Shown: one piece after another, positions 1 to 36,276 of the stretch
Layout: the number at the start of each line of letters is the position of its first letter
Position numbering within the stretch: the stretch's first letter is position 1
From: Campylobacterota bacterium
Lineage (GTDB): Bacteria; Campylobacterota; Campylobacteria; Campylobacterales; Sulfurovaceae
Direction of reading: 5' to 3'
DNA length: 36,276 nt
NCBI GenBank assembly: GCA_003252535.1
Contig: QKDN01000074.1
Span: 1-36,276 of the forward strand
Program-made: the position numbers and the translations under genes
Notes under the pieces: model-generated
The model's database searches: none
Told to the model about the DNA's origin: nothing
The model's input: the letters and a program-made list of their open reading frames with translations, nothing else

Positions 1-2
1 TA

Positions 3-149
3 CTGATTAGAAACTACTCTATATCCACTACATATATAAATAACCCTTATATATATATCCCTCTCATGAGTTTCATAATACTACTCCTGTCTTATATTGT
101 GACCTTGTTAATAAAAAAGATTCCTTTCATCGGAAAATATATCGTATAA
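3..149 (+). CDS. C-terminal end of a membrane protein (partial), possibly acyltransferase-3 family
   Basis: An open frame enters from the left edge (first full codon at 3) and stops with TAA at 147-149, giving 48 residues. The segment is very hydrophobic: after a Tyr/Asn-rich stretch comes one membrane helix, starting about PLMSFIILLLSYIVTLL, and then a short basic tail (IKKIPFIGKYIV). A last helix followed by a basic tail is typical of OafA/YrhL-type O-acyltransferases, which are common in polysaccharide loci, but Wzx/Wzy-type proteins can end similarly. The next gene starts 29 bp downstream on the same strand, so it probably belongs to the same surface-polysaccharide operon. Assignment as coding is fairly safe; the family is a guess because the start lies outside the window. 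Confidence 0.55.
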   Translation: MIRNYSISTTYINNPYIYIPLMSFIILLLSYIVTLLIKKIPFIGKYIV

Positions 150-178
150 AATAACCATTCCAAATAAAAGGATAAACC

Positions 179-853
179 ATGAAACTAAAAGCTCTACTGC
201 CAATGAAAGGTAACTCCGAGAGAGTTCCCAACAAGAACATGAGGGATTTTGACGGAGCGCCCTTGTACCATGCCATCACGAAGTCACTCCTGGCAAGTAA
301 ATATATCGAATGCGTTGTGATCAACACGGACAGCGAAACGATCGCCAAAGATGCAAAAGAGCATTTCGGTGACAAGGTCATCATCATCGACAGGCCTGTC
401 GAGATACAGGGGGACTTCGTCTCGATGAACGATATCATCGACTATGACCTCTCCAAGCTCGACGGTGACCACTTCCTCCAGACACATAGCACCAATCCGC
501 TGCTCAGAGGTGAAACTATCGACAAAGCGGTTGAAAAATACTTTGAGGGACTGGAGAGCTACGACAGTATCTTCGGTGTCACCAGGGTGCAGACGAGATT
601 TTATGACAAAAACGCCAACCCGATCAATCACAACCCCAAAGAGCTGCTCAGAACACAGGATCTCGAACCGATGTATGAAGAGAACTCGAACTTCTATATC
701 TTCTCGAAAGAGTCGTTCAAAAATGCCGACAACAAGAGAATAGGCCTCAAGCCCCAGATATTCGAGGTCAACAAACTCGAAGCTGTAGATATCGACGAGC
801 CCGAGGATTTCAAACTTGCCGAACTGCTCCATATCCACAAAGATAACCTATAG
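179..853 (+). CDS. CMP-sugar synthetase-like cytidylyltransferase (NeuA/KdsB superfamily)
   Basis: A 224-residue nucleotidyltransferase that probably transfers CMP from CTP to an acidic 2-keto sugar in the cytoplasm. The N-terminus carries the family's nucleotide-binding signature (LLPMKGNSERVPNKNM, residues 6-21) in place of the usual PARGGSKR-PxKN, and residues around 86-90 (THSTNPLL) match the conserved TSPLR-type segment. Length fits a minimal NeuA/KdsB domain. The ATG at 179 has AAAGGA just upstream. It is first of a run of seven closely packed or overlapping genes including a pyruvate aldolase, so the substrate is more likely a special ulosonic acid than Kdo. Kdo synthesis is represented separately by kdsA at 18169. 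The exact substrate cannot be read from sequence. Confidence 0.82.
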   Translation: MKLKALLPMKGNSERVPNKNMRDFDGAPLYHAITKSLLASKYIECVVINTDSETIAKDAKEHFGDKVIIIDRPVEIQGDFVSMNDIIDYDLSKLDGDHFLQTHSTNPLLRGETIDKAVEKYFEGLESYDSIFGVTRVQTRFYDKNANPINHNPKELLRTQDLEPMYEENSNFYIFSKESFKNADNKRIGLKPQIFEVNKLEAVDIDEPEDFKLAELLHIHKDNL

Positions 854-862
854 GAAATACCG

Positions 863-1630
863 ATGAGCTTGAAACAAAAACTGAAAAATAACGAACTGAC
901 GATCGGTTCATGGATCATGATGGGCAACCCCATGAGCGTCGAGGTCATGGCACTCGCAGGGTTCGAATGGCTCGTAATCGATATCGAACACACCTCGATC
1001 GATCTGCAGAATGCTGAGAACCTCATCAGAACCATCCAGGCGAACGGGATCAAAGCCCTTGTAAGGGTAAGCAAGAACGAAGAGGTCGTCATCAAAAGGA
1101 TACTCGATATGGGAGCCGATGGTATCATCGTACCTATGGTGTGCTCCAGAGAGGATGCCATGCAAGCAGTAAACTATGCGAAATACCCACCGATAGGCAA
1201 AAGAGGAGTTGGACTCTACCGTGCTTCAAAATACGGAACAGGGTTCGAAGAGTACAAAAAATGGGTCAATGAAGAGCTTGTGATCATCGCCCAGATAGAA
1301 CATATCGATGCCGTCAACGATATCGATGCAATACTCGAGGTCGAAGGGATAGACGGAACGATCATAGGACCGTACGATCTCTCAGGCTCCATGGGATACC
1401 CCGGCGAGTTCGACAGGGATGATGTCAAGAAAGCGGTTCAGAGAGTTCTGGACAGATGCGAAGCCAAGAATATCCCTTCAGGATTCCATGTCGTCGATAC
1501 AGACCCTGCAAAGCTCCAGGTAAAGATCGACCAGGGATGTACCTTCCTCGCTTACGGTATCGACTACTTCTTTATGAGAGATGCTGCAATAAGCGGAATG
1601 AACAAAATCAAAGAGGTGAACAATAAATGA
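863..1630 (+). CDS. HpcH/HpaI-family class II pyruvate aldolase
   Basis: A 255-residue TIM-barrel aldolase of the HpcH/HpaI family. These metal-dependent enzymes reversibly join pyruvate to an aldehyde, giving a 2-keto-3-deoxy or 4-hydroxy-2-keto acid. The key residues are intact: base His43 in D-I-E-H (40-43), Arg68 for pyruvate, and metal ligands Glu146 (QIE) and Asp172 (GPYDLSGSMG, 169-178). The KYPPIGKRGVG segment (107-117) is also typical. The gene starts 9 bp after the cytidylyltransferase with AGGAAA as ribosome site and ends in an ATGA overlap with the next gene. Catabolic members cleave aromatic or sugar-acid intermediates. Here, beside a cytidylyltransferase and glycosyltransferases, a biosynthetic direction making a 3-deoxy-ulosonic acid is the more economical inference. 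Confidence 0.85.
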   Translation: MSLKQKLKNNELTIGSWIMMGNPMSVEVMALAGFEWLVIDIEHTSIDLQNAENLIRTIQANGIKALVRVSKNEEVVIKRILDMGADGIIVPMVCSREDAMQAVNYAKYPPIGKRGVGLYRASKYGTGFEEYKKWVNEELVIIAQIEHIDAVNDIDAILEVEGIDGTIIGPYDLSGSMGYPGEFDRDDVKKAVQRVLDRCEAKNIPSGFHVVDTDPAKLQVKIDQGCTFLAYGIDYFFMRDAAISGMNKIKEVNNK

Positions 1631-2583
1631 AAATCTTCGTATCAACCCATCCTTTCAGCTCTACATCAGAACTCCCGATGAGCCTGATCGAACAGAACGG
1701 CTTTGATCTCTCGGTCAATGAACACGGACGGAAGATCACTTCCGATGAACTCGCCGAGGATATCAAGGATGCCGAGATACTGATAGCCGGTACCGAAAAG
1801 ATCACCGAAAAGGTCTTCGAGAACGCTCCCAATCTCAAACTGATCTCCCGTGTGGGTATCGGTCTCGACGGCGTAGATTTCGACCTGTGCAAAAAGTACG
1901 GCGTGAGAGTTGCCTATACTCCCGATGCGCCGACCATGGCTGTAGCAGAACTGTGTGTCGCGATGATCCTCGATCTTGCACGAAAGGTGACCTATACCAA
2001 TAACCAGCTCAAGGAGAAGTTCGCATGGAACAGGTTCATGGGCACCCTGCTCTACGGCAAAACAGTCGGCATCCTTGGAATGGGCAGGATCGGCAAGAGC
2101 CTTGTCCATCTCCTTTCGTCTTTCAATGTCAAGTTCAAGGTCTATGATATCAAACCCGACCTTGCCTTCGGCAGACTCTACAATGTCGAGTTCGTCTCCA
2201 AAAATGAGCTCCTCCAGAGCGCCGATATAGTCTCCGTCAATGTACCGCTCAAAGAGGACACGACCGACTATATCACGACCAAAGAGCTCGGGATGATGCA
2301 AAAACACGCCATCCTCGTCAATACCGCACGCGGCGGGATCGTCAATGAGCATGACCTCTATGAAGCTCTCAAGAATAATATCATCGCCGCTGCCGGAGTA
2401 GATGTATTCGAGGAGGAACCGTATAAAGGAGAACTCACGACACTGGAGAATTGTCTGCTTACCTGCCACATGGGTGCGAGCACGATAGACAGCAGAACCG
2501 ATATGGAGGTACAGGCGCTCGAAGAGGCGATCCGCTACAAAAACGGTGAAGAGCTCAAGAACGAGGTCTTTGAAAATGCGTAA
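1627..2583 (+). CDS. D-isomer-specific 2-hydroxyacid dehydrogenase (phosphoglycerate dehydrogenase-like)
   Basis: A 318-residue NAD(P)-dependent dehydrogenase that interconverts a 2-hydroxy acid and a 2-keto acid. The split substrate domain surrounds a Rossmann fold with GMGRIG at 151-156. The catalytic set is present: Arg235 (NTARGG), Glu264 (VDVFEEEP) and His281 in CHMGAST. It lacks the C-terminal ACT regulatory domain of full-length SerA, as do many pathway-specific members. The start overlaps the stop of the aldolase gene (ATGA), so the two are translationally coupled. In this cluster it may supply or reduce the aldehyde or keto-acid partner of the aldolase. It could also act on the aldolase product. 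The substrate is not determined. Confidence 0.85.
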   Translation: MKIFVSTHPFSSTSELPMSLIEQNGFDLSVNEHGRKITSDELAEDIKDAEILIAGTEKITEKVFENAPNLKLISRVGIGLDGVDFDLCKKYGVRVAYTPDAPTMAVAELCVAMILDLARKVTYTNNQLKEKFAWNRFMGTLLYGKTVGILGMGRIGKSLVHLLSSFNVKFKVYDIKPDLAFGRLYNVEFVSKNELLQSADIVSVNVPLKEDTTDYITTKELGMMQKHAILVNTARGGIVNEHDLYEALKNNIIAAAGVDVFEEEPYKGELTTLENCLLTCHMGASTIDSRTDMEVQALEEAIRYKNGEELKNEVFENA

Positions 2584-3457
2584 AAAGGTTGTAGTATTTG
2601 GTGGCTGCGGATTTATCGGGAGCTATGTCGTAGAGGAACTGCTCGATAAAGGGTACGATGTCATTGCTGCCGATCTCAATCCTTCGAAATATGTTGACGA
2701 CAAGTACTTCGTAAAATGCGATATCCTCGATACAAATGCCGTGGATAATCTGGTGCACAGTGCACAGATTGTTTACAACTTTGCAGGCTTTGCCAACCTC
2801 GATGATGCCATTGCCAATCCTATCAAAGCGATAGAGCTCAATGTGATCGGCAATATGAATATCATGGAAGCCTGCAAACGACACCATGTCAAAAGGTTCG
2901 TCTATGCCAGCAGCGCCTACGCCATGAGTGAAAAGGGGTCATTCTACGGTATCAGCAAGCTCACTTCCGAGAAGCTCATCGAAGAGTATTACAAGAAATT
3001 CGGTCTTGAATTCACCATCGTCCGCTACGGTTCGGTCTATGGCGAAAGGGATTACTACAACAACTATATCTACAATCTCCTCAAAAAGGCAGTTTCGACA
3101 AACGAGATACACCATAGCGGTGACGGCGAAGAGATCAGGGAATATGTCCATGCTGCCGATGTTGCCAAACTGGCAGTGCAGATCATCGAATCGGATGAAT
3201 TCATCAATGAACATATCATCCTGACCGGTGTCGAGCGGATGAAAAGAAAAGAGCTCTTCGAGATGGTCAACGAGATACTTGGAGGAGAGTTACAGGTCAC
3301 GCTCAATGACAACGGCTACCACAACCACTACAAGACCACCCCTTACTCCTTCCACCCCACAAGGAGCAAAAAGCTTGTGGCAAATCCCTATATAGACATG
3401 GGACAGGGACTCCTGGATTGCCTCAAGGATATCGAGGAGAACTATGGCTCGGAATAA
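2576..3457 (+). CDS. NAD-dependent epimerase/dehydratase (extended SDR)
   Basis: A 293-residue extended short-chain dehydrogenase, the group that epimerises or dehydrates nucleotide sugars. The N-terminus has the NAD-binding GGCGFIG (residues 9-15) and Asp33 at the end of beta-2. The active site is visible as YASSAYA (110-116) and Y124-G-I-S-K128. The start at 2576 is chosen because it gives the usual few residues before the Rossmann strand and has GAGG at 2564-2567; a longer frame from 2546 would add ten non-homologous residues. It overlaps the preceding gene by 8 bp and the next by 14 bp. It probably modifies the sugar made or consumed by the cluster; UDP- or dTDP-sugars are also possible. 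Confidence 0.83.
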   Translation: MRKKVVVFGGCGFIGSYVVEELLDKGYDVIAADLNPSKYVDDKYFVKCDILDTNAVDNLVHSAQIVYNFAGFANLDDAIANPIKAIELNVIGNMNIMEACKRHHVKRFVYASSAYAMSEKGSFYGISKLTSEKLIEEYYKKFGLEFTIVRYGSVYGERDYYNNYIYNLLKKAVSTNEIHHSGDGEEIREYVHAADVAKLAVQIIESDEFINEHIILTGVERMKRKELFEMVNEILGGELQVTLNDNGYHNHYKTTPYSFHPTRSKKLVANPYIDMGQGLLDCLKDIEENYGSE

Positions 3458-4121
3458 GCTCGTTTATCTTTCTTATCTTCTGGACGGTAACACGCCGACC
3501 TACGGTAACAGAAACAGATTTGTCCGTGAAGAGCGGTCATCGATAGCTAAGGGAGATGTAGCAAACGACTCCAGCATAGAGACAACGGTTCATATAGGCA
3601 CCCATATTGATATGCCCTACCATTTCTTTGCCGACGGACAGACTGTCGAATCGTACGATGCGTCCTTCTTCGACTTTTCCGATGTCCTGTTCATAGAGAT
3701 AGAACCCCGGTCACTGATCATCAGGGACGAACTTCTCGAAAAGCTCGAAGCGATCGAAGACAAAGCAAAATACGACATGCTCATTGTCAAGACTGGTATA
3801 TGCGACCGTCGGGACGAAGCTGTGTTCTGGGAGTCCAACTATGGTTTCGATCCCCTCGTAGCGCCGTACCTGCGGGAAAAATTTCATAATATCAGAGTCC
3901 TGGGATTCGACTCCGTCTCGGTCTCGAGCTTTGCCCATCGACTGATTGGCAGAGAAGCGCACAAAGCGTTCCTCGACCCCGCAGCACCGATACTCCTGCT
4001 CGAAGATATGGATCTGAGAGCGATCAACGATACTAGGAAGCTCCATCGCGTCACCGTCGCGCCGATGAGAATAGCCCAATGCGACGGATTACCCTGTACA
4101 GTCATAGGAGAGATAGAATAA
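3444..4121 (+). CDS. Cyclase-family metal hydrolase (kynurenine formamidase-like)
   Basis: A 225-residue member of the cyclase family, which includes bacterial kynurenine formamidase and isatin hydrolase: Mn- or Zn-dependent enzymes that open amides, lactams or similar bonds. The metal motif is complete: His50-I-G-T-His54-I-Asp56-M-P-Y-His60. The C-terminal half has the usual GFDSVSVSS and an R-x-A-H-KAFLD segment ahead of LLLEDMDL, where family members have further active-site residues. It overlaps the upstream epimerase by 14 bp and its TAA stop overlaps the ATG of the next gene. No tryptophan-degradation genes are nearby, so a role in polysaccharide precursor chemistry, such as opening a lactone or removing an acyl group, is inferred only from context. 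Confidence 0.8.
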   Translation: MARNKLVYLSYLLDGNTPTYGNRNRFVREERSSIAKGDVANDSSIETTVHIGTHIDMPYHFFADGQTVESYDASFFDFSDVLFIEIEPRSLIIRDELLEKLEAIEDKAKYDMLIVKTGICDRRDEAVFWESNYGFDPLVAPYLREKFHNIRVLGFDSVSVSSFAHRLIGREAHKAFLDPAAPILLLEDMDLRAINDTRKLHRVTVAPMRIAQCDGLPCTVIGEIE

Positions 4122-4612
4122 TGGCAATGTTCGGCAATATCAACACCCTCAAAAAACAGGTCAAAGACCCCAGGTTCGACATCGCATTCGCGTACCTTGA
4201 AAAAGTGCTCTACCCCACAAGCGAGGAGCACGCACGGCTCAAAGGGTATGAACTTGACAGTTTTGTCAGGATCGACCTGGATGAGAATAACTTTGCACTG
4301 GAACAGACATACTTTTCAAAAGGGAGAGAAAAATGCTTTTTCGAATCCCACAGGCAAAATATCGATGTACAGTTCATACTCGAAGGTGAAGAGATCATCG
4401 AAGTCGGCGATATAAGTGACCTCAATGTCACCTTTGCCTACGATGAACATATGGATCTCATCAAGTATGGCGACAGTACATCCACTTCAGCCATAAGGCT
4501 CAGAGCGGGGGATATTGCTATTTTCTTCCCGGAAGATGCCCACATGCCCTGCATACAAACAGATGCTCCATCACATGTTATCAAAACGGTCGTAAAGGTC
4601 CGCATTGATTAG
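4121..4612 (+). CDS. YhcH/YjgK/YiaL family cupin (sialic-acid anomerase-like)
   Basis: A 163-residue YhcH/EbgC-type protein (DUF386). These are small double-stranded beta-helix proteins; the E. coli member YhcH (NanQ) lies in the sialic-acid operon and has been reported to interconvert sialic-acid anomers. Typical residues are present: H77-R-Q-N-I-D82 and Gln84 before LEGEE (87-91), and FFPEDAHMP (135-143) with His141. The start at 4121 is taken because its ATG overlaps the previous stop (TAATG) and GGAG lies at 4107-4110; an earlier in-frame ATG at 4079 lies inside the upstream gene. A sugar-anomer role fits beside a NeuA-like activating enzyme. The substrate is inferred. Confidence 0.82.
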   Translation: MAMFGNINTLKKQVKDPRFDIAFAYLEKVLYPTSEEHARLKGYELDSFVRIDLDENNFALEQTYFSKGREKCFFESHRQNIDVQFILEGEEIIEVGDISDLNVTFAYDEHMDLIKYGDSTSTSAIRLRAGDIAIFFPEDAHMPCIQTDAPSHVIKTVVKVRID

Positions 4613-5219
4613 GAATATCATATTTGATTTCGACGGGGTGATACTCGACTCGGTACCGACAAAGACTGAAGCATTCAAAAAACTCTTCGAGGAATTCCCG
4701 CAGGAGAAGATAGAACAGCTGGTTGTCTACCATGAAAAAAATGGCGGGATCTCCAGGTATATCAAGATCAAATATTTTTTCGAAGAGATACTCCGTACGG
4801 ACATAACCAAGGAGCAGATCGATGAATACGCTGTCAGATACTCCGAACTGACAAAAGAGGAACTGACCAACCCCAGGTACCTCATCCAAGACAGCATCGA
4901 CTTCATCAGGAAAAATCAGGGAAAATACCGTATGCATGTAGCATCGGGTGCCGATGAAGGAGATCTCAGGTACATCTGCGAGCAGTTGCACCTGAACGAA
5001 TATTTTCTCTCAATCAACGGTTCACCGAATGTCAAGACGGAGATCGTCGCAAAGATATTGGCAGACAACAGCTACGACAAAAAAGAAACGATCCTCATCG
5101 GAGACTCTGTCAACGATTACGAGGCCGCCAGTAAAAATGAAATCATGTTCTATGGCTACAATAATGTAAATCTGCAGAACGATCACCTGTACATCACAAC
5201 ATTTACAGACTTTTTATGA
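4605..5219 (+). CDS. HAD-superfamily phosphatase
   Basis: A 204-residue haloacid dehalogenase-type hydrolase with a helical cap. All four motifs are intact: nucleophile Asp8 and acid/base Asp10 in FDFDGV (7-12), Ser114 in VASG, Lys144, and the metal-binding GDSVND at 166-171. It resembles phosphoglycolate phosphatase-type enzymes. The start is a TTG at 4605, overlapping the upstream stop by 8 bp, with AAAGG at 4594-4598; no ATG start is available before the DFDG motif. In Kdo and sialic-acid pathways a HAD enzyme removes phosphate from the ulosonate before CMP activation. A similar step is a reasonable inference here, although HAD sequence does not reveal the substrate. Confidence 0.82.
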   Translation: MIRNIIFDFDGVILDSVPTKTEAFKKLFEEFPQEKIEQLVVYHEKNGGISRYIKIKYFFEEILRTDITKEQIDEYAVRYSELTKEELTNPRYLIQDSIDFIRKNQGKYRMHVASGADEGDLRYICEQLHLNEYFLSINGSPNVKTEIVAKILADNSYDKKETILIGDSVNDYEAASKNEIMFYGYNNVNLQNDHLYITTFTDFL

Positions 5220-6067
5220 GATTTTCACTGATACTCGCTACCGTGCACAGGAGAGAGGAGGTAGAAAACTTTCTGCTTTCCCTGCTCGGACAGACTTACA
5301 GGGATTTCGAGGTTCTGATCATTGATCAGAACAAAGATGACAGGATCGGGAGTATCCTTCCCCACTTTCACGATCTTGCCATCACCCATCTGCACTCCCC
5401 GATCGGCCTCTCAGTAGCCAGAAATGCTGGATTGGAGCACGCATCAGGAGAGATCATATGCTTTCCAGATGATGACTGTACCTATCCGCCAGAACTGCTG
5501 GAGAACATCCATCGTTTTTTCACAGAGAATGATTATGATATCCTGATGGGAAAAACTATAGACAAACAAACGGGGGCAATAGTAGCTGGTCGGAATGAAT
5601 CGGGAGAACGTGAACTGAGCCATTTTTTCACACTGGGGAGTTCGACCACACTTTTTATTAAAAATATCGGTGACACAAGATTTGATGAACGGTTCGGGAT
5701 CGGCGGTATATTCGGTTCTGAGGAGGAACACGACCTTGTGCTCCGACTGCTCAAAAGCGGGTACAAAGGCTTCTACAATCCTAACATAGACTATGTGTAC
5801 CATCCCCCTTCTGATCTCGATTATACCGATCTGGAAAGGATCAAAGAGCGCTCTGTCGGATTGGGTGCATTTATCGCAAAACATTGGATGAGCAAAGAAG
5901 GTTTTTTGTATTTTTTTAAATATAATATCATCAGACCTCTATCGGGAAGTCTGATCCATCTGGCGAGATTCGATCTTGTCAGATCCAAATTCTATTTTTT
6001 CAAATGGCTCGGTATATGGAAGGGCTTTTTTAAATATTTCGGGACAAAGAATGAAACTCGTATTTGA
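5216..6067 (+). CDS. Family 2 glycosyltransferase
   Basis: A 283-residue GT-A fold glycosyltransferase, expected to use a nucleotide sugar at the inner membrane face during repeat-unit assembly. Visible family features are the N-terminal strand FSLILATVHR, QTYRDFEVLIIDQ (26-38), the SVARNAGLEHASGEII region and the metal-binding Asp85-Asp86-Asp87. The later GSEEEHDLVLRLLKSGYK region contains acidic residues in the position of the catalytic base. The start overlaps the HAD stop (ATGA), directly coupling it to the putative ulosonic-acid genes, and the end overlaps the next glycosyltransferase by 17 bp. The donor and acceptor sugars are unknown. GT2 enzymes do not normally use CMP-ulosonates. Confidence 0.85.
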   Translation: MRFSLILATVHRREEVENFLLSLLGQTYRDFEVLIIDQNKDDRIGSILPHFHDLAITHLHSPIGLSVARNAGLEHASGEIICFPDDDCTYPPELLENIHRFFTENDYDILMGKTIDKQTGAIVAGRNESGERELSHFFTLGSSTTLFIKNIGDTRFDERFGIGGIFGSEEEHDLVLRLLKSGYKGFYNPNIDYVYHPPSDLDYTDLERIKERSVGLGAFIAKHWMSKEGFLYFFKYNIIRPLSGSLIHLARFDLVRSKFYFFKWLGIWKGFFKYFGTKNETRI

Positions 6068-7073
6068 CGCTCGTATCCTGACGCATCAGACCTATACCGG
6101 TGTAGAGAACTATGCCCGGAGCATACTGGATCATATCGGGAACAAGATCGATATAAGAGTCGCAAAACCAACATCGTCCAACAAATACCTCGCCCACCTC
6201 TGGACACATTTCATCCTCCCGTTCATCAAGGGCGACATCCTCTTCTGTCCTGCAAATATAGCACCGCTCTTCGTGCCCTGGAGCAAAAAGCTCGTCGTAA
6301 CCCTCCACGATGTTGCATTTATAACCTATCCGGAAAGTTTTTCACGGTTTTTTCGTACCTACTACAAACTCATCATCCCTTTTGTGATCAAAAGAGCAGA
6401 CAGGATCATTACCGTTTCATACTATTCCAAAAGTGAGATCGAAAAATACTACCCAGCTGCCAAAGGAAAAATCGAGGTTGTTCACCTTGGCAAGAACAGG
6501 CTCTTCAGGCATAAAAACGATATAGGAAAACAGAATATCATCCTCTATGTGGGCAGTATGAACGAAAGGAAGAACTTTACAGGCGTTATCAAGGCATTTG
6601 AACTGCTCAATAGCACAGATCACAGACTCGTGATGGTCGGCCGATTCAATCCCCATTTCGCTATCGACGAGGAGAGCCGTGAGATACTCGATAGGGCACG
6701 GCAAAATCCCTCAATAGAGTTCCGAAGTGATGTCAGCGACGAAGAGCTGGTGAGGATATACAACAGTGCCAAGCTCTTTGTCCTCCCATCCTTCTATGAA
6801 GGGTTTGGTCTGCCATTGCTTGAGGCATTCGTCTGCGGTACGCCTGTAGTATGCTCCAGCGCTGCTTCACTGCCTGAAGTAGGAGGTGATGCGGCACTCT
6901 ATTGTGACCCATACGATATAGAAGACATCAAAGAGAAGATCAAATCGCTCCTCGATGACAGCGACCTGCGCAGACAGATGATCCAAAGAGGATTCAGCAG
7001 AGCAGATGAATTTGACTGGGAAAAATCGGCAGCGGAACATATCAGGATATTCCAAGAGGCGGTCGGACATTGA
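6051..7073 (+). CDS. Family 4 glycosyltransferase
   Basis: A 340-residue GT-B glycosyltransferase of family 4. It begins MKLVFDARILTHQTYTGVENY, the usual first strand and glycine-containing loop, and carries YVGSMNERKNF at the start of the second domain. The retaining-GT4 signature E250-GFGLPLL-E258 (E-x7-E) is present, followed by CGTPVV. The ATG at 6051 overlaps the GT2 gene by 17 bp; an upstream in-frame extension would intrude further into that gene. Its TGA stop overlaps the TTG start of the next glycosyltransferase. It should add one sugar to a lipid-linked repeat unit. The donor is not predictable with confidence. Confidence 0.87.
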   Translation: MKLVFDARILTHQTYTGVENYARSILDHIGNKIDIRVAKPTSSNKYLAHLWTHFILPFIKGDILFCPANIAPLFVPWSKKLVVTLHDVAFITYPESFSRFFRTYYKLIIPFVIKRADRIITVSYYSKSEIEKYYPAAKGKIEVVHLGKNRLFRHKNDIGKQNIILYVGSMNERKNFTGVIKAFELLNSTDHRLVMVGRFNPHFAIDEESREILDRARQNPSIEFRSDVSDEELVRIYNSAKLFVLPSFYEGFGLPLLEAFVCGTPVVCSSAASLPEVGGDAALYCDPYDIEDIKEKIKSLLDDSDLRRQMIQRGFSRADEFDWEKSAAEHIRIFQEAVGH

Positions 7074-8161
7074 AAGTAGCAATAGTTCATGATTGGCTCG
7101 TGGTCAATGCCGGTGCAGAGAGAGTCCTCAGGGCTATTTTGGATATCTATCCCGAAGCGGATATCTTTTCTCTTGTCGACTTCCTGGACAAAAAAGAGAG
7201 GGATGATGTACTTCTTGGCAAACATGCGACGGTCTCTTTCATCCAGTACCTGCCGTTTGCAAAAAAACATTTTCGGAAATATCTCCTGCTTTTCCCAAAA
7301 GCGATCGAAACTTTCGATCTCGGCAGCTACGATCTGGTCATCAGTTCTTCATGGGCAGTCGCCAAAGGTGTCAGAACAGATACGAAGCAACTCCATATCT
7401 CATACTACCAGGCAAGGAACATGAAATATATCTGGGAAGAAGAGAACCTCTACTTCACAGGGATCAAGAGATTGCTCAAATACATTGGGATCAATTACCT
7501 CAAAAGATTTGATATACAAAGCTCCAAAAATGCTGACTTTATCATCACCAATTCGAACTTTGTCAAAAATTGGGTCAAAGAAAAATACCACAGGGCGAGT
7601 ACGGTCATCTATCCTCCGGTAGATACCGATCGTTTTGTTCTTCATGAAGATAAAGACGATTACTATATGACCGCAGCACGATTTGTCCCCTACAAAAAGA
7701 TCAAACTGATCGTTGAAGCATTTAATGAAATGCCTGGTAAAAAGCTTGTCCTTATAGGCGATGGCGAAGAGTACGACGAGATCAAATCTATTGCAAAGAG
7801 CAATATCCACATGACCGGTTTTAAAAACTCTGATGAGCTTGTACCCTACATGCAGCATGCCAAAGCCTTTGTTTATGCAGCCATAGAGGATTTCGGAATC
7901 GTTCCCATAGAAGCAATGGCGTGTGGCACACCTGTCATTGCCCTAGGGATAGCCGGTACTGCCGAAACTGTCATCGATGGGTTGTACGGTGTGCACTTCA
8001 TGAAGCAGACCAAAGAAGCGATCATCGAAGCAGTCGGCCGATTCGAGCAGCTGACCTTTGATCCGCACCTTATTTCACGCAATGCACAAACCTATTCGAC
8101 CCAAAGATTCAAAAACGATATAAAAGCCTTTGTTGATAGTAAACTTAATCAATTTCAATAA
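7070..8161 (+). CDS. Family 4 glycosyltransferase, WbaZ-like
   Basis: A 363-residue GT4 enzyme. The N-terminus (VAIVHDWLVVNAGAERV), the Y-x-AR-x-MKYIWEE segment and the TNSNFVKNWVKEKY region resemble the WbaZ group of O-antigen mannosyltransferases. The E273-DFGIVPI-E281 motif and the MACGTPVIALG that follows are characteristic of family 4. The start codon is TTG at 7070, sharing bases with the previous stop (TTGA) and preceded by AAGAGG at 7054-7059. A phosphomannomutase-like gene follows two genes later, which is consistent with GDP-mannose use but does not prove it. The product is expected at the cytoplasmic membrane face. Confidence 0.86.
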   Translation: MKVAIVHDWLVVNAGAERVLRAILDIYPEADIFSLVDFLDKKERDDVLLGKHATVSFIQYLPFAKKHFRKYLLLFPKAIETFDLGSYDLVISSSWAVAKGVRTDTKQLHISYYQARNMKYIWEEENLYFTGIKRLLKYIGINYLKRFDIQSSKNADFIITNSNFVKNWVKEKYHRASTVIYPPVDTDRFVLHEDKDDYYMTAARFVPYKKIKLIVEAFNEMPGKKLVLIGDGEEYDEIKSIAKSNIHMTGFKNSDELVPYMQHAKAFVYAAIEDFGIVPIEAMACGTPVIALGIAGTAETVIDGLYGVHFMKQTKEAIIEAVGRFEQLTFDPHLISRNAQTYSTQRFKNDIKAFVDSKLNQFQ

Positions 8162-8171
8162 GAGTTTCAAG

Positions 8172-8177
8172 TATAAT
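8172..8177 (+). promoter_or_regulatory. Possible internal promoter -10 box for the sugar transferase
   Basis: A perfect TATAAT lies at 8172-8177, in the 14-bp gap between the glycosyltransferase and the sugar transferase, overlapping the first possible ATG (8176). No good -35 box is seen. Transcription would begin near 8184-8186, right at the second in-frame ATG (8185), so it could yield a leaderless message. It may let the phosphoglycosyl transferase be expressed separately from the long operon. Confidence 0.4.
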
Positions 8178-9525
8178 GCACGCTATGAAACAGGTGCATT
8201 TTAACTACGCTACATACTTTCTGGCTCTCATTTTATTGCTTGTCGATCTGGGTGCACTGACAGTATCCTTTGAAAGCGCGATTTATATCAGGATGCACTT
8301 TTTTAGAGACCATCTTCCCCCTTTCGATCATTATAATCTCCAAAAATACTACTGGATCATCGCATTGACTCTTTTTATGTTCATCATTGAAAATATCTAT
8401 ACGATGCGGTATGACTTCTGGGCCGATACCAAACGTATATACAAAGGGTTTTTTTACTCTGCCTTCGCAATATTCACACTATTGACACTTGGCAAAGTCG
8501 GGGTAGAGTACTCAAGGAGCTTCATTATCATTTTTTTTGCCGTTGCCATATTTTTGGTACCTATCTTCAAACGGTATGCCAAAAGATATCTGTTCGGGTT
8601 CAATGTATTCAAAAAAAATGTCAAGATCGTAGCCGGCAGCCGCCGTGCGGACATTATCAAGGCAGAGATCGAAAAGAACTGGTACCTGGGCCTGTGCCAC
8701 AGCCAAGAGAGCTATGAAATGGTCATCATCGTCTCCAGGAGCTTTGAAACAGCGAAGCTCCAGCAGATCATCAAAGAACACTCAAGGCATACCAAAGATA
8801 TTTATGTCATCCCCTACATGGACCATCTGGACTTCTCTCATGCAAGTATCGTGGATTACTCGAATATCAGGCTCTCTGCTATCCACATAGAGAACAGGCT
8901 TTTGAGCCCCAAGAACACCTTTATCAAATATCTTGCGGAAAAACTGGTCGTTCTGCTGATCTCCCCTCTCGTATTTTTGCTCCATATCGTCATCACCGTA
9001 CTCATCAAGCTCGACTCAAAAGGCTCTGTCATATTCAAGCAAAAAAGACTTGGCAAAGATGCCTCGACCTTCAGTTGCTACAAATACCGAACCATGTACG
9101 AGAACGGCCAGGAGATACTCGATGACTATCTTGTCAGACACCCGGAAGAGATTACCTATTATGAAGAGTATCATAAATATCAGGATGATCCCCGTATCAC
9201 CAGGATCGGTAGCTTTCTTCGTAAAACCTCGCTCGATGAGTTCCCGCAGTTTTATAACATCCTGCGCGGAGATATGAATCTCATCGGTCCGCGCCCCTAT
9301 ATGCTCAGTGAAAAAGAGCAGATCGGACCGTTTCACGAAGATGTTATCCTCAGGGTCAAACCCGGTATCACTGGACTCTGGCAGGTAAGCGGACGTAACG
9401 AGCTCACTTTTGATCAGAGGGTGAAGCTTGACAACTGGTATATCCAGAACTGGTCGCTTTGGATCGACTTTATGATCTTTGTCAAAACGATCAAAGTGGT
9501 TTTCAACAAAGTAGGAGCAAAATAA
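8176..9525 (+). CDS. WbaP-type undecaprenyl-phosphate sugar phosphotransferase
   Basis: A 449-residue polyprenyl-phosphate hexose-1-phosphate transferase that starts repeat units by moving a sugar phosphate to undecaprenyl phosphate. The N-terminal half has about four membrane segments (roughly residues 10-30, 55-75, 90-107, 112-130). Then come a linker domain and a further hydrophobic segment near 258-275, leading into the catalytic domain. Catalytic-domain signatures are K303-YRTM, the D-D-P-R-ITRIG stretch, the DEFPQ segment, GDMNLIGPRP and GITGLWQVSGR. Length matches the full-length WbaP/WcaJ class. Start at ATG 8176 with AAGAG at 8160-8164; the ATG at 8185 is an alternative. It follows the glycosyltransferases by 14 bp. 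Confidence 0.9.
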   Translation: MHAMKQVHFNYATYFLALILLLVDLGALTVSFESAIYIRMHFFRDHLPPFDHYNLQKYYWIIALTLFMFIIENIYTMRYDFWADTKRIYKGFFYSAFAIFTLLTLGKVGVEYSRSFIIIFFAVAIFLVPIFKRYAKRYLFGFNVFKKNVKIVAGSRRADIIKAEIEKNWYLGLCHSQESYEMVIIVSRSFETAKLQQIIKEHSRHTKDIYVIPYMDHLDFSHASIVDYSNIRLSAIHIENRLLSPKNTFIKYLAEKLVVLLISPLVFLLHIVITVLIKLDSKGSVIFKQKRLGKDASTFSCYKYRTMYENGQEILDDYLVRHPEEITYYEEYHKYQDDPRITRIGSFLRKTSLDEFPQFYNILRGDMNLIGPRPYMLSEKEQIGPFHEDVILRVKPGITGLWQVSGRNELTFDQRVKLDNWYIQNWSLWIDFMIFVKTIKVVFNKVGAK

Positions 9526-9526
9526 A

Positions 9527-10939
9527 ATGGGACATTTGATCATGTCGATCTTCCGTGAATACGACATCAGGGGTATCTTCGAAAAAGAGCTCAATGAAGA
9601 GAGCGTGACCAGGATCGGTTTCGCGCTTGCATCAAAGATGGAAGGCGAATATGTGGCCATAGGATACGATGCCCGTACACATTCACCGCAGCTCTTCGAG
9701 TGGCTCTCGAACGGCTTCATTGCCGGGGGCAAGAAGATACTCGATATGAGTCTCGTACCGACACCGGTCAACTACTTCTGCAACTACCAGCCTGTTAACA
9801 CACTGGCAGGGAAACAGGTCACTGACGAGGGTGTGTTGGCAGCAGGTTCGGTGATGATCACGGGCTCGCACAATCCTCCTGAATACAACGGATTCAAGAT
9901 CACCGTAGCACAGAGGCCGTTCTTCGGCAAGGATATCTATGCGCTCGGTGAAGAGGTGATGCGTATGGAGATGCCGGCAGTATTGGAAGGCGAGATCATC
10001 CCTATCGATGCAAAGGCTCACTATATAGCCTATATGGAGGAGAACTTCGCCCATCTCAAAGGGATGAATACGAAGATCGTCTACGACTGCGGCAACGGTG
10101 CTGCGGGTGTGGTACTGCCCGATATCTTCAAAGTGCTCGAGCTCGATGTCGAGGGTATCTATATCGAGCCTGATGGGACATTCCCCAACCACCACCCTGA
10201 CCCGTCCGAAGAGCACAACCTTGAAGATGTGATCAAGCTCCGAAAAGAAAAAAATGCCGATATTGCATTCGCATACGACGGAGACGCCGACCGTATCGCC
10301 GTACTCACCCCAAAGTACAATATCAAGGGCGATCAGATGGCGCTCCTCTACTCCATGGTGATGGACAAGCCTACTGTCATTGGCGAAGTGAAGTGCTCGC
10401 AGGTGATGTACGACGAACTTGAGAAACGCGGTTGCAAGACGATCATGTACAAGACCGGCCACTCCAATCTCAAGGTCAAGATCAAAGAGACGAATGCCGA
10501 CCTCGCCTGCGAGGTAAGCGGTCATGTCTTCTTCAAACACCGCTATTTCGGCTATGACGATGCTCTCTATGCTACGCTCCGTATGCTCGAGCTCATCCAC
10601 GATGGTATCGACCTCGACGCAGAGCTTGACGCTCTCCCCCAGGTCTATGCGACAGAGGAGATCAAGGTCCCTGCTACCGAGGATCAGAAATTCGCCCTTA
10701 TCGCTAATATCGCCGGACTGCTTGAGAACCCGCCGGCAGATTTCCCGGCTATCCGTGACATTATCACCATCGACGGCCTGCGTATCAACTTTGAGCATGG
10801 ATGGGGACTTGTCCGAGCCTCCAACACCACCCCGATCCTCGTCACACGCTATGAAGCTGACACCAAAGAACGCGCCGATCTGTATGAAGAGAAGATCACC
10901 TCACTCATCGACAGTGCAAAAAGGGATCTCTCCGCTTAG
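9527..10939 (+). CDS. Phosphomannomutase/phosphoglucomutase
   Basis: A 470-residue alpha-D-phosphohexomutase that moves phosphate between C6 and C1 of mannose or glucose, feeding GDP-mannose or UDP-glucose synthesis. The four domains' signatures are present: active-site phosphoserine Ser114 in TGSHNP, metal loop D251-GDADR256, the sugar-specificity region EVSGH and the phosphate-binding R430-ASNTTP. The region before the active serine (about 87-106) carries a short insertion. The ATG at 9527 has TAGGAG at 9512-9516; the ATG at 9542, just before IFREYDIRG, is an alternative. It starts 1 bp after the sugar-transferase stop, tying precursor supply to the polysaccharide locus. The name algC/manB would be a guess between two activities. 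Confidence 0.9.
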   Translation: MGHLIMSIFREYDIRGIFEKELNEESVTRIGFALASKMEGEYVAIGYDARTHSPQLFEWLSNGFIAGGKKILDMSLVPTPVNYFCNYQPVNTLAGKQVTDEGVLAAGSVMITGSHNPPEYNGFKITVAQRPFFGKDIYALGEEVMRMEMPAVLEGEIIPIDAKAHYIAYMEENFAHLKGMNTKIVYDCGNGAAGVVLPDIFKVLELDVEGIYIEPDGTFPNHHPDPSEEHNLEDVIKLRKEKNADIAFAYDGDADRIAVLTPKYNIKGDQMALLYSMVMDKPTVIGEVKCSQVMYDELEKRGCKTIMYKTGHSNLKVKIKETNADLACEVSGHVFFKHRYFGYDDALYATLRMLELIHDGIDLDAELDALPQVYATEEIKVPATEDQKFALIANIAGLLENPPADFPAIRDIITIDGLRINFEHGWGLVRASNTTPILVTRYEADTKERADLYEEKITSLIDSAKRDLSA

Positions 10940-10941
10940 GT

Positions 10942-10965
10942 TACAGGCTCCCCCTGGAGTCTGTA
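10942..10965. terminator. Hairpin after the polysaccharide operon
   Basis: Arms TACAGGCTCC (10942-10951) and GGAGTCTGTA (10956-10965) pair over 10 positions with one G-T wobble and a CCCT loop, starting 2 bp after the phosphohexomutase stop. No T-run follows, so it may be a Rho-assisted or weak terminator or a 3'-end stabiliser of the long polysaccharide transcript. Confidence 0.45.
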
Positions 10966-11004
10966 CTAATCATCCCGCCACACCTCCCTTTCAACCCAAC
11001 ACGA

Positions 11005-11010
11005 TATAAT
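11005..11010 (+). promoter_or_regulatory. -10 box for the iron-sulfur protein gene
   Basis: A perfect TATAAT at 11005-11010 lies 36 bp before the TTG start at 11047, giving a leader of about 30 nt. There is no clear -35 box, which is common for sigma-70 promoters in Campylobacterota. Confidence 0.55.
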
Positions 11011-11046
11011 CACATTTACTATTAAGCACTCCAAAGAGGAAAAGAG

Positions 11047-12354
11047 TTGAGCCGATACGAAGATATTTTTGAATTTACAAAGACCAGCGACGAGTGTATC
11101 AAATGCGGGAAGTGTATCCCTGTCTGCACAATCCACCAGGTCAATCCCGACGAGGTGACCTCGCCGCGCGGGTTCATCGAGCTCCTCGGCGCCTACCAGA
11201 GGGGTCACCTGGAGCTTGACAAGACCGCCAAGGATATCTTCGAGAGCTGCTTCCTCTGTACCAACTGCGTCACTACCTGCCCCAACTCCCTCCCGACCGA
11301 TATGGTGATCGAGGAGGTGCGCGCCGATATCGCGGAGAAGTTCGGTATCGCATGGTTCAAGAAGGCGTTCTTCCTCCTCCTGCGCCACCGATGGCTGATG
11401 GATATCGCGATGAAGCTCGGCTATACCGTCCGTACCTGTGGCTTCAGCGAGGATACGAATCGTGTGGGGATGATACCGAGATTCCCTATGCCGATCATCA
11501 AGAGCGGCAGACTCCTCCCCTCGCTCGGCAAGACAAGCTTCCTCAACAAATACCCCGAGCTCATCGAACACAGCTTCAAGCCCAGGGAAAAACAGAGACG
11601 GGTCGCGATCTTCATCGGGTGTCTGGCGAACTACAACTATACCGAGATCGGTGACGCCCTCATTGAGACCCTCGCAGAGCTCGGCATCGACGCTTTCATC
11701 CCCAAAAAGCAGATGTGCTGCGCCGCACCCGCCTACTTCACGGGTGATTTCGATACGGTGGAGAAGCTGAGCAAGAAGAATATCGAGTACTTCGAGACCT
11801 TTATCGACGATGTCGAGGCGATCATCATCCCCGAAGCGACCTGCTCGGCGATGATCAAGCACGACTGGGAGGTATTCTTCGGCAACCACGAGATGCAGGA
11901 GTGGGCATACCGTGCCAGCCTCATCAACAAGAAGATATACATGGCAACCGAGTGGCTCGAAGAGAACACCGACCTCAAAGAGCGACTCGCTGCCAAAGGG
12001 AAGACCCTCGACTTCGACATCACCTACCACGACGCCTGCCACGCCAAGAAGGTCCAGGGCATCCACAAACAGCCCCGCGCCCTTCTCTCACAGAACTACA
12101 ATATCGTCGAGATGAGCGACCCCGATCGATGCTGCGGATTCGGCGGCGTGACGATGCAGACCGAGAAGTACCACTTTGCCAAGGCTGCGGGCGAACCGAA
12201 AGCCGCCATGATCCGCGACACCAGAGCCAAGGTGGTCAGCGCAGAGTGCAGCGCCTGCCGTATGCAGCTGAGCAACGCCCTCTACCAGGCGGATGTCGAT
12301 GCGGTGTTCAAGAATCCTATCGAGTTGGTGGCTGAGGCGTTGAAGGAGAAGTGA
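11047..12354 (+). CDS. GlcF/LutA/HdrD-like iron-sulfur electron-transfer protein
   Basis: A 435-residue protein with two N-terminal 4Fe-4S clusters and two C-terminal cysteine-rich CCG domains, as in the GlcF subunit of glycolate oxidase, LutA and heterodisulfide reductase HdrD. Cluster cysteines are C17-C20-C23-C27 and C68-C71-C74-C78, the last before Pro. CCG-domain features are MCCAAP (Cys224-225), YHDACHAKK, RCCGFGG (Cys362-363) and SAECSAC. It presumably passes electrons between a flavin oxidase and the quinone pool at the membrane. No GlcD-type flavin subunit lies next to it, so the partner must be elsewhere. The TTG start at 11047 follows AGAGGA at 11035-11040; no ATG is available before the first cluster. 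Confidence 0.83.
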   Translation: MSRYEDIFEFTKTSDECIKCGKCIPVCTIHQVNPDEVTSPRGFIELLGAYQRGHLELDKTAKDIFESCFLCTNCVTTCPNSLPTDMVIEEVRADIAEKFGIAWFKKAFFLLLRHRWLMDIAMKLGYTVRTCGFSEDTNRVGMIPRFPMPIIKSGRLLPSLGKTSFLNKYPELIEHSFKPREKQRRVAIFIGCLANYNYTEIGDALIETLAELGIDAFIPKKQMCCAAPAYFTGDFDTVEKLSKKNIEYFETFIDDVEAIIIPEATCSAMIKHDWEVFFGNHEMQEWAYRASLINKKIYMATEWLEENTDLKERLAAKGKTLDFDITYHDACHAKKVQGIHKQPRALLSQNYNIVEMSDPDRCCGFGGVTMQTEKYHFAKAAGEPKAAMIRDTRAKVVSAECSACRMQLSNALYQADVDAVFKNPIELVAEALKEK

Positions 12355-12393
12355 TCCTATAACCTACCAATTGTTCCTTTTATTGAAAGACTT

Positions 12394-12487
12394 GTAGGTC
12401 GGAGTGCCCTCACTCCGACATTTACTGCGCAAACAGAAATATTTCTTTATGCATGAGAATTGTCGGAGTCGGGGGACTCCGAGCTAC
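12394..12487. repeat. Inverted pair of REP-like hairpins (BIME-like), TCGGAG stems
   Basis: The first hairpin has GTAG at 12394-12397 followed by GTCGGAGTG / CACTCCGAC arms (12398-12406, 12411-12419) with loop CCCT. The second, in opposite orientation, has TCGGAGTC / GACTCCGA arms (12463-12470, 12475-12482), loop GGGG, and CTAC (GTAG on the minus strand) at 12484-12487. A GTAG before an imperfect hairpin, arranged in inverted pairs, is the hallmark of REP elements moved by RAYT enzymes. It sits between two convergent genes and could terminate both. No RAYT gene is in the window. Confidence 0.75.
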
Positions 12488-12508
12488 CAACGTGATGTAG
12501 CTTAATTG

Positions 12509-13108
12509 TTATTTTTCTATATTTTTCAGAACTCTCTCTCGAATTTTTTTCATATCATTTCGATCAAAGGCTCCATGATCCAATATCGCATTGGAAATCA
12601 ATTCCAAAAACTCTTGATATGAATTAGTGCAAATACCTAACGTATCATATTCCTGATCCAAGTACAGTATTTGACCATATTGATCTTTGATATCTTCTCT
12701 GAGGTCTAACAATATCATTTCATCACAATTCCATGAATAGATCGGTATCCAGTAGTGAGACCAAACTATATCTTTCGGATCTAGTCTTGGATCGATTTTC
12801 CCATAAGCTCCACCATCATACATATACTCTTTGTATTCATTATGAAGTTCATAGATAGTATTTATATCAAATAGTATGCCTCCGCCGCCAGTAAAGTTAC
12901 ATGAACTCTTTTGAATATCAGTTGGGTCTTTTGGATAATTGTTACACCTTCCTAAGCTTTGTTTGAACTCATTCGGAAGCTGGGGTTGCAGATATTTTTC
13001 AAGTTCTATTATCTCCTGATCTGTTGCACTGTCGCATTGGGTAAATGCTGGTTCATTCTCTTTCCAGTATGCAAAAAGATCATCCCAGATCGAATCGATA
13101 GATTTCAT
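12509..13108 (-). CDS. SUKH (SMI1/KNR4) family protein
   Basis: A 199-residue protein with the SMI1/KNR4 pattern: an early IIELEKYLQPQLPNEFK segment, a W-x-x-IPIYSWNCDEMILLDL core and GQILYLDQEYD, then SYQEFLEL near the end. Bacterial SUKH proteins often serve as immunity proteins against secreted polymorphic or contact-dependent toxins, but many are orphans of unknown role, and no toxin gene is adjacent. The ATG at 13108 is preferred because GGAGG lies 6 bp upstream; a TTG at 13120 would overlap that site. The gene is clearly more AT-rich than the flanking genes and lies between two pairs of REP-like hairpins, which suggests recent acquisition. Confidence 0.75.
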   Translation of the reverse strand: MKSIDSIWDDLFAYWKENEPAFTQCDSATDQEIIELEKYLQPQLPNEFKQSLGRCNNYPKDPTDIQKSSCNFTGGGGILFDINTIYELHNEYKEYMYDGGAYGKIDPRLDPKDIVWSHYWIPIYSWNCDEMILLDLREDIKDQYGQILYLDQEYDTLGICTNSYQEFLELISNAILDHGAFDRNDMKKIRERVLKNIEK

Positions 13109-13140
13109 ATATACCTCCAAAAGACATAAGAATTTGTATC

Positions 13141-13146
13141 ACTATA
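13141..13146 (-). promoter_or_regulatory. Possible -10 box for the SUKH gene
   Basis: On the minus strand TATAGT lies 33 bp before the SUKH start. A weak TCAACA is spaced 17 bp further upstream (13164-13169). The surrounding 13109-13196 stretch is AT-rich and holds no gene. Confidence 0.38.
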
Positions 13147-13196
13147 GCTAAATTTTTTACATTTGTTGATCGTTGTTGAATTTTATTGATTCGATA

Positions 13197-13275
13197 CAAG
13201 GGTGTTGTGCCCTCACAACACCGTAATGTCACCTATAAATGGAAATATTGGTGTTGTCGGGGGACAACACCCTAC
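13197..13275. repeat. Inverted pair of REP-like hairpins, GGTGTTGT stems
   Basis: Hairpin one has perfect 9-bp arms GGTGTTGTG (13201-13209) and CACAACACC (13214-13222) with loop CCCT; it is preceded by CAAG where GTAG is expected. Hairpin two has GGTGTTGTC (13250-13258) and GACAACACC (13263-13271) with loop GGGG, followed by CTAC at 13272-13275, i.e. GTAG on the minus strand. Loops are identical to those of the pair at 12394-12487 although the stems are unrelated. The TAG stop of the symporter gene lies inside the GTAG. Confidence 0.75.
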
Positions 13276-14798
13276 GCGTCTCTTTCTTTCCCCACCATCA
13301 TAACCCCAAACGACACCAATGTCCCCATCACCAGCTGCCATGAGAACCCCACTTTGAGGCCGCTGCCGAAGAATTCGAGCACATAACCCTGGAGGAGGAG
13401 TACGGTGAGGAATCCGCTGACGAGCGCCCATCCTACGGTGCGTTCGTTTCCTCTGCGGGTGAAGATAGCGGCGAAGTAGACGCCGAGGAGTCCGGCGTAG
13501 GCGAAGCTCATGACACCCAGCGCGAAATCGAGGAGGTGGGAGCCTGTCGCGTGCTGCCAGTAGTAGCTGAGCATCGCCATGAGGGAGAGCGAGAGGGCGA
13601 AGAGGAGCACCGCCAGACGGCCGGCGGCGAGGAAGTGCGCTTCGCCCGTATCGCCTGAGCGGGAGAGTTTCCACGGGCGGTAGAGGTCTTCGATAGCGAC
13701 CGAGCTCATGGCGCTCAGTACGGAGTTGGCGCTGGACAATGCTGCGGCGATGGCGCCGACGGTGACGAAGCCCTTGAGCCCGGCGGGCATCTCGTGGAGG
13801 ATATAGTACATCAGGATCGTGATCTTGTCTCCCTCGAAACTCTGCACCGGTTCACCCGCAATATGTGAGAGCTCGGGGTGGTGGTAGTAGAGGTAGAGGA
13901 GGAGCCCGATGACGAGGAAGAGGAACGCGACGGGAATCGTCATGATGATCGAGTAGATCAGCGATCTCGCCCCCTCTGCTGCGCTCTTGCAGGTGAGCAC
14001 CCGTTGGGTCATATCCTGGTCGAGGCCGTAGGCGGCGATATTGAGCAGCAGCCACCCGGCGATGAGGGTGTAGATATCAAAGCCGCCGTTCAGCCCTGTA
14101 AAGGTGAAGTCAAATGTCCTGAGCTTCGCATCCTCCGAGAGGATGCCCATGATCGTCGGGAGGTCTGTGTCGAGCGCGCCGTAGAGATAGACCATCAGCG
14201 CCAGAGCCGCCCCCACATAGGTCGCCGCCTGGATCACATCGCTGAAGATCACCGACTTGATCCCGCCGAAGTAGGTATATCCGAGAGCCCCAAACATCAG
14301 GATAGCGATGGAGAGTGCGATATGAGAGGGGGCGATATCCATAAAGAGGATCATCGAGATCGCCAGCGCGCCGATGTAGAGTCTCGCGCCGCTGGCAAAG
14401 AGCCGTCCGATGAGGAACATCACCCCAGCCTGCTTCTTGGCTCTCATTCCGTAGCGGTTCTCCAGGAGCTCATAGACCGTCACCGCGCCGATAGCGTAGA
14501 AGCGCGGGACGAGGATATAGGCGACGAAGATCACGGCGATGAACGCGGAGAGGTAGAATCCGAGGAAAGTGAGGTCTTTGCTGTAGGAGTATTCAGGGCC
14601 GCCGAGAAAGGTGGCGGCAGACTGCGAGGTGGCGAGCACCGAGACCGCCACGGCGAAGATTGGCATCACACCGGTGCCGACGAAGTACTCCCTGGTGCTC
14701 CGCACCTTGACACGGCTGAGGTATACCGAGGTGAGGAGGAGGACTCCGAAGTAGGAGCCGAAGATCACCCAGTCAAGCGTCTCGAAGGTGGTGTGCAT
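13272..14798 (-). CDS. Sodium:solute symporter (SSF family)
   Basis: A 508-residue integral membrane protein of the SSS/SSF family, which couples Na+ entry to uptake of sugars, amino acids, organic acids or sialic acid. Around thirteen hydrophobic helices are visible. Family hallmarks are the first-helix region (SYFGVLLLTSVYLS), R-STREYFVG, AVSVLATSQSAATFLGGP and GYTYFGGIKSVIFSDVIQA. The substrate is not predictable. It follows the M16-like gene with an 8-bp gap on the same strand, so it is probably the last gene of that unit. Its stop codon is supplied by the GTAG end of a REP-like hairpin, so the extreme C-terminus may have been reshaped by that insertion. Confidence 0.88.
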   Translation of the reverse strand: MHTTFETLDWVIFGSYFGVLLLTSVYLSRVKVRSTREYFVGTGVMPIFAVAVSVLATSQSAATFLGGPEYSYSKDLTFLGFYLSAFIAVIFVAYILVPRFYAIGAVTVYELLENRYGMRAKKQAGVMFLIGRLFASGARLYIGALAISMILFMDIAPSHIALSIAILMFGALGYTYFGGIKSVIFSDVIQAATYVGAALALMVYLYGALDTDLPTIMGILSEDAKLRTFDFTFTGLNGGFDIYTLIAGWLLLNIAAYGLDQDMTQRVLTCKSAAEGARSLIYSIIMTIPVAFLFLVIGLLLYLYYHHPELSHIAGEPVQSFEGDKITILMYYILHEMPAGLKGFVTVGAIAAALSSANSVLSAMSSVAIEDLYRPWKLSRSGDTGEAHFLAAGRLAVLLFALSLSLMAMLSYYWQHATGSHLLDFALGVMSFAYAGLLGVYFAAIFTRRGNERTVGWALVSGFLTVLLLQGYVLEFFGSGLKVGFSWQLVMGTLVSFGVMMVGKERDA

Positions 14799-14806
14799 CC
14801 CCCACT

Positions 14807-16090
14807 CTACTTTTTGGTGACGATCGCGAAGGAGATATCTCTGATCTCTTTGTGCGACTTGATAAAGGCGTTGATCTCTTCGAGGGTGAGCTTCTCGATC
14901 TTGGCAAGCTCTTTTTTGGTGAAGCCGAGCTCACGGTCGTAGTAGAACTCCGTATATGCTTTGCCGAGTCTCTGGCTGAGCGTCTCGTTGGCGAGCGGTT
15001 CGCTGCCGAGCAGGAACTCTTTGGTCGAGTCGAGCTCTTTCTGGGTGATCCCCTTCTCTACGAACTCATCGACGATCTGCTGCACGAGCTCTTTGGCAGC
15101 CTTTTCGTTCTCGAGCTTGGTCTGGAGGTAGCCGTAGAGGTAGGAGGTGGTGCGGTTGGTGAGGAAACGGCCGTACGCGCTGTATGCCAGACCCCTCTTG
15201 ACCCTGATCTCCTCCATCAGCCTGCTGCCGAACCCGCTGCCGCCGAGGATGAACGCCGCTACCTTGGCAAGGTGCTGGTTCGGATCATTATATTTGAAAT
15301 CGAACGGAGCGCCAAAATAGATATAGGCCTGCTGGGTCTCCTTGTCGATCGTCTGGACCACTTTTTTCTCAGTAGCGGGGATGAAAGGGCTCTCTTGGGT
15401 CTCGACCTTGGGCAGCAGCGAAACGATGCTCTCCACAGCCTTGGCCGCTTCGCTCTCGTCTATATCGCCGCCGATGACCACCATAGCGTTATTGCGCCCC
15501 ATATGGGAGCGGAGATAGGCTTCGACATCGGCGAGGGTGAGCGATGTGATGCTCTCTATGTTCCCCTCACGCGGTCTCCCCATCGGTGTGCCTGCGAAGA
15601 GCGTCTCCTTGAGCCCCAGTGAGGCCACATAGTCGAAATCGCTCTGCTTCTGCGTCAGGTCGCCGATCTGGAGGGTCTTGATATGCTTCATGGCATCTTC
15701 GGTGTAGTTGGGGTCTTTGAGGAGTTCTGCAAGGAGTCCAAGGGCTCGCGGGAATTCGCTCTTGAGCGAGCTGAGTTCTATCGTGATGGTCTCGATCCCC
15801 GCACTTGCTGAGAGGCTGATGGCGTACTGCTCCAGCTTCTCTGCGAAGGCTACGCTCCCGTCCTTCTTCGTCCCCTCCATCAGCAGCTTGGCGCTCATAT
15901 GCGCCGTACCCGCTTTGGTATCGTAGAGAGCGCCGCTGTTCCTGAACACGATCTGCATCGATACCATCGGCAGGTAGTTGCTCTGCTCGTAGACCATCGG
16001 TACCTTTACGCCATCTGCTTCTATATCTTTTACGCTCTGCGCCATTAGCCATCCTTGTAGTAGTATCAATAGCAGTACTATTCTTTTCAT
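14807..16090 (-). CDS. M16-family peptidase homologue lacking the zinc motif
   Basis: A 427-residue secreted protein with two M16 domains. A signal peptide is visible (MKRIVLLLILLQGWLMAQS), which decides the start at 16090; AGAAGGA lies just upstream and a longer frame to 16132 lacks support. The zinc motif HxxEH is degenerate: H64-M-S-A67-K68, so the catalytic Glu and second His are missing. The C-terminal substrate-positioning pair is retained (R299-G-L-A-Y303), as is the glycine-rich GGSGFGSRLMEEI loop. This is the pattern of the non-catalytic partner in two-subunit M16 proteases. An active subunit is not in the window. It lies 25 bp after mqnC and 8 bp before the symporter. Confidence 0.82.
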   Translation of the reverse strand: MKRIVLLLILLQGWLMAQSVKDIEADGVKVPMVYEQSNYLPMVSMQIVFRNSGALYDTKAGTAHMSAKLLMEGTKKDGSVAFAEKLEQYAISLSASAGIETITIELSSLKSEFPRALGLLAELLKDPNYTEDAMKHIKTLQIGDLTQKQSDFDYVASLGLKETLFAGTPMGRPREGNIESITSLTLADVEAYLRSHMGRNNAMVVIGGDIDESEAAKAVESIVSLLPKVETQESPFIPATEKKVVQTIDKETQQAYIYFGAPFDFKYNDPNQHLAKVAAFILGGSGFGSRLMEEIRVKRGLAYSAYGRFLTNRTTSYLYGYLQTKLENEKAAKELVQQIVDEFVEKGITQKELDSTKEFLLGSEPLANETLSQRLGKAYTEFYYDRELGFTKKELAKIEKLTLEEINAFIKSHKEIRDISFAIVTKK

Positions 16091-16115
16091 TATTTCCTTC
16101 TTGTGCCCGGAGGCA

Positions 16116-17165
16116 TCAATAGAACCGCTCAAGTATCTCGTAAGCGGTGTTTCTCTTGGCAGGGTTCTCGCCGATATCGCGGATGAGACGGACCATCTCC
16201 TCCTGGTTCATGCGGTTGCTCGCCCCCGCCGCTGCGACGACATTCTCCTCCATCATCGTGGAGCCGAGGTCGTTTGCCCCGAAGAGGAGCGCCATCTGAC
16301 CGATATAGCTCCCCTGCGTCACCCATGAGCTCTGGATATTGGGGACATTGTCGAGGAAGAGTCTCGATACCGCGAGGAGTCTGAGGTAACGGTTGGAGGA
16401 CTGCTTCTGTATCTCGGGATGCTCCTCCATCAGCTGCGTGTTCTTCCCCTGGAACGACCACATGATAAAGGCTCTGAACCCCCCATGCCTGTCCTGAAGC
16501 TGGCGTACCAGATCCCAGTGCTCGACGATCTCGCGGTCGGTCTCGACAGTGCCGAACATCATCGTGGCGGTCGACTTGATCCCGAGCTTGTGCGCCTCTT
16601 CGTGCACCTCGATCCATGTATCCTTGTCGAGCTTCTTGGGGGCGATGATGTCACGGACACGGTCGCTGAGTATCTCGGCACCCGCTCCGGGGATCGAGCT
16701 GAGCCCCTTCGCATGGAGTCTCTGGAGCACCTCTTTGATCGATATCTTCGAGCGTTGGGCGATATAGTCGATCTCGATGGCGGAGAAGCCATGGATCGTC
16801 ACCTGCGGGTATTTCTGATGGATATGCTCAACGAGCTCTTCGTACCACTCGATCTGGAGCTTGGGGTGGACACCACCCTGGAAGAGTATCTGCGTCCCGC
16901 CGATGGCGAGGAGCTCCTCGATCTTCTGATCGATCTCGTCGAATGTGAGGATATAGGCATCGTCGTTCTTCTCGTGGCGGTAGAAGGCGCAGAACTTGCA
17001 GTCGACCCAGCAGACATTGGTGTAGTTGATATTGCGGTCGACGACGAAGGTCGTGACCTTCTCCGGGTGGAGTTCACGCTTTCTCTCAAGCGCCATTTTC
17101 CCCAGCTCTTTGAGGTCGGCGTTCTGTATCAGCGCGACCGCTTCGTCGATGCTCATCCGCGCCAT
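16116..17165 (-). CDS. mqnC: Cyclic dehypoxanthinyl futalosine synthase
   Basis: A 349-residue radical-SAM enzyme of the futalosine pathway that cyclises dehypoxanthinyl futalosine on the way to menaquinone. The cluster-binding cysteines C52-x3-C56-x2-C59 lie in NYTNVCWVDCKFCAFYR, the classic MqnC form. Further family segments are GGTQILFQGGVHP, the IPGAGAEIL segment and GANDLGSTMMEENVV. MqnE is the nearest alternative, but the NYTNVC and GGVHP forms favour MqnC. The ATG at 17165 starts 1 bp after the nusB stop, with GGAG about 6 bp ahead. Use of this route to menaquinone fits Campylobacterota, which lack the classical Men pathway. Confidence 0.93.
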   Translation of the reverse strand: MARMSIDEAVALIQNADLKELGKMALERKRELHPEKVTTFVVDRNINYTNVCWVDCKFCAFYRHEKNDDAYILTFDEIDQKIEELLAIGGTQILFQGGVHPKLQIEWYEELVEHIHQKYPQVTIHGFSAIEIDYIAQRSKISIKEVLQRLHAKGLSSIPGAGAEILSDRVRDIIAPKKLDKDTWIEVHEEAHKLGIKSTATMMFGTVETDREIVEHWDLVRQLQDRHGGFRAFIMWSFQGKNTQLMEEHPEIQKQSSNRYLRLLAVSRLFLDNVPNIQSSWVTQGSYIGQMALLFGANDLGSTMMEENVVAAAGASNRMNQEEMVRLIRDIGENPAKRNTAYEILERFY

Positions 17166-17166
17166 T

Positions 17167-17583
17167 TTATTCTCCGTCCTCTTTTTGGGAGCATTTGCCT
17201 ACCGAGTCGAGCACGCCGTTGATGAACTTGGGGGCGTGGTCGTCGGCGAGCTCTTTGGCGAGCTCCACGGCTTCGTTGATGATGATCGCCCTGTCGGTAC
17301 CGGCTACGAGTATCTCGTAAGCTCCGAGTCTCATGATCGCTTTCTCGATACGGCCGATATTGGTGTAGTCCCACTCCTTGAGGCAGGCGACGATCTCTTT
17401 GTCGACCGCTTCGAGGTTCTCGATCGTCCCTTTGAAGAGCTCGTGCGAGAACTCCCGCTGCTTGTTGCGTATCTTGCTCTCTTCGAATATCTCATCGGAG
17501 AACTTCGCTATATCCTCGTTGCCCAGGTCGTATGCATAGAGGAGCCCGACGACCGCCGTTCTGGCCTGATGACGCGTCGCCAT
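17167..17583 (-). CDS. nusB: Transcription antitermination factor NusB
   Basis: A 138-residue all-helical protein that, with NusE (S10), binds boxA RNA in rRNA antitermination. It begins [20 protein letters not shown], the normal NusB N-terminus, and retains EFSHELFKGTIEN and the C-terminal I-INEAVELAKELADDHAPKF-NGVLD region. The start at 17583 overlaps the ribH stop in TAATG; the frame continues further upstream inside ribH but is not NusB-like there. The ribH-nusB coupling is widespread in bacteria and is preceded by kdsA as in Campylobacter. Confidence 0.95.
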   Translation of the reverse strand: MATRHQARTAVVGLLYAYDLGNEDIAKFSDEIFEESKIRNKQREFSHELFKGTIENLEAVDKEIVACLKEWDYTNIGRIEKAIMRLGAYEILVAGTDRAIIINEAVELAKELADDHAPKFINGVLDSVGKCSQKEDGE

Positions 17584-18053
17584 TATGCTTCCAACTTGCT
17601 GTAGAGGTTCATCATCTCGATCAAGGTCACCATCGCTTCGCCGCCTTTGTTGCCCGCTTTGGTCCCTGCTCTCTCGATCGCCTGCTCGATGCTGTCTACC
17701 GTGAGGACGCCAAATGCCGCCGGTTTGCCGTACTTCAGCCCCACGGATGCCACACCCTTGGTCGCCTCGGCCGATACATAGTCGAAGTGCGGCGTTGCCC
17801 CGCGGATCACTGCCCCCAGACAACAGATCGCATCGTACTTGCCCGAAGCGAACGCTCTCTCAAGCGCGAACGGTACTTCAAACGCTCCCGGGACGAGGAT
17901 GAGATCGAGCGCATCGGCATCGCCGCCGTGTCTCGCGTACGCATCCCTGGCGCCTTCGACGAGTCTGTCGGTGATAAAGTGGTTGAATCTCGCATTGATG
18001 ATCGCTACCTTTTTGCTCTTGTCTACGCTTAAATTGCCTTCTACTATTTTCAT
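17583..18053 (-). CDS. ribH: 6,7-dimethyl-8-ribityllumazine synthase
   Basis: A 156-residue lumazine synthase, which condenses the ribityl-pyrimidine with dihydroxybutanone phosphate in riboflavin synthesis and normally assembles into pentamers or icosahedral shells. Signature segments are [37 protein letters not shown] with the catalytic His, and the C-terminal [21 protein letters not shown] stretch. Length is standard. It is overlapped by nusB at its stop and preceded by a 115-bp gap after kdsA that holds an inverted-repeat element. No FMN riboswitch-like sequence was recognised upstream. Confidence 0.96.
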
Positions 18054-18094
18054 GGTTTTCCTTTATCTTGGTTTTCTTTAGTGTATTGCCTGGG

Positions 18095-18163
18095 CTTGTA
18101 AAACTATGGACGAAGGGCTCAGACCAACGGGAGGATTTGCCCCTGAGTACATAGTTTTACAAG
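18095..18163. repeat. 69-bp inverted-repeat element between kdsA and ribH
   Basis: Perfect 14-bp terminal arms CTTGTAAAACTATG (18095-18108) and CATAGTTTTACAAG (18150-18163) enclose 41 bp that contain an inner dyad CTCAG (18118-18122) / CTGAG (18143-18147). No target duplication is evident and no T-run follows. It could be a small mobile repeat or an RNA structure in the kdsA-ribH transcript that adjusts expression of the downstream gene. Confidence 0.6.
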
Positions 18164-18168
18164 ACCTC

Positions 18169-18966
18169 CTATTCCACGATCATTCTGATCGCATCGATCT
18201 GTTCGATGAGCCTGTGGAGCGAGTCCAGCTGTATCATATTGGGGCCGTCACTCAGCGCAACGGATGGGTCGAAATGGGTCTCGAAGAAGAACCCGTCCAC
18301 TCCCGCTCCCGCAGCAGCACGAGCGAGATAGGGGACGAAATGGCTGTCCCCGCCGCTGCTCGCGCCACCTGTTGCGGGCATCTGCACCGAATGGGTCGCA
18401 TCGAAGATCACAGGGGCGAACTCCCTCATCATCGGCAGCCCCCTCATATCGACGACGAGATTGCCGTAGCCGAAGCTCGAACCGCGCTCGGTCAGCCAAA
18501 CGCCGTATTTCTTGGCGTTCTCATGACTCACTTCGTGGCATCCCCGTGTCGCAAGCACCTTGCCCACAGAATGCTTCATCGCCTGAGGTGCGAGGAACTG
18601 CCCCTTCTTGATATTGACCACCGCAGGGGTGTTGGCCGCGGCGACGAGGAGGTCTGTCTGGCGTGAGAGGAAGGCCGGTATCTGGAGCACATCGGCAACC
18701 TCGGAAGCGAGAGATGCCTGCCCAGGTTCGTGGATATCGGTCAATATCCTGCACCCGAACGCCTCCTTGACCTCCTGGAGTATCTTCAGACCCTCTTCAA
18801 GACCCGGCCCCCTGAAGCTCTCGATGCTCGTACGGTTTGCCTTGTCGAAGCTCGCCTTGAAGTAGAACTCCTTGGTACAATCCTCATGGTAGCGCATCAG
18901 CTCCTCGGCGATCCGGAAGGTCGTATCGCGGCTCTCAATGACGCACGGTCCTGCAATGAGTATCAT
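18169..18966 (-). CDS. kdsA: 3-deoxy-8-phosphooctulonate synthase (Kdo-8-phosphate synthase)
   Basis: A 265-residue TIM-barrel enzyme that joins phosphoenolpyruvate and arabinose-5-phosphate to make Kdo-8-phosphate for LPS inner core. It begins [12 protein letters not shown]; Cys8 together with His192 ([10 protein letters not shown]), Glu229 (FFFETH) and Asp240 (SDGPNM) corresponds to the metal-ligand set of the metal-dependent class known from Aquifex (C11, H185, E222, D233). KANRTS and FRGPG bind substrate. AAGGA precedes the ATG at 18966. It leads the minus-strand unit kdsA-ribH-nusB-mqnC. Its presence shows that ordinary Kdo is made by its own route, separate from the aldolase cluster at 179-5219. 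Confidence 0.96.
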
Positions 18967-19004
18967 CTCGTATCCTTAATGGTGCTTTTGTCTATAGAGA
19001 GGAG

Positions 19005-19010
19005 ATTATA
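19005..19010 (-). promoter_or_regulatory. Promoter -10 box for kdsA-ribH-nusB-mqnC
   Basis: Minus-strand TATAAT at 19010-19005, preceded by a T-run (TTTTTTGG), lies 38 bp upstream of the kdsA ATG. No -35 consensus is seen. Upstream is a short direct repeat of GAAGCTT at 19017-19035. Confidence 0.6.
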
Positions 19011-19117
19011 CCAAAAAAGCTTGAAGCTTGAAGCTGATGGGGAGGAGTCGGCAACGGAAAGTTTTTTGAAACAGGAGAGAAAATAATTTTCGGAAAGTTT
19101 TTAATGTTCGAAACGCT

Positions 19118-19223
19118 GTAGGGTGGGCTTGCCAGCCCACCAAAAATCATGCATAGATGCATCTTCCAAATCATAACGGTAATGACCAATGGAACAAACG
19201 GTGGGCTAGTAAGCCCACCCTAC
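19118..19223. repeat. Inverted pair of REP-like hairpins, GGTGGGCT stems
   Basis: First hairpin: GTAG at 19118-19121, arms GGTGGGCT (19122-19129) and AGCCCACC (19134-19141), loop TGCC. Second, in opposite orientation: arms at 19200-19207 and 19212-19219, loop AGTA, then CTAC at 19220-19223. About 58 bp separate them. The pair fills most of the 298-bp gene-free stretch between kdsA and the hsp20-like gene; nothing else was recognised there apart from the kdsA promoter. Confidence 0.72.
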
Positions 19224-19264
19224 GAATCCCGTCAGCGGGGCGAAGGTGCGCATCGGTCAGACCA

Positions 19265-19768
19265 CTACTCTATCGTGATCACCCTGGTCGTGTTCTTGGA
19301 CTTGTTCTTGTCCTTTGAGATGATGACCTTGAGGATGCCGTTCTCATGGGAGACCTTGATCTCGTCGGCGTTGATATCATCAGGGAGCGAGATACTGCGG
19401 CTGAATGTCCCGTAGAATCGCTCCTGCCGCACAAGGTTCTTCTGCTCTTCTTTGGTAAGCTCTTTCTTCGAGCCGCTGACAGTGAGGATATTGTCGCCGT
19501 TGATCTCTACCTTGATATCCTTCTTGTCGATCCCTGCAAGCTCATACTCGAAAGTATAGGCGTTGTCGTCTTCATAGACGTTCATCTTGGGGTATTGGGC
19601 GAAATTGACCCTGGCGAAACCGGGAGGGGTGAAGAACCCGTCGTTATTGAAGAAATCGGCGATCTCGTCATGGAACCTCTTGTGGAGGTCATCCGCGCTG
19701 AGCGGTGCAGCAGTCATCACCGCACCCGCAGCCAATGCCGCCAAAGCCGTTTGAATATTCTGTTTCAC
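19265..19768 (-). CDS. Exported small heat-shock protein (Hsp20/alpha-crystallin)
   Basis: A 167-residue protein with an alpha-crystallin domain (about residues 60-165): YELAGIDKKDIKVEI, ILTVSGSKKE, FSRSISLPDDI and the conserved GILKVIISK. Such proteins hold unfolding clients for ATP-driven chaperones. Unusually, it opens with a signal-peptide-like stretch (MKQNIQTALAALAAGAVMTA then APLSADD), predicting export to the periplasm, where ATP is absent. The start is GTG at 19768, with GGAG six bases upstream. A near-consensus promoter and a HAIR operator precede it, implying HspR control. It is monocistronic. Confidence 0.88.
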   Translation of the reverse strand: MKQNIQTALAALAAGAVMTAAPLSADDLHKRFHDEIADFFNNDGFFTPPGFARVNFAQYPKMNVYEDDNAYTFEYELAGIDKKDIKVEINGDNILTVSGSKKELTKEEQKNLVRQERFYGTFSRSISLPDDINADEIKVSHENGILKVIISKDKNKSKNTTRVITIE

Positions 19769-19801
19769 TTTCGTCTCCTTTATCTGAAATGATCAATAAC
19801 A

Positions 19802-19820
19802 TTGAGTATCATTAACTCAA
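19802..19820. promoter_or_regulatory. HAIR-type inverted repeat (putative HspR operator)
   Basis: TTGAGT-N7-ACTCAA lies at 19802-19820. This matches 12 inner positions of the HspR-associated inverted repeat consensus CTTGAGT-N7-ACTCAAG. It sits just downstream of the -10 box and overlaps the expected transcription start, so a bound repressor would block initiation of the hsp20-like gene. HspR is the known heat-shock repressor in Campylobacter and Helicobacter. Confidence 0.75.
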
Positions 19821-19827
19821 CATCGAA

Positions 19828-19857
19828 ATTATAACAAATTCATAATTTAGCTGTCAA
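19828..19857 (-). promoter_or_regulatory. Near-consensus sigma-70 promoter of the hsp20-like gene
   Basis: On the minus strand TTGACA (19857-19852) and TATAAT (19833-19828) are both perfect and separated by 18 bp. It is the only promoter in the window with both boxes perfect, which suits a strong gene held down by a repressor. Confidence 0.8.
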
Positions 19858-19866
19858 GACTCAAGT

Positions 19867-20760
19867 TTATTTTTTCCCAAGCGATACCAGAAGCCCCGCG
19901 CCGATGACCATAGCGATCCCCGTAAATGTCCATATATCGGGGATCGGGTCTCCGAGCATCACACCTATGACCGTAGCGAAAACGATATTGGAGTAGGAGA
20001 CGGTGCCGACGATCCCTGCCTTGGTATACTCGTACGCTTTGGTCATCAGTACCTGCGAGACAGTAGCGAATATCCCCATCCCGAGCAGGAGCGCCCATGC
20101 GCTGCCCACCGGCATCACGAAAGGGGCGAAGAGGATATTGTCGCTGCTCCCTCCCACGAAGGGGGCGACGAGCATCAGGACGAGGGGGCCGAGCGTCCCC
20201 ATACCCATGAAAGATAGTACTATAGCGCGTGTGTCATAATAGTTGCGCAGCTCCCGGATGGAGGTGTAGGCGAGCGCCGCACCGATCCCCGAGAATATCC
20301 CCAGCATATCGTAGATATCGAGCGAAAGTCCCTCCGGCTTGGCGACCAGCAGTATACCGGCGAACCCAAGGATCACTGCGAATGCCGCGCCCGCTGGGAG
20401 CTTCTCACCAAGGAAGAGATAGGCGAAGATCGCTACGAAGATGGGGGAGGTCTTGTTGTAGGTGACTGCCTCGCCCAGCGGGATATAGGCCATGATATAG
20501 AAGTAGGCCAGGAGCGCGAGGAACCCCATCGTCCCGCGGAAGAGGAGCAGCAGCGGCTTCCCGCCGGTCTGTTTGAGCGGCATCCTGTAGAGCGTCGCCC
20601 CTACCAGCAGCAGCCCCGCGAGGTTGCGGAAAAACGTGATCTCCACCGGGGGGAGCGTGTCGGTGAGCACCTTGGCAAAGCCCCCCATCACAGCGAAGCT
20701 CAGCGAGGCGAGGAGCATCATCACCACTCCCCTGTCGGTGTTTTCTATTCTTTGTTTCAT
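19867..20760 (-). CDS. EamA/DMT-family permease
   Basis: A 297-residue drug/metabolite transporter with about ten membrane helices in two EamA repeats. The first repeat begins GVVMMLLASLSFAVMGGFAK and includes PPVEITFFRNLAGLLLVG; the second includes GIGAALAYTSIRELRNY and YSNIVFATVIGVMLGDPIP. Members export metabolites or amino acids, and the substrate here is unknown. The start at 20760 (MKQRIENTD) is preferred, with AAAAGA about 7 bp ahead; ATG 20778 would add six residues. Its upstream region carries the 130-bp inverted-repeat element, one arm of which contains the likely -10 box. Confidence 0.87.
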   Translation of the reverse strand: MKQRIENTDRGVVMMLLASLSFAVMGGFAKVLTDTLPPVEITFFRNLAGLLLVGATLYRMPLKQTGGKPLLLLFRGTMGFLALLAYFYIMAYIPLGEAVTYNKTSPIFVAIFAYLFLGEKLPAGAAFAVILGFAGILLVAKPEGLSLDIYDMLGIFSGIGAALAYTSIRELRNYYDTRAIVLSFMGMGTLGPLVLMLVAPFVGGSSDNILFAPFVMPVGSAWALLLGMGIFATVSQVLMTKAYEYTKAGIVGTVSYSNIVFATVIGVMLGDPIPDIWTFTGIAMVIGAGLLVSLGKK

Positions 20761-20772
20761 ATTGCATCTTTT

Positions 20773-20902
20773 GGGCATCTCTAAAAACTATACCATACGC
20801 AAAAACAAATGCGACAAGCCATGCGCCAAACCCTAGAAAAGGGCGCTTGCGTTCGTATGGTGCAGGAGCGTTTGTATTTTGAGTGGGTTTTTAGAGGTGC
20901 CC
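20773..20902. mobile_element. MITE-like element, 130 bp
   Basis: Terminal inverted repeats of 16 bp match at 15 positions: GGGCATCTCTAAAAAC (20773-20788) and GTTTTTAGAGGTGCCC (20887-20902). TTTT flanks both ends (20769-20772 and 20903-20906), resembling a 4-bp target duplication. Inside, ACCATACG (20792-20799) pairs with CGTATGGT (20854-20861), and GCGCC/GGCGC form a central dyad. No coding frame is present. The size, ends and absence of a transposase fit a non-autonomous miniature element, possibly of an IS5-like group (inference). Confidence 0.6.
20787..20795 (-). promoter_or_regulatory. Possible extended -10 promoter for the EamA gene
   Basis: On the minus strand TGGTATAGT (20795-20787) is an extended -10 box about 27 bp before the permease ATG. 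It lies within the left end of the MITE-like element, so the element may supply the promoter. Confidence 0.42.
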
Positions 20903-21045
20903 TTTTGTGATTTTTTGTGAAAGTGTACAGAGTTTGGCTGAAAACGGAAAAACTCCTTACATTTTACACTAATTTTATACTTCTCTTCTATACTACACCT
21001 ACACTTGAAACTACAAGTCAAAAATCATTCAAAGGATATAACATA

Positions 21046-21612
21046 ATGAGCACATATAATTCAAGAAGAGATTTCATCGCCAAAATGCTGGCAGTAGGTG
21101 CAGGGAGCATGGCGCTTCTGAGCACGGCAGATGCCAAAGGGACCAATTCGGGCGGCACGGTCACCCTCACTTCGGTACAAAAGGACGAAGTGTTCTTCCT
21201 CTACCAGGAAGAGAAGGTCGCCAGGGACGTCTACATCACACTGGGCAAACTCTACCCTGGCGAGAACACATTCGCAAGCATCCAGCTCTCCGAGCAGAGA
21301 CACATGGACTCCGTCAAAGGGCTCTGCGACACATACGGCGTCGATACGAGCGAAGTGGATGAAAGCGTCGTGGGCGAGTTCGTCCTCCCGGTACTCCAGG
21401 ACCTCTACGATACCTGCGTGAGCATGGGGAGCGAGTCGCTCCTCGATGGTCTCAAGGTAGGCAAGCTCATCGAGGAGACCGATATCAAGGATATCACCCA
21501 TATCATTGAGGATTTCGGTATGCCTGCCGATGTCATCACCGTATGCGAGAACCTCAGAGAGGGGAGCTACAACCACCTCGATGCGTTCAATACCGCTATC
21601 GCGGCACAGTGA
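21046..21612 (+). CDS. Tat-exported DUF2202 (ferritin-like) protein
   Basis: A 188-residue protein with a twin-arginine signal: SRRDFIAKMLAVGAGSMALL at residues 6-25, followed by STADAKG. The mature part resembles DUF2202, a four-helix ferritin-like family: EEKVARDVYITLGKLYPG, then SEQRHMDSVKGL, and later YDTCVSMGSESLLDGLKVG. Conserved Glu and His residues in these helices suggest a metal site, though function is unknown. The ATG at 21046 follows AAAGGA at 21031-21036 and puts the Tat motif near the N-terminus; an upstream frame extension to 20917 is not needed. The stop overlaps the start of the next gene (TGATG). Confidence 0.83.
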   Translation: MSTYNSRRDFIAKMLAVGAGSMALLSTADAKGTNSGGTVTLTSVQKDEVFFLYQEEKVARDVYITLGKLYPGENTFASIQLSEQRHMDSVKGLCDTYGVDTSEVDESVVGEFVLPVLQDLYDTCVSMGSESLLDGLKVGKLIEETDIKDITHIIEDFGMPADVITVCENLREGSYNHLDAFNTAIAAQ

Positions 21613-22022
21613 TGTCCGCCCTGATAGAGACACAGCCGTACGGTCTCGTAGTACGCTACTACGAGTATGTCGGCTCGGGCGACCTCGGGCGTCTTCGGGG
21701 CATCATGACCGAAGAGTCGTACAGGATGGCGCTGAGCTCTTTCTCTCTTGCGCTCACCATCAGGGACAGCGCATTCAGTGATGACTACGAAGCGAGCGAC
21801 ACAGACCCGGTGGCTCTTGCGAGGGTCGAGGCGAGAGTTTCCCTCGAGCTCGCCAGGAGCGCCAGGCACCCCCTGATCGAGATCAAGGAGATAAAACCCA
21901 ACGGCGCTTTGCGTACGACGGTACACTACCTTGAAAACGGCAAGTCCAAAAAACTCTACTTCTCGCTCGAGAACGACGGCTGGAGGATCAACTATCTCGC
22001 CGGGCGCAAAGTGGACGAATAG
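21612..22022 (+). CDS. Small conserved-looking protein, possibly NTF2-like fold
   Basis: A 136-residue cytoplasmic protein (no signal or membrane helix) that I do not recognise by name. It starts with a helix-rich region (GLVVRYYEYVGSGDLGRLRG) and ends in strands (ALRTTVHYLENGKSKKLYF, then GWRINYLAGRK), a layout similar to NTF2/SnoaL-like domains with a terminal W-x-I. The ATG at 21612 overlaps the stop of the DUF2202 gene (TGATG), so the two are translationally coupled and may work together. It converges with the DUF3108 gene, whose end lies 27 bp away. Confidence 0.62.
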   Translation: MSALIETQPYGLVVRYYEYVGSGDLGRLRGIMTEESYRMALSSFSLALTIRDSAFSDDYEASDTDPVALARVEARVSLELARSARHPLIEIKEIKPNGALRTTVHYLENGKSKKLYFSLENDGWRINYLAGRKVDE

Positions 22023-22049
22023 TCCGCCTGCACCCACACGGCACCTCTG

Positions 22050-22784
22050 CTATCTCACCCTCGTCGCAAGGATATCTCCGTAGAGCAGTACATCTTTGAG
22101 GATCGCCTTCGAAGTGATCCCCTCCTTGTCCACTGCGAGGTAGAGTTCCCCCTTGTTGCTCGAAAATATCTTCTGATAGATGATCGCCGTGACATACCAG
22201 TCGGCGCCGCTGCCGAGGTCTTTGATATATTTCTCCCGCCCTTTGCTGTCGGGCACTTTCACCTCCAGCTTCCCTTTCTGCTTCTCGGCGCCTACTGCCT
22301 TGAAGATATAGTCTGCTTTTTTGTCCTTGTCCTTGACAAGGTGGTAGATGTTGAAATAGAGGGTGAGGAGGTCGTCTTTGGCATAGTAGCCTAGGAGCTT
22401 CGTCTCGTTCTTCACCAGTTTGCCGCGCTTGTACTTCTGTTTGACGAGGGTGACCTTTTTGTTCTTGTGGTCGATGGTATAGTGTTTGATCTCTTTTTTG
22501 GAACCGTAGGTGACGAGCGTCTCGTACTCGTCGCTCACCATGATACCATCCTCGATATGCCCTTTGCTGCTGTGGGTCTCTTTGTGGTCGCTGCTGAGGC
22601 TCTTTGCCATCCCCCTCGCTTCGGCGTCTATCCGTATAGTGTAGTTCTTCTCCCCTTTGACCAGTTTCGCTTTGGCCTGACCCACTTCACCGAATATCCC
22701 GAACGAGATACTGTAGTCGGCGTGGATCTCCTTTGCGGCCAGGGAAATGCTCGCCAGGATCAGGGCCAATAGAATTCTTTTCAT
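22050..22784 (-). CDS. Exported DUF3108 protein
   Basis: A 244-residue protein with a clear signal peptide (MKRILLALILASISLAAKEI). The mature part matches the DUF3108 pattern: YSISFGIFGEVGQAKAKL near the start, alternating beta strands with many Lys residues, a DDLLTLYFNIY segment near the middle, a KLEVKVPDSKGREKYI strand pair and the end GITSKAILKDVLLYGDI. The family is predicted periplasmic and its role is not established; the fold may bind lipid or polysaccharide (speculative). AAGGAG precedes the ATG. It is divergent from the MscS-type channel. Confidence 0.8.
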   Translation of the reverse strand: MKRILLALILASISLAAKEIHADYSISFGIFGEVGQAKAKLVKGEKNYTIRIDAEARGMAKSLSSDHKETHSSKGHIEDGIMVSDEYETLVTYGSKKEIKHYTIDHKNKKVTLVKQKYKRGKLVKNETKLLGYYAKDDLLTLYFNIYHLVKDKDKKADYIFKAVGAEKQKGKLEVKVPDSKGREKYIKDLGSGADWYVTAIIYQKIFSSNKGELYLAVDKEGITSKAILKDVLLYGDILATRVR

Positions 22785-22811
22785 CTCTTATACTCCTTGT
22801 AAAGGTCATTA

Positions 22812-22817
22812 AGTATA
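22812..22817 (-). promoter_or_regulatory. Possible -10 box for the DUF3108 gene
   Basis: Minus-strand TATACT at 22817-22812, with a run of seven T/A upstream, lies 28 bp before the DUF3108 ATG. In the same 72-bp divergent gap a plus-strand TAAAAT (22830-22835) could serve the channel gene, but it is weak. Confidence 0.4.
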
Positions 22818-22856
22818 ACTTTTTTTCGATAAAATAAAACACAAAAAGGGAGCATT

Positions 22857-24059
22857 ATGGCAGAAGCATTGATCCTGGAACGCAACGCGACCGAACAGAC
22901 CAACCTCATCAGTACGATCGATATGGATGTACCAACCATCGTCCAGCCTATCCTCAACCACCTCTACAGCGGCGAATACGGGGAGTTCTGGTCCTACGTG
23001 GTCTGGGGTACCCCGGTGGCCAATATCCTGGGAGCGATACTGGTATTTTTGCTGTTTCTCGTCTTCCGCAAGCTCTTTACCAAACTGGTGCTCGATACCC
23101 TTTACCTCCTTGCCAAAAAGAGCGAAACGACCCTCGACGACCAGATCATCGTAGCGCTTCGCAGGCCGATACGCTTCGCGTTCGTGGTCGTGGGGCTGCA
23201 CCTCTTCTTCCTGCTCCTCTTCGTCCACAGCGAGATCATCCACCTCATCCTCGAGACACTGATCATCTATACGATCTTCTGGGCCGTGGTCGCCCTCATC
23301 GAGACACTCCGGGACTATATCCTCAACTACGCCGATATTGACCAGAAGCACTCCAGGGAGCTCACCGACTTCATCATCAAGGTGATCAAAGGGATCGCCG
23401 TCATCATCGGTGTGAGCATCGCCCTGCACAACTGGGGCGTAAATGTCACCGGAATCGTCGCTTCTTTGGGGCTGGGTGGTCTCGCCCTCGCCCTCGCCGC
23501 CAAGGATGCGGTCTCCAATATCTTCGCCTCGATCACCCTGCTGCTGGACAATACGATGAAAGCAGGCGAATGGGTCAAGGTCGCAGGGGTCGAAGGGACG
23601 GTGGAATCGGTCGGGATGCGCACGACCCGGATACGATCCTTCGAGAAATCGCTCTTCGTCATCCCCAACCACATCATCGCCAACGGCCCGATAGAGAACT
23701 TCTCCCGCCGCGGAGTGCGCCGTATCAAGATGACCCTGGGGCTCACCTACTCCACCACGGGTGAACAGCTCGAAAAGATCATCGGCGAGATCAGGGAGAT
23801 GATGCAGCACCACCCCGGCATCTCCCGCAAGGATACCCTGCTGGTCAATTTCAACGAATTCAGCGACAGCGCGCTGGGTATCTTCGTCTATGCCTTCACC
23901 GATACGGCGGTGTGGGACCAATACCTTGCCATCCAGGAGGATGTCTATATGCAGATGATCCGGATCGTAGAGAAGCACGGCTCATCCTTCGCCTTCCCGT
24001 CGCAGTCGCTCTATATCGAGCAGCTCCCCGCCGACGGCGCTAAACAAACTATGGTATAA
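22857..24059 (+). CDS. MscS-family mechanosensitive channel
   Basis: A 400-residue inner-membrane channel that opens under membrane tension to release solutes. Several hydrophobic helices cover residues 47-200, more than the three of E. coli MscS. The pore helix and the adjacent beta domain are typical: GIVASLGLGGLALALAAKD, then NIFASITLLLDNTMKAGEWV and EGTVESVGMRTTRIR. FVIPNHIIANGPIENFSRRG completes the MscS signature. GGGAG lies 5 bp before the ATG. Its TAA stop lies within the -10 box of the downstream der promoter. Confidence 0.92.
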   Translation: MAEALILERNATEQTNLISTIDMDVPTIVQPILNHLYSGEYGEFWSYVVWGTPVANILGAILVFLLFLVFRKLFTKLVLDTLYLLAKKSETTLDDQIIVALRRPIRFAFVVVGLHLFFLLLFVHSEIIHLILETLIIYTIFWAVVALIETLRDYILNYADIDQKHSRELTDFIIKVIKGIAVIIGVSIALHNWGVNVTGIVASLGLGGLALALAAKDAVSNIFASITLLLDNTMKAGEWVKVAGVEGTVESVGMRTTRIRSFEKSLFVIPNHIIANGPIENFSRRGVRRIKMTLGLTYSTTGEQLEKIIGEIREMMQHHPGISRKDTLLVNFNEFSDSALGIFVYAFTDTAVWDQYLAIQEDVYMQMIRIVEKHGSSFAFPSQSLYIEQLPADGAKQTMV

Positions 24060-24060
24060 T
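24052..24060 (+). promoter_or_regulatory. Extended -10 promoter for der
   Basis: TGGTATAAT (TG-N-TATAAT) at 24052-24060 is a perfect extended -10 box. It overlaps the stop codon of the channel gene and gives a leader of about 97 nt before der. Confidence 0.6.
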
Positions 24061-24163
24061 CGCATAATATTTATACACAAGGGGATCTCCAGAACCCTTA
24101 TGCTGCCCGAAGAGAGTGCTCTCTGGGGATGCGTCCGCGGAGATGCCTCAAGAAAGATTTTTT

Positions 24164-25624
24164 ATGAAAAAAGTAGCAATAGTAGGACGCCCCAATGTGG
24201 GCAAAAGCTCCCTCTTCAACCGTCTTGCGCGCCAGCGTGACGCCATCACCTCCGATATGTCAGGGACTACCCGCGATATCAAGAAGCGCATCGTCACCAT
24301 CTCCGGCGACCGTGACTTCGAGGTGATCGACACAGGCGGTATCGACTACAGCAGCGAGCTCTTCTCGAAGGTAGCCGAGTTCTCGATGAGGGCCGCGAAG
24401 AAGGCCGATGTCATCATCTATATGGTCGACGGCAAAACGATCCCCGACGAAGAGGATAAAACCCTCTTCTACGATCTCCAGGCGCTGGGCAAACCCCTCG
24501 CCCTCGTGGTCAACAAGATAGACAACGACAAGGAGGAGGAGCGCTACTGGGACTTCCTCGAGTTCGGTGCGGAGCGGACCTTCCCGATGTCGGTGAGCCA
24601 CAACCGGTACTTCAACGACTTCTACGCATGGCTCGAGGAGTATATCCCGCCGCGTGACGGAGAGAGCCAGGCACCCCTATCCGATGAAGATGACGACGAA
24701 GATGGGGACTATGACGACCTGGACTTCGACGGGTACGAGGGGGAAGAGTACGAGTACGATGAAGCAGATGAGAATATGACCCTATCGGACATCAACGAAC
24801 TCCCCGAAGAGATCGACAACAAGATCAATGTCGCCATCATCGGCCGCGTCAACACGGGCAAAAGCTCCCTTCTCAATGCTCTCGTCAAGGACGAGCGCAC
24901 CATCGTCAGCGATGTCGCAGGCACCACTATCGACCCGGTCGACGAGATGATAGAGTACAACGGCTACGATATCACCTTCATCGACACCGCGGGTATCCGC
25001 CGCCGGAGCAAGATCGTGGGGATCGAGAAATACGCCCTCGACCGTACCAAAGAGATGCTCGACAAGGCCAACCTCGTCCTGCTGGTCATCGACTCCACTG
25101 TCGGCGTGATGGAGCTCGACGAGAGGATAGCGGGGCTCATCGAAAAGCACCGCCTCGCCTGTCTCATCGTCCTCAACAAATGGGATATCACCAAGGGTGA
25201 GAAGAGCTACGAGGAGGCGGTCGAGAATATCCGCCACCAGCTCAAGTTCCTCCACTACGCCCCGCTGATCACCGTCTCGGCCAAGTCGGGGATGAGGGTC
25301 CACAAGATACTCGACCAGATCACCGCGATCTACGAGCGCTACAAGCAGCGTATCCCGACCTCAAAGCTCAACGACACGATCCGCGAAGCGATCAACCGCC
25401 ACCATATCCCGTCACACCACGGTGCGGTGGTCAAGATCAAGTTCGCCACCCAGTATGAGACCAAACCGCCGAAGATCGCGCTGATCGTCAACCACCCGAC
25501 CTTCCTGCACTTCAGCTACATCCGTTACCTTGCCAACTTCATCAGAAGCAAGTTCGACTTCGAGGGCGTACCGCTCGATATCGTCACCAGGAAACGCGGA
25601 CAGAGGCTGGATGACGAGGAGTGA
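24164..25624 (+). CDS. der: Ribosome-assembly GTPase Der (EngA)
   Basis: A 486-residue protein with two tandem GTPase domains and a KH-like C-terminus, required for 50S subunit assembly. Domain one: GRPNVGKS (8-15), DTGG (56-59), NKID (117-120). A very acidic linker (about 173-206, rich in Asp/Glu/Tyr) separates it from domain two: GRVNTGKS (227-234), then DTAG and NKWD. The C-terminal region ends KRGQRLDDEE. The start at 24164 gives the canonical MKKVAIVGRPNVGK; the frame is open to 24116 but the extra residues are not Der-like. The linker appears longer and more acidic than usual. Confidence 0.95.
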   Translation: MKKVAIVGRPNVGKSSLFNRLARQRDAITSDMSGTTRDIKKRIVTISGDRDFEVIDTGGIDYSSELFSKVAEFSMRAAKKADVIIYMVDGKTIPDEEDKTLFYDLQALGKPLALVVNKIDNDKEEERYWDFLEFGAERTFPMSVSHNRYFNDFYAWLEEYIPPRDGESQAPLSDEDDDEDGDYDDLDFDGYEGEEYEYDEADENMTLSDINELPEEIDNKINVAIIGRVNTGKSSLLNALVKDERTIVSDVAGTTIDPVDEMIEYNGYDITFIDTAGIRRRSKIVGIEKYALDRTKEMLDKANLVLLVIDSTVGVMELDERIAGLIEKHRLACLIVLNKWDITKGEKSYEEAVENIRHQLKFLHYAPLITVSAKSGMRVHKILDQITAIYERYKQRIPTSKLNDTIREAINRHHIPSHHGAVVKIKFATQYETKPPKIALIVNHPTFLHFSYIRYLANFIRSKFDFEGVPLDIVTRKRGQRLDDEE

Positions 25625-25641
25625 GATTCTCATTCCCGGAA

Positions 25642-25660
25642 GTGGGAGCTTCAGCTCCAC
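25642..25660. repeat. Small hairpin between der and the TPR gene
   Basis: GTGGGAGCTTCAGCTCCAC folds into 7 base pairs with one bulged G and a TTCA loop, between the convergent stops of der (25624) and the TPR gene (25671). No T-run follows on either strand except a mixed ATTTAT. It may be a REP-like element or a bidirectional terminator. Confidence 0.45.
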
Positions 25661-25670
25661 ATTTATCCTT

Positions 25671-27149
25671 CTACTTCTTATTCGATAATTCCTCTATTTT
25701 CTCGTTAACTCGCGCCAATAACTGTTGCGCTTCATAGACTTTCTGATACTTTTTTTGTGAAAGTATTTTTTTCGCTTCCTCTGCATTGCTAATCAACTTT
25801 GTATCGATAAAAACTCCTGTTAACAAACTCCTAGCATAAGCTATCTCATATACATCAGGATTCTTTTTCGCTAGTCCTCTATATATATTCAAAGCCTCCT
25901 GATATGCTAGCATTGCTTCACTATATTTGTTTTGATCAATATTAAGAATTGCCATGTTATAGAGGCTATTTGCTACATCTGGATTATAGATATTAGGATT
26001 CTTTTTCGCTAATTCCCTTCGGATACTTAACGCCTCTTCGTACGCCTTCATCGCTTCACTATTTTTGTTTTGTGCCCTATAAAGAACGGCTAGGTTATTA
26101 AGAGTATTTGCCATATAAGGGATATAGACATTTGAATTCTTTTTCACCAACTCTCTTCGGATACTTAACGCCTCTTCGTACGCCTTCATCGCTTCACTAT
26201 TTTTGTTTTGTGCCCTATAAAGAACGGCTAGGTTATTTAAGGTCATTGCTAAATCTGGGTTATAGGCATCACGGTTCTTTTTCACTAGCTCTCTTCGGAT
26301 ACTTAACGCCTCTTCGTACATCTTCATCGCTTCACTATTTTTGTTTTGTACCCTATAAAGAACGGCTAAGTTATTGAGAGTATTTGCTAAATCTGGATTA
26401 TAGATATCACGATTCTTTTTTACTAGCTCTCTTCGGATACTTAACGCCTCTTGGTACGCCTTCATCGCTTCACTATTTTTGTTCTGATCACTATAGAGAA
26501 GTCCTAAGTTGTTGAGAGTCTTCGCTCTCTGCTCCGAGTTAATCTCTAAGTCAAGTATCTCTGTATAGCGTTTCATCGCTTCTCGATAGTGATTTTGTAA
26601 TTGCAGGAAGCGCGCATACTCAAAGAGCGCATCGAATGTTCGATCATACTTGATCATTTTTTCATAAGCTGTTTTGGCTTCTGCGTAACGGTCTTGCACT
26701 TTGAAGAGCTGAGCTAGGAATCTATATTTTTTTGCAGTTTCCTGCATCTTGCTATCAGTTTCGTCATCTGAAGCTTTTGGACTTTGGAAATAGGCTATCG
26801 TTGCATCGATACCTTTGGATTCGAATACCTTTTGAGCTTCATTGTTGATTGACCCATTGGGGTGTGTTTGGTTTACTGTTGCTTGGAGTTGGAGAAGTTC
26901 TTGATCTTTTGCCTCGAGAGCTTGTAGATATCCAGCCTCTTTGAGTGTATAAATCTTTTCCTCCGCCTTCAGCCTCTCTTCATATATACGCCGATATTCC
27001 AAAAGTACAGGATCTGAGATCTTGCTTTCGAAATAAATCTTATAATCCCGAGAAGCTGGATAAGTACCTTGCTGAATAAAACCAAAAAGTGCAACGATAC
27101 CTATTATAAATGCAACGAACCACTTATAATCAAGCTGATTGAGGAGCAT
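25671..27149 (-). CDS. Membrane-anchored TPR-repeat protein
   Basis: A protein of about 492 residues with one N-terminal membrane helix (YKWFVAFIIGIVALFGFI), a coiled-coil-like region (about residues 45-90), and a long array of tetratricopeptide repeats. At least five units have a 46-residue period and contain NSEAMKAYEEALSIRREL followed by LNNLAVLYR, resembling kinesin-light-chain-type TPRs. These bind protein partners; the partner is unknown. The start at 27149 is chosen because AGGG lies 11 bp upstream; ATG 27176 is in frame but has no spaced ribosome site. It is AT-rich compared with der and trpS. The small membrane-protein gene just upstream is probably cotranscribed. Confidence 0.8.
   Translation of the reverse strand: MLLNQLDYKWFVAFIIGIVALFGFIQQGTYPASRDYKIYFESKISDPVLLEYRRIYEERLKAEEKIYTLKEAGYLQALEAKDQELLQLQATVNQTHPNGSINNEAQKVFESKGIDATIAYFQSPKASDDETDSKMQETAKKYRFLAQLFKVQDRYAEAKTAYEKMIKYDRTFDALFEYARFLQLQNHYREAMKRYTEILDLEINSEQRAKTLNNLGLLYSDQNKNSEAMKAYQEALSIRRELVKKNRDIYNPDLANTLNNLAVLYRVQNKNSEAMKMYEEALSIRRELVKKNRDAYNPDLAMTLNNLAVLYRAQNKNSEAMKAYEEALSIRRELVKKNSNVYIPYMANTLNNLAVLYRAQNKNSEAMKAYEEALSIRRELAKKNPNIYNPDVANSLYNMAILNIDQNKYSEAMLAYQEALNIYRGLAKKNPDVYEIAYARSLLTGVFIDTKLISNAEEAKKILSQKKYQKVYEAQQLLARVNEKIEELSNKK
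25883..26572. repeat. Tandem 138-bp repeats within the TPR gene
   Basis: Five DNA units of 138 bp, with a shared GGATAC at 26021, 26159, 26297 and 26435, encode the 46-residue TPR units. The central copies are nearly identical over long stretches (for example GGATACTTAACGCCTCTT), so copy number could change by slippage or recombination. Confidence 0.8.
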
Positions 27150-27156
27150 ATTCGCA

Positions 27157-27381
27157 TCAACCCTGCCGGTCTTCATCCTTATGAGAACCTTTGACTATCG
27201 CCATACTTGTCAACAGTGAGACAAACACAATAATCATCCCTGCAAGTATAAACCCCTGCTCAGAGCTAAAAGAAGTAATTTTCTTGATAATATCCCCAAA
27301 AAGTTGCCAGAGTACAAAAAACGCTACCGCTCCTATACCCACGATCTTGACCGCTGTTTTCCAAAACGCCATCCAATCCAT
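27157..27381 (-). CDS. Small two-helix membrane protein
   Basis: A 74-residue protein, not recognised as a named family, with two membrane helices (about VKIVGIGAVAFFVLWQLF and GFILAGMIIVFVSLLTSMA) and a charged C-terminal tail (KGSHKDEDRQG). The ATG at 27381 is chosen because GGGAG lies 5 bp upstream; ATG and GTG codons at 27384 and 27387 sit too close to it. Its stop lies 7 bp before the preferred TPR start, so the two membrane proteins are probably expressed together and may interact. Base composition is AT-rich like the TPR gene. Confidence 0.65.
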   Translation of the reverse strand: MDWMAFWKTAVKIVGIGAVAFFVLWQLFGDIIKKITSFSSEQGFILAGMIIVFVSLLTSMAIVKGSHKDEDRQG

Positions 27382-27475
27382 CATCACTCCCTCAATTTTA
27401 TTCGATTATTATAGCGTCACTTTTTCAATTTTGGCTAAGCACTATCCCCTGTCAACAACATCAAGCCTAACACGC

Positions 27476-27481
27476 TATAAT
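27476..27481 (+). promoter_or_regulatory. -10 box for trpS
   Basis: Perfect TATAAT at 27476-27481 with a partial -35 (TCAACA at 27452-27457, 18-bp spacing) ahead of the trpS ATG at 27507. Confidence 0.6.
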
Positions 27482-27506
27482 CTCAAAAACTTTTTCGGGA
27501 ACTACA

Positions 27507-28472
27507 ATGCGTGTACTAACAGGAATCCAGGCCTCCGGCAAGCTCCATATCGGCAACTATTTCGGGGCGATGAAACCGATGATCTCCCTCCAGGAGACGA
27601 GCGAGCTCTATACCTTCATAGCCAACTACCACTCGCTCACCACATCCAAGAGCGCCGAGCTGCTGCGCAACTATACGATCGAAGCGGCGATCGACTATCT
27701 CTCGATGGGACTCGACCCCGAGAAAGCGACCTTCTGGGTGCAGAGCGACGTACCCGAGGTACTCGAGCTCTACTGGATACTCTCCAAGTTCACACCGATG
27801 GGACTCCTCGAGCGTGCCCACAGCTACAAGGACAAGGTCGCCAAGGGGATCCATCCCAACCACGCCCTCTTCTCCTACCCGGTACTGATGGCAGCCGATA
27901 TCCTCCTCCTCGATACCCAGAAGGTACCTGTGGGCAAGGATCAGATACAGCATGTCGAGATGACCCGCGATATCGCCATCAAGTTCAATAACGAATACGG
28001 CGAAGTCTTCACCCTCCCCGAGCATGTCGTCGAGGAGAATGTCGCCACTATTCCCGGCATCGACGGTGAGAAGATGAGCAAGAGCTACGACAACACCATC
28101 GAGCTCTTCATGGAGGAGAAAGCCCTCCAGAAAAAGTGCAACAAGATCGTCAGCTCATCGACACCGATGGGCGAACCGCTGGAGTGGGACGGGGACAATA
28201 TCTACTCCATCGCCTCCCTCTTCCTCGACGACGAAGGACGCAGGGAGCTCCAGGAGCGCTACAAGAGCGGCAAGGAGGGGTACGGCCACTTCAAGAAATA
28301 CCTCAAAGAGCTCATCTGGGAGGAGTTCGCACCTGCCCGTGAGAAGAGGGAATACTACCTCAACCACCTCGATGAAGTACACGACATCCTCGCCCTTGGC
28401 GCCGCCAAAGCACGCAAGATCGCAGGGGCGAAGATGGAAGCGGTCAGAGAGGCCGTGGGGATCTATTCGTAG
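27507..28472 (+). CDS. trpS: Tryptophan-tRNA ligase
   Basis: A 321-residue class I aminoacyl-tRNA synthetase that charges tRNA-Trp. The HIGH motif is present as SGKLHIGNYFG (residues 11-21) and the KMSKS motif as GEKMSKSYDN. FTPMGLLERAHSYKDK and LMAADILLLDTQKVPVGKDQ are typical of bacterial TrpRS, and the length is normal. It begins MRVLTGIQASG, the standard N-terminus. It stands alone with its own promoter; no leader peptide or T-box-like structure was seen. Confidence 0.96.
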   Translation: MRVLTGIQASGKLHIGNYFGAMKPMISLQETSELYTFIANYHSLTTSKSAELLRNYTIEAAIDYLSMGLDPEKATFWVQSDVPEVLELYWILSKFTPMGLLERAHSYKDKVAKGIHPNHALFSYPVLMAADILLLDTQKVPVGKDQIQHVEMTRDIAIKFNNEYGEVFTLPEHVVEENVATIPGIDGEKMSKSYDNTIELFMEEKALQKKCNKIVSSSTPMGEPLEWDGDNIYSIASLFLDDEGRRELQERYKSGKEGYGHFKKYLKELIWEEFAPAREKREYYLNHLDEVHDILALGAAKARKIAGAKMEAVREAVGIYS

Positions 28473-28713
28473 TCTCCGCGCCCCTGCTCTGTGGGACTGC
28501 ACCGACAAATGTTGTCAGAATTCTAACATTTTACACTCTCCAACCACACTCCTCTTTAAAATGATTACATTTTGGTTACTATTGCGTTGAATTAAAAATA
28601 CTAGCATTATATTTTAAGAATAGGCTCCTTTCAGAACTCTATCAGCCGCCAGCGCTATGGTTTTTCAAGTAGTCTGACAAGTATATGCGGTTGTCTAACA
28701 TACGGAGAGTTCA
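28473..28713. other. Intergenic region upstream of the PAP2 gene
   Basis: These 241 bp hold no gene that I can support. Two related dyads occur: GACAA-N3-TTGTC at 28504-28516 and GACAA-N10-TTGTC at 28676-28695. Both are followed by TAACAT, after 7 bp in the first and immediately in the second. A possible promoter is TTGAAT at about 28587 with an AT-rich -10 near 28608. The region may be a regulatory zone for the downstream phosphatase. Confidence 0.35.
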
Positions 28714-29439
28714 ATGTTCGAAATGATCGATCATTATTTGTTTCATCTTGCCAATGGTCTTGTAGCGACCTCGGCCGGTACCTTTTACGAAGCGTTGGAG
28801 TGGTCTGACAAACCATCCTGGTTCATCGCTGCCGCAGCGATCATAGCGATGTGGTTTTACGGCTCCAAAGAGGAGGGAGGCAAAGGGATAAGCCTCCAGG
28901 AGAGCCGCCGCCGGGTCATCCTGATCTTCGCTGCCCTCGTCATGGGATTTGTGAGCGCCCGTCTGTGCCAACTCCCTTTTGACCGTCTCCGCCCTATCGC
29001 CGAGATGCAGATGCAGGTTCCCATCGATGCCAATGTCTGGCAGATGATCAAAGACGCCCTCTCGATGCAGGGTTCCTTCCCCAGCGATCACGGGGTACTC
29101 TTCGCGGTGATGACCATAGCAGCCTTCATGATCAATGTACGCCTCGGGATCATCGCTCTGATCCTCAATATCGCTTTCAGTATCATGAGGGTCGGCGTAG
29201 GGTTCCACTACCCCAGCGACATCCTCGGCGGCGAAGTACTGGGTGCCCTCTATCTCACGTTACTCATCCGCTTCGGAGGAATATTCAGGAAATACCTCGA
29301 TATGATGCTCGCCCTTGCCGAGAGATTCTCGTACATTTTCTATCCGCTCGCCTTTCTCTTCATGGTCGACTTCACGGCGAAGTTCACCTGGCTCTTTACC
29401 TTTCTGCATGAATTCCTCGGCTCGATGCTCGATCACTAG
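28714..29439 (+). CDS. PAP2-family membrane phosphatase
   Basis: A 241-residue integral membrane protein with about five helices and the PAP2 phosphatase motifs: RLRP near residue 91, GSFPSDH (the PSGH motif with Asp in place of Gly), and R-VGVGFH-x-x-x-D in RVGVGFHYPSDILGG. Such enzymes dephosphorylate undecaprenyl diphosphate or related lipids at the outer face of the membrane, recycling the carrier used by peptidoglycan and polysaccharide synthesis. Lipid A phosphatase activity is an alternative. GGAG lies 6 bp before the ATG. The Crp/Fnr gene starts 22 bp downstream on the same strand. Confidence 0.87.
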   Translation: MFEMIDHYLFHLANGLVATSAGTFYEALEWSDKPSWFIAAAAIIAMWFYGSKEEGGKGISLQESRRRVILIFAALVMGFVSARLCQLPFDRLRPIAEMQMQVPIDANVWQMIKDALSMQGSFPSDHGVLFAVMTIAAFMINVRLGIIALILNIAFSIMRVGVGFHYPSDILGGEVLGALYLTLLIRFGGIFRKYLDMMLALAERFSYIFYPLAFLFMVDFTAKFTWLFTFLHEFLGSMLDH

Positions 29440-29450
29440 CATAAACTGGC

Positions 29451-29456
29451 TATAAT
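29451..29456 (+). promoter_or_regulatory. -10 box immediately before the Crp/Fnr gene
   Basis: Perfect TATAAT at 29451-29456, followed by only five bases (TTGCG) before the ATG at 29462. The expected start point coincides with the A of the ATG, suggesting a leaderless message. Confidence 0.55.
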
Positions 29457-29461
29457 TGCGG

Positions 29462-30103
29462 ATGTTGAAAAATAAGCTTGCAAATGTAGATATTTTCCGT
29501 TCGCTCGATGAAGAGACCATCGATGAGATCGTCAGTATGAGTACCCTGCGTACCCTTGCCAAAGGCAATGTCCTCTTCTATGAAGGGGAGGAGCCACAGG
29601 CTTTCTACGTGCTTCTCGAAGGGCACCTCAAGCTCTACAAAACAGGTCCGAAATACCAGGAGGTAGTGCTCCACTACTTCGTCTCCCCCACCCTCATCGC
29701 CGAGATGGCCACCCTGGAGGATTTCAATTTCCCTGCCACAGCCATGGCGATGAAGGACGATACCCTTATCGCCGTCATTGACAAGGAGCGTTTCACCAGG
29801 ATGCTCAAGAGCGATGCGCACTTCTCCTATCACATCATCCGGTCTCTCACAAGAAAGATCAAAACGCTCGAAGTGGCGATCAGCAGGAACCTGATCCTCG
29901 ACGCTACCGCCAAGGTGTGTTCACTGCTCCGGGAAAACCCGACGGTACTCATCGACAACAGGAACGCGCAGGTAGCCAGCATTCTCAATATGACCCCGGA
30001 GACTCTCTCAAGAACTCTTGGCAAACTCAAAAAACTCAATATCATCGACAACGAATACAACGTACTGGACAGTGAAAAGCTCGATATGTTCCTGGAGCTG
30101 TAG
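29462..30103 (+). CDS. Crp/Fnr-family transcription regulator
   Basis: A 213-residue regulator with an N-terminal cyclic-nucleotide-type beta barrel (GNVLFYEGEEPQAFYVLLEG, residues 37-56) and a C-terminal winged helix (AQVASILNMTPETLSRTLGK). The N-terminal cysteine cluster of Fnr is absent, so it does not look like an oxygen-sensing iron-sulfur member, and no typical cAMP-pocket R-S motif is evident. No ribosome site precedes the ATG at 29462; a perfect -10 box five bases upstream suggests leaderless translation. An in-frame TTG at 29456 is an unlikely alternative. It converges with the rhodanese operon. The signal sensed is unknown. Confidence 0.87.
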   Translation: MLKNKLANVDIFRSLDEETIDEIVSMSTLRTLAKGNVLFYEGEEPQAFYVLLEGHLKLYKTGPKYQEVVLHYFVSPTLIAEMATLEDFNFPATAMAMKDDTLIAVIDKERFTRMLKSDAHFSYHIIRSLTRKIKTLEVAISRNLILDATAKVCSLLRENPTVLIDNRNAQVASILNMTPETLSRTLGKLKKLNIIDNEYNVLDSEKLDMFLEL

Positions 30104-30157
30104 AAGAATAGGGAGCCGTACGGACAGAGGTCTATCCGTCGGCAGGTCAGGAGCGTG

Positions 30158-30520
30158 TCAGTGCCCCGCGCCTGAGAGTGCGCTGTCGACGATATTGTCA
30201 ATCCTGACGGAGATGGAGTTGTTACTCTCTTCAGAGCCTCTCGCGACGAGACTCGCGGTATCATCGGTCTTGGCATCCTCTTTCGAGACGAGAGTACCCT
30301 GTTTGAACTTATAGCTCTGGAGACTCTCGAGATACTGACTGTTGGAGTCCGTCTTCTCTTTCTTGAGCTCTGTCTGTTCGGAGAAGGCAGCCTCTTCCTG
30401 CTCAATACCGCGCTGCTCGATATCGTTGATCTTGAAGATCAGGTAGCCGATCACTCCCAGGATGACGATGATGGCGATCAGGGCTAGGTAGAGTCCGAAG
30501 GCGGGTCTTTTCTTTTTCAT
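30158..30520 (-). CDS. Small membrane-anchored protein of the rhodanese operon
   Basis: A 120-residue protein of unknown function with a basic start (MKKKR), one membrane helix (GLYLALIAIIVILGVIGYLIF) and a charged, probably periplasmic tail with a coiled-coil-like Glu-rich stretch (GIEQEEAAFSEQTELKKEK). GGAGGAG precedes the ATG, a very strong ribosome site. It starts 10 bp after the second rhodanese gene, so it is the third gene of that operon and may anchor or organise the exported rhodaneses. No cysteine is present. I do not recognise a family. Confidence 0.68.
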   Translation of the reverse strand: MKKKRPAFGLYLALIAIIVILGVIGYLIFKINDIEQRGIEQEEAAFSEQTELKKEKTDSNSQYLESLQSYKFKQGTLVSKEDAKTDDTASLVARGSEESNNSISVRIDNIVDSALSGAGH

Positions 30521-30530
30521 TGTCTCCTCC

Positions 30531-31136
30531 TTATTTCGTCGCTACGGTGGTGAAACCGAGACTTTTCCACATCTGCATACCGCCGTGGTAGTACTTGATC
30601 TTGTTGGTCGGGTACCCCATCTCGATGAAAGCACGGATCATCTTGGCCGATTTGTCACAGGTCGAACCGTTACAGAAGAAGATGAGTTCCTGCACTTTGC
30701 TGCTGTCGTCCTTGTTCATACCTAGTACCTTGAAGATATCTTCGATCGCCTGTGTATTGTCTACGATGGTATAAGGAATATTGATCGATGAAGGGATCGT
30801 CTCTTCGAGATACTCTTCCTTGGAGCGGACATCGATGAGCAGACCGTTCTTCTGGGATTCCTGCTTCTGCATGAAGTGGATGATCTCGATCTCCCCTACC
30901 GTCTCTACCTCAGGGTGTACGGAGATGGGTTGCAGGCATCTGCCCGGACATGGGTAGGATATCTTCGCGAAATGCCCCGTGAGCTTGTGCTCGGTATTCT
31001 GTATCCTGTGGAGATCGACCACTTTCCCTTTGTGGTAGACAAGTATCCTTTCGATATCCTCGGTGATCTTTACAGTCTCATATTTACCCGCATAGAGCGC
31101 ACCTGCCAGAAGCAATGATAAAGCAACTATTCTCAT
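30531..31136 (-). CDS. Exported rhodanese-like sulfurtransferase (second copy)
   Basis: A 201-residue protein with a signal peptide (MRIVALSLLLAGALYAGKYE), a front region with a CPGRC cysteine pair (Cys63, Cys67) and a rhodanese domain from about residue 78. The active-site loop is C155-NGST-C160-DKS, and LLIDVRSKEEY at 99-109 is the usual DxR entry motif. Rhodaneses move sulfane sulfur; a periplasmic one may take part in sulfur oxidation or thiol handling. GGAG lies 6 bp before the ATG, one base after the upstream stop. It shares layout with the neighbouring gene, indicating an old tandem duplication. Confidence 0.84.
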   Translation of the reverse strand: MRIVALSLLLAGALYAGKYETVKITEDIERILVYHKGKVVDLHRIQNTEHKLTGHFAKISYPCPGRCLQPISVHPEVETVGEIEIIHFMQKQESQKNGLLIDVRSKEEYLEETIPSSINIPYTIVDNTQAIEDIFKVLGMNKDDSSKVQELIFFCNGSTCDKSAKMIRAFIEMGYPTNKIKYYHGGMQMWKSLGFTTVATK

Positions 31137-31137
31137 C

Positions 31138-31752
31138 TTATTCTCCTTTACCCGGTTCTATGACATTGAGGCCCGCAAGCTGCCACGACTGCATACCGCC
31201 CCTGTAGTATTTCATCTTCTCTTCAGGATATCCTATTTTCATGAGAGCGTGCATTGCATGGGGAGACTGTTCGCACCAGGCGCCGTTGCAGTAGAGAAGG
31301 ATCGTCTGCACCTTTGAGAAATCCCACTCTTTCCCTTTTTTGGCACCGCCAAGATCGTTCAGGACCTTGTCCCGCTCCGGGGTGTCCTTGAGGAAGAGGG
31401 TGAAAGGGATATTGATCGCACCGGGAATATAGCTCTTGTCATACCACTCCTTGAGCCTGGCGTCGATAAAGACCCCTTTGTTCTTCTCGAGGAAATCGAT
31501 CACTTCGAGCTCTCCGTAGGTCTCGATGTTCGGCGCCGCTTTGAAAGGCTGTACATAGAACGGCGGTGCCGGTCGTGAGGTAAGGCTGTATTCATTGGTC
31601 AGGTAGGCGTCATCCTCCTGTACCCTTTGGATGACATAGGTCTTGCCGTCATGGGCAAAAGCAGCTATAGCTTTCTCTTCGGTGATATTATGCGAGGCAG
31701 CTCCAAGCAGAGAAAATCCGAGCAAAGAGAGGGTGATACTTCTCAATATCAT
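31138..31752 (-). CDS. Exported rhodanese-like sulfurtransferase (first copy)
   Basis: A 204-residue protein with a signal peptide (MILRSITLSLLGFSLLGAAS), a front region ending in NIETYGELEVIDFL, and a rhodanese domain with FIDARLKEWY and the loop C155-NGAW-C160-EQS. The nucleophile and second cysteine occupy exactly the same residue numbers as in the downstream copy, but the front-region cysteine pair of that copy is here RPAPPF. AAGGAG precedes the ATG at 31752. It is first of a three-gene minus-strand operon. The 106-bp upstream gap contains an AT-rich TATTAT that may be the -10. Confidence 0.84.
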   Translation of the reverse strand: MILRSITLSLLGFSLLGAASHNITEEKAIAAFAHDGKTYVIQRVQEDDAYLTNEYSLTSRPAPPFYVQPFKAAPNIETYGELEVIDFLEKNKGVFIDARLKEWYDKSYIPGAINIPFTLFLKDTPERDKVLNDLGGAKKGKEWDFSKVQTILLYCNGAWCEQSPHAMHALMKIGYPEEKMKYYRGGMQSWQLAGLNVIEPGKGE

Positions 31753-31858
31753 TATGGCTCCTTATATTTAAACTTTATTATTAGTTTGAAAAGTCTAGGG
31801 GTCTATAATAATATAATTTCCCTAAGAAGAGGGCAAGAAAAGCGAAAAAGTCGCCAAA

Positions 31859-32602
31859 TTACTCGGCGAGCCACTCTTTGGCTATCTTGCGGAGCCCATC
31901 GACATTGTCCGAGGCGAAGAGCTTGAGCTGTGTATCGTATGACTGCTCTTTGATGCCGTGCTCACGCTCAAGGAACTCCACGATCGCCTCGCCCGAGTGG
32001 ATGAGGAGCGGCGTGTTGTCGAAGTACTTTGCGAGCACTTTACTGATGAGGGGGAAGTGGGTACACCCGAGGATGATCGCCGCAGGGGTATCGATATCCC
32101 GGAAGTAGTAATCCATCACCGATTCGAGGATAGGGCCGTCGTGTATCCCCTCCTCCACGAGCGGCACAAAAAGCCCCGTCTGGAGCGCAGTGATATTGGT
32201 ATACCCTTTTTCGCGCAGTTCGTTCTGATAGCGTCCTGAGGCTACAGTAGCGCGGGTGGCGATGATGAGGATAGGGGCATCCTTGTCTTCGAGCTTGTTC
32301 TCGAGTGCGAGGATACCGGGCTCGATCACCCCCGTGACCGCATAGCTGCTCGCCTCCCGCATCTCTTTGAGGGCATAGGCGCTGACGGTATTGCATGCGG
32401 TGATGAGGAGGTCGATATCGAAGTTGTTGAAAAATTCAAGCGCTTCGAGGGAGTAACGGATGATGGTGTTCTTGTCTTTGGTACCGTAGGGCACCCTGGC
32501 GGTGTCGCCATAGTAGATGATCTCGTCGAAGAGGTGGTGTTCGAGGAGCGATTTGACGACGCTGAGTCCGCCGGCCCCCGAGTCGAATACACCGATCTTC
32601 AT
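31859..32602 (-). CDS. murI: Glutamate racemase
   Basis: A 247-residue enzyme that converts L-glutamate to D-glutamate for peptidoglycan. The two catalytic cysteines are present: Cys70 in ITACNTVSA and Cys180 in ILGCTHFPLI. The N-terminal VFDSGAGGLSVV and YYGDTARVPYG motifs are typical. The start at 32602 overlaps the rho stop (TAATG); the frame is open further upstream inside rho but that part is unrelated. The rho-murI coupling means cell-wall precursor supply is cotranscribed with the termination factor. Confidence 0.95.
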   Translation of the reverse strand: MKIGVFDSGAGGLSVVKSLLEHHLFDEIIYYGDTARVPYGTKDKNTIIRYSLEALEFFNNFDIDLLITACNTVSAYALKEMREASSYAVTGVIEPGILALENKLEDKDAPILIIATRATVASGRYQNELREKGYTNITALQTGLFVPLVEEGIHDGPILESVMDYYFRDIDTPAAIILGCTHFPLISKVLAKYFDNTPLLIHSGEAIVEFLEREHGIKEQSYDTQLKLFASDNVDGLRKIAKEWLAE

Positions 32603-33939
32603 TATTGGTTCATCATAGAGAGGAACTCCTCGTTGCTCTTGGTCTTGAGCATTTTGGAGAAGAGGAACTTGAGACCTTCGGCCTCTTCCATGTTCTGCAT
32701 CGCGTTTCTGAGCGCCCATACTTTCTGGAGCGTTTCGGGATCGCTTAGAAGCTCCTCTTTACGCGTTCCCGACTTGGTGATGTCGATCGCAGGATAGATA
32801 CGGCGGTCTGCCACGCTTCTGTTGAGGACGACCTCGGAGTTACCTGTACCCTTGAACTCCTCGAAGATCACCTCATCCATCTTGCTCCCCGTCTCGATAA
32901 GGGCGGTCGCGATGATCGTGAGGCTGCCCCCCTCCTCGATGTTACGAGCAGCACCGAAGAATCTCTTTGGCTTGTGGAGGGCGTTGGCGTCGACACCACC
33001 CGAGAGAACCTTGCCGGAGCTCGGTGTGACGGTATTGTACGCTCTTGCAAGTCTCGTGATCGAGTCGAGGAGGATGATGACATCCTTGCCGAGCTCGACA
33101 CGTCTTTTCGCCTTTTCGATCACCATTTCGGCTGTCCTGACATGGTTCTGCGCCGGGAGGTCGAAGGTGGAGCTGTAGACCTCGCCCTTGACGGAGCGCT
33201 GCATATCGGTCACCTCTTCGGGTCTCTCGTCGACGAGGAGGACCATCAGCGAGGCATCGGGGTTGTTGTGTGTGATCCCGTGGGCGAGCTCTTTGAGCAG
33301 CTCGGTCTTACCTGTTCTCGGAGGCGCGACGATGAGGGCTCTCTGCCCCTTGCCGATAGGGGTGAAGAGGTCGAGCACCCTACCCGTAAGCTTCATCGGG
33401 TTGTATTCGAGCTTGAGCTTTTCATTGGCATAGAGCGGTGTGAGGTTGTCGAAGAGAGGTCTGAGCTTGGACTTCTCCGGGGCAAGGTAGTTGATCGCCT
33501 CGATCTTGAGGAGGGCGTAGTACTTCTCCTGGTCTTTGGGCTGTCTCACCTGTCCCGTGACGACATCCCCGTTACGGAGGGCAAACCGCTTGATCTGCGT
33601 CGAGCTGACATAGGTGTCGTTGGTGGAGTTGGCGAAGTTGCCATCGCTTGAGCGGAGGAAGCCGTACCCGTCGTTCATCACTTCGAGGATACCGGTATAG
33701 AGGATGAATCCGCCCTGGCTCACCTGCGCCTTGAGGATCTCGAAAATAAGGTCTTTTCTCTGGTATTCGTTGGGGTTCTCGACATTGACCTCTCTGGCTA
33801 TGTTGACAAGTTCTGTGAGGGGAGTTTGCTGGAGTTCTTCGATCTTGTATCCCTCTACGGGTACATGGGTTCTGTTGTTATTGCTATTATTTTTTTTTGC
33901 AGCACTGGTCTTACTGCTTGGTTTGTCGTTTTCGCTCAT
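32602..33939 (-). CDS. rho: Transcription termination factor Rho
   Basis: A 445-residue RNA-dependent ATPase hexamer that ends transcripts. A short Ser/Asn/Lys-rich leader (residues 2-24) precedes the Rho N-terminal domain ([22 protein letters not shown]) and the cold-shock RNA-binding fold with [12 protein letters not shown] and the [10 protein letters not shown] segment. Walker A is APPRTGKT, Walker [11 protein letters not shown]; the Q-loop and R-loop regions ([25 protein letters not shown]) are standard. AGAGGA lies 5 bp before the ATG. It is divergent from recG and coupled to murI. Confidence 0.96.
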
Positions 33940-34040
33940 AATTCCTCTTGTTTGGATATGATTAAATCATTTACGGGAGATGTGGATAATATGGAGTAAG
34001 CCGAGGCTTGTTACGTTCATACCATCATTGTAGTCCGGGA

Positions 34041-34046
34041 ATTATA
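34041..34046 (-). promoter_or_regulatory. -10 box for rho-murI
   Basis: Minus-strand TATAAT at 34046-34041 lies about 100 bp before the rho ATG, leaving a leader of about 95 nt. That leader contains a small GTAAGCC/GGCTTGTTAC dyad around 33996-34014, which could matter if rho is autoregulated. Confidence 0.5.
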
Positions 34047-34126
34047 TGGTATTTACTCTTAAACTCCTATTACAGAATTATATATGACAAATTGATATTT
34101 TATTTATGGAATCTCAGAAAAAAGTG

Positions 34127-34132
34127 TATAAT
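34127..34132 (+). promoter_or_regulatory. -10 box for recG
   Basis: Perfect TATAAT at 34127-34132, 31 bp before the recG ATG at 34164, without a recognisable -35. The 224-bp rho-recG gap holds no gene. Confidence 0.6.
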
Positions 34133-34163
34133 CATCCCCGACCAGACAACAAGGAGGAAAAGG

Positions 34164-35972
34164 ATGGAGAGATTCAAAGAGCACTTCAAGCGACTCAGGA
34201 TATATACCCTGCTCGACCTCGCCCTCCTCGTCCCCTCCTCCTACGACGACACCACCCTCTCATCCGACCTCAAAGCAGGATCGACCCATACCCTCGAGGC
34301 GAAAGTGGTCGATGCCGAAACCAAGGGGGGCAAGCTCCTCGTCCGCTTCTACCTCCCGCGCTTCCGTACTCACCTCAGCAGTCTCTTCTTCCGCGTCACC
34401 CCCTACCACTACCAGGCGTTCGCTCCGGGCAAAGAACTCATCATCCAGGGGCGGCTCGAGATATTCCGCACCGCTTTCCAGATGAGCCAGCCCAAAGTGA
34501 TCAAGAGGGCCGGAGAGATCACTCCGAAGTACAAGACAGTGCTCAAAGAGGAGGAGATGCGCGATCTCGTCAGAGAGTACATCACCGCCCATGCTTTAAT
34601 AAAAGAAGGGCTCCTCCCCCACGAGGCCGATACGATCATGGAGCTCCATTTCCCGCAGGATATAGGGAGGATATACCTAAACGGCTCGCTCCACCCCCGC
34701 GTCCTCGAGGTGCTGAAATCCGTCGAAGCCTTCAACCACCTCAAAAAGCTCTCGACCAAGCGGATCGACTACCCCGCCACCGCTTCGCTGAACGGGGATA
34801 TCTCGGAGTTCGTCGGCAATCTCCCCTTCACCCTCACCCCGGAGCAGCAGAAGGTGATCGCAGAGGTGCGCGCCGATCTCGCCCGCGATGACAGGGCTGC
34901 CAAGCGGATGATCGTCGGCGATGTGGGCTCGGGGAAGACGATGGTGATCCTCGCCGCCGCCGTGACCGCCCTCCCCCACCGCGCGATCCTGATGGCTCCC
35001 ACCTCGCTGCTCGCACTCCAGATATACGAGGAAGCTCTCAAGCACCTCCCCGCCCATGTCAAAGTCGCCCTCGTGATGCAGAGCCGCAGCGAGGGGGACT
35101 ACCGTGAGGCCGACCTCATCATCGGCACCCACGCCCTCCTCTACAAGGACGATCTCCCTCCAGCCTCGCTGGTGATGATCGACGAACAGCACCGATTCGG
35201 CACCAAACAGCGGCAGATGCTCGAAGCCCTCGTCAATGCCGAATCGGACAACGGCAAACGCGTCCATCAGCTCCAGTTCTCCGCCACCCCCATCCCCCGC
35301 ACACAGGCGATGATGAACGCCGCGCTGATCGATATCAGCCTCATCACGAAGACCCCTTTCGAGAAGAGCATCGAGACCAAGGTGATCGGCAAGCAGGATT
35401 TCCCCGCCCTCCTCGGGCATATCAGAGAGGAGATAGCCGCCGACCATCAGGTGCTCATCATCTACCCCCTCGTCGAGGAGAGCGAGACGATCCCCTACCA
35501 GTCGCTCCAGGAGGGGAGAACCTTCTGGGAGGAGCGGTTCGAGCGTGTCTATGTCACCCACGGCAAGGACAGGCAGAAGGAGGATATCCTCCTCGAGTTC
35601 CGCGAGAGGGGCGATATCCTCCTCGCCACCACCGTCGTCGAGGTGGGTATCTCCCTCCCCCGCCTCACCCTCATCGTCATCGTAGGCGCCGAACGGCTGG
35701 GACTCTCCACCCTCCACCAGCTCCGCGGCCGCGTCGGACGGCTGGGACTGGAGAGCACCTGCTACCTCTTCACCCACCAGAACTCCTCCCCCAGGCTCGA
35801 AGAGTTCGCCAAAACAACCAACGGCTTCGACATCGCCACCCTCGACCTCAAATTCCGCGAGAGCGGCGACATCCTCGACGGCACGATCCAGAGCGGACAG
35901 AAGTTCCGATGGCTCGATATGGGGACGGATGAGGATATCGTGGAGAGGGTGAAGGGGAGAGTTGGGGTGTGA
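34164..35972 (+). CDS. recG: ATP-dependent DNA helicase RecG
   Basis: A 602-residue superfamily 2 helicase that remodels stalled forks and Holliday junctions. The N-terminal wedge (OB-like) domain precedes the motor. Motor motifs are: Walker A GDVGSGKTMV, Ia LMAPTSLLA, the DEQH box in MIDEQHRFGTKQR, III QFSATPIPR, and IV-VI including VVEVGISLP and HQLRGRVGR. Length is close to that of other Campylobacterota RecG, shorter than the E. coli protein. The start at 34164 follows AAGGAGG; the frame runs open to 34008 but no ribosome site or homology supports that. A REP-like hairpin lies 34 bp after the stop. Confidence 0.95.
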   Translation: MERFKEHFKRLRIYTLLDLALLVPSSYDDTTLSSDLKAGSTHTLEAKVVDAETKGGKLLVRFYLPRFRTHLSSLFFRVTPYHYQAFAPGKELIIQGRLEIFRTAFQMSQPKVIKRAGEITPKYKTVLKEEEMRDLVREYITAHALIKEGLLPHEADTIMELHFPQDIGRIYLNGSLHPRVLEVLKSVEAFNHLKKLSTKRIDYPATASLNGDISEFVGNLPFTLTPEQQKVIAEVRADLARDDRAAKRMIVGDVGSGKTMVILAAAVTALPHRAILMAPTSLLALQIYEEALKHLPAHVKVALVMQSRSEGDYREADLIIGTHALLYKDDLPPASLVMIDEQHRFGTKQRQMLEALVNAESDNGKRVHQLQFSATPIPRTQAMMNAALIDISLITKTPFEKSIETKVIGKQDFPALLGHIREEIAADHQVLIIYPLVEESETIPYQSLQEGRTFWEERFERVYVTHGKDRQKEDILLEFRERGDILLATTVVEVGISLPRLTLIVIVGAERLGLSTLHQLRGRVGRLGLESTCYLFTHQNSSPRLEEFAKTTNGFDIATLDLKFRESGDILDGTIQSGQKFRWLDMGTDEDIVERVKGRVGV

Positions 35973-36005
35973 GCATTTCACTGTATTATATTGGGAATGA
36001 AGACT

Positions 36006-36030
36006 GTAGGTCGGGGTACTTGACCCCGAC
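36006..36030. repeat. Single REP-like hairpin downstream of recG
   Basis: GTAG at 36006-36009 followed by arms GTCGGGGT (36010-36017) and ACCCCGAC (36023-36030), loop ACTTG. Same layout as the pairs at 12394, 13201 and 19118, but no inverted partner is seen before the window ends. It lies between the convergent ends of recG and the partial gene at 36096. Confidence 0.65.
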
Positions 36031-36095
36031 AATCATTACGAATACAGAGATTACACAGTTTGTGATGTAAATTTTTTCATGAGCATTTACATGTA

Positions 36096-36276
36096 TTATT
36101 CTTCTCTTCCTCTTATTTTGTAAAATAATGCTTTTACATTTTTACCAGTCACCCATGAAAAATATCCAAAAATGACTATTACAGATATGCTTCTTATACT
36201 GTGACTGTCATCTGCTTCCATAATAGCAATAAATAATGCAAATAACACTATAAAAAGGGCAATACTCCATAAGAAT
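36096..36276 (-). CDS. C-terminal end of a small membrane protein (partial)
   Basis: On the minus strand an open frame enters from the right edge (first full codon at 36275) and ends with TAA at 36098-36096, giving about 58 residues. It contains two hydrophobic segments (LWSIALFIVLFALFIAIM and ISVIVIFGYFSWV) separated by a charged loop (EADDSHSIRR), then a basic tail (KALFYKIRGREE). This order of helix, loop, helix and charged tail supports a real membrane protein, but the family is not recognised and the start is outside the window. It is AT-rich compared with recG and converges with it. Confidence 0.55.
   Translation of the reverse strand, partial: FLWSIALFIVLFALFIAIMEADDSHSIRSISVIVIFGYFSWVTGKNVKALFYKIRGREE

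Follow-up and report, generated by a model that had tools for sequence, protein, structure and literature searches.

The window, the whole stretch of 36,276 nucleotides analyzed here (contig QKDN01000074.1 of a Sulfurovaceae bacterium, Campylobacterota), opens with a cassette of seven intact open reading frames (ORFs), all on the plus strand and spanning positions 179 to 5219 (Table 1). A gap of 9 bases separates CMT from ALD, and each subsequent cassette ORF overlaps its predecessor; the starts used for SDR (2576) and YHC (4121) give shorter frames than the longest ORFs there. The sequence-only reading had described seven coupled genes of named families leading directly into glycosyltransferases, and both parts hold: all seven ORFs match the Pfam families assigned to them, and a GT2 ORF overlaps the end of HAD by 4 bases, followed by a GT4 gene. 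According to the gene maps, the cassettes of L032, L034, L037, and L039 also have a GT2 gene of this cluster, c19, on their downstream side. The window starts at the contig end, and the cassette context is readable only downstream of CMT.

Table 1. Genes of the cassette and selected further genes of the window
Feature	Position	Strand	Family assignment or basis
CMT, NeuA/PseF-like cytidylyltransferase	179..853	+	PF02348, 97 bits
ALD, HpcH/HpaI class II pyruvate aldolase	863..1630	+	PF03328; catalytic residues conserved
HDH, D-2-hydroxyacid dehydrogenase, PGDH/glyoxylate-reductase-like	1627..2583	+	PF02826/PF00389
SDR, extended short-chain dehydrogenase	2576..3457	+	PF01370; AlphaFold model
CYC, metal-dependent hydrolase ("cyclase")	3444..4121	+	PF04199
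YHC, YhcH/DUF386 family	4121..4612	+	PF04074; TIGR00022
HAD, HAD-family phosphatase	4605..5219	+	PF13419
GT2 glycosyltransferase, cluster c19	5216..6067	+	PF00535
GT4 glycosyltransferase	6054..7073	+	PF00534; longest ORF from 5976
Glycosyltransferase-like ORF	7070..8161	+	Gene maps, tblastn; cluster order as in L032 and L034
Bacterial sugar transferase, presumed initiating transferase	8176..9525	+	PF02397
kdsA, Kdo-8-phosphate synthase, outside the cassette	18169..18966	-	TIGR01362, 369 bits (cut-off, 314)

Protein families and active sites of the cassette

CMT is a member of PF02348 (96.7 bits; cut-off, 22.6) and scores below the equivalog models for PseF (90 bits; cut-off, 205.7) and KdsB (24 bits; cut-off, 155.2), with CMP-Neu5Ac synthetases as its nearest solved chains. 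Residues R15, K19, N20, and D204-I205-D206 are invariant in 17 of 17 sequences; the N-terminal R..KN and the C-terminal DID are taken here to be the motifs of CMP-ulosonate cytidylyltransferases, and CMT is presumed to be a CMP-ulosonate synthetase. Phages contain no CMT match at an E value of ≤1e-5.

The aldolase belongs to the HpcH/HpaI family (126.6 bits against PF03328; cut-off, 25), and as this is the sole family matched, a reading as PEP mutase or phosphonate enzyme was rejected. ALD lies under the equivalog cut-offs for HpaI (203 versus 368.8 bits), GarL (193 versus 406.75 bits), and RhmA (170 versus 441 bits), and its nearest solved relative is the 2-dehydro-3-deoxygalactarate aldolase 1dxe. 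Residues E42, H43, R68, Q144, E146, and D172, presumably the catalytic residues by comparison with HpaI, show no variation among 19 sequences and occur in 54 or 55 of the 55 sequences in the wider set, in agreement with the initial description of a catalytically complete aldolase.

HDH scores 229 bits against the PGDH model (cut-off, 454), and its R235, E264, and H281 are conserved in 67 of 68 sequences. SDR is presumed to act as a sugar-phosphate 1-dehydrogenase. Its AlphaFold model (pLDDT 90) is closest, among the matches listed, to GalE-type UDP-sugar epimerases (Z 34.0; rmsd 1.9 over 280 residues); such folds top both structure lists, the best 50 matches of either contain no uronate or glucose-6-phosphate dehydrogenase, and the fold thus gives no proof of 1-dehydrogenase activity. 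CYC, with H50, H54, and D56 invariant in 26 of 26 sequences, is a putative lactonase, and YHC is a member of the YhcH family (80.4 bits against TIGR00022; cut-off, 45.5) below the acetylneuraminate anomerase equivalog (60.5 versus 160 bits), presumably an ulosonate anomerase.

To our knowledge, all known CMP-ulosonic acid pathways build their sugar with a PEP-dependent synthase. As the sequence-only reading had stated, no PEP synthase family finds a match among the seven cassette proteins, and kdsA lies elsewhere in the window, 13 kb from the cassette. NeuB (PF03102; E value of ≤0.001) is absent from the genome, which is 99.95% complete. An ordinary Kdo, sialic, pseudaminic, or legionaminic acid route was rejected on the missing synthase, the lack of NeuB, and equivalog scores far below the cut-offs.

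Conservation across loci and genomes

With CMT as bait, 73 loci were pooled from several searches, so that the proportions given here are not population frequencies. Score thresholds were 40 to 150 bits for cassette loci and equal or lower for controls. From 59 initial CMT loci, L083, L084, L086, and L087 (28 to 31% identity) were dropped, as were L085 and L088, whose matches cover 56 and 48 residues, and the duplicates L111 (of L078) and L095 (of L048) were removed. Near-copies, e.g., L040 to L042, L048/L051, and L074/L075 (from one assembly), remain in the counts, so that Fisher tests on them carry no correction for relatedness, and the loci truncated by contig ends include L033, L045, L065, L066, L072, L074 to L076, L079, L146, and L147.

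HDH is found in 68 of these loci, ALD in 55, and NeuB in 2. Among 20 control loci with paralogous cytidylyltransferases, 15 contain NeuB and none contains HDH, ALD, or any of the lactonase families, which argues against a chance linkage of CMT, HDH, and ALD. One NeuB, in L038, lies on the opposite strand 2.4 kb past the cassette and was not accepted as a cassette member; the CMT of L077, which is of the same family (52% identity), is located with NeuB. The median identities to the window proteins are 62% for CMT, 56% for ALD, and 58% for SDR, compared to 31% for both HDH and HAD. At least seven named phyla have the cassette within their glycan loci, and MptE-like proteins lie within 7 kb in 22 of the 73 loci. 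An aldolase-bearing, NeuB-free CMP-ulosonic acid cassette, as the sequence-only reading had envisaged it, is thus well supported.

Within the order Campylobacterales, 16 of 398 genomes carry ALD, 15 of them together with SDR. The adjoining gene is CMT in 5 of these genomes and a KdsB-like cytidylyltransferase in 10, with neither in 1, so that the co-occurrence of aldolase and cytidylyltransferase, which the sequence-only reading had named as a test of itself, holds in 15 of 16. Since a cytidylyltransferase stays beside ALD even when it is KdsB-like, ALD looks like the step adjoining activation; the substrate of KdsB-type enzymes is Kdo, which belongs to the 3-deoxy acids. In two genomes with the KdsB-like partner (G016 and G025), HDH, SDR, CYC, and HAD are absent from the fetched stretch, SDR being found on another contig. 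Three genomes with weaker aldolases (G201, G230, and G371; E values of 1e-53 to 1e-61) were excluded from the 16; their fetched stretches contain no CMT, HDH, or SDR match, and the genomes contain no SDR match at an E value of ≤1e-60.

Eighteen of the 73 loci are aldolase-free, 17 of them combining CMT with HDH. An ALD homologue (E value of ≤1e-20) is missing in 6 of 12 genomes of the aldolase-free type that were searched, and the best match in the others reaches at most 191 bits, compared to 278 and 303 bits in two genomes of the aldolase type. These loci and genomes rule out ALD as an enzyme needed by the whole CMT family, and the initial idea that the keto acid comes from the aldolase alone is not supported. 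CMTs of aldolase-free loci share 47 to 64% identity with their nearest aldolase-type relatives (50% for L090 and up to 64% for L066), and the HDHs share just 31 to 37%, which leaves room for another job of HDH in the aldolase-free loci. On a CMT tree built without outgroups, L077, and L108 (outgroup branches had been 6 to 10 changes per column), the two kinds of loci lie largely apart, with 2 changes, and a single aldolase-free clade is not rejected (p-AU, 0.119).

One of four lactonase families, defined by profiles derived from cassette members and with the window's CYC a presumed lactonase, lies within 7 kb of CMT in 51 of 73 loci; none lies within this distance in 10 of the 18 loci without ALD and in 12 of the 55 with it. 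CYC and 6-phosphogluconolactonase (Pgl) never occur together in one of the 73 loci. Pgl replaces CYC in many Bacteroidota (two proteins scanned reach 160 and 174 bits, above the cut-off of 124.45), and both lie downstream of SDR in most gene maps. The hydrolases in 8 of the 18 aldolase-free loci comprise SMP-30 in 4, a UlaG-like domain in 3, and CYC in 1, the families in L119 and L123 being assigned via scanned relatives (71% and 82% likeness); a 216-residue gene of L066 considered as HAD proved to be CYC. Some of these hydrolases adjoin aldose-1-dehydrogenase-like SDRs: three classical SDRs scanned from aldolase-free loci match best to D-xylose 1-dehydrogenase (280 and 292 bits; cut-off, 400) or aldose dehydrogenase (155 bits; cut-off, 341). 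The lactonase family requires 7 changes when mapped on the best tree of the CMTs.

Proposed route and competing explanations

A CMP-activated acidic surface sugar is the probable product of the cassette, made with no PEP-dependent synthase. A slight preference is given to an oxidative route from aldose via lactone and aldonate to a 2-ketoaldonate, itself a 2-ulosonic acid, with ALD acting afterwards (probability of roughly 0.4). The substrates, the direction in which each reaction runs, and most of all the ALD step and the product are proposals. SDR would oxidize C1 of a hexose or hexose-like 6-phosphate to the lactone, which CYC, or Pgl in many Bacteroidota, would open to the phospho-aldonate. 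Oxidation of the C2 hydroxyl by HDH would then give the 2-keto-aldonate phosphate, by this point an ulosonic acid, on which ALD would act together with YhcH as the ring-opening enzyme; the simplest action would be enolization or a retro-aldol/aldol sequence inverting C3/C4, a conjecture for which no precedent is at hand. HAD would strip the phosphate, allowing pyranose closure, and CMT would form the CMP-sugar to be consumed by a glycosyltransferase. Support comes from the frequencies of HDH and NeuB, the mutual exclusion of CYC and Pgl, the SMP-30, UlaG-like, and CYC hydrolases and XylB-like SDRs of aldolase-free loci, the 7 changes of lactonase family on the CMT tree, the restriction of HAD to loci with ALD, the genomes lacking an ALD homologue, and the CMT identities between the two kinds of loci. 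The GalE-like fold of SDR, the divergent HDHs, ALD beside KdsB-like enzymes, the loci without lactonase, and the NeuB of L077 speak against it.

Condensation of pyruvate with a (phosphorylated) aldehyde by ALD is nearly as likely. Here, HAD would dephosphorylate, YhcH anomerize, and the cytidylyltransferase activate a 3-deoxy-2-ulosonic acid, with HDH, SDR, and lactonase preparing the acceptor or tailoring the product. The intact catalytic residues of ALD and its pairing with cytidylyltransferases, mostly of the KdsB type, fit this explanation, as does the correlation of ALD identities with those of CMT (r, 0.66) and SDR (r, 0.77). YhcH occurs in 26 of 55 aldolase loci versus 0 of 18 aldolase-free loci, and HAD is never found without ALD in the 73 loci, the latter also being expected if the aldolase version alone is phosphorylated. 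A second CMT group adjoins an HMGL-like, aldolase-type protein in 2 of 2 loci, the models that match it best being those for 4-hydroxy-2-oxovalerate aldolase (67 and 73 bits; cut-off, 229). E. coli YhcH supplies an aldolase with the open form of sialic acid (PMC8141875). The CMT relatives without ALD argue against condensation, no acceptor can be named, and HDH, SDR, and lactonase are left without a natural role. The aldolase-based ulosonic acid first proposed is supported in part: the tie between aldolase and cytidylyltransferase stands, and the restriction of YhcH to aldolase loci speaks for it, with the 3-deoxy product as a prediction.

Separate products of the two kinds of loci, with CMP-2-ketoaldonates from aldolase-free loci and an extension of the oxidized sugar in aldolase loci, e.g., to an ulosonic acid with a branch or a second carboxyl group, would agree with the CMT tree and the low HDH identity; the high CMT identity of L066 and a product without known example make this explanation unlikely. 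Enzyme families such as these occur in aldonate or sialate catabolism. The YhcH family in particular is placed in sialate catabolism by PMC8141875, but a GarL/YhcH-like catabolic set lying in a glycan locus by happenstance is highly improbable given the cytidylyltransferase adjoining ALD, the continuation into glycosyltransferases and the sugar transferase, and the lack of a dehydratase family among the seven proteins, unless the broad NAD-dependent epimerase/dehydratase fold seen in SDR is counted as one.

The oxidative route can be widened to both kinds of loci, a rather doubtful proposition when taken as a whole. A core route to CMP-2-ulosonic acids, free of any C-C bond-forming synthase, would consist of C1 oxidation of an aldose, ring opening by a lactonase from one of four unrelated families, and C2 oxidation by a 2-hydroxyacid dehydrogenase. 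Pseudomonadota, some Bacteroidota, and Nitrospirota would run it on free sugars, and at least seven phyla would have a phosphorylated form, the latter with a pyruvate-type aldolase reused for stereochemistry and NeuA-like or KdsB-like activation.

Relationship to known systems

The NeuB/PseI/LegI pathways to CMP-Neu5Ac, -Pse, and -Leg and the KdsA/KdsC/KdsB pathway share with the cassette a PF02348 or KdsB-like cytidylyltransferase, a presumed CMP-ulosonate, a HAD phosphatase, and the MptE-like proteins found near some of the loci; the cassette lacks the PEP synthase and contains HDH, a lactonase-type hydrolase, SDR, and ALD instead. Zwf and Pgl oxidize glucose 6-phosphate with an aldose 1-dehydrogenase followed by a lactonase, and the Pgl family is found in Bacteroidota cassettes. 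The Caulobacter-type XylB/XylC conversion of xylose to xylonate reportedly also uses an aldose 1-dehydrogenase and then a lactonase, with related families in aldolase-free loci. Unlike both systems, the cassette ties such families to HDH and a cytidylyltransferase, all within glycan loci. In NanA/YhcH sialate catabolism, YhcH stands beside a pyruvate aldolase as in the cassette (PMC8141875), whereas the cassette aldolase is of the HpcH/HpaI type and tied to CMT and glycosyltransferases.

The matches listed from the open-licence full-text literature contain neither such a cassette nor a CMP-hexulosonate biosynthesis, and no description was found of the acidic sugar predicted by the cassette, whose hosts span at least seven named phyla. 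Genome mining based on the synthase of the known pathways would miss it. The activating enzyme is exchanged between two families, NeuA-like and KdsB-like, and a synthase-free route, if true, would add nondeoxy hex-2-ulosonic acids to the known CMP-sugars. With seven small proteins, the pathway is small enough to test. A hex-2-ulosonic acid has been reported from a capsule, namely the 4-deoxy-2-hexulosonic acid of E. coli K3.

Conservation of the cassette

The window is a complete contig (G000:C24) of a 2.92-Mb genome with a completeness of 99.95%. Its cassette encodes a NeuA/PseF-like cytidylyltransferase (CMT), an HpcH/HpaI aldolase (ALD), a 2-hydroxyacid dehydrogenase (HDH), an extended short-chain dehydrogenase (SDR), a PF04199 hydrolase presumed to be a lactonase (CYC), YhcH, and a HAD phosphatase, and continues into genes for glycosyltransferases and a sugar transferase. 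None of the seven proteins reaches a curated equivalog cut-off, and CMT has a single match in its own genome at an E value of ≤0.001.

A scan of genome contigs with a CMT alignment yielded 59 loci. The comparison set of 73 loci comprises 53 of these (CMT 47 to 85% identical to that of the window), the window, locus L028, five plasmid loci, and 13 more that four additional searches supplied. Profile scoring within 7 kb of CMT shows HDH in 68, ALD in 55, HAD in 50, and the synthase NeuB in 2 of them. Among 20 control loci built around paralogous cytidylyltransferases of the order, NeuB occurs in 15, and HDH, ALD, and the lactonase families occur in none (Fisher P values of 5e-16 for HDH and 3e-10 for ALD, with loci treated as independent despite their relatedness). 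The seven-gene cassette described in the sequence-only reading is confirmed, with a range wider than that reading could know. Its interpretation holds in part: an aldolase-bearing CMP-ulosonate cassette devoid of a PEP synthase stands, and the proposed condensation of pyruvate with an aldehyde by ALD is one of two alternatives.

Those ALD loci that have a named phylum fall in the Bacteroidota, Campylobacterota, Thermodesulfobacteriota, Deferribacterota, Pseudomonadota, Spirochaetota, and Bdellovibrionota; because metagenome bins make up most of the records, individual placements may be wrong. Gene order varies from group to group. The pairwise identities correlate with those of CMT across 46 loci (r = 0.66 for ALD, 0.69 for SDR, 0.63 for HDH, and 0.48 for HAD), and for each protein none of 999 permutations gives a value as high. 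ALD occurs without HDH in 4 of the 73 loci, namely L054 and three that are truncated by a contig end, and HDH without ALD in 17; HAD is never found without ALD. The inverted arrangement in L050 is either real or an assembly fault.

Coordinates of the cassette and of features in compared loci (counted within each locus)
Locus	Position	Strand	Feature
Window	179-5219	+	CMT, ALD, HDH, extended SDR, CYC, YhcH, HAD; seven ORFs overlapping or nearly touching
Window	11047-12354	+	Fe-S/CCG-domain protein (PF02754) after a phosphoglucomutase/phosphomannomutase-type gene, end of the glycan run
L031	10171-12067		Macro-domain and FRG-domain genes between YhcH and HAD; cassette without CYC
L050	2691-7605		Cassette partly inverted, aldolase matches on both strands; single-cell genome
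L144	8050-16545		KdsB-like version: same ALD, HDH, SDR, CYC, HAD; extra genes interspersed
L149	8091-15827		As L144
L151	8030-15063		As L144
L153	8018-15160		As L144
L145	2975-3851	-	Cassette SDR of genome G096; two frames, three stops in the aligned part
L105	3248-4912		Fusion gene encoding a UlaG-like metallo-beta-lactamase-fold domain and a GT2 glycosyltransferase domain; adjoins CMT
L109	7525-9192		As L105
L023	1654-3412		CMT group ~30% identical to that of the window, next to an HMGL-like protein
L029	8929-10588	-	As L023
L077	332-6111		CMT relatives with a 3-dehydroquinate-synthase-like protein; radical SAM gene, NeuB gene, two CMTs in tandem
L108	8587-15556		CMT relative with a 3-dehydroquinate-synthase-like protein (TIGR04425, 424 bits; cut-off, 400); GmhA-like protein, score under cut-off
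L053	8683-9519		Cluster c30 gene, beside or inside the cassette
L055	9117-9893		As L053
L057	11028-11801		As L053
L066	2-730		As L053

Distribution within the order

CMT is present at an E value of ≤1e-100 in 5 of 398 genomes of the order, including that of the window; two further genomes match at about 1e-31 and belong to a separate group. In all four other CMT genomes, ALD, HDH, SDR, and HAD come after CMT; G400 is without CYC, G070 is without YhcH, and the YhcH match in G058 is only 45 residues long.

With ALD as bait, the cassette-type aldolase is detected in 16 of the 398 genomes (417 to 435 bits), and weaker aldolases (180 to 206 bits) are detected in three more. The expected co-occurrence across genomes is borne out, with ALD next to a cytidylyltransferase in 15 of the 16: five carry CMT, and in 10 a KdsB-type enzyme directly adjoins the aldolase. 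The stretch fetched around the aldolase of G133 contains no cytidylyltransferase. The KdsB-like proteins share 72 to 91% identity, and the best solved relatives of the one copy searched are CMP-Kdo synthetases. HDH, SDR, and CYC are present together in 6 of these 10 loci, five of which also contain HAD; two of the 10 run off contig ends, and those of G016 and G025 show, within the stretch fetched, only the aldolase and the KdsB-like gene. Extra genes in L144, L145, and L153 include a classical SDR and a radical-SAM-looking gene (Cys motif by eye).

At an E value of ≤1e-60, the cassette SDR is found in 11 of 12 aldolase genomes searched, giving 15 of 16 with the four known loci; it is absent from G233, which is 82% complete, and from all three genomes with weaker aldolases. 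ALD and SDR therefore form a pair, and the activating enzyme, KdsB-like in 10 genomes, is exchangeable. The broken SDR of G096 is either a pseudogene or a sequencing error.

Putative lactonases and possible role of the aldolase

Among the 55 ALD loci, 25 contain CYC, 18 contain a 6-phosphogluconolactonase, 12 contain neither, and none contains both. The 6-phosphogluconolactonase loci comprise 17 from named Bacteroidota and one from a search of the Bacteroidota; both proteins scanned pass the TIGR01198 cut-off. The 18 loci lacking ALD contain SMP-30 (4 loci), UlaG-like (3 loci), CYC (1 locus), or no such protein (10 loci). The lactonase family requires seven changes on the best CMT tree. This recurrent exchange among lactonase families that are unrelated to each other gives the strongest hint of a sugar lactone as a pathway intermediate. 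Together with HDH and three scanned classical SDRs, which resemble D-xylose or aldose 1-dehydrogenases, these replacements suggest a route in which an aldose would be converted via a lactone and an aldonate to a 2-ketoaldonate, the last step by HDH. This product would already be a 2-ulosonic acid.

ALD, HAD, and the extended SDR travel together, while classical SDRs belong to aldolase-free loci: the extended form occurs in 49 of 55 ALD loci and 0 of 18 others, compared with 1 of 55 and 9 of 18 for the classical form. Plasmids of Thalassovita, Gemmobacter, and Sulfitobacter carry the order GT-CMT-HDH, with neither ALD nor HAD in the 18.6 kb fetched. The fusion genes of L105 and L109 (the L123 counterpart of the latter is 82% identical) are followed by CMT, HDH, and a classical SDR; L118 and L119 show CMT-HDH-classical SDR with an SMP-30 gene close by, and L066 shows CMT-GT2-CYC-HDH-classical SDR. 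Twelve genomes of unstated completeness from the 17 loci with HDH but without ALD were searched for ALD homologues: six have none at an E value of ≤1e-20, and six have matches of at most 191 bits, compared with 303 and 278 bits in two aldolase-type genomes. ALD presence requires two changes on the CMT tree of 71 rows, and a single aldolase-free clade is not rejected (p-AU, 0.119). Between aldolase-type and aldolase-free loci, CMT identity is 47 to 64% and that of HDH only 31 to 37%.

YhcH is found in 26 of 55 ALD loci and in none of the 18 others (P = 1e-4, with loci treated as independent). In Escherichia coli, YhcH converts sialic acid from the ring to the open form that the aldolase uses (PMC8141875). 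Accordingly, ALD very probably deals with a ring-forming keto acid near the activated compound. Either ALD acts on the HDH product, where the enolate chemistry of its family would allow inversion at C3/C4, or it makes the keto acid from pyruvate, as the sequence-only reading held. The inversion, a conjecture, is slightly preferred because all seven genes then have a role. Several observations speak against it: the SDR is modeled with a GalE-type fold (Z score, 34.0; rmsd, 1.9; 280 residues); CMT, ALD, and SDR are far better conserved than HDH and HAD; and ALD keeps adjoining the cytidylyltransferase even when this is KdsB-like, a type associated with a 3-deoxy sugar. A further point against it is that another CMT group adjoins an HMGL-like protein at the two loci seen, L023 and L029; the best models for this protein are 4-hydroxy-2-oxovalerate aldolases, and the two genes are possibly a further aldolase-cytidylyltransferase pair.

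Possible transfer and modification of the product

Genes for MptE-like proteins (PF01973, the Maf transferase family) are no more than 7 kb from CMT in 13 of the 55 loci with ALD and in 9 of the 18 without it. Maf enzymes attach nonulosonic acids to flagellin (PMC11339370). The glycosyltransferases near the window's cassette are only of the GT2 and GT4 types. The cluster c30 gene, which resembles FkbM-type methyltransferases in sequence, is common to four loci, and its presence at the cassette hints that the product may be methylated.

Follow-up and report, generated by a model that had tools for sequence, protein, structure and literature searches.

Shared loops on different stems in two REPINs of a Sulfurovum-like campylobacterote: probable inheritance in a diverging RAYT lineage

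Two inverted hairpin pairs with the same loops and different stems lie close together in the window, the whole 36,276-nt stretch analysed here, which is contig C24 of a 2.92 Mb genome in 77 contigs. They are most probably (probability about 0.9) REPINs of two related REPtrons, their stems differing because the RAYT enzymes differ and their loops agreeing because the two RAYTs concerned, L013 and L014, are close relatives. The named relatives of the RAYTs are mostly from Sulfurovum and other Campylobacterota, and the host is a Sulfurovum-like campylobacterote.

Results

Hairpins and REPINs in the window

All four hairpins of the two inverted pairs, with a CCCT loop in one member and CCCC (GGGG on the opposite strand) in the other, are present as the initial annotation described them (12394-12487 and 13197-13275), and both pairs are head-to-head REP doublets (Table 1). 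REPs are short palindromes tagged with GTAG or GTGG at one end. The outer GTAG tag that had been reported holds for three of the four hairpins, the left member of REPIN 2 carrying a decayed CAAG instead; in the right member of REPIN 1 the outermost stem base is altered, so that this base pair is lost. The stems of the two pairs had been called unrelated, which applies to the basal 6 bp (GTCGGA in REPIN 1 and GGTGTT in REPIN 2) but not to the upper stem beside the loop (GT and the closing pair), which is common to both pairs; the common apex spans 10 nt, GTGCCCTCAC in one member and GTCCCCCGAC in the other. Both arms of the hairpins have changed together, as had been noted. All six folds, of the two pairs and of single hairpins, greatly exceed those of shuffled sequences in stability (z = −4.5 to −7.0). 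Pair 1 is intergenic, between two convergent genes, and the hairpins of pair 2 likewise lie in intergenic DNA; an AT-rich SMI1/KNR4 (SUKH-1) gene stands alone between REPIN 1 and REPIN 2 (12509-13120, minus strand).

Table 1. REP features of the window (positions in the window) and RAYT-like genes of the genome with the stems of their flanking hairpins
Feature	Position or contig	Strand	Sequence
REPIN 1 left REP hairpin	12394-12419	+	GTAG-GTCGGAGTG-CCCT-CACTCCGAC
REPIN 1 spacer, 42 nt	12420-12461		
REPIN 1 right REP hairpin	12463-12487	-	GTAGC-TCGGAGTC-CCCC-GACTCCGA
REPIN 2 left REP hairpin	13197-13222 (13201-13222 without tag)	+	CAAG-GGTGTTGTG-CCCT-CACAACACC
REPIN 2 spacer, 27 nt	13223-13249		
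REPIN 2 right REP hairpin	13250-13275	-	GTAG-GGTGTTGTC-CCCC-GACAACACC
Third REPIN, another REP family of the same genome	19118-19223		stem GGTGGGCT, loops TGCC and TACT
Single REP of a further family	36006-36030	+	GTAG-GTCGGGGT-ACTTG
RAYT gene L007			flanking stem GGTGGGYT
RAYT gene L008			flanking stem GGTGCAW
RAYT gene L010 (broken by a stop)			flanking stem GGTGYGCT
RAYT gene L011			flanking stem GGTGGAW
RAYT gene L012			flanking stem GTTTGGC
RAYT gene L013	C1		flanking hairpins GGTGYTGTG/CCCT (REPIN 2 family)
RAYT gene L014	C76		flanking hairpins GTCGGAGTG/CCCT (REPIN 1 family)

Hairpins and head-to-head pairs were sampled in about 383 kb of genome stretches including the window (13% of the genome), where 54 GTAG-tagged perfect hairpins form 18 head-to-head pairs. 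Nine control heads made of the same letters gave 2-6 hairpins each and no pairs in the same 383 kb (a tenth, TAGG, was set apart because it overlaps GTAGG), confirming that the association of GTAG with hairpins is not due to chance. Pattern searches of the whole genome returned 38 matches of the GGTGYTG type and six of the GTCGGAGT type, the latter a small family with three pairs. The GTCGGRGT stem with a 5-nt loop gave 25 matches at up to two mismatches, 15 of them perfect, compared with four for the reversed-pattern control.

RAYT genes and their own stems

The search for RAYT genes that the initial annotation had proposed was carried out with PF01797 and returned ten stretches of the genome, seven of which are RAYT-like genes, each with adjacent GTAG hairpins of its own stem. 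All six proteins tested pass the NCBIfam model NF047646 (REP-associated tyrosine transposase) at 122-158 bits against a cut-off of 80, whereas the RAYT proteins tested score below the cut-off of the IS200 model; the only PDB match of the profile is the TnpAREP 4er8 (8.5e-31), and H71 and H73 of the HUH motif are invariant in the RAYT alignment. By sequence, the genes encode Y1 HUH transposases of the REP-associated class.

L013 and L014 are 66% identical and are nearest relatives among the RAYTs of the genome, L014 being 48-61% identical to the other four aligned. The 22-nt hairpin beside L014 is identical to the left member of REPIN 1. As L014 is flanked by GTCGGAGTG/CCCT hairpins and L013 by GGTGYTGTG/CCCT hairpins, REPIN 1 belongs with L014 and REPIN 2 with L013, and the connection of GTAG REPs to RAYTs that had been supposed is thus borne out by the same hairpins at the flanks of both genes. 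A repeat at the contig end truncates the L014 gene, which has lost about its last 20 residues, so that it may now be inactive; the truncation is consistent with its REPINs being few in number. This repeat, about 145 nt long and 98% identical between its two copies, interrupts two different Y1 transposase genes, L014 (1880-2026, end of C76) and L006 (1735-1876, end of C74), and is probably the end of one insertion sequence.

Stem and loop along the RAYT tree

RAYTs were present in 58 of the 175 Sulfurovaceae genomes searched. Hairpins were read around 80 non-identical RAYT loci from Sulfurovaceae and relatives, about 20 of which have no GTAG hairpins nearby; the RAYT tree comprises 77 sequences, and 60 loci with hairpins could be placed on it. 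Hairpins with GGTGTTGT mark one clade of nine RAYTs (L013, L072, L116, L131, L111, L113, L110, L107 and L115), GTCGG[AG]GT hairpins mark another (L014, L149, L136 and L146, together with L119, which has a GCTTG loop), and GGTGTAG hairpins occur beside L077, L134 and L159. Counter to this agreement of stem and tree, a lone GGTGCTGTG hairpin lies beside L137, although that RAYT falls in the GTCGG clade. RAYT pairs separated by fewer than 0.5 changes per site have the same basal stem in 81-85% of cases, compared with 3-6% for pairs separated by more than 0.8; the Mantel correlation is significant (p = 0.001) but modest (0.23), as a GGTGNN stem can be common to RAYTs that are not related. Mapped on the tree, the basal stem requires 24 changes, compared with 44.9 in shuffles (lowest value 39); for the C-rich loop class the figures are four and 16.9. 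The C-rich loop is a feature of the RAYT lineages that include L013 and L014. The apex pattern GTAGG-N5-GTGCCCTCAC was found in 46 of the 175 genomes, where the basal stems that carry it are few (mainly GGTGYT, GTCGGR and GGTGCA), and the same pattern read backwards had no match in the 175 genomes. As both stem and loop class track the RAYT tree, and the apex occurs on few stems, a shared loop on different stems is best read as inheritance in a diverging RAYT lineage.

The initial annotation had taken hairpin shape and loop to be constrained, with stem identity matched within each pair. The loop is not the fixed part, nor the stem the free one: within a single RAYT family the basal stem is nearly fixed and the loop and loop-closing pair vary. 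Between families either part changes, as illustrated by the CCCT loop on GTCGGAGT beside L014 and the GCTTG loop on GTCGG[ATG]GT beside L119. The earlier interpretation is therefore upheld in part, the factor that it missed being the RAYT paralogues, each with its own stem.

Likeness within pairs and alternative explanations

Stems tabulated by pair, as had been suggested, are more alike within pairs than between them, with a basal stem identity of 0.94 against 0.61 in the 383-kb sample (permutation p = 1e-4; copies share ancestry, and p values of the pair statistics, here and below, overstate independence). This would be expected if stems were homogenised within a pair, as had also been proposed, through gene conversion or template switching between the inverted hairpins. 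However, the excess disappears inside the GGTGYTG family of the genome, in which partners share the same stem in five of 13 pairs (7.0 expected), the other eight joining unlike stems such as GGTGCTGTG with GGTGTTGTC; the same two stems are combined in three neighbouring pairs beside L013. The loop-closing base pair, moreover, is unlike between the partners of CCC-loop pairs more often than expected, in 34 of 38 against 23.4 by re-pairing. Homogenisation was rejected on the within-family statistics and is very improbable; within-pair matching is real, but it is a family effect, the stems matching because each pair has its two ends from a single RAYT family.

A single RAYT could also serve both stems by reading only GTAG and the loop, with the basal stems left to drift through compensatory changes. 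The apex common to both pairs is in keeping with this, as is the behaviour of the group 3 TnpAREP of S. maltophilia, for which a loop base is critical and cleavage was even improved by changes at the three positions at the bottom of the stem (PMC8266576). Nevertheless, a separate flanking RAYT goes with each stem type in this genome, and related RAYTs in different genomes have basal stems that hardly vary (nine with GGTGTTGT), which free drift would not produce; we consider the single-enzyme explanation improbable, if somewhat less so than homogenisation. Least credible of all, and rejected here, is that the hairpins have nothing to do with RAYTs and act as transcription terminators or RNA elements: their intergenic position, with pair 1 between convergent genes, would suit such a role, but RAYT genes are flanked by the same hairpins, which bear GTAG tags, no terminator-like site was found in 12300-13350, and no Rfam family reached its gathering score, the two weak matches being to eukaryotic microRNA hairpin models.

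The explanation by two related REPtrons can be put as follows. Each RAYT would bind and cleave its own folded single-strand hairpins, with GTAG as the guide and the loop and stem providing specificity, and would copy the doublet whole, probably while the DNA is single-stranded during replication. Duplication of a RAYT that had a CCC-loop hairpin would have given two enzymes, the basal stem then diverging with each of them while the ancestral apex was kept, and each RAYT would maintain its own REPIN family. Points that weigh against this explanation are the truncated L014 gene with its small family, the two abundant families that lack a RAYT in this assembly, the RAYT loci without nearby GTAG hairpins, the lone hairpin at L137 and the modest Mantel correlation.

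Asymmetry at the loop-closing pair

In the 54 pairs that flank RAYTs, all families taken together, 24 of 53 comparisons show a stem difference at the loop-closing position and 0-3 of 53 at any other position, the basal four positions being matched by the way in which pairs were selected. Re-pairing within loci gave weak significance (30 against 25.1, p = 0.03). A tentative and rather unlikely explanation is that a difference between the two REPIN ends is maintained, with the basal stem acting as a family address and the closing pair (G-C in one partner and C-G or A-T in the other) as an end mark for the RAYT or as a guard against the perfect long inverted repeat that is prone to deletion.

Spacers

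The spacer of REPIN 2 belongs to a 27-nt class with members on C67 and C47 (17-19 of 27 positions identical) and, less clearly, on C2; its 18-19 of 27 identities with those on C67 and C47 were reached by none of 1000 shuffles. A 63-nt class occurs on C23, C48 and C49 and, inverted, in copies beside L013. The 42-nt spacer of REPIN 1 is equal in length to those of copies on C76 and C57, but the likeness is weak (22-23 of 42, with 5-11 of 1000 shuffles scoring as high). These related spacers at dispersed loci fit the earlier proposal that pairs are moved as units, and suggest that the pairs may have spread in this form from RAYT-flanking copies; that REPINs have moved at all is what we infer from such sequence comparisons. 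The order of the CCCT and CCCC hairpins around the related 63-nt spacers is reversed between C23 and C49 (L047 and L054), as though spacer and ends had been flipped against each other, and a fixed polarity, with a given loop type always at the same spacer end, was rejected on this observation.

Discussion

The REPINs and RAYTs reported from Pseudomonas fluorescens are among the closest known systems. The REPs of fluorescent pseudomonads and stenotrophomonads (PMC3686654) match those described here in their head-to-head doublets and GTAG tag, in that one genome holds several REP classes, with a separate RAYT for each, and in a shared apex on different stems (for example, the CTTG loop in PF1, PF3, PF7 and PF8). 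The present REPs differ in their campylobacterote host, their stems, the 9-bp perfect stem directly after GTAG and the CCCT/CCCC loops. Paralogue-specific REP classes and class changes at orthologous RAYTs have been described (PMC3686654), and the duplication and divergence of RAYT and REP proposed here would, by analogy, resemble what that study reports for REP classes and orthogroups in Pseudomonas and Stenotrophomonas. Experiments on enzymes of other bacteria have established that TnpAREP enzymes cut folded single-strand REPs, with GTAG guiding cleavage, and that in the short perfect REPs of group 3 TnpAREP one loop base is essential and stem changes are milder in effect (PMC8266576). Group 3 TnpAREP/REP systems, in which a loop base is essential and enzyme and REP have co-evolved, resemble the present ones in hairpin form, as short perfect palindromes with GTAG, although the enzymes tested come from Stenotrophomonas and Marinomonas (PMC8266576).

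GTAG REPs, REPINs, paralogue-specific stems and heterodimers are thus already published. The text of PMC3733652 describes GTAG repeats of epsilonproteobacteria including Sulfurovum sp. NBC37-1, with stems of 6-9 bp, HH dimers that are mostly separated by 20-100 bp, and heterodimers differing in stem or loop, all resembling the present repeats in description; that text does not tie loop or stem to a RAYT tree in Sulfurovaceae. What is added here is a survey of stem and loop across the RAYT tree, together with the asymmetry of the loop-closing pair, the excess of unlike closing pairs putting numbers on a heterodimer preference that PMC3733652 calls unexplained. Co-divergence of RAYT and REP explains the same loop on different stems without a new mechanism. 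Sulfurovaceae are rich in RAYT-REP duos (seven in this genome), and along a single RAYT tree the stem and the loop have each changed on their own, providing a natural data set for finding the enzyme residues that read stem versus loop.

REP classes without a RAYT, another feature of the systems in PMC3686654, also occur here. GTTCGAT-TTY-ATCGAAC is an abundant REPIN family with about 50 hairpins genome-wide (for example, L016 2407-2488), and no cognate RAYT was found in this assembly for it or for the GTCGGGGT/GCTTG family (36006-36030 in the window); with two abundant families in this position, cognate RAYTs can evidently be lost or unassembled. L119 (genome G041), a RAYT of the GTCGG clade, keeps the GTCGG[AGT]GT stem with a GCTTG-type loop in place of CCCT, and the orphan GTCGGGGT/GCTTG family is of the same type as its hairpins. 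The GTTCGAT hairpin that is an orphan here flanks the RAYT L125 in genome G165.
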